From: Eubacteriaceae bacterium
GTDB lineage: Bacteria; Bacillota; Clostridia; Eubacteriales; Anaerofustaceae
Direction of reading: 5' to 3'
NCBI GenBank assembly: GCA_017531485.1
Contig: JAFXKY010000061.1
Location: forward strand, 1 to 40,815
DNA length: 40,815 nucleotides
Below the pieces are notes generated by a model. It searched no databases and was not told where the DNA came from. It saw only the letters and a program-made list of their open reading frames with translations. Position 1 is the stretch's first letter, and each line of letters opens with the position of its first letter. Below, one piece after another: positions 1-40,815 of this stretch. A program made the position numbers and the translations under genes.

Positions 1-1050
1 CAGCGCAACTTTCTTTTTACCCAAGGAAGTGAGATCAAGTTCATCAGTCATAGTGAGTGATGACAGAGATGTCAAATTAAACTTCTCAAGTCGTGAAGCG
101 AGAGTTATCTGAATGGATTTCAGGGTCTTTGCCGCACCTGAGCGATACTGCCTGTAATACTTCACAGCGATATGCTCCGGTTCCCGCATTTCAAGCCGTT
201 CAAACAGCTCATCAAGAGGCGAAAGATAGCTTTCGACATCTTCACTCACATCTGCCGCACGAAGCATCTCCATGACTATCGCAAAGTTTTGTTCATCCTC
301 GGGGGCTTCATATTTAAGGTAGAATATAAGAGCAAGAAGTAACATACCTGCGGCCACGTCCCAGAATGGCTCATTTGAAGTACTCCCCTTCGGTGTCGTA
401 GCCTTAAACAGATTCGTCACGAGCTTCTGTACATCGTTGTCCGTTTTCAGGTACACAAACGGATTATAGCAGTGGGACTTTTCCATGTTCAGCAGGTCAA
501 GAACCTTTATGTCATAGCCCTTTTCTTGCAATAAATTCCCCGTATCCCGCAGAAGTTCACCTTTCGGGTCAAGCACCACAAAGCTCGTGTTCGCCTGCAT
601 GATATTCGGCTTTGCATAGCTTCGGGTCTTGCCCGCACCGCTTCCACCAACGACCACCGTCAGCAGGTTCCGCCCGTGCCTGCGGCTGTTCAGCGATATC
701 TTAACATTCTGCGTCATGATCTTATTCTCCGAACTCTTTTTATCTGCATATTTCCCGTTTATCGCGCGGACATCTCCCCATTTTGCAGAGCCGTATTCAA
801 TGCCCTTGCGGTAGTTATGCTGTGAGGACAGGATTATTCCGACAGTGAGCGCGTACATCAAAAGAAATATCAGAACTGTTTTCAGGCTGTTTTCGCATAA
901 AGTAATTTTTGTATAATCCCCACTGCTCAGACCGTTTATTATTCCGACGATTCCACCGTCACAATACGGAGCGACAATCAACGCAAGCCATACAACGGGC
1001 AAACAACCTAAAACGAAAAGTATAATCTTTATCCTCACATTACCTTTCAT
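1..1050 (-). CDS. VirD4/TraG type IV coupling protein, N-terminal part (cut by window edge)
   Basis: An open frame of 350 codons starts with ATG at 1050 and runs off the left edge, so the C-terminus is missing. The first ~65 residues hold two hydrophobic segments (LFVLGCLPVVWLALIV and LKTVLIFLLMYALTVGIIL). These are followed by KGIEYGSAKWGD, typical of TraG/VirD4 proteins, and a Walker A motif, VVGGSGAGKT, near residue 140. The family is the membrane ATPase that brings the relaxase-DNA complex to the conjugative secretion channel. It starts inside the end of the upstream 57-aa gene (11-nt overlap), which indicates one operon with the PcfB-like protein and relaxase. The missing part should carry Walker B and the rest of the ATPase. 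The family assignment is secure; the exact subfamily is not. Confidence 0.9.
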   Translation of the reverse strand, partial: MKGNVRIKIILFVLGCLPVVWLALIVAPYCDGGIVGIINGLSSGDYTKITLCENSLKTVLIFLLMYALTVGIILSSQHNYRKGIEYGSAKWGDVRAINGKYADKKSSENKIMTQNVKISLNSRRHGRNLLTVVVGGSGAGKTRSYAKPNIMQANTSFVVLDPKGELLRDTGNLLQEKGYDIKVLDLLNMEKSHCYNPFVYLKTDNDVQKLVTNLFKATTPKGSTSNEPFWDVAAGMLLLALIFYLKYEAPEDEQNFAIVMEMLRAADVSEDVESYLSPLDELFERLEMREPEHIAVKYYRQYRSGAAKTLKSIQITLASRLEKFNLTSLSSLTMTDELDLTSLGKKKVAL

Positions 1051-1213
1051 GCCGCCCGCCCTTCGTCTTTGCCCGTTCATCCGTCAGCATAAGTATCATG
1101 TCTTCGATGTATTCCGTCGGCTCGCTTTTTCGTGAACGCTCTTTTCTCATTTCGTTCAGAGCACGCAGGATAAGGGAATATTCGTGTTTGTCAAGAATGA
1201 TCACCCTCTTCAT
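1040..1213 (-). CDS. Small conserved ICE protein, 57 aa
   Basis: A 57-aa frame starts MKRVIILDKHEYSLILRALN and ends GGRHER. Its ATG overlaps the stop of the PcfB-like gene (ATGA), and its end overlaps the start of the coupling-protein gene by 11 nt. This tight coupling argues for a real gene. It is charged, with no membrane segment. The pattern 'E-x2-LIL-x-ALNEM ... TEYIEDMILML' resembles the 54-aa protein at 12198-12362 in the same element ('E-LSTILYSLVEL ... TDFIDDVILKV'), so the two are probably distant paralogues. Function unknown; a small helical accessory or regulatory protein is only a guess. Confidence 0.7.
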   Translation of the reverse strand: MKRVIILDKHEYSLILRALNEMRKERSRKSEPTEYIEDMILMLTDERAKTKGGRHER

Positions 1214-1833
1214 CGGCTTCGTCCTTTCACTCTGTTCTTGTTTTTGCCTTTTATGAGGGATTTTTGCTTGCGTGCTTCCCTGATCTTTCTTAGTTCATCC
1301 CTGACGGAACGTTTAGAAGTACCCTTTCCGATTTCTGACAGCTTCTCTGATATAGTTTCGGACGGATGGGACTTTTCCGTCCGTTGCGATAAAGGGACTT
1401 CACCTCGCTCGTTCCTCGCCTTTTCCACTTCATGGCGGATATCCGCCGCATCCACGGTTGAGAGATTAAATCTCTCGACGATCCTGTTTATCTTCCCTGC
1501 ATCCTCCGCGCGGACCATGATATCCGCGATCCCGTCGGCGGAAGGCTGTTTGTGGCGAAGCACGCAATAAACAACGCCGTACTTCTTCGCTTCTTTCGTG
1601 AAGCGTTTCAGATCACTCTCTTTCACCGTGAATACCTTCAGTTCCTTCCCGCTTCGGAGCATACTTTTAAGCCGTTGTGCACCACGGGTTTTCTGTTTTT
1701 CGCTGTCACGGAGGATTGCGTAAAGTGCCGTAAGTATGTTCTTTGCCGCGTCCCCCGTGATCCTGAGGGCAACTTCCGCACCGTCAAGCGAGATCCTGAC
1801 GACCTGTTCCGCCGCATCTGCTGAGCTGTTCAT
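1210..1833 (-). CDS. PcfB-like protein (DUF3801)
   Basis: A 207-aa protein with the usual PcfB/DUF3801 layout. An N-terminal region (SLDGAEVALRITGDAAKNILTAL) is followed by a compact alpha/beta part with LKVFTVKESDLKRFTKEAKKYGVVYCVL. The C-terminal tail is long, lysine/arginine-rich and probably disordered (ending KGKNKNRVKGRSR). Family members are encoded beside coupling proteins in Gram-positive conjugative elements, and PcfB of pCF10 helps load the relaxosome. The start ATG at 1833 has a GGAGG site just upstream and overlaps the relaxase end by about 50 nt. The stop overlaps the next ATG. Position between relaxase and coupling protein supports a relaxosome-to-channel role, which is inferred. 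Confidence 0.85.
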   Translation of the reverse strand: MNSSADAAEQVVRISLDGAEVALRITGDAAKNILTALYAILRDSEKQKTRGAQRLKSMLRSGKELKVFTVKESDLKRFTKEAKKYGVVYCVLRHKQPSADGIADIMVRAEDAGKINRIVERFNLSTVDAADIRHEVEKARNERGEVPLSQRTEKSHPSETISEKLSEIGKGTSKRSVRDELRKIREARKQKSLIKGKNKNRVKGRSR

Positions 1834-3151
1834 GTGTTCTGTCCTCCCTTTCTTCTTTTATAAGTTCTGTTTTCTCGCTGATGTTGTCCTTCCGTTCGAG
1901 TATCCCTTCGCATGCTTTCACTTCCTTTCTGAGTTTCTTCAACCTCACGTTTATCACCGATATTTCATCCCTGACCTTCCCTTCTTTTTCAGGATTGCCC
2001 TTGACGTTCATTCTTCCGAGCTTTCCGTAAAGCCGCATCCTGTCTTTTGCGAGCAGTGAGATCTTTTCTTCACGTGATTCTTTAAATAAAATAAGCTGCC
2101 CCGTCGTATCAATGCGATACTTTCCGAGCAGCCGCGCTTCTTCAGATATTTTATTCATTTTTCTTACGTCCTCTCCGATAATCCGGTTTACTTTCTCGTT
2201 CTTTGTTGGGAATATGCCCAAGAGATAGCAGTAATGATAGTAAAGCCCTCTCAATCCCTTGTTCTTCCTGATCCTCCTGCCCCTGCCGATAACGAGATAC
2301 TTCCTTTTCGGTTCGTGCAAAAGTCTTTTACTGTTTGCAAGAATCCTCTTTCTGATCCCCTCGATGGAATACTCATCCCCGTACCTTCTCGCAAGTCTGC
2401 AGAACCTTTCAAACGACGGATGACGTACGGATATATACTTTCCAACCTTAATCTCATAGCCTTTTCTTCTGAGGTGTTCATAGAACTCACTTTCCGTCAT
2501 TGACAGCCTTACTGCTTCGTCAAAGTCCGCCTTTATAATGCTCTGTTGTGTTGGTCGACCTTCTTTTTCTGCCTGCCACTGAGAATAATGCATACTTTTT
2601 CCTTCGTTCCTTTCAATGACCGACAAGCCGTATTCACGGCAAAGTTCATCGGATATGTTACGCATATTTGCGTAATCCTGCTTCGTGCGGTGAAATTTCT
2701 TTCCGTCGATGAACGACACGGTGTTTATGACAAAGTGATTATGCAGATGCTCCTTATCCAGATGAGTGGCAACTACAACCTGATATTTCTCTCCCCACAG
2801 CCTCTGTGCAAGTTTCACTCCTATCTCATGAGCCACTTCGGGCGTAGTTTCACCTGGCGAAAATGACTGGATCCCGTGATAAGCGATCGTCCCGTCAGGC
2901 TTGCCGAAACGCTCCTTCACTGCGTTCATTTCATAAACCGCCGTCCCCGCATAGCAGTTTATCCCCGTCACAAAGCTCATTATGGGTGTTACACTTTCAT
3001 CAAGTTTAATATTTGTCTTATTCATATCCGCCGCGTACTTTATAACCGAATCGAGTTCACCGCTACGCTCGGTCTTTTCACTGTTTTCCACATATTTCAC
3101 CACCTTCCCGATATTTCCGCTAACCCTCCATATTGACGTTATCGCCATCAT
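1784..3151 (-). CDS. Relaxase (MobA/VirD2-type mobilization nuclease)
   Basis: A 455-aa relaxase. The N-terminus (MAITSIWRVSGNIGKVVKYVENSEKTE) is the standard opening of Firmicutes ICE relaxases and holds the candidate nucleophilic tyrosine (KYVEN). It continues with YHGIQSFSPGETTPEVAHEIG and the metal-binding motif HLDKEHLHNHFVINTVSF around residues 130-150. The C-terminal half is basic and helical with coiled-coil character. The enzyme would nick oriT and carry the single strand into the recipient. Two adjacent ATGs (3151 and 3148) could start it; GGATAG lies upstream. It overlaps mobC by 32 nt and the PcfB-like gene by 50 nt. No frameshift or missing catalytic motif is seen, so it is likely functional. 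Confidence 0.93.
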   Translation of the reverse strand: MMAITSIWRVSGNIGKVVKYVENSEKTERSGELDSVIKYAADMNKTNIKLDESVTPIMSFVTGINCYAGTAVYEMNAVKERFGKPDGTIAYHGIQSFSPGETTPEVAHEIGVKLAQRLWGEKYQVVVATHLDKEHLHNHFVINTVSFIDGKKFHRTKQDYANMRNISDELCREYGLSVIERNEGKSMHYSQWQAEKEGRPTQQSIIKADFDEAVRLSMTESEFYEHLRRKGYEIKVGKYISVRHPSFERFCRLARRYGDEYSIEGIRKRILANSKRLLHEPKRKYLVIGRGRRIRKNKGLRGLYYHYCYLLGIFPTKNEKVNRIIGEDVRKMNKISEEARLLGKYRIDTTGQLILFKESREEKISLLAKDRMRLYGKLGRMNVKGNPEKEGKVRDEISVINVRLKKLRKEVKACEGILERKDNISEKTELIKEEREDRTHEQLSRCGGTGRQDLA

Positions 3152-3476
3152 CTATCCTTTCCGGCATGAGCACGGCTTTTGTGATATCCACGATCGCATC
3201 TTCGAGCATCTTCACATAAATGTCGTACCGTGCCGCATTGACTTCGCCCGTCATGTGTGCGAGCTTTGCGATCTGATTGATATTGTTGCCGATGCGGTAA
3301 AGCTGCATCATCATTTTGTAGTAGTCCGCAGGTGGTGTTGCTTTCGGAACGTACCCGTTTATGAGGTGCCTGAGATATCCTTCCTTCGTCATGCCACTCA
3401 TCTCAACACACCTCTCAAGCCTTGCGGCCTCCTTCTCGTTGAGGCGTACCCGTACTTCAAATTGTCTTTTTCTCAT
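3120..3476 (-). CDS. MobC-like relaxosome accessory protein
   Basis: A 118-aa protein. A ribbon-helix-helix-like start (KRQFEVRVRLNEKEAARLE) is followed by the MobC signature YRIGNNINQIAKLAH. MobC proteins bind oriT and help the relaxase open the DNA at the nick site. The ATG at 3476 has an AAGGAAAA site upstream. The gene is first in the mobC-relaxase-PcfB-coupling protein operon and lies directly downstream of the hairpin cluster proposed as oriT. It ends with TAG, showing that TAG is an ordinary stop codon in this element. Confidence 0.9.
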   Translation of the reverse strand: MRKRQFEVRVRLNEKEAARLERCVEMSGMTKEGYLRHLINGYVPKATPPADYYKMMMQLYRIGNNINQIAKLAHMTGEVNAARYDIYVKMLEDAIVDITKAVLMPERIDDGDNVNMEG

Positions 3477-3499
3477 TATTTTTCCTTTCTTATTCGGGG

Positions 3500-3580
3500 T
3501 TTAAGGGGTGTCCCCTGAGTTTTCTGCGTATGGGGAACCATGCGCGATGCTTGCAGGAAAAGTCGCGATGCGACTTGATT
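3500..3580. other. Candidate origin of transfer (oriT): three consecutive hairpins
   Basis: The 147-bp gap between mobC and the primase gene holds three inverted repeats in a row: AGGGG/CCCCT with a 3-nt loop (3504-3516), GCGTATGG/CCATGCGC with a GGAA loop (3526-3545, one wobble pair), and a perfect AAGTCGC/GCGACTT with a 3-nt loop (3560-3576). An array of hairpins directly upstream of mobC and the relaxase gene is where oriT usually lies in this class of elements. The nick site itself could not be recognised. Confidence 0.5.
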
Positions 3581-3623
3581 CAGGCGGAAAACAAACTATC
3601 AACTATTTCAAATCGACTACACA

Positions 3624-4571
3624 TCATCTTTCATAATCTCTCCCACCAACCACCATCTGAAGCATCTCATTATAATCCTTCCCCCTCTTCGGAAAAGCAT
3701 AATGAACTTCATACTTCCCTTCAAGCGCTTTCCCGTAACACTCCGCCGCATCCCTGCCTGCATTGTCATTATCAAGGCAGAGATAAATCCTGCCTACATC
3801 ATATTCAGCAAGAAATCTTTCAAGAGCGAGGGGAATTGAACCTTCGCGAGCGTTGTTCGATCTGTACACCCCTGCAAGCGACAGCAGGTGATGTGTTTGC
3901 CAGTCATTACCGTTACGCTTTTGTAATGTCGCAAATGAGAGTAAATCAATGGCGCTCTCGAATACATAAAGCGAACCACTTTCTTCAGCAGGCAGCCTGA
4001 ACGAATACCGCTTGTCGCTTCCACTTGCCTCGCCTTTGTAACTGCCGACTGTGCCCCTGATGCTTGCATACTTCGGTAAACCTTCGCTGTCATAGCCAAC
4101 GAATACAGCGCTGTGATAAGGCAGGCTTTCATACAAGAGATCATTTTCAATGCAGTAATCAATGATCTCCCGATCAATACCCCTGCCCGTGAGATATGCA
4201 ATCATTTTGTCGTTACTGCCGCATTTTTCAGGCAGAATAAGCAACTTTTCCCGCTTCGCCTGCATTTTCGGCGCAATAGAAAAGGACGGATCACTTTCAA
4301 TCCGCCCCGTAAGCATCTCAACCGCCTCCACAAACCCATAGCCCCGCACCTTGATCAGATAGTCAAGCGACGATGCACCACCGATTCCCTGCGACCACCA
4401 ATACCACTTGCCGTTGGAAATGCGCAGGCTGTCGTGGTCCCTGAGACGGTACTCGTTGCCCGAAACACGCTCGAGATTATTCGGCTCATATCGCTCGATG
4501 TAGGTCAGAAGGTCGAGCTGACGGGCTTGTTCGAGGGTTTGTTGGGGGATGTTTTTATATTTTGTTGTCAT
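3624..4571 (-). CDS. Toprim-domain conjugative-element primase (DUF3991)
   Basis: A 315-aa protein. The N-terminus (LDLLTYIERYEPNNLERV ... WYWWSQGIGGASSLDYLI) is the DUF3991 / CHC2-like region of ICE primases but lacks zinc-ligand cysteines. The C-terminal half is a Toprim fold: a glutamate segment (YVFESAIDLLS, residues ~200-210) followed by IYLCLDNDNAGRDA (~270-283), which carries the metal-binding D-x-D. Such proteins are thought to prime synthesis of the transferred strand or aid element replication. The ATG at 4571 has AAGGAAT upstream. It is on the same strand as mobC but separated from it by the putative oriT. Confidence 0.85.
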   Translation of the reverse strand: MTTKYKNIPQQTLEQARQLDLLTYIERYEPNNLERVSGNEYRLRDHDSLRISNGKWYWWSQGIGGASSLDYLIKVRGYGFVEAVEMLTGRIESDPSFSIAPKMQAKREKLLILPEKCGSNDKMIAYLTGRGIDREIIDYCIENDLLYESLPYHSAVFVGYDSEGLPKYASIRGTVGSYKGEASGSDKRYSFRLPAEESGSLYVFESAIDLLSFATLQKRNGNDWQTHHLLSLAGVYRSNNAREGSIPLALERFLAEYDVGRIYLCLDNDNAGRDAAECYGKALEGKYEVHYAFPKRGKDYNEMLQMVVGGRDYER

Positions 4572-4679
4572 TCAGGTATTCCTTTCTTAGTGTATAAAAT
4601 AGTACTCATAAGCAATTAGACGTATATATCGTTTATCCGCATTGACTATCAAGCTATTCTTATAATACGGAGGTTTAAA

Positions 4680-5339
4680 ATGTCTTTAGAATTCAGAACT
4701 ATTACTTCATTCACAGAGAACTTCAGTTCTTTGATAAAAAAAGATATCTATGAACAAAAACTTTGCAATCTGATGAACCAGTCTGCAATTGTATTCCCCG
4801 GACAATATCAGAAAGTGACTGAACAACCACATAGTGAATGCGATTTTATCGAGATCGCTACAGGCATTAAATTTGATGCAAAGTTACCATTCAAGCCAAA
4901 ACAAGGAAAGCTAATTGGTAGTAAAAATCGTAATTTCGAGAAATGGCTATCATTGACAATGCAACAAATTTACGATTTCGGTGAGGATATTGTTGAAACA
5001 CGAGGTAAAAATATCTCCTCTCTAGAAATCTACAAGATTATCGAAAAAAGAATATCAACTTTAGCCGAAGACGAACATTGCATTTTATTTTTCCCTTATC
5101 CGATTAATTTTGAGATGGAAAACTTTGATTTTCTGTTTTTTTGTTCAGATATTTTAGATGCTATTCTGAAAGAATTAAAATCACAAGACAAAATCAGAGA
5201 CCGGAAGATTTATGCAATATACCCATCGCTTGACGGATACATTGTCCTTCGGAATATAAATGATAATCAAAGAGAATATATTCGTTCTGACGAATTTATT
5301 GACTTTGTAACCTACGATTTTCAAATCGACAAAATGTAA
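4680..5339 (+). CDS. AT-rich orphan cargo gene, unknown function (219 aa)
   Basis: This is the only plus-strand gene in the conjugative element. A strong site (CGGAGG) lies 7 nt before the ATG and a TATAAT-like box is just upstream, so it is probably expressed on its own. The family is not recognised. The protein looks soluble and alpha/beta. Around residues 54-72, SECDFIEIATGIKFDAKLPF contains an acidic residue followed by D-A-K, which faintly resembles a PD-(D/E)xK nuclease core; this is a hint only. A hydrophobic stretch (FDFLFFCSDILDAIL, ~150) and YPSLDGYIVLRN follow. Base composition and codon use are clearly more AT-rich than its neighbours, suggesting a separately acquired cargo gene. 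Confidence 0.75.
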   Translation: MSLEFRTITSFTENFSSLIKKDIYEQKLCNLMNQSAIVFPGQYQKVTEQPHSECDFIEIATGIKFDAKLPFKPKQGKLIGSKNRNFEKWLSLTMQQIYDFGEDIVETRGKNISSLEIYKIIEKRISTLAEDEHCILFFPYPINFEMENFDFLFFCSDILDAILKELKSQDKIRDRKIYAIYPSLDGYIVLRNINDNQREYIRSDEFIDFVTYDFQIDKM

Positions 5340-5345
5340 TTACTT

Positions 5346-5370
5346 CCAAAGGGCGGTCTCCCGCCCTTTG
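5346..5370. terminator. Bidirectional hairpin between convergent genes
   Basis: A perfect 9-bp stem, AAAGGGCGG/CCGCCCTTT with a TCTC loop (5348-5369), sits between the stop of the plus-strand orphan gene and the stop of the adhesin. T tracts are weak on both sides, but the placement between two converging genes fits a shared terminator. Confidence 0.6.
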
Positions 5371-8300
5371 CTATTTCACCTTCTTCCTCTTAATCTCAAC
5401 AACCCCGCATCCCGCAAGTCCGATTCCTGAAATTAAGAGCAGTTCTTTCCATAAGTCTGTCATCCTTCTGTCCCCCGTATCAGGCGTATCCCTTAGGATG
5501 TTATGCATCTCAACAATGGTGGTTGAATCCGTCAGCACGTTGGCAAGCTTGTCTTCCGGAAGGACATAATCCGCGGAAATCTCATCGTGCACCTCGCTGA
5601 TGGTGTACTCACCAATCCTGAGGTCGGGAATGAGGATCTCACCGTTTGCATCGGTGGTGAAGGTCATGTCGTAACCGTCCGCATTCGTAACCCTGAACGA
5701 AAAATCTTCGACTTTTCCGTCAGACGATGTCTTCACGATCTTCATCCAGCCACGCTGAGACTCGTTAATAAAGCCCACTCCCGCTTCGTTTTCGATGACG
5801 TAAGTTTTACCATGTTCCCCGATAAACACGCTGTATTCGTTTTCATCAAGAAGAAATCCTTCCGGTGCCTTCGTTTCTCTCACCACGTATTCACCATATG
5901 TGAGATCCTTCATCTCATAAACGCCCACATCCGTTTCCGTCATCTCACCGATAAGCTCACCTTCTCGATACACCTCAAACACAGCCCCCGTAAGCTTGTT
6001 TTCCGGATACTCCTCATCGACTTTCGTAAGCGTGATATTGCCCCTGATCGCTTTATTCGTGAGTGTGATTTCCACTACCTGTCCAACTTCGCTGATCGTC
6101 ACAACAAATTCTTCTTCCGACAAAAGATATCCTTCAGGACTTTCAATCTCTCTTACGACCCAATTACCATATGGCACGTTTTCAAACTTAAAGCTGCCGT
6201 CATCTGCCGATGTTGTTATTGCGATCGCTGTATTAAGCGAAAAATCCATTACATCAGCCTTAAATATGCCGATCAATGCGCCACCGAGTCCGTTTCCGTC
6301 GTCGCTTACTTTTCTGCCGCTGACAGAGCCATAAATCATCCTGTTTTCAATGGGCTTTCCGTCGTTCAATGCGATTTCTACAGTTCCGATCTCCTGACCT
6401 GCGTACGCAAACGAAAACTCATATTTCTCATCATTAAGAACATACTTCCCGTCTGTTTCGAGCTCTTTCACGTAATAAATGCCGAAGGGCAGGTCCGTCT
6501 TAACCTCAGTAGTTCCGTCCTCGCTCACTGTAATCATCTCAATAAGCCCGTCTGTCGGAATCATCGTTCCGTCAGCAGAAACAATATTCTCCCCTGCATA
6601 CAGCCCGAAAGTCACGGCACTAAGGTTTCCACTTACTCCATACTCATCATTCTTTTCCATTACCTTGGCAAGGGAAATATTCACCTTCTGCCTTGCGTTG
6701 AATATTTCCTGAGATGTACTCGTAAGCTCAACTTCCTGCTCTGCGTAGGCAAGCTCGACGGTGTATGCTTCATCATTCAGCACTGTTCCATAAGGTGCGG
6801 TCACTTCCTTAACCACATACTTTCCGAGGTAAAGCTCCCTGCTCACCGCTTCACCGTTTTCATCTGTGGTGACGGTATCTACAAGTTCGCCCGCCGCAAA
6901 TCTCACCGTTCCATCCTGAGTCGCGACATCTTCCAAAGCCCTGATCTCAAAGACCGCGCCTGCAAGTCCTTTCAGGTCATAAACCGGCTGATATATTTCA
7001 CCCGATTCCGTGACAGATGCAAAAACTTCACCTTTCTTGCTGATTTTTATCGTTCCTCTCTGAGCTTTGTTCGGCTTCGTCAGCTCAATGATGTCGTCTT
7101 GTCCTGTAACATCGAAAGTGATCGGTGTGCTGTCAACAACATATCCGTAAGGTGCGACGACTTCCACAAGGCTATAGCCCTTACCGTACGGCAGGCTCAC
7201 GGGTGTGATGAGAAAACCTTCGTCGTTAGTGAAAAACGTGTCTATCGTCTCGTTTTCCGGATAAACAGAATCATACGTCACAAGGCTTCCGTCGGGTTTA
7301 AAGATCTGAAAGCCCGCACAGCAAACAGTGATGGCCTTGCCCGTTTCAGCATCAACTTTCATGACCTTTATCCTGCTTTTCAGTGATTCGTTCTTGAGAA
7401 TATAGCCGTAGGTTTTATTGTTTTCGGAGATGTAAACATCAAAGTCAGCGGTGTTTTCGCGTCCTTCCCAGCCTTTCACCTGATGCACCGTGTAGACTCC
7501 GTACGGCAGGTCCTTGCTGATTGCAAACCCGTTTTCATCGCAGATCAGTCTGTCACGATGTTCGTCGTCCGCATTATCATAGCTTCCCGCTGATTTGAGA
7601 TACACCTCAAACTCCGCACCTTCTTCGGGAATATCAGTAGTTTCGGTAAAGTCATCCGTATACTTGCTGATTGCGATTCTGCCTTTAATCATGGTCTCGA
7701 AAACATCCATCTGCAGGGTGTTATACTCAAACTCGTACCACGCTGGATAGCAATCAACGTAATATACTGTCGGATCAAGGGTATAGCCTTCGGACGGTGT
7801 GAGCTCACGGATGGACCAATCATCGCCGCAGGGATAGTAATTCGTGATAAAGTATCCGTCCCGGTCCGTAGTGTAAGTATCAACGAGGGTTTCTCCGTCA
7901 TACACACCGTAAACAGCACCGCCGAGTGTTGCTTCTCCCGTTGGTTCATTCGCGCTTTCGTTCAATGACAGAGGTGTGACAGCAAATCTGTCTTCGCTGT
8001 CATGCTTATAAACTTCCGCACGCCACTTTTTCAGAGCATTGTGAAACGACTTTTCCGTTACCTTGTTCCATTCGATGACTGCTGTCTGAGATTCGGGAAC
8101 CACATAAACATCGGGAGTGTTCACTTCTTCAAGCGCGTAACTTCCCGTAAGTATGTTTTCAAAAATCGCCACACCGCCTTTGTTTGTAACCGCATATTCA
8201 TCAACCTTCATTCCCGAATCGGAAGTGCCGTAAAGGTGAAATTTAATGCCTTCCGTAAAGTTATCTTCTGATGTTTTTATCACCTTCAGATTTCCGCGTT

Positions 8301-9534
8301 TAAGCGTGTTGTAAAACGCTACTTTCGCAGTCTGTCCGCTTTGAACAGTTACGGTCTTCGTATCCGTCGGTTCATAAAGTTCTCCCGTAAGTTCTGTGAC
8401 TGTGTATTCACCGGGCATAAGGTCAAGCGAGATAACTCCATTGATGTCCGTTGTCACAGTCTTGTTTACTCCGTTTCCCGAAATCGTAAACTTAATCCCC
8501 TCAACCTTGCCGTCTTCGGAAGTTTTCACGATCCTGCACGTTCCTTCCTTCTGTGTATCGAGGTTCAGATAGAAAAACACAGGATCACTTGCTCCCGAAA
8601 CCATAGTCTGATACTCGATATGCCCCCAGATGAGCATCTTGCCGCAGTCCACGGTGATATCTTTCTGCGAAGTGATGGTTATGGGTTCAGTAATCATTTC
8701 TTTACTCGTGAAAGTGTACTCATTGCCGTTTCTTGTGACCGAAACATCGTCACTGTCTATTTTTATATCCGCAAAGGTATTGTTTTCATCAACGAGTGTA
8801 AGCGTATAATTCCCACTGTCTGTATCGTACTGCAAAGTATGCGTTTTCGCCTGCGACGCGCTCCTTGCTGTGAAGCTCGGTATGGTGTAATGCTTCGAAA
8901 CCTGCTCCAAAATCCAATGATAGCACTTCTCCGCAGGTCTGCCTTTGATCATGTTGTAATAAATATCCCCGTCTATTCCGTTGTTCGTAAATCTTTCAGT
9001 GGGAGATGTTCTCAACTGTTGCTGATATTCCCAGATGATGAGCTGCGTTGCCACTGCATAATCATCGACATTCGTGCCTTCCACGGGAGAAGATATTCCC
9101 TCATGCCAGCCGTAAAGCAGTGTCATCATGATACCGTACTGCGCCTCCACAGGCAGGTTCTGAAAGTATTCGCTGTTATCTCCGTTTTCGGAAACATACG
9201 TGAATCCCGTACCCACATTGATCCCCGCTTCCAGACAGTAAACCTGATGATCGCCGTCATCGTCACGCATGAAATATTTGCGTTTGGCATCTGTGGAACC
9301 GTAAGCTTTCGTGTATGTCGTGCCGTTGTCACGGTAGATGAGTACGCGAAGGTCCGGCGACGAATAGTAATAATCCCCGTCGGATGCGACGAATTCATCG
9401 CCATAATAGGACTTGCATTTTTCCCCTTCCGTACTTGTCCATGCAAGTGCCGTTGTCGGAATTATTGCCAATAAAGTAAAAAGGCAGAGGATAAAAAGCA
9501 TTATCCGTCTGCCGCGAGTGTAAAATTTATTCAT
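5371..9534 (-). CDS. LPxTG-type thioester/Cna-B (SpaA) surface adhesin, 1387 aa
   Basis: A very large cell-wall protein. A signal peptide (MLFILCLFTLLAIIPTTALA) leads into a TQXA thioester domain: YCLEAGIN (~residue 100) supplies the cysteine and ATQLIIWEYQQQ (~165) the glutamine. A link region is followed by about ten SpaA/Cna-B repeats from ~335 to ~1340. Each starts with a K-containing strand such as GNLKVIKTSED and ends with a YxVxE-type glutamate strand, features of intramolecular isopeptide domains. The tail has a sortase motif (TPDTGD), a hydrophobic span and KRKKVK. The thioester head would bind host or partner-cell surfaces covalently while the repeats act as a stiff stalk. It is placed in the conjugative element behind a lipoprotein, so a mating-contact adhesin is likely (inference). 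It ends with TAG. Confidence 0.93.
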   Translation of the reverse strand: MNKFYTRGRRIMLFILCLFTLLAIIPTTALAWTSTEGEKCKSYYGDEFVASDGDYYYSSPDLRVLIYRDNGTTYTKAYGSTDAKRKYFMRDDDGDHQVYCLEAGINVGTGFTYVSENGDNSEYFQNLPVEAQYGIMMTLLYGWHEGISSPVEGTNVDDYAVATQLIIWEYQQQLRTSPTERFTNNGIDGDIYYNMIKGRPAEKCYHWILEQVSKHYTIPSFTARSASQAKTHTLQYDTDSGNYTLTLVDENNTFADIKIDSDDVSVTRNGNEYTFTSKEMITEPITITSQKDITVDCGKMLIWGHIEYQTMVSGASDPVFFYLNLDTQKEGTCRIVKTSEDGKVEGIKFTISGNGVNKTVTTDINGVISLDLMPGEYTVTELTGELYEPTDTKTVTVQSGQTAKVAFYNTLKRGNLKVIKTSEDNFTEGIKFHLYGTSDSGMKVDEYAVTNKGGVAIFENILTGSYALEEVNTPDVYVVPESQTAVIEWNKVTEKSFHNALKKWRAEVYKHDSEDRFAVTPLSLNESANEPTGEATLGGAVYGVYDGETLVDTYTTDRDGYFITNYYPCGDDWSIRELTPSEGYTLDPTVYYVDCYPAWYEFEYNTLQMDVFETMIKGRIAISKYTDDFTETTDIPEEGAEFEVYLKSAGSYDNADDEHRDRLICDENGFAISKDLPYGVYTVHQVKGWEGRENTADFDVYISENNKTYGYILKNESLKSRIKVMKVDAETGKAITVCCAGFQIFKPDGSLVTYDSVYPENETIDTFFTNDEGFLITPVSLPYGKGYSLVEVVAPYGYVVDSTPITFDVTGQDDIIELTKPNKAQRGTIKISKKGEVFASVTESGEIYQPVYDLKGLAGAVFEIRALEDVATQDGTVRFAAGELVDTVTTDENGEAVSRELYLGKYVVKEVTAPYGTVLNDEAYTVELAYAEQEVELTSTSQEIFNARQKVNISLAKVMEKNDEYGVSGNLSAVTFGLYAGENIVSADGTMIPTDGLIEMITVSEDGTTEVKTDLPFGIYYVKELETDGKYVLNDEKYEFSFAYAGQEIGTVEIALNDGKPIENRMIYGSVSGRKVSDDGNGLGGALIGIFKADVMDFSLNTAIAITTSADDGSFKFENVPYGNWVVREIESPEGYLLSEEEFVVTISEVGQVVEITLTNKAIRGNITLTKVDEEYPENKLTGAVFEVYREGELIGEMTETDVGVYEMKDLTYGEYVVRETKAPEGFLLDENEYSVFIGEHGKTYVIENEAGVGFINESQRGWMKIVKTSSDGKVEDFSFRVTNADGYDMTFTTDANGEILIPDLRIGEYTISEVHDEISADYVLPEDKLANVLTDSTTIVEMHNILRDTPDTGDRRMTDLWKELLLISGIGLAGCGVVEIKRKKVK

Positions 9535-9554
9535 TTGTGTTCCTTTCTGTCATT

Positions 9555-10280
9555 TCAGGCAAAGAGAAAATATATCTTATACTTTCCTGCACCAACTTGT
9601 TCTGTGTAAATGTTAAAATAGTTGATCTCATCAATTCCGTAAGATGATAAATTGTCGATAGTATGAAAGCGTATATAGCTTTCAAGACGATTTTTAAGCT
9701 TCGTGCCCTGATTGCTTTCGGAAGCGGTCACAGGATTCCACCATGTGGAGTTACCTGGTGTCAGCGAACCGTCATGTTTCAGCCCCATTGACTTGCCGAT
9801 CGAAATACAGTCCGACCTGATCTTTGAAATGTCGAAGTCATAATCATATGCGCTTTTCGGCTTTTCATCAACTTTCTGACCTTCCTCTTTTTCAGGCTCA
9901 GCATGTGTTTCTGTCACTTCAGTAATCAGCTCTGATTTCGTGTCTTCACTCACTTCCACACTTTCCTCATCTGTACTCACTTCTTCACTGACCTCAGTAT
10001 TATTTTTACTTACGGAAAAAGAAGTATTTCCCTTCACCTCACTTTTCTTTTGGACTGCAGTTACTTTCTTTTTCTCAGAGTCCGTTTTGGGGTTCTCAAC
10101 GTTATCAACAGTTATGTCAACAACCCCTTTTTCTGTTTCAGAAATCTCACTACCGGAAAAAGAAGTATCTTCACTCTCCGTAATAACTTTCTCATTTTCA
10201 GGCAGTACAGCATCTTCCCCTTTCACTCCGCAACCACCGAGTAACAACAACATAAGCATGATCAAAAATATCTTTTTCAT
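9555..10280 (-). CDS. Secreted lipoprotein of unknown function
   Basis: The start chosen is the ATG at 10280 (an ATG 6 nt upstream is also in frame), because AAGGAG is then optimally spaced. A lipoprotein signal, MKKIFLIMLMLLLLGGCG, places the lipidated cysteine at about residue 17. Residues ~25-145 are a Glu/Ser/Thr/Val-rich low-complexity spacer. A C-terminal domain of ~95 residues starts YDYDFDISKIRSDCISIGKSMG and ends YKIYFLFA. It is probably co-transcribed with the adhesin (20-nt gap). It would sit on the outer membrane face of the donor cell. The family is not recognised; roles in surface exclusion or adhesin assembly are only suggestions. Confidence 0.8.
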   Translation of the reverse strand: MKKIFLIMLMLLLLGGCGVKGEDAVLPENEKVITESEDTSFSGSEISETEKGVVDITVDNVENPKTDSEKKKVTAVQKKSEVKGNTSFSVSKNNTEVSEEVSTDEESVEVSEDTKSELITEVTETHAEPEKEEGQKVDEKPKSAYDYDFDISKIRSDCISIGKSMGLKHDGSLTPGNSTWWNPVTASESNQGTKLKNRLESYIRFHTIDNLSSYGIDEINYFNIYTEQVGAGKYKIYFLFA

Positions 10281-10300
10281 AGACATCTCCTTTTTGCCAT

Positions 10301-10347
10301 ATTATAAAAAAATCCCTTACTTATCACAAATGTATAGAGATAGTAAG
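10301..10347 (-). promoter_or_regulatory. Promoter of the lipoprotein-adhesin operon, with overlapping dyad
   Basis: On the minus strand a TTGTGA -35 box (10324-10329) and a TATAAT -10 box (10301-10306) are separated by exactly 17 bp. An imperfect dyad (CTTACTTATC at 10316-10325 and GATAGTAAG at 10339-10347) overlaps the -35 box and could be an operator. The leader to the ATG would be only ~14 nt and carries AAGGAG. Confidence 0.6.
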
Positions 10348-10474
10348 GTAATCTTCTTTTCCGGTAGTATTAACTTTTTGGTTAGTATATAGGGGGTGAG
10401 GTGTGGAGAGGGGGAAAACAAAAGCGGTTTATTCAGGCCAAAAGTGCGGACTTATCCCTTGTGAGAGCCTGCGG

Positions 10475-11410
10475 TCATCTCTCACGGTCGCGGTTGCGCC
10501 GTCTGTAATAATCAAGGGCATGAACGAGTGTGTCTTCGATCTGCTACATGGTGGCGTTGGGCGCGAAATACTTCTTTATCCTCTGCATGGGAACTTTGGC
10601 AAACTGCTTCTGATTGGGCTTTTCTTCGCGGATCACCGCCTCCATAGCTTCCCTCGTCAGCGTTCCCTCTTTAGAAAACTCCCTGAGCTTTGCTGCCTGC
10701 TTTTGTGAAGGAGTGGCAAGCTCACATTCCATGACATCGAGTAAAACTTCCTGCTCCTCATTCGTCAGGTACGATAATTCAACGGCAGGGCGGAGCGCGA
10801 TTTGTCCTTCGTCTACCATGTCGAGGATCTGAGGGATAAGCTCAGTCAGGCGGATATATTTTCTTATCTGTTCATGACTTTCACCGGATTTTTCGGCAAG
10901 AAGTTCTCTCGTTGACTCGAGCCCTAACTTCTGCAACGGTGTTGCAGAAGTTAAATCCGACCGTATACCTTGCTGACGTTTTACAGCATCATACTTCATC
11001 TTATACGCAAACGCCTTCTCCGACGGCAACACGCTCTCCCTCTGCAGATTCGCATCCACCATAGCAACTATCGCTTCATCGTCAGTCATATCTTTAATGA
11101 TGCAGGGAATCTCGCTCAGCCCCGCAAGCTCGCTTGCCATTTTCCTGCGATGCCCTGAAATCATTTCATACCCGCCACCGGGCTTTTCCCTGACAAGCAC
11201 GGGATTTATGACCCCATACCGTGCAATACTCTCCGCCATTTCATGCATCTTTTCATCATTTTTCACCTTAAACGGATGATTGGGAAAGTCAGTAATCTCG
11301 CTCAATGGAATGTTTCTGACCGTCGCAAGTTTCTGCTCGTCGCGCTCTTCCTGCGTGGTGAACATATCATCGACCGAGCTCAGAAGCCCTGACACGCTGT
11401 TTCTCGCCAA
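10475..11410 (-). pseudogene. parB: ParB-family partition protein with premature TAG stop
   Basis: A ParB/Spo0J-type protein of 288 residues up to an in-frame TAG at 10544-10546. The same frame then continues for 22 codons (starting QIEDTLVHALDYYRRRNRDR) to a TGA at 10475. The continuation resembles the usual C-terminal helix of ICE ParB proteins (pattern 'QxEExI...LLxxY.R+R'), so the TAG, one C-to-T change from CAG, probably interrupts the gene. The N-terminal nuclease-like motif GGGYEMISGHRRKMASELAG (~80-100) and the helix-turn-helix region are intact, so the shortened protein may still work. It starts with TTG at 11410 behind GGAGG, inside the end of parA (44-nt overlap). It should bind centromere-like sites and act with ParA. 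Confidence 0.85.
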
Positions 11411-12182
11411 TGTCCGTCACCTCCTTTACAAGCTCTCCGTATGCCTTCGCCGCCCTGCCGTTTGGATCATGCAGAAAAATGCTCTTGTCTGCCGTACTTA
11501 TCTCCGCAAGGCGGACAGTGTACGGGATGAGGGTATGAAGTATAGGCAGAGATTTGCCGAAATTTTCCTTTACGGATGCGATAATGTCCTTTCGGAAGTT
11601 GGTTTCGTTTGTCATTGTCATAAAAACACCGCCAACTTCAAGCTTCGGATTGATCTGCCGCTTGATGTTCCGGATCGTTCCGATCAGCGCTGTCATATCC
11701 TCTGCCGCGAGATAATCCGCCTGCACGGGAATGAGCACATAATCCGCCGCAGACAGAGCATTGACAACAAGCATCCCGAGGGATGGACAGCAGTCGAGTA
11801 TCACGTAATCATACTTGTCCTTCACGCTGTTCAGATACTCCCTCAGCACCGTTTCTCTGCTCATAACGTTCACAAGCGCAACTTCCACATCAGCAAGCCG
11901 CCCGTTAGCGGGTATAAAATCAAAACCTTCGTGATATGAAAGTATTTCCGGATGCTCACTCCGTTCAATACCCCGAACAGCATCATCCATGCCGTTGCAT
12001 ATAGTGTATTCAAGCTCCCTCGGCTTTCTTCTTCCGAGCATTTTCGTCAGATCTCCTTGCGGGTCCACATCCACTAAAAGTACATTCTTTCCTTCCCGCG
12101 CAAGCCCTGCACCGATGCAGAAAACGGAAGTGCTTTTGCCCACACCGCCTTTCTGATTGGCGACGGCGATTATTTTGGTCAT
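11367..12182 (-). CDS. parA: ParA/Soj-family partition ATPase
   Basis: A 271-aa ParA ATPase. The N-terminal deviant Walker A is IIAVANQKGGVGKST (residues ~4-18). DVDPQGDLT (Walker A' region, ~39-47) and the Walker B-like YVILDCCPSLGMLV (~125-138) follow. The protein should polymerise on DNA or move ParB-bound DNA, stabilising the excised circular element. It is the second gene of a minus-strand operon: a 54-aa gene precedes it and parB overlaps its end by 44 nt. No rep gene is visible beside it in this window. Confidence 0.92.
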   Translation of the reverse strand: MTKIIAVANQKGGVGKSTSVFCIGAGLAREGKNVLLVDVDPQGDLTKMLGRRKPRELEYTICNGMDDAVRGIERSEHPEILSYHEGFDFIPANGRLADVEVALVNVMSRETVLREYLNSVKDKYDYVILDCCPSLGMLVVNALSAADYVLIPVQADYLAAEDMTALIGTIRNIKRQINPKLEVGGVFMTMTNETNFRKDIIASVKENFGKSLPILHTLIPYTVRLAEISTADKSIFLHDPNGRAAKAYGELVKEVTDIGEKQRVRASELGR

Positions 12183-12197
12183 AACATCACCCCTCTC

Positions 12198-12362
12198 TCA
12201 AAACCTTCTTACAGGTGCCATAAACACCTTCAGTATCACATCGTCAATAAAATCCGTGTACTTCCCTTCACGATGAAGCTCGTTTTTCAATTCCACAAGA
12301 CTGTAGAGAATGGTGCTGAGTTCCGCCTCAGTGAGATAAAATCTGAGTCTGTTTTTCTTCAT
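12198..12362 (-). CDS. Small ICE protein, 54 aa, first gene of the par operon
   Basis: A 54-aa frame, starting MKKNRLRFYLTEAELSTILY, has AAGGAGG 6 nt before its ATG and lies 15 bp upstream of parA. It is a soluble, probably helical protein. The segment YTDFIDDVILKVF resembles YIEDMILMLTDE of the 57-aa gene beside the coupling protein. Function unknown; the position suggests a small regulator of the partition operon. It is the outermost element gene seen on this side. Confidence 0.65.
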   Translation of the reverse strand: MKKNRLRFYLTEAELSTILYSLVELKNELHREGKYTDFIDDVILKVFMAPVRRF

Positions 12363-12640
12363 GTTGCCTCCTTAGGTTAATTTTATATAAAGTGAAGAAG
12401 TCCGAATGTATAACTATTCACCTTATGTCGTTTTCAGAGTTGACCCGGCAGGTCGTTTATGATATTGTGATACAGGCTTGTCCGTTCATTATTTTCCCGG
12501 ACAGAACATCCGGACCGGACATATGCCAATTTCAGATATGTATCAGGTTAATTAATTTATCCAAATAGCTGATTTTTCCTGTTATTTTTAAGCATTTACG
12601 CTGTCGGTGCAGCCACAAACTTTCTTTTATTATTTTCTCT
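12363..12640. other. Non-coding junction between ICE and core chromosome
   Basis: No gene was found. The part nearest the ICE is AT-rich and holds a TATAAA-like box that may serve the par operon. At ~12480-12535 there are repeated CCGGACA words (CCGGACAgaaca TCCGGACCGGACA). The ICE attachment site may lie here or in the adjoining repeat, but no direct repeat could be matched because the other ICE end is outside the window. Confidence 0.4.
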
Positions 12641-12649
12641 GATGTTTTC

Positions 12650-12956
12650 CCGCTTGTTCCGCTGAAATGGGATTTCAGCGGTTTGTGAGTAAGTGGAACA
12701 TCTTTATCTCCCCCACTCTTTCGGTTTATAATCCCCTCATCCGTCGGCTTTGCCGACACCTTCCCCACGTGGGCGTCAAAGCACCGTGCATCCGTCAAAA
12801 TCTGCGGCAAGCTCCGATTCTGACTCCGCAGGTGCTCCTCCGCCCTGTTCCGCTGAAATGGGATTTCAGCGGGTTGAGGTTCGTGGAACATACGTTTTTC
12901 TCTGATCTTGTGCATATCGCATCCCCCTCTTTCCCCCTTATCCTAAGGGGGACGGG
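12650..12956. repeat. Modular intergenic repeat, cluster 1
   Basis: Contains two copies of the 10-bp-stem hairpin CCGCTGAAAT-GGG-ATTTCAGCGG (12659-12681 and 12850-12872), one ~75-bp core (12773-12846) rich in internal complementarity (AGCACC with GGTGCT, TGCGG with CCGCA), and a CCCCCTTA/TAAGGGGG palindrome at 12932-12952. The same blocks recur at 29.3, 31.2, 33.2 and 40.5 kb. An apparent minus-strand reading frame through it is taken as spurious. Confidence 0.9.
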
Positions 12957-12960
12957 CATA

Positions 12961-12992
12961 TAAAAAGACCACGGATAATTCCGTGGTCTTTA
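12961..12992 (-). terminator. Rho-independent terminator of the rnf operon
   Basis: A perfect 12-bp stem (AAAGACCACGGA/TCCGTGGTCTTT, loop TAAT) starts 21 bp after the rnfB stop. Read on the minus strand it ends in a run of U residues. Confidence 0.9.
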
Positions 12993-13012
12993 AGAATCAG
13001 CAATTAATGCAA

Positions 13013-13993
13013 TTAGCTTTTGATGATGGCATCTTTCTTACATTTGTCGAAGCAGATTCCGCATCCGATACATTTTTCCTGATCGATTACGTGCGGCTCT
13101 TTCTTTTCACCACTGATTGCTTCCTGCGGGCAGTTCTTAGCGCAGAGGCCACAACCGATGCAGTTTTCTTCTTTGATAGTGAATTTTCTTCTTTCAATGC
13201 TTGAAACGATAACGCCCGGTTTACATTTGCTTACGCAAACGAGACATTCTCTGCACTTGTCGTAATCAATAACCGGAAGGTTGTTAACCATTGTGATTGC
13301 TTCGAACGGGCAGTTCTTAACGCATGCGTTACATGAAATACAACCAACTTCACAGTTAACTTTAACGTTCTTGCCTTTGTCTTTTGAGTTACAAGCGATC
13401 TTGACAGCTTTGCCGTATGTAACGAATTTAACAACGCCTTTCGGACAAGCAGCGATACAAGCGCCGCAACCTGTACATTTTTCCGGATCAACTTCTGCAA
13501 TGCCTTTTTCGTTTACTTTGATAGCACCGAACTTACAAGCTTTTACGCAGGAGCCATATCCGAGACAGCCGTATTCACAAGCTTTTTCGCCGCCCATAAC
13601 AGCAGCAGCTTCCTGGCAGTCTTTTGCACCGTAGTAGTTGAATTTGTCTTTAGCAACTTCTCTGCAACCCTGGCAAGCAACGAATGCTACCTGTTTTGCA
13701 CCTTCAACAGCTTCAACGCCCATGATAGCAGCGATCTTAGCTGCAACTTCAGCGCCGCCTACGGGACATACGTTTACAGGAGCTGTTCCCTTAACGATAG
13801 CTTCTGCAGCACCGCCGCAACCCGGCTGTCCGCATCCGCCGCAGTTAGCACCCGGAAGACATTCCTGAACGAGAGCGATTCTTTCGTCTTTTTCAACGTG
13901 GAAGATCTTGGAAGCAAAAGCAAGGATTGCACCAAGAGCAGCACCTAAGATACCGATTGATAACGCTGCAGTAATAATTGATTTAAAATCCAT
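13013..13993 (-). CDS. rnfB: Rnf complex subunit RnfB (multi-cluster ferredoxin)
   Basis: A 326-aa iron-sulfur subunit. An N-terminal membrane helix (~7-30) is followed by the RnfB cluster motif with C45, C51, C54, C59 and C76. Six further four-cysteine ferredoxin-type motifs follow: C139-C153, C173-C183, C214/218-C228, C247-C257, C278-C288 and C308-C318. This is a long RnfB of the clostridial type, rather than the short proteobacterial form. It is thought to accept electrons from reduced ferredoxin and pass them into the membrane complex. It is the last gene of the operon, with a terminator directly after it. Confidence 0.96.
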   Translation of the reverse strand: MDFKSIITAALSIGILGAALGAILAFASKIFHVEKDERIALVQECLPGANCGGCGQPGCGGAAEAIVKGTAPVNVCPVGGAEVAAKIAAIMGVEAVEGAKQVAFVACQGCREVAKDKFNYYGAKDCQEAAAVMGGEKACEYGCLGYGSCVKACKFGAIKVNEKGIAEVDPEKCTGCGACIAACPKGVVKFVTYGKAVKIACNSKDKGKNVKVNCEVGCISCNACVKNCPFEAITMVNNLPVIDYDKCRECLVCVSKCKPGVIVSSIERRKFTIKEENCIGCGLCAKNCPQEAISGEKKEPHVIDQEKCIGCGICFDKCKKDAIIKS

Positions 13994-14006
13994 TTACCTT
14001 TCCTCC

Positions 14007-14585
14007 TTAAAGTGTGATAAGTCCCTGGAAGCCGAGGAATGTGAGAGCCATCATACTTGCAGAAATGAGGGCGATCGGGAAACCTTCGAGGCATTTGGGG
14101 ATGTTAGCGAGTTCGAGTCTTTCACGGATACCTGCGAAGAGAACGATTGCGAGTGTGAAACCAAGCGCACCGCCTGTACCGTTTACGATAGATTCGATGA
14201 TGTTGTAGCCGCGGTCAATGTTTGTGATAGCAACACCGAGAACGGCACAGTTTGTTGTGATAAGCGGAAGGTAAACGCCGAGAGCCTGATAAAGAGCCGG
14301 TGATGCCTTCTGAAGGAACATTTCAACGAACTGAACGAGTGCAGCAATTACGAGAATGAATGAAATTGTCTGCAGGTATTCGAGATGAAGTGTGTTGAGA
14401 ATGAATTCCTGGATTACCCATGTAACGGCACTTGCGATAGCCATAACGAATGTTACTGCCATACCCATACCGATAGCTGTGTCAACTTTCTTTGATACGC
14501 CGAGGAACGGGCAGATACCGAGGAACTGTACTGCGACATAGTTATTTACAAATATCGCACTGAGAACGATTAAAATAAGTTTCAT
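14007..14585 (-). CDS. rnfA: Rnf complex subunit RnfA
   Basis: A 192-aa integral membrane protein with about six hydrophobic helices. It begins MKLILIVLSAIFVNNYVAVQFLGICPFLGVSKK, the classical RnfA/NqrE N-terminus. The membrane cysteine in the FLGICPF motif is a ligand of the intramembrane iron-sulfur cluster shared with the paired subunit RnfE. It forms the ion-conducting core with RnfD and RnfE. The spacing to rnfE and rnfB is ~12 nt with AAGGAGG-like sites, so translation is closely linked. Confidence 0.96.
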   Translation of the reverse strand: MKLILIVLSAIFVNNYVAVQFLGICPFLGVSKKVDTAIGMGMAVTFVMAIASAVTWVIQEFILNTLHLEYLQTISFILVIAALVQFVEMFLQKASPALYQALGVYLPLITTNCAVLGVAITNIDRGYNIIESIVNGTGGALGFTLAIVLFAGIRERLELANIPKCLEGFPIALISASMMALTFLGFQGLITL

Positions 14586-14597
14586 TTACCTTTCCTC

Positions 14598-15197
14598 CTA
14601 TGCGTTTTTCTTTTCCTGAAGTTTGTTGAGAGCTCCCATCATAAGACCGAGAACGAGGAATGCACCCGGAGCGAGGATCATAACGAGCATCGGTTCATAC
14701 CAGCCTGAGATGATGCCGATTCCGAAGAGTGTGCCTGCGCCGAGGAATTCACGTACAGCACCGATAACAGTGAGTGAAAGTGTGAAACCGAGACCGCAGC
14801 CGATACCGTCGGCGATTGAGAGAAGCGGACCGTTTTTAGCTGCGAAAGCTTCTGCACGGCCAAGGATGATGCAGTTAACAACGATAAGCGGAATGTAAAG
14901 ACCGAGAGCTGAGTAAAGTGACGGTACAAAACCTTCCAGAAGCATATCAACGATAGTAACGAATGTAGCGATAACTACAACGTAGCACGGGATACGGACC
15001 TTATCGGGGATAACGTTTCTGAGGATTGAGATAAAGAGGTTTGAGCAGATAAGAACTGCCATTGTTGAGAGACCCATGCCCATACCGTTGATAGCGGATG
15101 ATGTTGTGGCAAGTGTCGGACACATACCTAAAAGGAGTCTGAAGGTCGGGTTTTCATTGATGATCCCGTTTGTGAGTGTATTAATAAATTTCTTCAC
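14598..15197 (-). CDS. rnfE: Rnf complex subunit RnfE
   Basis: A 199-aa membrane protein, a paralogue of RnfA. NPTFRLLLGMCPTLATTSSAINGMGMGLSTM near the start contains the family cysteine (GMCP). About six transmembrane helices follow, and the C-terminus is a short charged tail (LNKLQEKKNA). It pairs with RnfA around the membrane iron-sulfur cluster in the ferredoxin:NAD+ oxidoreductase. Length and motifs are normal for the family. Confidence 0.96.
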   Translation of the reverse strand: MKKFINTLTNGIINENPTFRLLLGMCPTLATTSSAINGMGMGLSTMAVLICSNLFISILRNVIPDKVRIPCYVVVIATFVTIVDMLLEGFVPSLYSALGLYIPLIVVNCIILGRAEAFAAKNGPLLSIADGIGCGLGFTLSLTVIGAVREFLGAGTLFGIGIISGWYEPMLVMILAPGAFLVLGLMMGALNKLQEKKNA

Positions 15198-15209
15198 CTT
15201 ATTTACCTC

Positions 15210-15800
15210 CTATTTGTTTAATGCCATGAATGCCTGGCCTGCATAGTTAACGCCTGTTGTTACAGCGTTTGATGTGATCGTAGAACCTGTGATAGCGAGG
15301 ATCTGCTGGCCTGCGGGTGTGCCTGTCTTGACAACTGAAACGTTTCCGTCAGCTGTGAGACCTTTGTACTGACCGATCCATTCAGGATTTGTAGATTTGG
15401 CACCGAGACCCGGTGTTTCAGCGTGAGAAACAACCTTAGCGCCTGTGATAGTACCATTGTTGTCAATGCCTACGATAATGTTGAGTGTGCCACCGAAACC
15501 TTTTGAGTTTACAGTGAATGTATAACCGATAGCTTCGCCGCCTTTTTTAGCAACGTAGATCTCAGCGATTTCATTTGTTGTAACGCCTGCCTGTGTTGCA
15601 ACAGCTTCTGTTGTTGCGGCATCGATAAGTTCTGTGATGTCATCGGCATCAGCCATAACTTCCATTCTTGCCTGAGCTGCAACTTTAGCGTTGTTTTCAG
15701 CGATAACGTCTACTGTAAGTTCGTTTACGAAACCCAAAAGTCCGCATGCTACAGCACAGATGATTAAAAGAACGCCTGCTAATTTAATGTATTCACGCAT
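15210..15800 (-). CDS. rnfG: Rnf complex subunit RnfG (covalent-FMN subunit)
   Basis: A 196-aa protein with one N-terminal membrane helix (LAGVLLIICAVACGLLGFV) and an external FMN-binding domain. GGTLNIIVGID and ETPGLGAK are typical of RnfG/NqrC. Near the end, ITGSTITSNAVTTGV matches the flavinylation motif (S/T-G-A/S-T-x-T/S), where threonine carries FMN; here glycine-serine-threonine replaces the commoner GAT. The stop overlaps the rnfE ribosome site region, and the start overlaps the end of rnfD by 8 nt. Confidence 0.95.
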   Translation of the reverse strand: MREYIKLAGVLLIICAVACGLLGFVNELTVDVIAENNAKVAAQARMEVMADADDITELIDAATTEAVATQAGVTTNEIAEIYVAKKGGEAIGYTFTVNSKGFGGTLNIIVGIDNNGTITGAKVVSHAETPGLGAKSTNPEWIGQYKGLTADGNVSVVKTGTPAGQQILAITGSTITSNAVTTGVNYAGQAFMALNK

Positions 15801-16746
15801 TTTTCTTCACCTCACCGTATTTTTTAGCTTTGATGTATTTGTCAAGGAGCGGAGTTACAAGGTTCATGAAGCAGATTGAGTAAGAAACGCCTTCCGGATA
15901 TCCGCCGTAGAAACGGATGATGCATGTCATAAGACCGCAGCCGACAGCGTAAATGATTTCTCCGAGCGGTGTTGACGGGCTTGTAACATAGTCTGTAGCC
16001 ATGAAGATAGAACCGAGCATGAGACCGCCTGCGCAGAGCTGGAACGGAACGTTCTGTCCTGCGAGAAGAGAGAATACTGCAACTGTTCCCATGTAAACAA
16101 CAGGGATGCGATATGTAATAACTTTTCTCCAGAGGAGATAAGCAAAACCGATAAGGAGTGCAGCTGATGAAATTTCACCGATACATCCGTGAATGTCGCC
16201 GATACCGAGGAATAAGTCTAAAAGCGGTGTTCCTTCAGCACCAACTACGAGCGGTGTTGCTGATGTGAGTGTAGCAGCTGTAGCAGCTGATGTAACTTCG
16301 CCTGCGGGGATGAATGCAGAACCTGTCATTCTTGTCGGATATGAAGCAACAAGGAAAAGACGAGCTGCGAGAGCAGGGTTGATGAAGTTGCAGCCGAGGC
16401 CGCCGAAGAGCTGTTTAACGATTACGATCGCGAATACGCATCCGATTGCGAGTACCCACCACGGGCATCCTACCGGAACGTTCATTGCGAGTAAAAGACC
16501 TGTTACTGCTGCTGAGAGGTCAGTAATTGTGATAGGTCTTTTCATCACTTTCTGTGCAAGGTATTCTGAAGCAACTGCTGTTGCTACGCCTACAGCGAGA
16601 AGAAGGATAGCCTTGATGCCGTACTGTAAAATACCCATTACACAAGCAGGGAGAAGAGCGATGATAACATCGCGCATGATTACCTGAGTTGTCTGGTTAC
16701 CTCTGATATGAGGAGATGATGATACTGTGAATTGTCTTTCTGCCAT
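15793..16746 (-). CDS. rnfD: Rnf complex subunit RnfD
   Basis: A 317-aa polytopic membrane protein (about nine helices). It has the RnfD/NqrB core LFGGLGCNFINPALAARLFL around residues 117-136. The following TLTSATPLV contains the threonine expected to hold a second covalent FMN. GCIGEISSAALLIGFAYLL and FMATDYVTSPSTPLGE are further conserved segments. It is part of the ion channel and electron path between RnfG and RnfC. Start ATG at 16746 follows a GGAGG site after rnfC. Confidence 0.96.
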   Translation of the reverse strand: MAERQFTVSSSPHIRGNQTTQVIMRDVIIALLPACVMGILQYGIKAILLLAVGVATAVASEYLAQKVMKRPITITDLSAAVTGLLLAMNVPVGCPWWVLAIGCVFAIVIVKQLFGGLGCNFINPALAARLFLVASYPTRMTGSAFIPAGEVTSAATAATLTSATPLVVGAEGTPLLDLFLGIGDIHGCIGEISSAALLIGFAYLLWRKVITYRIPVVYMGTVAVFSLLAGQNVPFQLCAGGLMLGSIFMATDYVTSPSTPLGEIIYAVGCGLMTCIIRFYGGYPEGVSYSICFMNLVTPLLDKYIKAKKYGEVKKNA

Positions 16747-16760
16747 AGTATTCCTCCAAA

Positions 16761-18086
16761 TTAAGACTGTTTCTTTCTGCGTTCAGCCTGAACAAGTCTC
16801 TTAGCGTATCTGATAGTAGATACGAGAGGTCTTCTTGCAGGACATACATATGCACAGCTTCCGCATTCGATGCAGTCGAGCGCACTGTAGTTTTCGAGCT
16901 GTTCAACGTTACCCTTTTCAGCATAGCCTGCGATGTAAAGCGGCATGAGGTGCATCGGGCAAGCAACCGTACATTTAGCGCATCTGATGCAGTTTGAAGG
17001 TTCTTCGATCGCTGCGTCAGCTTTGTTCATGCAGAGAAGTCCTGATGTTCCTTTTGTAGCGGGAACTTCCATGTCGTACTGAGCAAATCCCATCATCGGA
17101 CCGCCTGATACTACTTTAGCGCAGTCATCTGTGAGACCACCGCAGTATTCGAGGATGTCTTTTGTCGGTGTACCGATTCTGAAACGGAGTACTTTCGGAG
17201 TTTTGATTCCGCTGCCTGTTACAGTAACGATTCTTGAGATAAGCGGCATACCTGTTGTGAGTGCTTCATATACAGCTGCTGCAGTACCTGAGTTTGCAAC
17301 GATGCATCCTACTGCTGCCGGAAGTCCGCCTGACGGAACTTCGCGTCCTGTGATAGCGTTAACGAGCTGTTTTTCACCACCCTGCGGGTATTTTGTGTGA
17401 AGGCTGTAAATTTCGATTGAATCGTCAGATGCGTTCTTTACTGCTTCGATCGCATCGTTTTTGTTGTCTTCGATTCCGATGTAGCCTTTTGACTGACCGA
17501 GAACTTTCATCATGATCTTGAGACCGCCGACAACTTTTTCCGGCGTTTCTCTCATGAGAGCGTGGTCACTTGTGAGGTAAGGTTCACATTCAGCGCCGTT
17601 GATGATCATATGATCGATAACTGCGTCTGCTGACGGGATAAGTTTTGCTCTTGTCGGGAATGTAGCGCCGCCGAGACCTACGATGCCTGCATCAGCGATT
17701 GCCTGTAAGATAGCATCCTTATCCATTGTTGTCCAGTCTTTGGGCTGGATTGATTCATCAAGTGTGTCTGTAAAGTCGTTTTCGATAACAACGCATGTTA
17801 CTTTTCCGCCGTTGAAAGAAGTGCGTGTTTCGATAGCTGTGACTGTACCTGAAACGCTTGCGTGAATGTTAGCGGAAATGAATCCGCCTGCTTCTCCGAT
17901 GAGCTGACCCATTTTAACCTGCTGTCCTACTTCGACAACCGGTTTAGCCGGGGCACCGATGTGCTGTGACATAGGAATCACAACTACTTTGGGAGCCGGC
18001 ATGTCTTCAATGGGCAACTTTTCTGTGTAGTGTTTGTTGTAAGACGGGTGAATCCCACCTTTAAACGTAGCATGTTTAATGTCCAT
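16761..18086 (-). CDS. rnfC: Rnf complex subunit RnfC (NADH/FMN and Fe-S subunit)
   Basis: A 441-aa peripheral subunit and first gene of the operon. The N-terminus (IHPSYNKHYTEKLPIEDMPAPKVVVIPMSQHIGAPAKPVV) is the RnfC opening. GIVGLGGATFPTRAKL (~135-150) is the nucleotide/FMN-binding glycine motif shared with NuoF. An SLBB-type region follows. Two 4Fe-4S motifs are near the C-terminus: CIRCAKCTVACP and CIECGSCAYVCP. It is expected to reduce NAD+ at the cytoplasmic face. RBS GGTGGAG lies ~9 nt before ATG 18086. Confidence 0.96.
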   Translation of the reverse strand: MDIKHATFKGGIHPSYNKHYTEKLPIEDMPAPKVVVIPMSQHIGAPAKPVVEVGQQVKMGQLIGEAGGFISANIHASVSGTVTAIETRTSFNGGKVTCVVIENDFTDTLDESIQPKDWTTMDKDAILQAIADAGIVGLGGATFPTRAKLIPSADAVIDHMIINGAECEPYLTSDHALMRETPEKVVGGLKIMMKVLGQSKGYIGIEDNKNDAIEAVKNASDDSIEIYSLHTKYPQGGEKQLVNAITGREVPSGGLPAAVGCIVANSGTAAAVYEALTTGMPLISRIVTVTGSGIKTPKVLRFRIGTPTKDILEYCGGLTDDCAKVVSGGPMMGFAQYDMEVPATKGTSGLLCMNKADAAIEEPSNCIRCAKCTVACPMHLMPLYIAGYAEKGNVEQLENYSALDCIECGSCAYVCPARRPLVSTIRYAKRLVQAERRKKQS

Positions 18087-18215
18087 TGCTGTTTACTCCA
18101 CCTAATCATATTTTATCAGAAAACGACACACAAAATACGGAGAATCCCTTCTCCCTCTTCTTTGTCGTTTACCAACCGATTATATTCTATGTATATACTT
18201 CTATACACAGCACCA

Positions 18216-18244
18216 ATTATAGCATCATGGATTTCGTTTGTCAA
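18216..18244 (-). promoter_or_regulatory. Consensus sigma-A promoter of the rnf operon
   Basis: Read on the minus strand, a perfect TTGACA (18239-18244) and a perfect TATAAT (18216-18221) are separated by 17 bp. The start point would be near 18209, giving a leader of about 120 nt before rnfC. Both boxes matching fully is rare and implies strong constitutive transcription unless an unseen repressor acts. Confidence 0.87.
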
Positions 18245-18522
18245 AAGAAGTTTGGCGAATCCACTCAAAATCAGTCGCATTTTGAATAAATTTCTCCCCC
18301 TGAAAAACGCATTTTGAAAAAGAGAATATTTAATCAGCCAAAATGAAAAATTCTTGAATATTACTTCGTTTCATCAAGCATCATTGAGTATTCCTTCAAA
18401 AATATTTCCCGCACCGCCGGAAGTTTTTTTCACTCACAGCGGTGCAGGGTGGATATTAATTCTTTTTTGCATAAAATTCAGGTGTAAACAGGTGAAATCC
18501 GTATAAAGATACCGTTTTTACG
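18245..18522. other. AT-rich intergenic region between rnf promoter and phage cassette
   Basis: No gene was found. An inverted repeat GCACCGC/GCGGTGC (18411-18417 and 18439-18445) with a 21-nt loop is followed, on the minus strand, by a T-rich stretch. It may end transcription of the phage cassette. Otherwise the stretch is A/T-rich without clear signals. Confidence 0.4.
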
Positions 18523-18897
18523 TTATACAAAATTTTCCATATAAAACGCCTTTATCACCTCATAATGCAGCCTGTTTACGCTGTTGGCGCCGATGGAAAA
18601 ATGCTTTTCGAACATATCTATGGCGAGTTCGTACTGTTCGATGGTGAGGGCTTCGCCCATGATATGGCGGTGATAGAAGTCGTTGAGGTAATAAGCTTCC
18701 TGAGCGATCTGGCGAAGGCGGATATCGTCCAGTTTCGTTTCCAGATCGTGATTGAGTCTTTTGCCGATGACGGAAAGAAGTTTCGTAAGGGGTTTTGCGG
18801 CGATCCTGCGGGAATTTTCGATGATGCCGAGGGCTGTGATGAGAAGCAGTGAAAGCGGAGTGAGAATATCTTTCATATTTCCGAGAAATTCGTTCAT
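18523..18897 (-). CDS. Small membrane-anchored phage protein (possible lysis accessory)
   Basis: A 124-aa protein with a single hydrophobic segment at residues ~12-26 (LTPLSLLLITALGIIE). A charged, mostly helical cytoplasmic-looking part contains HDLETKLDDIRLRQIAQEAYYLNDFYHRH. It begins one nucleotide after the M23 lysin stop, so it is the last gene of the phage operon. The family is not recognised. A single-span protein next to the lysin could be a holin or spanin-like accessory, but the sequence does not prove it. Confidence 0.65.
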   Translation of the reverse strand: MNEFLGNMKDILTPLSLLLITALGIIENSRRIAAKPLTKLLSVIGKRLNHDLETKLDDIRLRQIAQEAYYLNDFYHRHIMGEALTIEQYELAIDMFEKHFSIGANSVNRLHYEVIKAFYMENFV

Positions 18898-18898
18898 G

Positions 18899-19735
18899 TC
18901 ACACCCTCATTATCTCATACTTCTTATCCGTCTCTTCCCCGACGGTCTGATCTTCCGCGAGATAACAGACATCAAGGGGGTTCACGGAACATTCATATCT
19001 CTCAACCGTTCCGGAAAGGTCGGCAGTATGGCCTTTCCATATGTCGAAATGCAGGTGGTGACCGTTTGAGGAAGTTCCCGTATTTCCCATTTTCCCGATG
19101 ACTTCCCCTTTTTTCACCTTCTGCCCTTTACTGACAGCAATACTGCTCAGGTGAATAAACCGGAAAGTATATTTCCCGCCGCCTTCGGAATATGCCCTTA
19201 TGTATTTTCCGATGTCCTTCCCTTCCCCGACGGAGATTATCTTCATGTCGGCAGGGGCGATGACGGGCTGATTTTTGCCGCCGTGGGAGAGTGAATACCC
19301 GAAGTCCACGGCAGGGTGTGTTTTCGTGAATGCTCCCGAGATGCCGACGTAATTCACAGGAAAGATCATCTTTCCTTCTTCCTCAGTCTTTGTTTCCGCA
19401 CCTGCGTAAATCATCCTCTCTTCGAGGCTTACAAACATCTTCCCGAAATATCCGTCGGATTTTTTGAGGTACTCATAAAACCCCTGCGAAGACATCCATA
19501 GGAATATCACGAGCCATATTCCTTCATAAACTCCCAGGCTTTCGTAACAAAGGCAGAAGAGTGTTCCGTAAAACGCGGAGAACATCACGCTCGCCGCCAT
19601 GCAAAGGCGCTTGTCGGAAATTCCGGAGGACTTTACTTTCTCCGTGGAGAAGCAGACCATGACGCTCATGGTCATTCCGAGGAAAAGGATCTCCGAAAGG
19701 CTTTTTATTTCGTTTATATACCTGAAATTCTCCAT
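18899..19735 (-). CDS. Holin-like membrane domain fused to M23 endopeptidase (phage lysin)
   Basis: The chosen start is the ATG at 19735 (MENFRYINEI), which has GGAGG 6-10 nt upstream and follows the previous stop at once; a longer frame reads 9 codons further. The protein has 278 aa. Three hydrophobic segments at ~14-29, ~45-63 and ~70-83 resemble a small phage holin. A linker is followed by a complete M23/LytM peptidase: H140-x3-D144 (HPAVDFG), H195 and H227-L-H229 (HHLHFD). These are the zinc and catalytic residues. It would cleave peptidoglycan cross-links. The order TM-then-peptidase means the enzyme is membrane-tethered, with holin and endolysin functions possibly joined. Confidence 0.87.
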   Translation of the reverse strand: MENFRYINEIKSLSEILFLGMTMSVMVCFSTEKVKSSGISDKRLCMAASVMFSAFYGTLFCLCYESLGVYEGIWLVIFLWMSSQGFYEYLKKSDGYFGKMFVSLEERMIYAGAETKTEEEGKMIFPVNYVGISGAFTKTHPAVDFGYSLSHGGKNQPVIAPADMKIISVGEGKDIGKYIRAYSEGGGKYTFRFIHLSSIAVSKGQKVKKGEVIGKMGNTGTSSNGHHLHFDIWKGHTADLSGTVERYECSVNPLDVCYLAEDQTVGEETDKKYEIMRV

Positions 19736-19736
19736 A

Positions 19737-21182
19737 TCAACCCTCCACCATATAAACCGCAACGTCTGACCAGCCGCCTGCCGCCTGATATGCGGCGAGA
19801 GTTCCTGTGGGAACAGTAATGACGCAGTCGTCGGGAATATTCAGAAACGCGGAAGTCCCCATAGTCGGCGGAGTCGTGGGAAGGACGGTGATGTTTTTCA
19901 GGCAATGGCAGTTCTGAAACGCATATGCCTTTATTTCCGTCAGCCCCGCAGGAATGACGGCGGAAGTGATGGCATGGCAGTCATAAAACGCATATGTGCC
20001 GATGGTTGTGACGGATGGCGGAATGGGCATATACGCAAGTGCGTAATTCTGATAAAACACGCTGCTGCCCATGGAGGTGATGTGATCGGGAATGGTGAGT
20101 TTGTTGAGGGAATGGCACTTATAAAACACGAAGTTTCCCATACTCGTCACGCTCTCGGGAATATAAACCGTTTCGAGGGAATAACACTCGCTGAATGCGT
20201 ACCCGTTCAGTGTCGTCATGCCGGGGCTTAAAGTGACGGATGAGAGAGAGTGGCAATAACGGAATGACGAAGCGCCGATGGTCGTGCATTTTTTCGGAAG
20301 CGGCACGATCTTCAGCCCGTAACAGGAACCGAAGGTGTATGTGGGGATATTCGTCGCATTTTTCGGAACGACCACGCACCTTACGGAAGAAGCGTTGTTG
20401 AAAGAATAGTTCCCCATGCTCGTGACGGTATTGGGAAGGGTTATGTATTCAAGGCTGCGGCAGTACTGAAACGCATATGACGACACAGCCGCGACCCTTC
20501 TTCCCACATATACCGCCCTGAGCATATTTGAATATGCCCTTGTGGCTTCGCTTACATCCCCCAGAACGTTATACGCCTTTAAGGTATGCCCGAGCTTTAA
20601 GTTGCACACCGATGTCGGCAGAAGGCTGATGGTGTACGTTCCCGTGGAAGAATAATTATGATTAAGAAGCTTGTTTCCCGTCCCCGACACTTTCTCTGCC
20701 GCGCTTCCGTCGCCCCAGTTTATGCTGACGCCTTCGGAGACGGACTGATTGAAGGCGAGGGTGACATTTCTGAGAAGGTCGTCGTTTATGTCGATCTCGA
20801 GGCGGGTGGATTCATCGTCTGTGATATAAACCGCGCCCACATTCATCCTCACCCCTTCGCCGAGAGTTTTTAATTCATCAAGGCTCCAGTTCCATTCCTG
20901 GAAAGTGAGCCCCGTGTGGGAAGGAGGAAGGGGAAGTTCCGTAAGGGACGAGATTTCCGACGGAGAGAAGGAATAAAGGAGGCTTCCGTCATAATCATAA
21001 AAAAGTATCTCCTTCGTCGGGTCGGGGACAGAAACTGATACTGAGGAAGAGATCAAGTCGATATATTCCCCGACAGAGTCTATATTTATCCCTTCCGGCA
21101 CCTCCACGCCTTTGTTTCTGATCTTTGAAATGATGTCGTCTTTGGCGGAAATGATCCTCTGAAGTTCTGTTTTTATGCTCAT
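19737..21182 (-). CDS. Phage tail/receptor-binding protein with PKD-like and BspA leucine-rich repeats
   Basis: A 481-aa protein. Residues 1-45 (MSIKTELQRIISAKDDIISKIRNKG) form an N-terminal module shared with the preceding fibre gene, probably for particle attachment. At ~145-185, SINWGDGSAAEK ... HNYSSTGTYTISLL has the WGDG and Y-x-x-x-G-x-Y pattern of a PKD domain. From ~225 to ~465 there are about ten 23-residue BspA/LRR_5 units (for example GNYSFNNASS, GASSFRYCHS, GTYAFYDCHA). The family is found on bacterial surfaces and phage tails and binds proteins. In this context it is most likely a host-recognition fibre. RBS GAGGAAAG overlaps the previous stop. Confidence 0.82.
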   Translation of the reverse strand: MSIKTELQRIISAKDDIISKIRNKGVEVPEGINIDSVGEYIDLISSSVSVSVPDPTKEILFYDYDGSLLYSFSPSEISSLTELPLPPSHTGLTFQEWNWSLDELKTLGEGVRMNVGAVYITDDESTRLEIDINDDLLRNVTLAFNQSVSEGVSINWGDGSAAEKVSGTGNKLLNHNYSSTGTYTISLLPTSVCNLKLGHTLKAYNVLGDVSEATRAYSNMLRAVYVGRRVAAVSSYAFQYCRSLEYITLPNTVTSMGNYSFNNASSVRCVVVPKNATNIPTYTFGSCYGLKIVPLPKKCTTIGASSFRYCHSLSSVTLSPGMTTLNGYAFSECYSLETVYIPESVTSMGNFVFYKCHSLNKLTIPDHITSMGSSVFYQNYALAYMPIPPSVTTIGTYAFYDCHAITSAVIPAGLTEIKAYAFQNCHCLKNITVLPTTPPTMGTSAFLNIPDDCVITVPTGTLAAYQAAGGWSDVAVYMVEG

Positions 21183-21190
21183 CTTTCCTC

Positions 21191-22210
21191 CTAAATCGCG
21201 CTGAGGGCGAGTTCGATGTCGTTTGTGAGGCTGACGGTGCCTTCCCCTGCGTGATAACCGAGGGGGATGGTGTACTGCGTGGTCTCGATTCCGTCGAAGG
21301 TAGCCCTGAGGTTTCCTTTGTTGGGCATATTTCCGTACTGGGTTATTCCGTCTCCGTCCACAAACCTTCCGCCGGCAAGAACCGCTTCGGGGTAGATGGT
21401 GACTCTCGTGATATCCTGATAAGCATCGGGGATCGGTTCGATAGTCACTTCCGAAAAAAGTTTCCCGCTTGACGGCTTGATGGTCCTGGCGACTTTCACA
21501 GGCGGCGCAGAGCGCGTTTCCGTCACTACATAAACCTTCCCCTGCCCGTCGTGGTACCCTTCGGGGATGATATATTCCGTAGTTTCCGAATCAAGCAGCA
21601 TCTCCGCCGCGGAAATTTCCTCCATACTTCCCGTCACGGGGCTTCCGTCGGGACCGATGAACTGTTTTCCCGAAATGACGTCCCCTGCCGTTGCTGTCGT
21701 GGAAGATACGTCACAAAACCCCTGCGGGATCGCTCCGACGGTGACGGCGGAGATGAGATATCCGCTGTCGGGGAAGACTGTCTGGATCTCGTTTGTGGGA
21801 GTGACGGTCTTTGTCTGTTTTCTGAGAAGTCCCGTGATCTTTGTTCCGTCTTTATATGCGGTCTTTGAATCAAGGATGTCCATTTCCGTTGCGGTGGCGT
21901 CGGATGTGAAAGCGCCGTCGACGCCGAGGATATTTACGCCTGAACGTATATTATCCGGGCTGATCTTTTCCGCGTCCCCTTCATCAAGCCCTACCATACA
22001 TCCCTCCGGGTAATACCCTTCTTCAATGGTAACTCTGTCGTCAGGGGTCATTATCGTCGTGAACGTATATCCGTGGGAAGATACGCTCTGCAGCGCCCTG
22101 ACGCATTCTTCAAGATCCGCGTCCGCTCCGACGAGATCCATTCCGATGAGGTGGATGCGGAGGCTGTCGCGGAGGTCCTGAAGTCTTTGTAACTGTGTTG
22201 CTATACTCAT
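21191..22210 (-). CDS. Phage tail-fibre-like protein with repeated beta modules
   Basis: A 339-aa protein that opens with MSIATQLQRLQDLRDSLRIHL, similar to the start of the LRR fibre downstream. The body repeats short modules of the type 'VTI-x2-GYYPEG', 'NIRSGVNILGVDGAF', 'VISGKQFIGPDGSPVTGSM' and 'YTIPLGYHAGEGTVSL'. These are common in fibre and decoration proteins of Firmicutes phages. No enzyme motif is seen. It ends with TAG, 8 bp before the next ATG. Role in adsorption is inferred from position between tail protein genes and the LRR fibre. Confidence 0.75.
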   Translation of the reverse strand: MSIATQLQRLQDLRDSLRIHLIGMDLVGADADLEECVRALQSVSSHGYTFTTIMTPDDRVTIEEGYYPEGCMVGLDEGDAEKISPDNIRSGVNILGVDGAFTSDATATEMDILDSKTAYKDGTKITGLLRKQTKTVTPTNEIQTVFPDSGYLISAVTVGAIPQGFCDVSSTTATAGDVISGKQFIGPDGSPVTGSMEEISAAEMLLDSETTEYIIPEGYHDGQGKVYVVTETRSAPPVKVARTIKPSSGKLFSEVTIEPIPDAYQDITRVTIYPEAVLAGGRFVDGDGITQYGNMPNKGNLRATFDGIETTQYTIPLGYHAGEGTVSLTNDIELALSAI

Positions 22211-22222
22211 ATTTTCTCCTTA

Positions 22223-22459
22223 TCATATTTTTTCGAGGGCACGTTCGATGTCCCCTGTTATATTGTAGACACCGCCGGAGGATATAGGGCGTTTGTCGCC
22301 CCATATCGCCGTATCGACGGTTATGACCCTGATCTTTCCGCCGGAGATCTCAACGCTGTCCGAAGAAGTAAGTTCCTCAGATCCCTGAAGGAGATATCTC
22401 CTCCTGAGGTCCTCCGCGGTCTTTACGACGGAATTATCTCTCGGATCGGTCTTCATCAC
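22223..22459 (-). CDS. Small phage tail-region protein, 78 aa
   Basis: This 78-aa protein starts MMKTDPRDNSVVKTAEDLRR and ends DIERALEKI. Its ATG overlaps the stop of the 65-aa gene (ATGTGATG), indicating translational coupling, and the fibre gene follows 12 nt later. The middle (SVEISGGKIRVITVDT) looks beta-rich. No family is recognised. Similar small genes sit between tail and fibre genes of compact Firmicutes phages. Confidence 0.7.
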   Translation of the reverse strand: MMKTDPRDNSVVKTAEDLRRRYLLQGSEELTSSDSVEISGGKIRVITVDTAIWGDKRPISSGGVYNITGDIERALEKI

Positions 22460-22653
22460 ATCCCTCCTGTAAGCTCTTCATAAAGATACACAAGCTCGTT
22501 TTCAATGGCGGGGATGAGATCTTCGTTGATATAATCCTTCAGAAGGTTTGCGGCTTCGTCGAACTTCGCTTTAAGTTCCGCCGCATCCATCTGTGGCGCA
22601 TCATCAAGGGAAGAGATGATGTTCAGGTCTTCTGTAAATAATGGTAAACTCAT
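22456..22653 (-). CDS. Small phage protein, 65 aa
   Basis: A 65-aa acidic, helical protein (NIISSLDDAPQMDAAELKAK ... YINEDLIPAIENELVYL). It has AAGGAGG 6 nt before the ATG. The 'SSLDDAPQ...AAELKAKFDEAA...IPAIE' pattern is seen in small proteins encoded near fibre genes of Firmicutes prophages, possibly trimeric coiled-coil linkers; this is inference. It overlaps the 78-aa gene by 4 nt. Confidence 0.7.
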   Translation of the reverse strand: MSLPLFTEDLNIISSLDDAPQMDAAELKAKFDEAANLLKDYINEDLIPAIENELVYLYEELTGGM

Positions 22654-22662
22654 ATTTCCTCC

Positions 22663-24495
22663 TTAGTCGTATTTTTTGATGTGGTACTCTCCCGCGATTC
22701 CCGAAATATTAAACGGGCTTTTGTCGGAAGAAAACTCAAACGAGATGCTTCCGAAGCGCCTCGGGAGATTGTTTATGGGAATTAATGCTTTTCCCCCTGT
22801 GAAAAAGCTCATTTTCCCGAAATTCATCCCGGTGAAACCAAACGGGCTCAGGGAGAACCTGCCGATAAGGGTCTTTTCGTGGTTGTCCGTATCCGCATGG
22901 ATAATTATTTCCGAAAAGTCCGTGACGTTTGCGGTGATGTAATTTCCTTTTCTTGCAAAGCTCTTTAAGTAACCTTCCGTGCCGAGATGATCCTTCGGGG
23001 TCTTCCAGAAGCTTTTTACATAATACCCGTCGTCGTAATATCCGTCATACACAAAGATATTTCCTTTGTCCGAATAAAAGTACATCTCTCCGCCGACGCA
23101 TATCCCTCCGGTTATCTTTTCGTATTCCATGGCGAACTTCCAGTAAAACCATTCGTACTGTCCGTCGCCCTTTACGTTTTCGCGAAGGATGCCGTCTGTT
23201 ATGAACACATCCCCGCCGATGATGAGAATCAGGTTATCTTTGAATGCGATCATTTTCGAAGACGATCTTTCCTGAATGGTATATTTCTTCAGTCTTTCAT
23301 CAATAAAACTGCTTCTGTGGGAGAGGCGGACATATCCTTCTCCGATGCGGAGGGATTCGATGCCGCGGTCGGAAAGATAAATAAGCTCGTCACCGTAATT
23401 TGTCCCGCAGCCTGCGGCGCCGAAGTATATCTGCGTGTCTGTCACGGGATAGACCTTGCCGAGATCGTAATCAATGACAGGCGTATGGATAAAGACCTTT
23501 CCGCCGTTTCCTCCCGTTTCTTTCAGGACGACGAGCCTTCCGCCGGAAACCATAAGGCTCTTTACGGGGATGTTGTCTTCGCCGTCGTCGTAATATCCGC
23601 TTATGGGGAAATACGCCGCGTCTTCAAAGGCACTGTGGAATATCACTCCCGGATAAAGCGGATTTCCCGACAGAAAAGCCCTGTTGTCAAAGACTTTCGC
23701 CACGGTGCACCTGTCGATGCGGTCGCGGCGGGATATTCCTGTGGAGAAAGTGATGGTGACGTTGTCCGCACCTTCTGTCAACGGCAGGGGAAGCGGTTCG
23801 GGAAAGATGACCTTGCCTTTTTGGGAATCCACCGTGAATAATATGACTTCCCTTCCGTTAACGTGTACCGAAACGGAATCTTCGGCTATGGGCGCATAGT
23901 CAAGGACATAGACCATTGATGTTCCGTCGGAGAGGAAGGTGTTTTTTCTGAAAGGAGTGAGGACGTTTTCCTCCTGATATGCCTCTCCGCCGTATCCGCC
24001 CGGGTCTGAACCGATCCTTGTGGTGGGGATAAAGGCGGTATATTCATCAATATATGAAAAATCTCCGTCCTCGATAAATGAATATTCCTGCCCGTCGAGG
24101 ATATATACCCTGTCTTTGAACACAAAGCTCTCCGACACAGCGTTATTCACCCCCTGCGACACCACATGCATCCCGTCATGTCCTCCGGGAACGATCTCAA
24201 AGAAGGTGGCTGTGTCGGGAAAGGCGGTATATTTCATGACATTTCCGCCTAAGTGTACATACATCCCCTCCCCGTCATACACCACTCCGTTTACGGGAAG
24301 AATTTCCGCACCTGCGTAATAAAATATCTTCCTCAGTCCTTTTCTCGTGGCGATGCCGCCGTCTGTCAGGAAAACATTCTCCGCATCATCGGAGCGTCTT
24401 CGGGAGATGTCCGCATCTCCCGTAAAGTCACTTCCGAGAAATCCGGAATACTCAAGCCTGTAATTTCTGTTTTTCGCAGGAACAGGGATCTTCAC
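22663..24495 (-). CDS. Phage tail/DNA-stabilisation protein, beta-propeller-like
   Basis: A 610-aa protein. The N-terminus (SDFTGDADISRRRSDDAENVFLTDGGIATRKGLRKI) is typical of podovirus stabilisation or tail-tube proteins that pick up 'genome annotation' strands. The remainder is nearly all beta: repeated hydrophobic strands followed by D-G or G-G turns (YDGEGMYVHLGGNV, FKDRVYILDGQEY, SGGRLVVLKETGG, FKDNLILIIGGDVFIT, GGEMYFYSDKGNIFVYDG) suggest a propeller. It overlaps the connector gene by 4 nt (ATGTGA). In the P22-like arrangement this slot holds gp10-like proteins that plug the portal vertex. The functional name is by fold and order, not by a motif. Confidence 0.7.
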   Translation of the reverse strand: MKIPVPAKNRNYRLEYSGFLGSDFTGDADISRRRSDDAENVFLTDGGIATRKGLRKIFYYAGAEILPVNGVVYDGEGMYVHLGGNVMKYTAFPDTATFFEIVPGGHDGMHVVSQGVNNAVSESFVFKDRVYILDGQEYSFIEDGDFSYIDEYTAFIPTTRIGSDPGGYGGEAYQEENVLTPFRKNTFLSDGTSMVYVLDYAPIAEDSVSVHVNGREVILFTVDSQKGKVIFPEPLPLPLTEGADNVTITFSTGISRRDRIDRCTVAKVFDNRAFLSGNPLYPGVIFHSAFEDAAYFPISGYYDDGEDNIPVKSLMVSGGRLVVLKETGGNGGKVFIHTPVIDYDLGKVYPVTDTQIYFGAAGCGTNYGDELIYLSDRGIESLRIGEGYVRLSHRSSFIDERLKKYTIQERSSSKMIAFKDNLILIIGGDVFITDGILRENVKGDGQYEWFYWKFAMEYEKITGGICVGGEMYFYSDKGNIFVYDGYYDDGYYVKSFWKTPKDHLGTEGYLKSFARKGNYITANVTDFSEIIIHADTDNHEKTLIGRFSLSPFGFTGMNFGKMSFFTGGKALIPINNLPRRFGSISFEFSSDKSPFNISGIAGEYHIKKYD

Positions 24496-25346
24496 ATCAC
24501 ACCTCCCTCAATTCCCACAAACGGCAGGGTGTAATATCTGTCATAGGTGAGGTATTCGTCTTTTCTCGCGGAATATTCGTTTAAGAATATCACCGACAAT
24601 CTTTCGTCCTCCGTTCTCATGAGGTGGGAAGCGATGAGGTATTTCATCAGGTTTCTCGCGAGGAAAGAAAACGGGATCTCCATACCAAGATCGTCCTTTG
24701 TGATCTCGGGGATGGAAGAAAGGAATGTGATCTCATAAATTCCCGTATGCTTTTTGCCGATAAGCACCGTATCGCCGTGAAGCACGGAATAAGATCTTTC
24801 CATTTTCTCCTTTCCCGTTTCCGTCACCGGCAGATCCCTCGAGAACCTGACGAACCTTCCTTCCGTGATGCGGTGCATGGCAGCGCGGACGAACGGTTTT
24901 TCTTCGTCGCGGGGAGAATAATGCGCCGTGAGGGAGAAGGAGAGTTCTTCGTCGGAATAAATGCTGATATATTCAGCTCCGTCGGCAATTTCTGCGGTGA
25001 GGGTCTTCTGATTACCGCGGAGAACATAACAGTCCGAACGACCGTGATAATGAATAAGTACCCTGCCGCTGCCCGAATATGAAATATCTATCTTTCCCAC
25101 GTTTCCCACGACGAACACGGCGCTGTCGAAACGCTCAGCTCTGAGGGACGGAAGGGAAAGGGTCGGTTTGTCTTCTCCTGCGATGAGCATATATGCCGTT
25201 TCATAAATGGGGACGATCTGTGAAGAAACTTCCACCGCCGCCGCATTGAGAGCGGAGAGAAAATTTTTGTCATAACTCTTTCTTTCCGATGCGTCAAGAC
25301 AGAGCATTTCGTAAATCTCGTCTTTATATTCTGCTATTGTTTTCAT
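24492..25346 (-). CDS. Phage head-tail connector/adaptor-like protein
   Basis: A 284-aa protein starting MKTIAEYKDEIYEMLCLDAS. The N-terminal part is helical (NFLSALNAAAVEVSSQIVPIYE), like adaptor proteins that dock on the portal, while residues ~75-190 look beta-rich. The C-terminus (FLARNLMKYLIASHLMRTEDERLSVIFLNEYSARKDEYL) is again helical. It lies directly after the coat protein and before the tail-stabilisation gene, the position of connector proteins such as P22 gp4. No diagnostic motif; moderate confidence in role. Confidence 0.65.
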   Translation of the reverse strand: MKTIAEYKDEIYEMLCLDASERKSYDKNFLSALNAAAVEVSSQIVPIYETAYMLIAGEDKPTLSLPSLRAERFDSAVFVVGNVGKIDISYSGSGRVLIHYHGRSDCYVLRGNQKTLTAEIADGAEYISIYSDEELSFSLTAHYSPRDEEKPFVRAAMHRITEGRFVRFSRDLPVTETGKEKMERSYSVLHGDTVLIGKKHTGIYEITFLSSIPEITKDDLGMEIPFSFLARNLMKYLIASHLMRTEDERLSVIFLNEYSARKDEYLTYDRYYTLPFVGIEGGVM

Positions 25347-25365
25347 TTTTCTCCTTTCTTTTAAA

Positions 25366-25390
25366 GAAGGGGGAAAATCTTTCCCCCTCA
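25366..25390 (-). terminator. Hairpin after the coat gene (attenuator-like)
   Basis: A perfect 8-bp stem GGGGGAAA/TTTCCCCC with a 3-nt loop (25369-25387) lies 15 bp after the coat stop. On the minus strand it is followed by TTCTTT. Hairpins here often leave extra coat mRNA over downstream tail mRNA. Confidence 0.6.
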
Positions 25391-25403
25391 GAATTTATAA
25401 TAT

Positions 25404-26219
25404 TTAAGCTCTGTGCGCCTTGATGACGTACATTTCTTCGGGTTTGACGACCTTTGCGCCGTATACATCAAGGCCTTTGAGTGCGTCTGCGAAAAGACCT
25501 TCCGGACGGTATGCTTCCATTGAACGGATCTGACCTGCGAAGGCGATGGCGCGTTTTGTCTTTACGAACATACAATCATCCGTTCCGTCGTTTGCGAGGT
25601 TGTTTGAGATCTTCACCGCCGCACCGTTATAAAGTCCGATGATGCCCTTTTCGATGAGGGACATATTGTCCGTGTGGAGGTTTGTGAGGGCATCCTTGAA
25701 GAGGTTATAAAACCACGGGGTGAGGATGACCGTCACGTCGCTTCCGATCTTCACTCCGTTTGCCCAGAGCTTTTCGAATGCCGCATCCACAAGCTTTTTC
25801 GCCGCTGCGGAATCGTTTACCGCCGTTGACGCGCTCATATTCACCGCATCCTTATAAAGAGAAGCAACGTATGTATCGCGCTGTTCCGCGAGAGCTTTGC
25901 TTGATTCCAGGCTGAGCGCTTCCATAAGCCCCGGTGTGCTCTGGGCTTTGTCCACGTCGTCCACCATGAAGTTGAAATATTTCGCCTGATCGATGATGAG
26001 ATCAACGGAAGAATCGCTTACCGCTTCCGCAAGGCCGATGTCGCTGCCGTCATATGACGATACTTTCGGGCGTCCCACGCCGAGGATCTTGATCTTTTCG
26101 CCGTGTTTGACTTCCCCTTCGAATGAATAATCGCAGTCTTCGAGGAGAACGCAGTTCTTTTCGAGCTGTGACTGAATGTGTTTTGACCAGAATGTCTGTT
26201 TAAAGTTTGAATATGCCAT
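25404..26219 (-). CDS. Major capsid protein, P22-coat-like
   Basis: A 271-aa coat protein. MAYSNFKQTFWSKHIQSQLEKNCVLLEDCDYSFEGEVKHGEKIKILGVGRPKV is the standard opening of the Firmicutes P22-coat-like family. It is followed by VDLIIDQAKYFNFMVDDVDKAQS (~75-97) and a long helix (ALSLESSKALAEQRDTYVASLYKDA). VILTPWFYNLFKDAL and MFVKTKRAIAFAGQI complete the HK97-type shell core. It is shorter than P22 coat (430 aa) and lacks an insertion domain. It is preceded by a scaffold-like gene and a ~110-bp purine-rich leader. It should assemble the icosahedral shell. Confidence 0.82.
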   Translation of the reverse strand: MAYSNFKQTFWSKHIQSQLEKNCVLLEDCDYSFEGEVKHGEKIKILGVGRPKVSSYDGSDIGLAEAVSDSSVDLIIDQAKYFNFMVDDVDKAQSTPGLMEALSLESSKALAEQRDTYVASLYKDAVNMSASTAVNDSAAAKKLVDAAFEKLWANGVKIGSDVTVILTPWFYNLFKDALTNLHTDNMSLIEKGIIGLYNGAAVKISNNLANDGTDDCMFVKTKRAIAFAGQIRSMEAYRPEGLFADALKGLDVYGAKVVKPEEMYVIKAHRA

Positions 26220-26327
26220 GTTTGTTTCCTTTTCCTTTTCTTTTGTACTTTTTTATTTTGGTATCTAAGCCGATTTTGAATTTGTCTGCGAAGAATTTTC
26301 CTTTATTTTATTTTTTGTCTTTACGGC

Positions 26328-26837
26328 TTATTTCCACCTGAGCATGGAATTTCTGATTTTTTCCATGATCCTTTCGTCTTCCAGAGCTTCCTTCGGAAGG
26401 CGGTCGACTTCATCGGGAGTGTAAAATTCTTTTTTCGGATAATTTTCCGATACTCCGCCGAGATACGGCGGCTTTGTTCTTTCGTGGCGCTTTTTGTGTG
26501 CCATATAAGCTTCATAAGCTGTCAGCGCGTCCACAAGCCCCGTCATCACCAGAGATAAAAACGGCTCTCCGAACTCCCACACGGAGAGAGCTTTTTCCTC
26601 GGGATATTCCCTTTTGATCATCTGAAGGTCGTCGTCAAAACGCTTCTGCTGGATGATCTGTTTTGCCTGTCGGATGAGAGGGTGATCATTAAGACTGTCT
26701 TTTCCGGAGGTCGTCATTTCTCCGCCAAGACAGCTGTCGATGATTGAAGAAACTTCCTCGAAGGTGATGTCTTCATCAATCGTCCTGACGAGTTCGAAGA
26801 TCCTCTCTTTGTCCGGTTCGTAAGTAATTTCTGTCAT
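26328..26837 (-). CDS. Putative phage scaffolding protein
   Basis: A 169-aa charged protein encoded between portal and coat genes. The C-terminal segment FYTPDEVDRLPKEALEDERIMEKIRNSMLRWK matches the layout of scaffold C-termini in Firmicutes phages ('YT-x-EEVDxMS...ENxDxIxxSMxxW'), which contact the coat. The middle (LIRQAKQIIQQKRFDDDLQMIKREYPE) is helical. An AAGGAAA site precedes the ATG. It is expected to guide capsid assembly and then leave. Assigned by position and C-terminal pattern only. Confidence 0.65.
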   Translation of the reverse strand: MTEITYEPDKERIFELVRTIDEDITFEEVSSIIDSCLGGEMTTSGKDSLNDHPLIRQAKQIIQQKRFDDDLQMIKREYPEEKALSVWEFGEPFLSLVMTGLVDALTAYEAYMAHKKRHERTKPPYLGGVSENYPKKEFYTPDEVDRLPKEALEDERIMEKIRNSMLRWK

Positions 26838-26900
26838 ATTTTTCCTTTCCTTCCCACCGCCCGTCCCTTGTATGCTTTAATTATATCCCTTATTCCCCCG

Positions 26901-27023
26901 TCATTCCACGACATCATGCTCCCTGTCCGAAAGTGGCGCATGAGGGTTTAAGGATGAGTTTTCTTCGGAAAAAAGGCTGAGAAGATCATTGAAGATGCGG
27001 TAATATTCTTCCGGTCCCTTCAT
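26901..27023 (-). CDS. Possible small phage protein, 40 aa
   Basis: An ATG at 27023 with GGGAG 5-9 nt upstream opens a 40-codon frame, MKGPEEYYRIFNDLLSLFSE, ending EHDVVE. It is helical and acidic at first. It lies between the 46-aa gene and the scaffold gene, on the operon strand. No family recognised; the short length makes it uncertain. Confidence 0.4.
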   Translation of the reverse strand: MKGPEEYYRIFNDLLSLFSEENSSLNPHAPLSDREHDVVE

Positions 27024-27047
27024 TTCTTCTCCCTGCGGTTTTTCCTC

Positions 27048-27188
27048 TTATTCCTGCATGAACCGCATCAGCAATTCCGACACTTTCAGCCTGTCCTTCA
27101 GATCCGAATCCTTGTCCCGGAGAAGGCTTGTCCAGAAGGTGGCGATCTCGTAATGATCCGCGATGGGCTTTTTCTTCGGCCTTCCCAT
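27048..27188 (-). CDS. Small phage protein, 46 aa, terminase-small-subunit-like fragment
   Basis: Starts 1 nt after the portal stop (TGATATG). It encodes MGRPKKKPIADHYEIATFWT and then LLRDKDSDLKDRLKVSELLMRFMQE. The basic N-terminus and 'DLKDRLKVSELL' resemble the pattern 'xxLKDRLKALELLGKHLG' in small terminases, so it could be a shrunken or partial TerS. Its place after the portal, instead of before the large terminase, would be unusual. A translation-coupled small head protein is the alternative. Confidence 0.5.
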   Translation of the reverse strand: MGRPKKKPIADHYEIATFWTSLLRDKDSDLKDRLKVSELLMRFMQE

Positions 27189-27189
27189 A

Positions 27190-28770
27190 TCATTCCGTCA
27201 CGGGGACTTTCTCCCCTTCAAATCCCACCGCTGAGGCGGAGCGCTTGTAGATAATGTCCATAAGTTTTCCTTTCGGGGATGCGCTGTCGTCATCAAGGGA
27301 CTCGGCGTATTCCTCGAAAGTGATGGCGCCGCTGAGGAAGAGTTTCGAGAGGGCTTCTTCCCTTGCGTATTTGCTGAAAGGAGAAGATGAGGAGATGTCA
27401 ATGCGGATGTCAAAGACATATCTTCCGAGATCTTCGCGCGGGATATATTTTATTTCGGGCATTCCGCCGTCATCACTGACCACCACTTCGATCTCGTCTT
27501 CACCGTAAACAAACATCATTTCCAGCCACACCTCCGCCATGTCTTCCACAAACTGCCTGAGGGATGCGACGTGTCTGTTGAGGGGGATCTCTGCCGCATC
27601 ACGAACGGCGATGATCGCCGCGCCGCTGGCGTTTTCCGGATTGACCGTTCCGAGAGATGCTTCGCTTGTGCCCGCAAGGGAGGTTGTCAGCTCGATCATC
27701 TGCGGAATGATGTTTCCGGCGATGGGGTTGATGGCGGAAGGCTGCATATATCCGATGACGTCGTCGATCTTCTGCATCTTCATGTTGTTAAGGGCGATGG
27801 ATGAGCCGACGGTTGAAAGCTTTTCCACCCCGTCGCGGCTGAGGACCGCGCTGTCATAAACCACATGGGGAAAGGCGAACTGCCTGATGCCGCTGAGGAG
27901 GCGGAAAAGAGATTTGTTTATCTCCACCTGATTGTCAATAAGCGGAAAGACTTCCGAAAGCCCTCTTGCGGAGCCTTTGTCTTCCTTCCATGCAAAGCGG
28001 CAGACGGGATAGTTCTTCATTCCCGCAATCTTCACTTCCGGCATTATGTACGCATTTTTCGTGACCCTTACAGCATGGACTTCGCCGTCCTTTTTATAAA
28101 GCTTCAGTATACTCAGGCACTTTTCGTTTTCGTCCCCGTTTTCAAGCTCCCTTTTTGCGTTTTCCCCCACAAACACCCTCGTTTCTTCGTCGGGGGTGAT
28201 GTTTGTGATATTTCCTTCGTCATAACCGTTCTTTCTCGCCTGCTCCCTGAGAGAAGACACCGCCTCACGGCTGAGGATGAGGATATAAGGCTGGGACTGA
28301 ATGTCATTTTTCTGTTCATCCCCGAAGAGGATGTTGGCGGAGTCGATGATATTCATCTTCATGCCCGTTTCGTCGGTGTAAAAATAAGCGTAGCTGCTGC
28401 CGAAAACGGCGCCGTCGAGGATGATGTCCCAGATATGTTTGTCCATTTTGAGTTTTTCCCACGCCCTTGAGGCGTTGATGTTGAGAAGTTCGCAGAGGGC
28501 GGCTTTCTTCTCCCTGTCGCCTCTGAGGCTTGACGGGGAATAAACTATCGAGAAGCCCTTCTGGGCGATGCTGGAAACCTTATAGTCCACGATATTTTTG
28601 ATGATGTTGTAAGAAGGGGTCTTTTCCGTGCCGAAATATTCCCTTTCCCACTGTTTTCCGATATAGAAGTTGTAGTTCTGTTCGCAGTTGTCGTAAAAAT
28701 TATTCCTCGTAAGGTAATCCACTCCTGCGAGGTACTGTCTGTAAATACTTTCGGGATCGTTTCTGATCAT
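27190..28770 (-). CDS. Phage portal protein
   Basis: A 526-aa portal. MIRNDPESIYRQYLAGVDYLTRNNFYDNCEQNYNFYIGKQWE and YNIIKNIVDYKVSSIAQKGFSIVYSP are hallmark N-terminal motifs of SPP1/P22-like portals in Firmicutes. FRLLSGIRQFAFPHVVYDSAVL, GTSEASLGTVNPENASGAAIIAVRDAAEIPLNRH (the clip/crown region) and a C-terminal helical part follow. Twelve copies form the ring through which DNA enters and leaves. RBS AAAGGAGG lies 5 nt from the ATG. No interruption is seen. Confidence 0.88.
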   Translation of the reverse strand: MIRNDPESIYRQYLAGVDYLTRNNFYDNCEQNYNFYIGKQWEREYFGTEKTPSYNIIKNIVDYKVSSIAQKGFSIVYSPSSLRGDREKKAALCELLNINASRAWEKLKMDKHIWDIILDGAVFGSSYAYFYTDETGMKMNIIDSANILFGDEQKNDIQSQPYILILSREAVSSLREQARKNGYDEGNITNITPDEETRVFVGENAKRELENGDENEKCLSILKLYKKDGEVHAVRVTKNAYIMPEVKIAGMKNYPVCRFAWKEDKGSARGLSEVFPLIDNQVEINKSLFRLLSGIRQFAFPHVVYDSAVLSRDGVEKLSTVGSSIALNNMKMQKIDDVIGYMQPSAINPIAGNIIPQMIELTTSLAGTSEASLGTVNPENASGAAIIAVRDAAEIPLNRHVASLRQFVEDMAEVWLEMMFVYGEDEIEVVVSDDGGMPEIKYIPREDLGRYVFDIRIDISSSSPFSKYAREEALSKLFLSGAITFEEYAESLDDDSASPKGKLMDIIYKRSASAVGFEGEKVPVTE

Positions 28771-28781
28771 TGTTTCCTCCT

Positions 28782-29282
28782 TTATTTATACTTTGCCTTT
28801 AGTTCTTTTTCATATCTCTCGTCTTCGAGTTTGTCTCTTTCAAGGCGGTAGTTCCATGAATATTCCTTCCAGTAATTCTCCATTCTCTCCCTCGCCAGAT
28901 CCATGGCGGAAGAAAGCTTTTCTTCATCGTTTTCCGCCTGTGAAGAGAGAAGGTCCCTGATGAGGGAGGTGGTGATATCCTTTTTCTCTTTTATTGCGTC
29001 GGAGAGTTTCATCTGATATTCGGAGAAATCCTTTCCGAGGATACTTCTCTCCTTGCCTGATGAGCCGAGGCCTGCGGAAGATATCTTTTCGAAGTTATTT
29101 CCGTAGGGGTTGGTCGAGTGTTTATATTCCTTATATGCATCTCTTGCGGAGGTGAGATATTCCTCCTGCGCTTTTTCAAGGCCGTATGAATAGTCCGATC
29201 TTAATTTTTCGTCCCTGACGGAATATATTTCATCCCTCAGGTCGTTCATGGCCTTTTCGTAATCTTCAAATGAGTATTTCAT
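28782..29282 (-). CDS. Coiled-coil phage head-region protein of unknown role
   Basis: A 166-aa, highly charged, helical protein (YEKAMNDLRDEIYSVRDEKLRSDYSYGLEKAQEEYLTSARDAYKEYK; C-terminal RERMENYWKEYSWNYRLERDKLEDERYEKELKAKYK). A glycine/serine break lies near residues 60-80. It is translated from AAAGGAG and is followed 11 nt later by the portal gene. No family recognised. Long helices next to a portal gene would fit an internal or ejection protein, or a scaffold helper, but this is not shown. Confidence 0.7.
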   Translation of the reverse strand: MKYSFEDYEKAMNDLRDEIYSVRDEKLRSDYSYGLEKAQEEYLTSARDAYKEYKHSTNPYGNNFEKISSAGLGSSGKERSILGKDFSEYQMKLSDAIKEKKDITTSLIRDLLSSQAENDEEKLSSAMDLARERMENYWKEYSWNYRLERDKLEDERYEKELKAKYK

Positions 29283-29314
29283 TTAAGCTCCTTTCTTGTG
29301 TTTTAAATTATTTT

Positions 29315-29592
29315 TGGGGTCGATCCCCCTGATGACTGCGTCATCTTTCCCCCTTATCCTAAGGGGGACGTCAGCGAGCGGCTCCCGCGATGGTGACAGG
29401 GGGATGGGGGCGTCAGAGCACCGTGCATCCGTCAAAATCTGCGGCAAGCTCCGATTCTGACTCCGCAGGTGCTCCTCCGCCCTGTTCCGCTGAAATGGGA
29501 TTTCAGCGGGTTTGGTTGGTGGAACACCCGTTTTTCCCTGACCTTGTGCATATCGCATCCCCCTGTATCCCCCTTATAAATAAGGGGGATTT
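29315..29592. repeat. Modular intergenic repeat, cluster 2 (inside the phage operon)
   Basis: Contains a GATGAC-TGC-GTCATC hairpin, the CCCCCTTA/TAAGGGGG palindrome, the cassette ending GATGGTGACAGGGGGATGG, the ~75-bp core (29410-29482), the hairpin CCGCTGAAAT-GGG-ATTTCAGCGG (29487-29509) and the TTGGTGGAACACCC module. It fills the 311-bp gap between the terminase stop and the 166-aa gene. Confidence 0.9.
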
Positions 29593-29593
29593 A

Positions 29594-31093
29594 TTACACC
29601 ACCCTTACCGTATCCCTTCCGTTTTCCTTCTCAAAAGCGAAGTTCACACGGCGCTTTGCGGCATATGGAGTTTCGGGGACGGGCGGTTCGTCTGTGAGGA
29701 TATAATAGGCGATGGCAAGGGCCATGACGTGATCGTCATGAGTTCCGCTTTCCGCTTCGATCCTGCCTCGTGAGTTGCGGACAAAACTCAGCATCTCATA
29801 AAGGGTGTCGCGGTCGTTTATAAGCGACGGGTCTTCGCGGAATACCCTCATGAGATTGGAGATAATGGCAGGGCGGGTCACGGCAGTGGTGCGGAAACCG
29901 TATGACGGGACAGGGCGACGGGTGATGGAATCTTCCGTGCGGCGGATGTACTGATTTTCATACCCAAGGCGGCTCGCTTCCCTGACGGGATAGGTGGAGA
30001 AGTTACATTCGAAACATAATACCGCGTCGTTGTAATAGCGGCTTATTCCCACGCACTGCCCCACAAAGCGGTCTTCCTCGGATTCCACGGAAATGACTGC
30101 CACCTGACGGAGGGTTTCGGCACATATGACCTGACATACGTTTTTGTCACTCCCTTCCCCTGCGGTGTCTGCGGCGGCGATGTATGAATGCCCGGGGGAT
30201 GGATGTTCGTATATCCTGACGCATCCCGTCTCCATTGGGACATACTGCCATATCCCTTCCCCGCAACCTGTGAACTCACCGATGCTGACGGGAGGGGTGA
30301 TCTTTCCGAGGCGGTCGTTTACGGCCTTTGAACCGAAGACGCATTTTCCCGTCACTCCCCAGTTGCCGAGGCAGTACACGTTGTAGTAATACTCATCAAG
30401 CTCCCTGAAATCCTCAAGCACGGACTTTGAGTCCTCGCCCATGAATCTGTTGTCAAGGTATGTGCTTTTGACGACGGTTGCCTTTTTGTCTTCCCTGTCG
30501 AAAAAGCGCGCTTTGAGCCAGTGATTCACGTTTATGGGGTTGAAGGAGAGAATGAGCTGTCTGTAATGCCCGTTCTCACCGCGGAGTCTGAGGTCCACCT
30601 GATTGAAGTCGGCTTCACTGATCTCGCTGGCTTCTTCGATCCAGACCATTGTGATGCCGAAGACGGATTTTAATTTCTCCGCATCGTCAAGCCCCGCAAA
30701 GATTATTCGTGAGCCGTTCGGGGAAGATATGGACATATCGGTTTTGGAGATATTCCACTTTTTCACGTCGTAATACTGAGATATCTGGCTGACGAGCTGT
30801 GAATAACAGCTTTCGCGGAGGGTCTTTGCCACCTTTCTCAGGACGAGGATAGTATGTCCCTTTTCACGGTACGCCCTTTCGATGATCTTTCTGCCTGCAA
30901 ACATACTCTTTCCGCTTCCGCCTCCGCCCATGAGGACGATATAGCGGTGGGTGTCGAAATACAGCGGGAAGAATATGTCGTTGCTTTCATCCCGGAGTTT
31001 TCCGAGGTATTCCGAGGCGGCGTGAAATTCATCGAGGGCATGTTCGTCGAGCTGATCTGTTATCTTTATAAATTCGTCGTATGTTATCTGCAT
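29594..31093 (-). CDS. Phage terminase large subunit
   Basis: The start is set at the ATG at 31093 (MQITYDEF), which has AAAGGAG 7 nt upstream; a longer frame of 19 codons lacks such a site. The protein has 499 aa. The N-terminal ATPase carries Walker A GGGGSGKS at residues 56-63 and Walker B ITMVWIEEASE (~150-160). The coupling motif region is LILSFNPINVNHW. The C-terminal nuclease has YIAAADTAGEGSDKN (first aspartate, ~305) and HDDHVMALAIAYYIL near the end (last acidic pair). All catalytic elements needed for headful packaging appear intact. It is the first gene of the phage cassette. Confidence 0.92.
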   Translation of the reverse strand: MQITYDEFIKITDQLDEHALDEFHAASEYLGKLRDESNDIFFPLYFDTHRYIVLMGGGGSGKSMFAGRKIIERAYREKGHTILVLRKVAKTLRESCYSQLVSQISQYYDVKKWNISKTDMSISSPNGSRIIFAGLDDAEKLKSVFGITMVWIEEASEISEADFNQVDLRLRGENGHYRQLILSFNPINVNHWLKARFFDREDKKATVVKSTYLDNRFMGEDSKSVLEDFRELDEYYYNVYCLGNWGVTGKCVFGSKAVNDRLGKITPPVSIGEFTGCGEGIWQYVPMETGCVRIYEHPSPGHSYIAAADTAGEGSDKNVCQVICAETLRQVAVISVESEEDRFVGQCVGISRYYNDAVLCFECNFSTYPVREASRLGYENQYIRRTEDSITRRPVPSYGFRTTAVTRPAIISNLMRVFREDPSLINDRDTLYEMLSFVRNSRGRIEAESGTHDDHVMALAIAYYILTDEPPVPETPYAAKRRVNFAFEKENGRDTVRVV

Positions 31094-31189
31094 TTTTACT
31101 CCTTTCTTTTTCTGACCCGAAGTAATGCTAACACACACCCCCTGTGACATTCCACGACAAGGTGCATGGCGTCAGAAATTGGCGCGGGT
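31094..31189. other. Upstream region of the phage cassette
   Basis: About 95 bp lead from repeat cluster 3 to the terminase ATG. No convincing -35/-10 pair is seen on the minus strand, so the promoter of the cassette is either atypical, inside the repeat, or lost. Confidence 0.4.
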
Positions 31190-31915
31190 CCGGTTCGTGG
31201 GACATCCGTTTTTCCCTGACCTTGTGCGTATCGCATCCCCCTTTATCCCCCTTATCCTAAGGGGGACGGACGTGCTCTCTTAGAATAAGGGAGCTGTCAC
31301 GGAGTGACTGAGGGATAAGGGCGTCAAAGCACCGTGCATCCGTCAAAATCTGCGGCAAGCTCCGATTCTGACTCCGCAGGTGTTCCTCCGCCCCATTCCG
31401 ACAAAATGAGATTTTGTCGGGTTTGGTTGGTGGAACACCCGTTTTTCCCTGACCTTGTGCGTATCGCATCCCCCTGTATCCCCCTTATCCTAAGGGGGAC
31501 GTCATCGAGCGCCTCCCGCGAAGATGACAGGGGGATGGGGCGTCAAAGCACCGTTTCTCACGCACTTCTTCGGTCGGAATCCCCCGTCGGCTTCGCCGAC
31601 ACCCCCTTTGGCTACGCCTCCCAAAGGGGGCAAAAAACGTGCCTGCATCTATAGCCTGTTCCCCATCGTCACTTACAGATCGATCTCTCAGTATCGATGT
31701 ACACATATTTAAAGATCATCTCGCTCTTCTGGCCCCCTTGAACTTTGGTTTAAGGGGGTGACACAGCGTCAGCTGTGACGGGGGATGAGATTTCAGCGGT
31801 TTGTGAGTAAGTGGAACATCTTTATCTCCCCCACTCTTTACATCTCACCCATCCCCCTGATGACTTCGTCATCTTTCCCCCTTATCCTAAGGGGGACAGG
31901 TGCATCTCACCGATT
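31190..31915. repeat. Modular intergenic repeat, cluster 3
   Basis: A mosaic of about 725 bp. In order: the GTGGGACATCCGTTTTTCCC-type module, palindrome, cassette with TCTTAGAATAAGGGAGC, core (31321-31393), a variant hairpin CCGACAAAAT-GAG-ATTTTGTCGG (31398-31420), module TTGGTGGAACACCC, palindrome, cassette GTCATCGAGCGCC...GATGACAGG, and a CGTCGGCTTCGCCGAC/CCCCCTTTGG...CCAAAGGGGG block. A further part (31620-31725) is shared with cluster 4, and a half hairpin with GTGAGTAAGTGGAACATC lies at ~31784-31822. No real gene. Confidence 0.9.
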
Positions 31916-31921
31916 TTTTGC

Positions 31922-31964
31922 ACAAAAAAAAGGGGCATTACTGCCTTTGCAATAATGCCCTTTA
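31922..31964 (-). terminator. Terminator after the first UroD-family gene
   Basis: On the minus strand an AAGGGCATTA...TAATGCCCCTT hairpin (with a mismatch and inner GCAAAGGCAG loop) is followed by eight T residues. It starts 16 bp after the gene's stop. Confidence 0.82.
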
Positions 31965-31979
31965 TAAATTATGAAATCA

Positions 31980-33038
31980 TTAAAGGATAGCCTTTCCTTC
32001 TGCAACGAGTTTGTCGAAGTTCTTTCTTGATGCTTCGTAAATCTTTGCTTTAAGATCTTTCGGTCCGCCCATAACTTCAACGAGGCAACGGTTGTCAGCT
32101 CCGGGGCCTTCGATGAATTCCTTGATCCACTGATCAACTTCTTCATCTGTAGCGTTCGGGTCCATTGACATATGGATAGTGAAGATGAATTTATCGCCGT
32201 ACTGTTCTTTGAGTTTCTTCTTGTCGTTAAGCGGCTGTCCGCCCCAGCTGTCAAGACCTGCTTCGATGATCATGGGAACGAGGGGTTCAACGTATCCGCA
32301 GGAGTGAAGATCGAAGTACATTCCGAGGCTGTGTACGTGATCAGCGATCTCTTTTACGTACGGGAAGATCATTTCGCGGTATGTTTCGTTTGAGAAGAAC
32401 TGCGCTCTCTGTGAACCCCAGTCATCGTTGAAGTTTACAACATCCGGATTGAACCATTTTTTGAGGTTTGTATATGTCTTTTTGTGTACGTCTGTTACTG
32501 CACGGAAGAATCTGTGAACATCTTCCTGCTGTTCTTCGTCGATGAGTGCTACGACAGCGCCTTCGAAGTCCATGCATGCGATGAGTCTTTCAAAGAGGCA
32601 TCCCGGAACTGCGCAGGATACGGCTAAATCTTCGTCGAAGTTTTTCTTTGTTTCTTCAGCGCATTTTTCCCAGTCCCATGTGTCCGGATCAGGGATCGTC
32701 ACGCAGTTTTCCCAGTCAGAGATGTCTGTAACTTTCGGGTTGCCCGGTTTAACCATAGCGCCGCCTGCTTCCGGAACGAATACCCACTCGATTCCGTAAC
32801 CGTCAACACCGCCCTGCGGGCTTCTTGCCTGGTTTTCGGGGTCGCATGAAACCATGAACATATTTGTTTCGCCGAATGCGAACGGTGCCCACATCGGCGT
32901 TTTGCCTTCATAAAGTCTGAGAAGGTTTTCTCTCGGTGTGATCGGTGTTGACCAGATCGGTGCGGGAGGTCCGAAGAGCTGCGGAATGGATTTTTTCACT
33001 TCAAGTTCACTTGCATCGAATTTTTTATCAAGTCCCAT
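31980..33038 (-). CDS. UroD/MtaA-family methyltransferase-like protein, copy 1
   Basis: A 352-aa protein of the uroporphyrinogen decarboxylase superfamily. It is closer to corrinoid-dependent methyltransferases than to HemE: it lacks the HemE N-terminal arginine motif and has DLHSCGYVEPLVP (~245-257), resembling the H-x-C-G zinc/thiol site of MtaA/CmuA-type enzymes. Other blocks are MWAPFAFGETNMFMVSCDPE, TIPDPDTWDW, CLFERLIACMDFEGAVVALID and VVNFNDDWGSQRAQFFSNETY. No corrinoid protein is adjacent, so the methyl donor is unknown. RBS AAGGAG precedes ATG 33038; a TATAAT box is at 33086-33091. It is closely similar along its whole length to the gene at 33913-34968. Confidence 0.85.
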   Translation of the reverse strand: MGLDKKFDASELEVKKSIPQLFGPPAPIWSTPITPRENLLRLYEGKTPMWAPFAFGETNMFMVSCDPENQARSPQGGVDGYGIEWVFVPEAGGAMVKPGNPKVTDISDWENCVTIPDPDTWDWEKCAEETKKNFDEDLAVSCAVPGCLFERLIACMDFEGAVVALIDEEQQEDVHRFFRAVTDVHKKTYTNLKKWFNPDVVNFNDDWGSQRAQFFSNETYREMIFPYVKEIADHVHSLGMYFDLHSCGYVEPLVPMIIEAGLDSWGGQPLNDKKKLKEQYGDKFIFTIHMSMDPNATDEEVDQWIKEFIEGPGADNRCLVEVMGGPKDLKAKIYEASRKNFDKLVAEGKAIL

Positions 33039-33085
33039 AGTATTCTCCTTTGTGGTAGATAATTAAGTATTTTTACTTTATGTAT

Positions 33086-33091
33086 ATTATA
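33086..33091 (-). promoter_or_regulatory. Likely -10 box for UroD copy 1
   Basis: TATAAT on the minus strand, 48 bp before the ATG. No good -35 hexamer is found at 16-18 bp. The surrounding GATGATATAATA is the same as in the promoter of copy 2. Confidence 0.4.
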
Positions 33092-33179
33092 TCATCGGAA
33101 TTTTCAAAAAATAATATGTTTAAAATACGAAATCTCCCATTTTAAATATGTCTCTTTTGTGCGGAGTGTACTAAGTGGG

Positions 33180-33855
33180 AGAGCGCCGTGCATCCGTATT
33201 CTCTCCCCTACTTTTACATCTCACCCATCCCCCTGATGACTGCGTCATCTTTCCCCCTTAGGATAAGGGGGACGGACGCGGGCGGCTTTCCGCGATGGTG
33301 ACAGGGGGATGGGGCGTCAAAGCACCGTGCATCCGTCAAAATCTGCGGCAGGCTCCGATTCTGACTCCGCAGGTGCTCCTCCGCCCTGTTCCGCTGAAAT
33401 GGGATTTCAGCGGGTTTGGTTGGTGGAACACCCGTTTCTCCCTGACCCTGTGTATATCGCATCCCCCTTTATCCCCCTTATCCTAAGGGGGACGTCATCG
33501 AGCGCCTCTCGCGAAGATGACAGGGGGATGGGAGTCAGAGCACCCGTTCCGGAGTTGGTTCGTGAAACATCCGCATCTCACATACTTCTTCGGTCGGAAT
33601 CCCCCGTCGGCTTCGCCGACACCCCCTTTGGCTACGCATCCCAAAGGGGGCAAAAAACGTGCCTGCATCTGTAACACGTTCCCCATCGCCACCTGCAGAT
33701 TATCTCTCAGTATCTATGTACACACCCTTAAAGATCATCTCGCTCTTAAGGTATTCACTCATGTTCCGGAACATCCGTTTCTCCCGACATTTGTGCATAT
33801 AACCCATCCCCCTGATGACTGCGTCATCTTTCCCCCTTATCCTAAGGGGGACACA
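33180..33855. repeat. Modular intergenic repeat, cluster 4
   Basis: A mosaic parallel to cluster 3: GATGAC-TGC-GTCATC, palindrome, cassette with GCGATGGTGACAGG, core (33313-33387), hairpin CCGCTGAAAT-GGG-ATTTCAGCGG (33391-33413), TTGGTGGAACACCC module, palindrome, GTCATCGAGCGCC cassette, CGTCGGCTTCGCCGAC block, the CAAAAAACGTGCCTGCATCT module and AAAGATCATCTCGCTCTT. It then ends with another GATGAC-TGC-GTCATC and palindrome. No gene supported. Confidence 0.9.
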
Positions 33856-33884
33856 AAAAGAGCACCTGCCTGTGCAGATGCCCT
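33853..33884 (-). terminator. Terminator after the second UroD-family gene
   Basis: On the minus strand GGGCATCTGC-ACAG-GCAGGTGCTC (one wobble, one mismatch) is followed by TTTTTGTGT. It is 29 bp after the stop codon. Confidence 0.72.
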
Positions 33885-33912
33885 GTGGAGAATTATAATA
33901 CGAATCCGTTTA

Positions 33913-34968
33913 TCAGAGGATCGCTTTTCCTTCTTCAACGAGTCTGTCGAAGTTCTTTCTTGATGCGACGTAGATCTTTTCACGGAGTGCCGGCGGTCCC
34001 ATTACTTCAACGAGGCAACGGTTGTCTGCACCGATACCATTGATGAATTCTTCAACTACTGCATCCATCTGTTCTTCCGTAGCGTCCATGGGAAGGGCGA
34101 TGTTTGCTGTGAAGATGAACTGATCGCCGTACATCTGTTTTAATTTAAGTTTGTCATTGAGCGCCTGTCCGCCCCAGCTGTCGATGCCTGCTTTGATCAT
34201 AAGCGGAACGAGGGGTTCAGCGAATCCGCAGCAGTGAAGGTCGAAGTTCATTCCCATTGAGTGGATGTGATCGGCGATTTCTTTAACGTACGGAAGGATC
34301 ATTTCTTCATATGTTTCGTTTGAGAATGCCTGTGCCTTCTGTGTGCCCCAGTCATCGTTGAAGTTTACGATTTCCGGATCGAACCATTTCTTGAGGTTTG
34401 AGTAAGTTTTCTTGTGTACTTCCTTGACCTGTGTGAAGAATTCGTGTACAGCATCCTTGGAGTCTTCGTCGATGAGTGCAACTACGGCGTTGCCGTAATC
34501 CATGCACGCGATGAGTCTTTCGAAAAGGCATCCGTATGCAGCAACGTATGTGCAGAGGTCCGGATCAAGAGAATCTTTCTTTTCGTTGTAAAAACCTTCC
34601 CAGTCCCATGTGTCCGGATCGGGGATCGTCACGCAGTTTTTCCAGTCGTTGATGTCTTCGATGACGGGGTTGCCGGGTTTTACCATTGCGCCGCCTGCTG
34701 AGGGAACGAACTGCCACTCTACTCCGTAACCGTCTTTGCCGCCCTGGGGGCTTCTCGCCTGACTTTCGGGGTCGCAGCCGATCATGATCATGTTGTATTC
34801 ACCCATTGAAAACGGTGCCCACATCGGAGTTTTTCCGTTATAAAGACGAAGGGTGTTTTCTTTCGGTGTAATCGGTGTCGTCATAAGTTTTGTTACTGAT
34901 CCGAATAATCCGGGGATCTCTTTTCTTACCGTAAGTTCGGAAACATCAAATTTCTTGTCAAGTCCCAT
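33913..34968 (-). CDS. UroD/MtaA-family methyltransferase-like protein, copy 2
   Basis: A 351-aa paralogue of the neighbouring gene with the same start (MGLDKKFD) and the same end (EGKAIL). The putative zinc/thiol site reads DLHCCGFAEPLVP (~247-259), so a second cysteine replaces serine. Other conserved blocks are MWAPFSMGEYNMIMIGCDPE, TIPDPDTWDWEG, CLFERLIACMDYGNAVVALID and IVNFNDDWGTQKAQAFSNETY. Divergence is spread along the gene, as expected of an older duplication with altered substrate. Each copy has its own promoter and terminator. RBS AGGAG lies before ATG 34968. A methyl-transfer role is inferred from the family; a true heme-pathway UroD is unlikely. Confidence 0.85.
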   Translation of the reverse strand: MGLDKKFDVSELTVRKEIPGLFGSVTKLMTTPITPKENTLRLYNGKTPMWAPFSMGEYNMIMIGCDPESQARSPQGGKDGYGVEWQFVPSAGGAMVKPGNPVIEDINDWKNCVTIPDPDTWDWEGFYNEKKDSLDPDLCTYVAAYGCLFERLIACMDYGNAVVALIDEDSKDAVHEFFTQVKEVHKKTYSNLKKWFDPEIVNFNDDWGTQKAQAFSNETYEEMILPYVKEIADHIHSMGMNFDLHCCGFAEPLVPLMIKAGIDSWGGQALNDKLKLKQMYGDQFIFTANIALPMDATEEQMDAVVEEFINGIGADNRCLVEVMGPPALREKIYVASRKNFDRLVEEGKAIL

Positions 34969-35013
34969 GGTGTTCTCCTTTTGTATTGTCTATTCTGCCA
35001 AAATTGTAACATT

Positions 35014-35043
35014 ATTATATCATTTATGTTTTACATTTTACAA
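35014..35043 (-). promoter_or_regulatory. Promoter of UroD copy 2
   Basis: On the minus strand TTGTAA (35038-35043) and TATAAT (35014-35019) are 18 bp apart, 46 bp before the ATG. This fits sigma-A. Confidence 0.55.
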
Positions 35044-35137
35044 TCTGACTGAAATACAAAAATGAACCTTTTTTTATATGCGATTTTGTATCAGAAAAAC
35101 AATTGCAGTTATTCTCCGCAAAGGTAATTTTTCCGTA

Positions 35138-35167
35138 ACACTTTTTTTCGATACCCATATTATATGG
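35138..35167 (+). promoter_or_regulatory. Sigma-K-like promoter / palindrome before the small Cys-rich genes
   Basis: ACA (35138-35140), 15 bp, then CATATTATA (35156-35164). The latter fits the sigma-K -10 pattern CATAnnnTA. A perfect dyad CCATAT-T-ATATGG (35155-35167) overlaps it. The leader to the ATG at 35193 would be ~22 nt and includes CGGAGG. Spacing is 1 bp short of ideal. Confidence 0.35.
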
Positions 35168-35192
35168 CGTAAAAAGAAAACGGAGGTAACTT

Positions 35193-35345
35193 ATGTGCGA
35201 AATGTTTGGTAACTGCAGTTGCGACAGCCTTTTGATGTTTTTCCTTCTGCTTGTGGTTCTGTTTGACAATATGGGATTTTGTGATGACGATCCGGGAATG
35301 CTGCTTTTCTTCTTCCTCATTCTCATGATCATCGGAATGAACTGA
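35193..35345 (+). CDS. Tiny Cys-containing hydrophobic protein, 50 aa
   Basis: A 50-aa frame starting MCEMFGNCSCDSLLMFFLLL and ending MLLFFFLILMIIGMN. It has CGGAGG 7 nt before the ATG. Two hydrophobic stretches (13-24 and 36-48) flank an acidic centre (FDNMGFCDDDPG); four cysteines lie outside the membrane parts. It is the first of two similar small genes (7-bp gap). The design resembles very small spore-associated membrane or coat proteins of Firmicutes (YjcZ-like in style), but no family match is claimed. Confidence 0.68.
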   Translation: MCEMFGNCSCDSLLMFFLLLVVLFDNMGFCDDDPGMLLFFFLILMIIGMN

Positions 35346-35352
35346 GGTGGCT

Positions 35353-35553
35353 ATGCTGAACAATATTTTCGGAAACGACTGCGATAACTCCCTTCTCATC
35401 CTCATCTTCCTTATCTTCATCCTCGGCGGATGCGGCGGAAATGACTGCAACTCAGGCTGCGGCGGCGGATGCGGCGGAGGTTTCGGCGGTGGTGACTGCG
35501 GCGGCATCCTCATCATCATCCTTCTCTTCCTGCTCTTGGGCGGCGACTGCTGA
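35353..35553 (+). CDS. Tiny Gly/Cys-rich hydrophobic protein, 66 aa
   Basis: The ATG at 35353 is chosen, since GAGGTGG is correctly spaced; a GTG lies two codons earlier. A 66-aa protein: MLNNIFGNDCDNSLLILIFLIFILGG, then a segment of Gly/Cys repeats (CGG, CNSGCGGGCGGGFGGGDCGG) between two hydrophobic ends, finishing LLFLLLGGDC. Eight or more cysteines in 66 residues suggest metal binding or disulfide cross-linking, as in spore coats. Follows the 50-aa gene directly. Function unknown. Confidence 0.7.
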   Translation: MLNNIFGNDCDNSLLILIFLIFILGGCGGNDCNSGCGGGCGGGFGGGDCGGILIIILLFLLLGGDC

Positions 35554-35559
35554 AATTAA

Positions 35560-35582
35560 GGAGTGCGCTATCTGCGTACTCC
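35560..35582 (+). terminator. Hairpin after the small Cys-rich genes
   Basis: GGAGTGCGC/GCGTACTCC with a 5-nt loop (one wobble pair) lies 6 bp after the stop. There is no T tract, so it may be an mRNA stabiliser or weak terminator. Confidence 0.4.
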
Positions 35583-35668
35583 GGTACATAATTAAATAAC
35601 GCAAATCCTTCGTTTTCTTTATTAAAAGGCGCATCTGCCGTAATGTGCCGGATCATGAAAGGAGCAAG

Positions 35669-36226
35669 ATGCAAAATATTTCTCTTAACATACCGCCGAA
35701 AACAGCACTTCTGGCGGCAAGCTTCGGAATGATATATCTTTATGCGGAAAATCTTCACGCTCCGCAGATCGCTTCCTGCGAAACTTCCGTCCACAGTTCG
35801 CCGAAAGACATCTTTTCACGAATAAAACATATCATCACCGCCGACGATTTTGTGGCACTCCGCGCGCTTTATAAGATAAAGAGCGCAATAAACGACGTGT
35901 TTTCGTCGGATTTTGGCGAATGTCACTGCGAGATCAGCCCGAAAAAAATGGAGGAGCTGTTCTGCCCCGTCATGGACAGAAATGACAAAAACAAATTTCT
36001 CGCCTTCACCGGAGCGCTTTCAAAAATGAGTTCCCTCGCCGACGGCTTTTCGTCGCTGTCGTCCCTCGGCGGAAACGGCGGCATCGGGGGTATGTTTTCC
36101 GACATTTTCAACAATAAAAATGTGACGGACAGGGCTGTTGACGCGGAGTATGACGTTTCGGATGAAAAAGATGATGACGAAGAATATGAGGAGATACTCA
36201 GCCTGATAAAAGGAATGCGGGAATAA
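35669..36226 (+). CDS. Unknown 185-aa protein with acidic C-terminus
   Basis: The ATG at 35669 (MQNISLNIPPKTALLAASFGMIYLYAENLH) has AAAGGAG 5 nt upstream; a frame opening 8 codons earlier lacks one. A weak hydrophobic N-terminal stretch is followed by helices (FVALRALYKIKSAINDVF; KKMEELFCPVMDRNDKNKFLAFTGALSKMSSL). A glycine-rich link (SSLGGNGGIGGMFSDIF) and a very acidic tail (SDEKDDDEEYEEIL) complete it. No family recognised. It lies on the same strand and downstream of the two tiny Cys-rich genes, so a sporulation link is possible but unproven. Confidence 0.75.
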   Translation: MQNISLNIPPKTALLAASFGMIYLYAENLHAPQIASCETSVHSSPKDIFSRIKHIITADDFVALRALYKIKSAINDVFSSDFGECHCEISPKKMEELFCPVMDRNDKNKFLAFTGALSKMSSLADGFSSLSSLGGNGGIGGMFSDIFNNKNVTDRAVDAEYDVSDEKDDDEEYEEILSLIKGMRE

Positions 36227-36566
36227 TTTTCCAAAAAAGTAAGAATGCCTTGTCCGGCAATCAAGGCATCCTAAGCAAATATATTATTTAAAAGGAGAAT
36301 TGTAACCGATCGAGTCTGTGGTAAATCAAACGGTGCATTTACCTCTCAATCGATTCTGTGGATAGTATACTAGCGGAAGATGACTTTGTCAAGGCTTTTT
36401 TAACACTTTTTTACACTTTTTGCAACATTTTACGCCTTATTTTTTCTTATGTGGTCAAAATGCATGGGAGTAGGTGTATTATTCAAAATTTCACTCAAAT
36501 TTGTATTATATATTCAAAAACATTATTCAAAATCTTATCCTGACGTATTAAAATTACACGATTCAA
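36227..36566. other. AT-rich intergenic region with two structured spots
   Basis: ATGCCTTG/CAAGGCAT (36245-36252 and 36262-36269) forms an 8-bp hairpin just after the 185-aa gene. At 36309-36321 and 36349-36361 a 13-bp word (ATCGAGTCTGTGG and ATCGATTCTGTGG) is directly repeated, and between the copies GGTAAAT/ATTTACC makes a 7-bp stem (36320-36343). The remainder is AT-rich. The 61-codon frame at 36358-36543 has no ribosome site and is not called. Confidence 0.5.
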
Positions 36567-36595
36567 ATGACAAGAGCGTGAAACTGTGGTATGAT
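36567..36595 (+). promoter_or_regulatory. Promoter of the DUF523 gene
   Basis: ATGACA (36567-36572), 17-bp spacer and TATGAT (36590-36595) each match sigma-A boxes at five of six positions. The ATG is 20 bp downstream, with AAGGAA. Confidence 0.55.
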
Positions 36596-36615
36596 AATAA
36601 AAAAAGGAATTTATT

Positions 36616-37059
36616 ATGTCAGACGAAAAAAATATCTATGCCGTCAGCGCCTGCCTTCTCGGCGAGAACTGTAAATACAACGGCTCGAACAATAAAAACG
36701 ACAAAGTCATTGAATTTCTCCGTGGCAAGGAATATATCACCATCTGCCCGGAAATGTCAGGGGGACTTCCCTGCCCGAGGGACCCTTCCGAGATCGTAAT
36801 CACCGGCGGCATCAGAAAAGTCATGTCAAAGACCGGTGCGGACGTGACGGAAAATTTCCGCCTTGGCGCAGAATATGAATTGAACAGAGCCATGAAAAAA
36901 GGCTGCACCCATGCCATACTCAAATCACGCAGTCCGTCCTGCGGCATCGGCAGGGTATACGACGGGACGTTTTCAGGAACTGTCACCGACGGACACGGCA
37001 TCTCCGCGGAAATGTTCATAAACTCCGGGATAGAGTGCGTGACGGAAGAGGATCTGTAA
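36616..37059 (+). CDS. DUF523 (YbbK-like) protein
   Basis: A 147-aa protein, full length for DUF523. The N-terminus has AVSACLLGENCKYNG (C-x6-C-x-Y-x-G), followed by ICPEMSGGLPCPRDPSEI and the conserved LKSRSPSCGIGRVYDGTFSGT near residues 100-120. The invariant cysteines suggest an iron-sulfur or metal site, and DUF523 also occurs as a domain in thiouridine-desulfidase (TudS) proteins. That makes a sulfur-related role plausible. RBS AAGGAA precedes the ATG. It stands alone with its own promoter. Confidence 0.88.
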   Translation: MSDEKNIYAVSACLLGENCKYNGSNNKNDKVIEFLRGKEYITICPEMSGGLPCPRDPSEIVITGGIRKVMSKTGADVTENFRLGAEYELNRAMKKGCTHAILKSRSPSCGIGRVYDGTFSGTVTDGHGISAEMFINSGIECVTEEDL

Positions 37060-37195
37060 AAGAAATATAACATCTCCTTTTTTAAAGATCCCTCCATCTT
37101 CACTCCCGCCCGCCTCCCCGCCACCCGCAGCGCACTCCGCGCACCTGCGGACGGCGCGAGGATACATACAAATCAACGACAGCGAAAGAAAAATT

Positions 37196-37867
37196 ATGCA
37201 GAACCATACATCAATAATCCTCCGTTCCACCCTCTTCAAAGGCATCCCGGAAAGCGAACTTCCGGAACTTTTGGAGTACCTCGGAGCATACACGAAAAAA
37301 TACAACAAAGGCGAATATATCTACCACGCAGGTGAAAACATCACCCGCTGCGGCATCATCCTGTCGGGAAAACTGCAGGCGCAGAATATTTCCTATGACG
37401 GCAATGTGAACGTAAGTGCCGTGCATGATACTTCCGACGTGTTCGGGGATATACTCATGAGCTCGGAAGCCGCGCAGAGCCCTGTGGATGTGGTTGCACT
37501 GAGTGACGCGTATATTCTCTTCATTCCCTTCGCAAGAATCATGCTTGACTGCGGAATCGGCGGAATTTACCGGCTCAGAATGAACCTTCTCGGCGAGATC
37601 TCGGAAAAATATTTCTCCCTGAGAAAAAAGATCACCTACCTCAGCGCACAGACCCTGCGGGAAAAGATCATTCTGTTTCTTCTGGACAAGCAGGAACACG
37701 CAGGGAAAAGTGAGTTCACAGTAAACGTGACCCGCGAACAGATGGCAGGCATCATCGGCTCTAACCGAAGTGCCCTTTCGAGGGAACTTTCACGCATGCG
37801 CGACGAAGGACTCATAGATTTCGACAAAAACCGATTTACGATCCTCAGCCTTGAAGATATCCGCTGA
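37196..37867 (+). CDS. Crp/Fnr-family transcription regulator
   Basis: A 223-aa regulator. The cyclic-nucleotide-binding-like beta barrel (residues ~10-125) contains YNKGEYIYHAGENITRCGIILSGKLQA and DVFGDILMSSEAA. A dimerisation helix (~128-150) is followed by a winged helix-turn-helix: VTREQMAGIIGSNRSALSRELSRMRDEGLIDFD (~175-207). No N-terminal Fnr cysteines, so it is unlikely to be an iron-sulfur oxygen sensor. The effector is unknown. It lies 136 bp after the DUF523 gene behind a GC-rich gap; the ribosome site is weak (GAAAGAAA). Confidence 0.9.
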   Translation: MQNHTSIILRSTLFKGIPESELPELLEYLGAYTKKYNKGEYIYHAGENITRCGIILSGKLQAQNISYDGNVNVSAVHDTSDVFGDILMSSEAAQSPVDVVALSDAYILFIPFARIMLDCGIGGIYRLRMNLLGEISEKYFSLRKKITYLSAQTLREKIILFLLDKQEHAGKSEFTVNVTREQMAGIIGSNRSALSRELSRMRDEGLIDFDKNRFTILSLEDIR

Positions 37868-37877
37868 TAATTCTTAC

Positions 37878-37898
37878 GACCCTGAACGGGTCTTTTTT
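37878..37898 (+). terminator. Terminator of the Crp/Fnr gene
   Basis: GACCC-TGAAC-GGGTC followed by six T residues, 11 bp after the stop. Confidence 0.85.
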
Positions 37899-38021
37899 AT
37901 TTGATCCTGCCTTTATTTTCCGTTTCATATTAAAATATGCATCTTTTTTGTGTCGTTTTCTTTACTTTGAATACCATGCTTGTTACAATTTTGTTACAAC
38001 TACACAAAGGAGCATATAAAC

Positions 38022-38636
38022 ATGAACAGAAAACTTATATATCGCATGAGTGCGATACTGTCGGCGGTGTATGTATATCTCATTATAAGCCTTGCACCGA
38101 TGAGGACTGCAGAAGAGGTTGATTTCTCGTCGGTGTCAGACGCAGCACAGTTCAGTGTCATCGCAAATATCAGGAATGTGACTTCCGATGCGATGAAAAA
38201 AGCCGATGAGGCGAAGAGCGTTAAAAATGAAGCAGGCAGTTCCGTCAAGAGTACCGCACCGAAAGAGCCTGCCAAGGATAATAAGCCGCAAAAGCCTGCG
38301 GGTGACAAGCCGGATAAGGACGACAGTAAGGGCAGAAAGATGACGGTTACGGCGACGGCATACTGCGGATGTTACGAATGCAACGGCAAATGGACGGGAT
38401 ATCCCGCTGCAGACGGCTCCCCTCTTCGGAGCTACCACACCATCGCCGCGGACGAGTCCATTCCGTTCGGCACGAAGGTGTACATACCATACTTTTCGTC
38501 GGCGCCCAACGGCGGACATTTCGAAGTGGAAGACCGCGGAAGCGCCATCAAAGGTTCGCGTATAGACATATATTTCGACTCACATGACGAGGCTCTGTCG
38601 TTCGGAATGAGGGAACTGACCATATATGTGGGCTGA
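38022..38636 (+). CDS. 3D-domain cell-wall-active protein (YabE/YocH-like C-terminus)
   Basis: Start set at the ATG at 38022 (MNRKLIYRM) because AAAGGAG lies just upstream; a frame opening 14 codons earlier has no site. A 204-aa protein. A membrane anchor or signal (AILSAVYVYLIISLAP), then a Lys/Ala/Pro-rich spacer (~60-105). The C-terminal 3D domain runs MTVTATAYCGCYECNG ... HTIAADESIPFGTKVYIP ... FEVEDRGSAIKGSRIDIYF, with the three aspartates (EDRG, IDIY, DSHDEA) typical of PF06725. The family is the lytic-transglycosylase-like fold that cuts peptidoglycan. The paired word TTGTTACAA/TTGTTACAA lies just upstream (37980-38000). Secreted or anchored wall enzyme. Confidence 0.88.
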   Translation: MNRKLIYRMSAILSAVYVYLIISLAPMRTAEEVDFSSVSDAAQFSVIANIRNVTSDAMKKADEAKSVKNEAGSSVKSTAPKEPAKDNKPQKPAGDKPDKDDSKGRKMTVTATAYCGCYECNGKWTGYPAADGSPLRSYHTIAADESIPFGTKVYIPYFSSAPNGGHFEVEDRGSAIKGSRIDIYFDSHDEALSFGMRELTIYVG

Positions 38637-39659
38637 TCACTCCACGATGATGTGGCGAAGGCGCGAGAGGGCGAAGTCCTTCAGATAAGGATATTTTTCA
38701 TAGGCGACGTTCTCCGCGCCGACCCAGGGGAGATAACCGAGATTTTCCGTATATCGCTGAGCTTCGGGGCTTTGCAGATAACGCATGAATCGGAGTATCT
38801 CCCTGTTTTTGGCTTCATCATGGGAATCTTTCGCGGCGTAGGAATAAATTTCCGATACGTACACACATTTTTCGCGATCCGACGATGAAGGAATGAGGTG
38901 AATTTCATAATCCGGAATGTCTTCACCTCGCATCTGCCGCCTGAGAAGCGGTTTTACATCCTTCAGACTTCCGAAGAATACGCCACAGTCTTCGTTAAAA
39001 AATGCGGAGATATCGCCTTTTGTCAGCATATCGCAAAGGGGCGGGAAATATGAATTATATTTTTCGACGCTAAATATACCAACAACATTTTCACGAGCAT
39101 ATACGGCTTTCACACTATTTTCATTCATATATTCCCAAAGTTCTTCCATGCTCCATCCGGCGACATTCTCTCCTTGCGCAAGGTCGCTTTTTATGACCAT
39201 AACATAAATATCATACCACAAAGGGACGATGACCCTGCCGGAGTGATACGGCGCAGGCAGTTCCGGATGATCCGAATCAAGGGATGCGGTGAAATCTTCA
39301 TTTTTCATGACATCCGACGAATCAAGGCCGTCGCGGTAACAGATAATGTCGGCGTAACCGGCGGCGTATGTATAGCTTTCGTCCTCCGTCACGCTGTTTA
39401 TCTTCCGGAGCCGGACAAACGCGCCCGACTGCTCTGTTGAATACTCTTCGCAGATGGTTTCGATGACGGAATATCCGTTTCCGAGGATGGTGGGATTTTT
39501 CACGTCATAAAGGCTTATGATTCCACTGAATGCGTCGTTTTCCGCAATATCCTGAGGCTCATGGATGACGCCCGTCATATACCGACAGAGTAAAACGACC
39601 ATAATTCCGAGCAGTGCCCTGAGGACATTTGCGTGCATTTTCGAATCATTTTTCTTCAC
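38637..39659 (-). CDS. Membrane-anchored extracellular solute-binding-like protein
   Basis: A 340-aa protein that starts with GTG at 39659, supported by AAGGA 6 nt upstream; the start lies 14 nt inside the spoIIID end. An uncleaved-looking N-terminal membrane segment (VLRALLGIMVVLLCRYMTGV) has no lipobox. The periplasmic-binding fold includes GYADIICYRDGL, IVPLWYDIYVMVIKSDLAQ, WSMEELWEYMNEN and the ending AKNREILRFMRYLQSPEAQRYTENLGYLPWVG, typical of ABC-transporter SBPs (family 1). No permease or ATPase is adjacent. Coupling to SpoIIID suggests expression in the mother cell, perhaps as a sensor or structural protein, not for transport. Confidence 0.8.
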   Translation of the reverse strand: MKKNDSKMHANVLRALLGIMVVLLCRYMTGVIHEPQDIAENDAFSGIISLYDVKNPTILGNGYSVIETICEEYSTEQSGAFVRLRKINSVTEDESYTYAAGYADIICYRDGLDSSDVMKNEDFTASLDSDHPELPAPYHSGRVIVPLWYDIYVMVIKSDLAQGENVAGWSMEELWEYMNENSVKAVYARENVVGIFSVEKYNSYFPPLCDMLTKGDISAFFNEDCGVFFGSLKDVKPLLRRQMRGEDIPDYEIHLIPSSSDREKCVYVSEIYSYAAKDSHDEAKNREILRFMRYLQSPEAQRYTENLGYLPWVGAENVAYEKYPYLKDFALSRLRHIIVE

Positions 39660-39915
39660 AGTTTTCCTTCATGCGCATATATTTGTCCCTTGTGGCTTCA
39701 CCGCCGCGGATATGTCGCAGGGATTTGTTTTCTTCCGTCACTTTCCTGACTTTATCATACAGCTCCGCATCAATGGTACGCAGTCGTTTTGACATATCTT
39801 TATGAACAGTGGACTTGGAAATTCCCATTAACTGTGCGGTTTTTCTGAGGGTCTGTCCCGTGAGGGCGATGTGTTCCGCCTCCCTGAGTACTCTGAGTTT
39901 TATATCACTTTCCAT
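39646..39915 (-). CDS. spoIIID: Sporulation transcription regulator SpoIIID
   Basis: An 89-aa protein matching SpoIIID. A helix-turn-helix at residues ~18-40 (TGQTLRKTAQLMGISKSTVHKDMSKRL) is followed by the basic C-terminal helix (SLRHIRGGEATRDKYMRMKE). The length is normal. SpoIIID acts in the mother cell, switching genes from the sigma-E to the sigma-K programme. RBS AAGGAGG is strong. The 3' end overlaps the solute-binding-like gene. It is good evidence that the host makes endospores. Confidence 0.95.
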   Translation of the reverse strand: MESDIKLRVLREAEHIALTGQTLRKTAQLMGISKSTVHKDMSKRLRTIDAELYDKVRKVTEENKSLRHIRGGEATRDKYMRMKENCEEK

Positions 39916-39932
39916 TTTCTCCTCCTTGATAC

Positions 39933-39960
39933 AGAATATGAAGGAGGAAGTGGATTATGA
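39933..39960 (-). promoter_or_regulatory. Sigma-E-like promoter candidate of spoIIID
   Basis: On the minus strand TCATAAT (39954-39960), 13 bp, then CATATTCT (39933-39940), near the sigma-E pattern (ATATT, ~14 bp, CATACAnT). The leader would be only about 10 nt, which weakens it. Confidence 0.3.
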
Positions 39961-39983
39961 TAAATATTTACATCCCTGCACGA

Positions 39984-40391
39984 TCAACAAACGATCGTCG
40001 TCTGAGTTTTTTCCGATTCTGATTGCAGGTATCTTTGCATTGCATTTTTATTGATCATTTCGCAGACATACCAAAAATGCTCCCTGACGAGAGTCCTGTC
40101 AAATCTGAGGACTTTGAAGCCGAGAGAAGTGAGGAAGATAAGGCGGTCTGTGTCGTAATATTCGCTGTATCCGGTATAGTGATCCCGTTCATTTTTCGAT
40201 ACGATCTCGACGATGAGCCTTGCTTTGGGGCAGTAGAAATCCACGATATAATTTCCGATGACGCGTTGTCTTGTGAAGCGGAGGATATAGCTGCACAGGA
40301 AGTTATACCACAGCATTTTTTCTTCTGTTATAAGGTTTCTTCTTTTTTCGCGGGCTGTTTCTGTCAGATTTTTATTTTTCGGTATTCTCAT
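39984..40391 (-). CDS. DUF559-family (VSR-like endonuclease fold) protein
   Basis: The ATG at 40391 (MRIPKNKNLTETAREKRRNL) is selected; GAGGTG lies 6 nt upstream, and an earlier in-frame start 11 codons upstream has none. The protein has 135 aa. EEKMLWYNFLCSYILRFTRQRVIGNYIVDFYCPKARLIVEI is the DUF559 core with the catalytic-type D (VDFYCP) and E (VEI). The usual 'EIDGxxH' is replaced by EIVSKNERDH, and GFKVLRFDRTLVREH is the normal ending. The fold is that of PD-(D/E)xK nucleases. Activity is uncertain because of the changed motif. Function in the cell unknown. Confidence 0.82.
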   Translation of the reverse strand: MRIPKNKNLTETAREKRRNLITEEKMLWYNFLCSYILRFTRQRVIGNYIVDFYCPKARLIVEIVSKNERDHYTGYSEYYDTDRLIFLTSLGFKVLRFDRTLVREHFWYVCEMINKNAMQRYLQSESEKTQTTIVC

Positions 40392-40534
40392 ATTTTTCAC
40401 CTCTACTATATATATTTGCGGCAAGTGACAAAATACCTTCTTTTTATTTTAAAAATCTGCAAAAAATGTAAAAATCTCCGCAAAGGGAGCGGAGGAGGTG
40501 TGCGTGTTTCATATTTTTATCCGAGTTTGTGAGT
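40392..40534. other. Intergenic region without clear gene
   Basis: An AT-rich stretch with runs of A and T follows the DUF559 gene's start. No gene or hairpin was found before the fifth repeat cluster. Confidence 0.5.
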
Positions 40535-40815
40535 ACAAATCCCCCTTTATCCCCCTTATCCTAAGGGGGGACGGACGTGCTCTCTTAGAATAAGGGAGCT
40601 GTCACGGAGTGACTGAGGGATGGGCGTCAAAGCACCGTGCATCCGTCAAAATCTGCGGCAAGCTCCGATTCTGACTCCGCAGGTGCTCCTCCGCCCTGTT
40701 CCGCTGAAATGGGATTTCAGCGGTTCGTGAGTAAGTGGAACATCTTTATCTCCCAAACTTCTTCGGTTTATACCCCCTCATCCACCGCTACGCGGTCCCC
40801 CTTCCCCGCGGAGGG
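40535..40815. repeat. Modular intergenic repeat, cluster 5 (cut by window end)
   Basis: Contains the palindrome, the cassette with TCTTAGAATAAGGGAGC (shared with cluster 3), the core (40623-40695), hairpin CCGCTGAAAT-GGG-ATTTCAGCGG (40701-40723) and GTGAGTAAGTGGAACATC (shared with clusters 1 and 3). It ends in a CCCCTCATCC/CCTTCCCCGCGGAGGG block at the right edge. Confidence 0.88.

Follow-up and report, generated by a model that had tools for sequence, protein, structure and literature searches.

A probably mobile, folded interspersed repeat found in one genus of Clostridia

Introduction

In a 40,815-nt contig from a draft Eubacteriaceae genome (the window), a core of about 75 bp followed by a 10-bp hairpin recurs almost unchanged at five non-coding places. 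Is this a structured RNA, a mobile non-autonomous element, or one more copy of a repeat already known? A sequence-only reading of the window had taken it for an undescribed modular family and had proposed either of the first two. The source genome comprises 2.17 Mb in 81 contigs and is a 95% complete draft, and the copy counts given below come from search tools.

Results

The repeat unit in the window and across the genome

The five clusters of the sequence-only reading (12.8, 29.4, 31.3, 33.3 and 40.6 kb) are all real, correctly placed and on the + strand, each with the core and then the 10-bp hairpin. However, those at 31.3 and 33.3 kb are not independent, since intergenic stretch and neighbouring gene together form a ~2-kb tandem duplication. 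The unit is G+C-rich, spans about 102 bp and consists of an imperfect hairpin of 75 nt (P1-P4), joined by four bases to the 10-bp hairpin H2. Its copies and the modules around them are as follows.

12771-12872, + strand: full unit; core (P1-P4 hairpin) 12771-12845, H2 12850-12872
29408-29509, + strand: full unit; H2 29487-29509
31319-31420, + strand: full unit; H2 31398-31420 with compensated arms; GGTGTT wobble
33312-33413, + strand: full unit; H2 33391-33413; kin to the 31.3-kb cluster via the ~2-kb tandem duplication
40622-40723, + strand: full unit; H2 40701-40723; close to the contig end
12659-12736, + strand: core-less H2 hairpin (12659-12681) with tail to 12736
12873-12927, + strand: tail module past H2 (GTGGAACA ... 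CATCCCCC)
29323-29405, + strand: adjoining palindromic D module, ATCCCCCTG...GGGGGAT
31533-31553, + strand: core remnant, internally deleted (GGGCGTCAAAGCACCG, then tail)
33526-33560, + strand: core remnant, internally deleted

The near-identity of the copies was borne out. Measured against the 12.8-kb copy it is 93-100%: 100% over 100 nt for the copy at 40.6 kb, 99% for those at 29.4 and 33.3 kb, and 93% for the one at 31.3 kb, which differs mainly by a compensated change in the H2 arms from CTG/CAG to ACA/TGT and carries the GGTGTT wobble variant, as described, in P2. Recent amplification explains this identity between copies, and identity alone is no evidence of function.

A genome-wide blast search returned 42 matches to the repeat, and a covariance model that we built for the unit gave 46 hits: 36 cover the whole unit and the other 10 are partial, in some cases because the contig ends there. 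The H2 pattern CCGNNNAAATGRRATTTNNNCGG occurred 39 times in the genome, compared with 0 occurrences of a reversed control pattern, which excludes chance. Of 40 own copies that were tabulated, none falls within a called gene, and about 75% of the examined sequence is coding. Where both neighbours were called, the flanking genes were unidirectional for 16 copies, convergent for 4 and divergent for 2. Adjacent copies stand head-to-tail on six contigs (C1, C7, C26, C47, C64 and C71), in arrays with spacings of ~180-400 bp, while copies that are 100% identical over 100 nt sit in unrelated flanks on many contigs.

Palindromic modules of other kinds, ATCCCCCTG...GGGGGAT and CCCCCTTATCCTAAGGGGGA, fill the intergenic regions in alternation with the unit. 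Separate modules were seen at 29323-29405 and 33227-33310, with shorter copies at 12933, 31247, 31480, 31877, 33473 and 33832, and another type, GTCGGCTTYGCCGACACC, at 12743, 31586 and 33606. The duplicated region at 31980-34968 comprises two tandem paralogues with a weak URO-D match together with the intergenic repeats; the sister species described below has at least two related genes at the same place.

Boundaries of the unit

The left end is sharp: the unit mostly begins with RCGTC directly after GG, following many different upstream sequences that mostly end in GG, and nearly every own copy, like most of those in the sister species, has CGTC at this end. H2 forms the right end, followed by a tail of ~50 nt (GTGGAACA...CATCCCC) and then by further palindromic modules; several divergent copies have an intrinsic-terminator-like hairpin with a T run past H2. 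With GGGCGTC at its left end and the H2 hairpin at its right, the unit bears no terminal inverted repeats, and a constant target duplication was not found among the copies. Flanking direct repeats accompany only a few copies (47 nt with one mismatch on C15, 45 nt on C44, 15-16 nt on C1 and C71, 20 nt on C73) and are locus-specific, which is consistent with local (tandem) duplication or with target duplication of unusual, variable length.

The stems are maintained by compensatory change

Consensus folding gave two hairpins whose stems are kept by compensation. H2 reads CCGNNNAAAT-GRR-ATTTNNNCGG, and its middle three pairs vary (CTG/CAG, ACA/TGT, CGG/CCG, CCA/TGG and others). In the long hairpin, P1 is GGGCG/CGCCC or GGACG/CGTCC, P3 is TGC/GCA or TAT/ATA, and P4 varies freely in sequence while its pairing is kept. 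The pairing AGCACC/GGTGCT, proposed from the sequence, corresponds to P2 and is backed by compensatory change. The proposed TGCGG/CCGCA pairing, in contrast, is not the one that is conserved. Within CCGCA, the letters GCA have TGC at unit positions 17-19 as their partner, and this TGC/GCA pairing is replaced by TAT/ATA in divergent copies.

Compensation was measured on 17 divergent copies of the source genome, with the partners slid as control. Across these copies 94.3% of cells were paired; 17 of the 32 pairs were changed on both sides, compared with 1-4 when the partners were slid, and the covariation score was 0.384 against 0.046-0.098. A folding program returned nearly the same structure unaided. 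The conserved part is the internal-loop bases, TC/TC beside P1 and TCC/TCC beside P4 (GA and GGA on the other strand), and the stems are the variable part. Stem-loops conserved by compensation indicate that the structure matters, and the compensation says that a folded single strand, DNA or RNA, is recognised at some stage. The earlier argument from conservation thus holds for the structure, but not for the identity between copies.

The fold is stronger on the minus strand, which is the sense strand of the neighbouring genes in the window, at -56.4 kcal/mol (z -7.7) compared with -44.5 kcal/mol (z -4.5) on the plus strand. Folding energy favoured the minus strand in 24 of 24 own and 15 of 15 sister sequences, in part a compositional effect. 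Mismatches of the A.C kind (G.U on the minus strand) comprised 16 types and G.U on the plus strand 7 types, with some rows out of register, so that this count is only suggestive as a pointer to the minus strand.

Searches for known families, foreign origins and an enzyme

Rfam gave no match to the window at the gathering score. In a search of seven loci at E<=1, the one match near the unit was partial and insignificant, to CsrC (17.6 bits against a gathering score of 61; E 0.13). No known repeat family was matched among the families searched, which supports the description as undescribed. A phage or plasmid origin was rejected, since a search of 50,697 phage records and 72,556 plasmid records found no match; in viral contigs the strict pattern was absent, and the sole hit to a looser pattern has non-pairing arms. 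A coding origin was rejected because the unit lies outside called genes and its stem changes are compensatory.

A search of the genome for Y1 transposases found one homologue. In place of the expected HUH motif it reads PDRANFLIS, and the unit does not flank it. A RAYT/REP system was therefore rejected for this 95% complete genome, and the search, which covered Y1 transposases, found no mobilising enzyme; in such a draft the enzyme may be missing or of a different kind. The Y1_Tnp homologue (C73:12856-13170, about 300 aa) lies beside an mcsA-like gene, and a partial homologue in the sister species shows the same HUH loss, which suggests a domesticated, non-catalytic DNA-binding protein.

A second version in a sister species

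A blast search among 60 relatives returned no match. With the covariance model, 2 of 67 genomes of the order matched, namely the source genome and one other of the genus (a weak match, E about 0.001), and the other 65 gave nothing. The H2 pattern likewise occurred in 2 of 391 genomes of the class, the same pair, with nothing in the other 389. The second genome is a MAG deposited as Anaerofustis stercorihominis SIG257, the sole other genome of the genus examined. The repeat is present there in about 15 copies, strongly diverged in sequence and in a similar arrangement of two hairpins, GCGTCGAAAC...GTTTCTCC plus TCGNNNAAAT...ATTTNNNCGA, which lacks P1 and has a larger internal loop. This version shows compensatory changes of its own in P2, P4 and H2: 9 of 27 pairs were doubly changed, and covariation was 0.293 compared with at most 0.106 for slid partners.

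In a collection of 84,980 species we found the sister MAG, scattered single hits and one rumen Lachnospiraceae MAG, RUG12474. The latter has three H2-like CCGNNNAAATGRRATTTNNNCGG hairpins, but these follow a different, unrelated palindromic sequence, and we do not count it among the members; two of the three hairpins lie close to tRNA-like sequence. As judged from these genome searches, the repeat family is restricted to one Clostridia genus. A search of the literature on repeats in Anaerofustis found no text.

Sites with and without the element

The window is largely syntenic with the sister species, and the comparison revealed two syntenic sites that lack the element there. At the 29.4-kb site, between a terminase-like gene and its neighbour, the sister gap is 8 bp against 311 bp here, and at C73:18034 a module array of ~600 bp with one unit is absent from the sister. 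Both element-free sites miss the whole module array (300-600 bp here), not the unit alone. Next to the SRP RNA gene both species carry an element, in each case of the type typical of that species. Concerted evolution at an old site common to both would fit this, as would a target used repeatedly.

In the non-coding DNA upstream of a MinD/ParA-type gene, homology to the sister (~89%) extends as far as 12656, where it breaks off immediately ahead of the H2 at 12659. The stretch at 12183-12656 (~470 bp, ~89% identical to the sister) is unusually conserved for one with no called gene and may hold a small gene or a regulatory RNA. The terminase large subunit gene (Terminase_3) and its neighbours at 27190-31150 suggest a prophage remnant or a phage-derived operon, which the sister has in common.

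Discussion

We consider the unit to be a modular interspersed repeat of the REP/BOX-like kind, non-autonomous and specific to its lineage, which is recognised through its single-strand fold and has spread within one Clostridia genus, at a probability of roughly 0.62. That it is a non-autonomous interspersed repeat is indicated by its identical dispersed copies, species-specific types, compensated stems and element-free sites; that it is undescribed and probably mobile is supported by its dispersal, the identical copies in different flanks, the two element-free sites and the absence of an Rfam match. Of the two natures first proposed, the mobile non-autonomous element is the probable one, but the data do not separate a structured RNA from an ssDNA hairpin that an enzyme recognises.

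By analogy with REPs and their TnpA-REP/RAYT enzymes, a trans-supplied enzyme would recognise the folded single strand, long hairpin and H2 together, and copy or move the unit. Compensatory changes would build up in the source copies because, as we propose, only foldable units move. Arrays would lengthen afterwards as units are duplicated head-to-tail and become joined to palindromic intergenic modules of other kinds. Any copy that is transcribed would fold as RNA, with a possible side effect on the ends of messages. HUH Y1 transposases are the natural candidate class of enzyme. Against mobility stand the sole Y1 homologue without HUH, the lack of inverted termini, the failure to find a constant target duplication, the fact that insertion of the unit alone was not seen, and the SRP RNA site occupied in both species.

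The main rival, which we regard as unlikely, is that the copies are functional structured RNAs (sRNAs or 3'/5' UTR elements) selected locus by locus, that is, duplicated regulatory RNA genes. Compensatory change in two species, the very stable fold on either strand, the terminator-like hairpins with T runs in several divergent copies and the element beside the SRP RNA gene in both species all fit such RNAs. However, gene context and orientation are not fixed, the element is missing at syntenic sister sites, the sequence type has changed wholesale between two species of one genus, and the energetically favoured minus strand is opposite to the reading strand of the terminator-like hairpins.

It is still less probable that the repeat is passive and has no dedicated transposition, with slippage and recombination between the palindromic modules of intergenic DNA both giving rise to the arrays and keeping them homogeneous. 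The head-to-tail arrays with their 180-400-bp spacings, the internally deleted core remnants, the ~2-kb tandem duplication and the locus-specific flanking direct repeats are what such a process would leave, but it does not account for full-length units that are identical although their flanks, on many contigs, are unrelated, for a precise left boundary despite many different upstream sequences, or for compensation that keeps the fold in both species. A more speculative reading, to which we give little credence, makes the unit the recognition RNA or ssDNA of an undescribed mobilisation system of the genus, whose enzyme would read the looped long hairpin, with its conserved, GA-type internal loops on the minus strand, together with H2, while the stems are replaced from species to species and the layout stays. 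An artefact of the draft assembly is very improbable: many copies lie at or near contig ends, but others are found in the interior of long contigs, between unique flanks, and the sister genome, which was assembled separately, carries a version of its own.

Among described repeats, the unit resembles the REPs of the GTAG- and CGTC-tagged super-families in being intergenic, palindromic and mostly located between unidirectional or convergent genes, its left-end RCGTC recalls their CGTC tag, and some REP clusters are, as here, interleaved with other repeat families (PMC3733652). Most catalogued REP-like repeats come from Proteobacteria. REPs measure 20-40 bp, the CGTC types having an 8-9-bp stem, a 4-5-nt loop, predominant head-to-head dimers with negligible head-to-tail ones and, like the present unit, no known transposase; how REP types with no dedicated transposase move is an open question (PMC3733652). 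In contrast to CGTC REPs, our unit is ~102 bp long, contains a second hairpin as well as internal loops and a P4 that is nested and variable, and its neighbours are mostly head-to-tail; the REP tag is unpaired, whereas in the own-genome version the CG of CGTC forms part of the P1 stem. Like BOX of Streptococcus pneumoniae, which is considered non-autonomous, the unit is modular, intergenic, folded, lineage-restricted and present in many copies, but the BOX description (boxA-boxB-boxC) includes IS-like terminal inverted repeats, which sets the unit apart (PMC3049150). MITEs are AT-rich, with terminal inverted repeats and target duplications (PMC3049150); the unit shares with them that it is short, folded, non-coding and dispersed, but it is G+C-rich and has no inverted termini, and only a few copies have flanking direct repeats, of 15-47 nt. 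By the features tested, the unit is therefore not a member of the CGTC/GTAG REP families, BOX or the classical MITEs; it is of the general kind of non-autonomous folded interspersed repeats, with REPs and BOX nearest and membership in neither.

A family confined to one genus, with two species versions, compensated stems and element-free sites, constitutes a compact system for finding the mobilising factor, which comparison of strains could bring to light.
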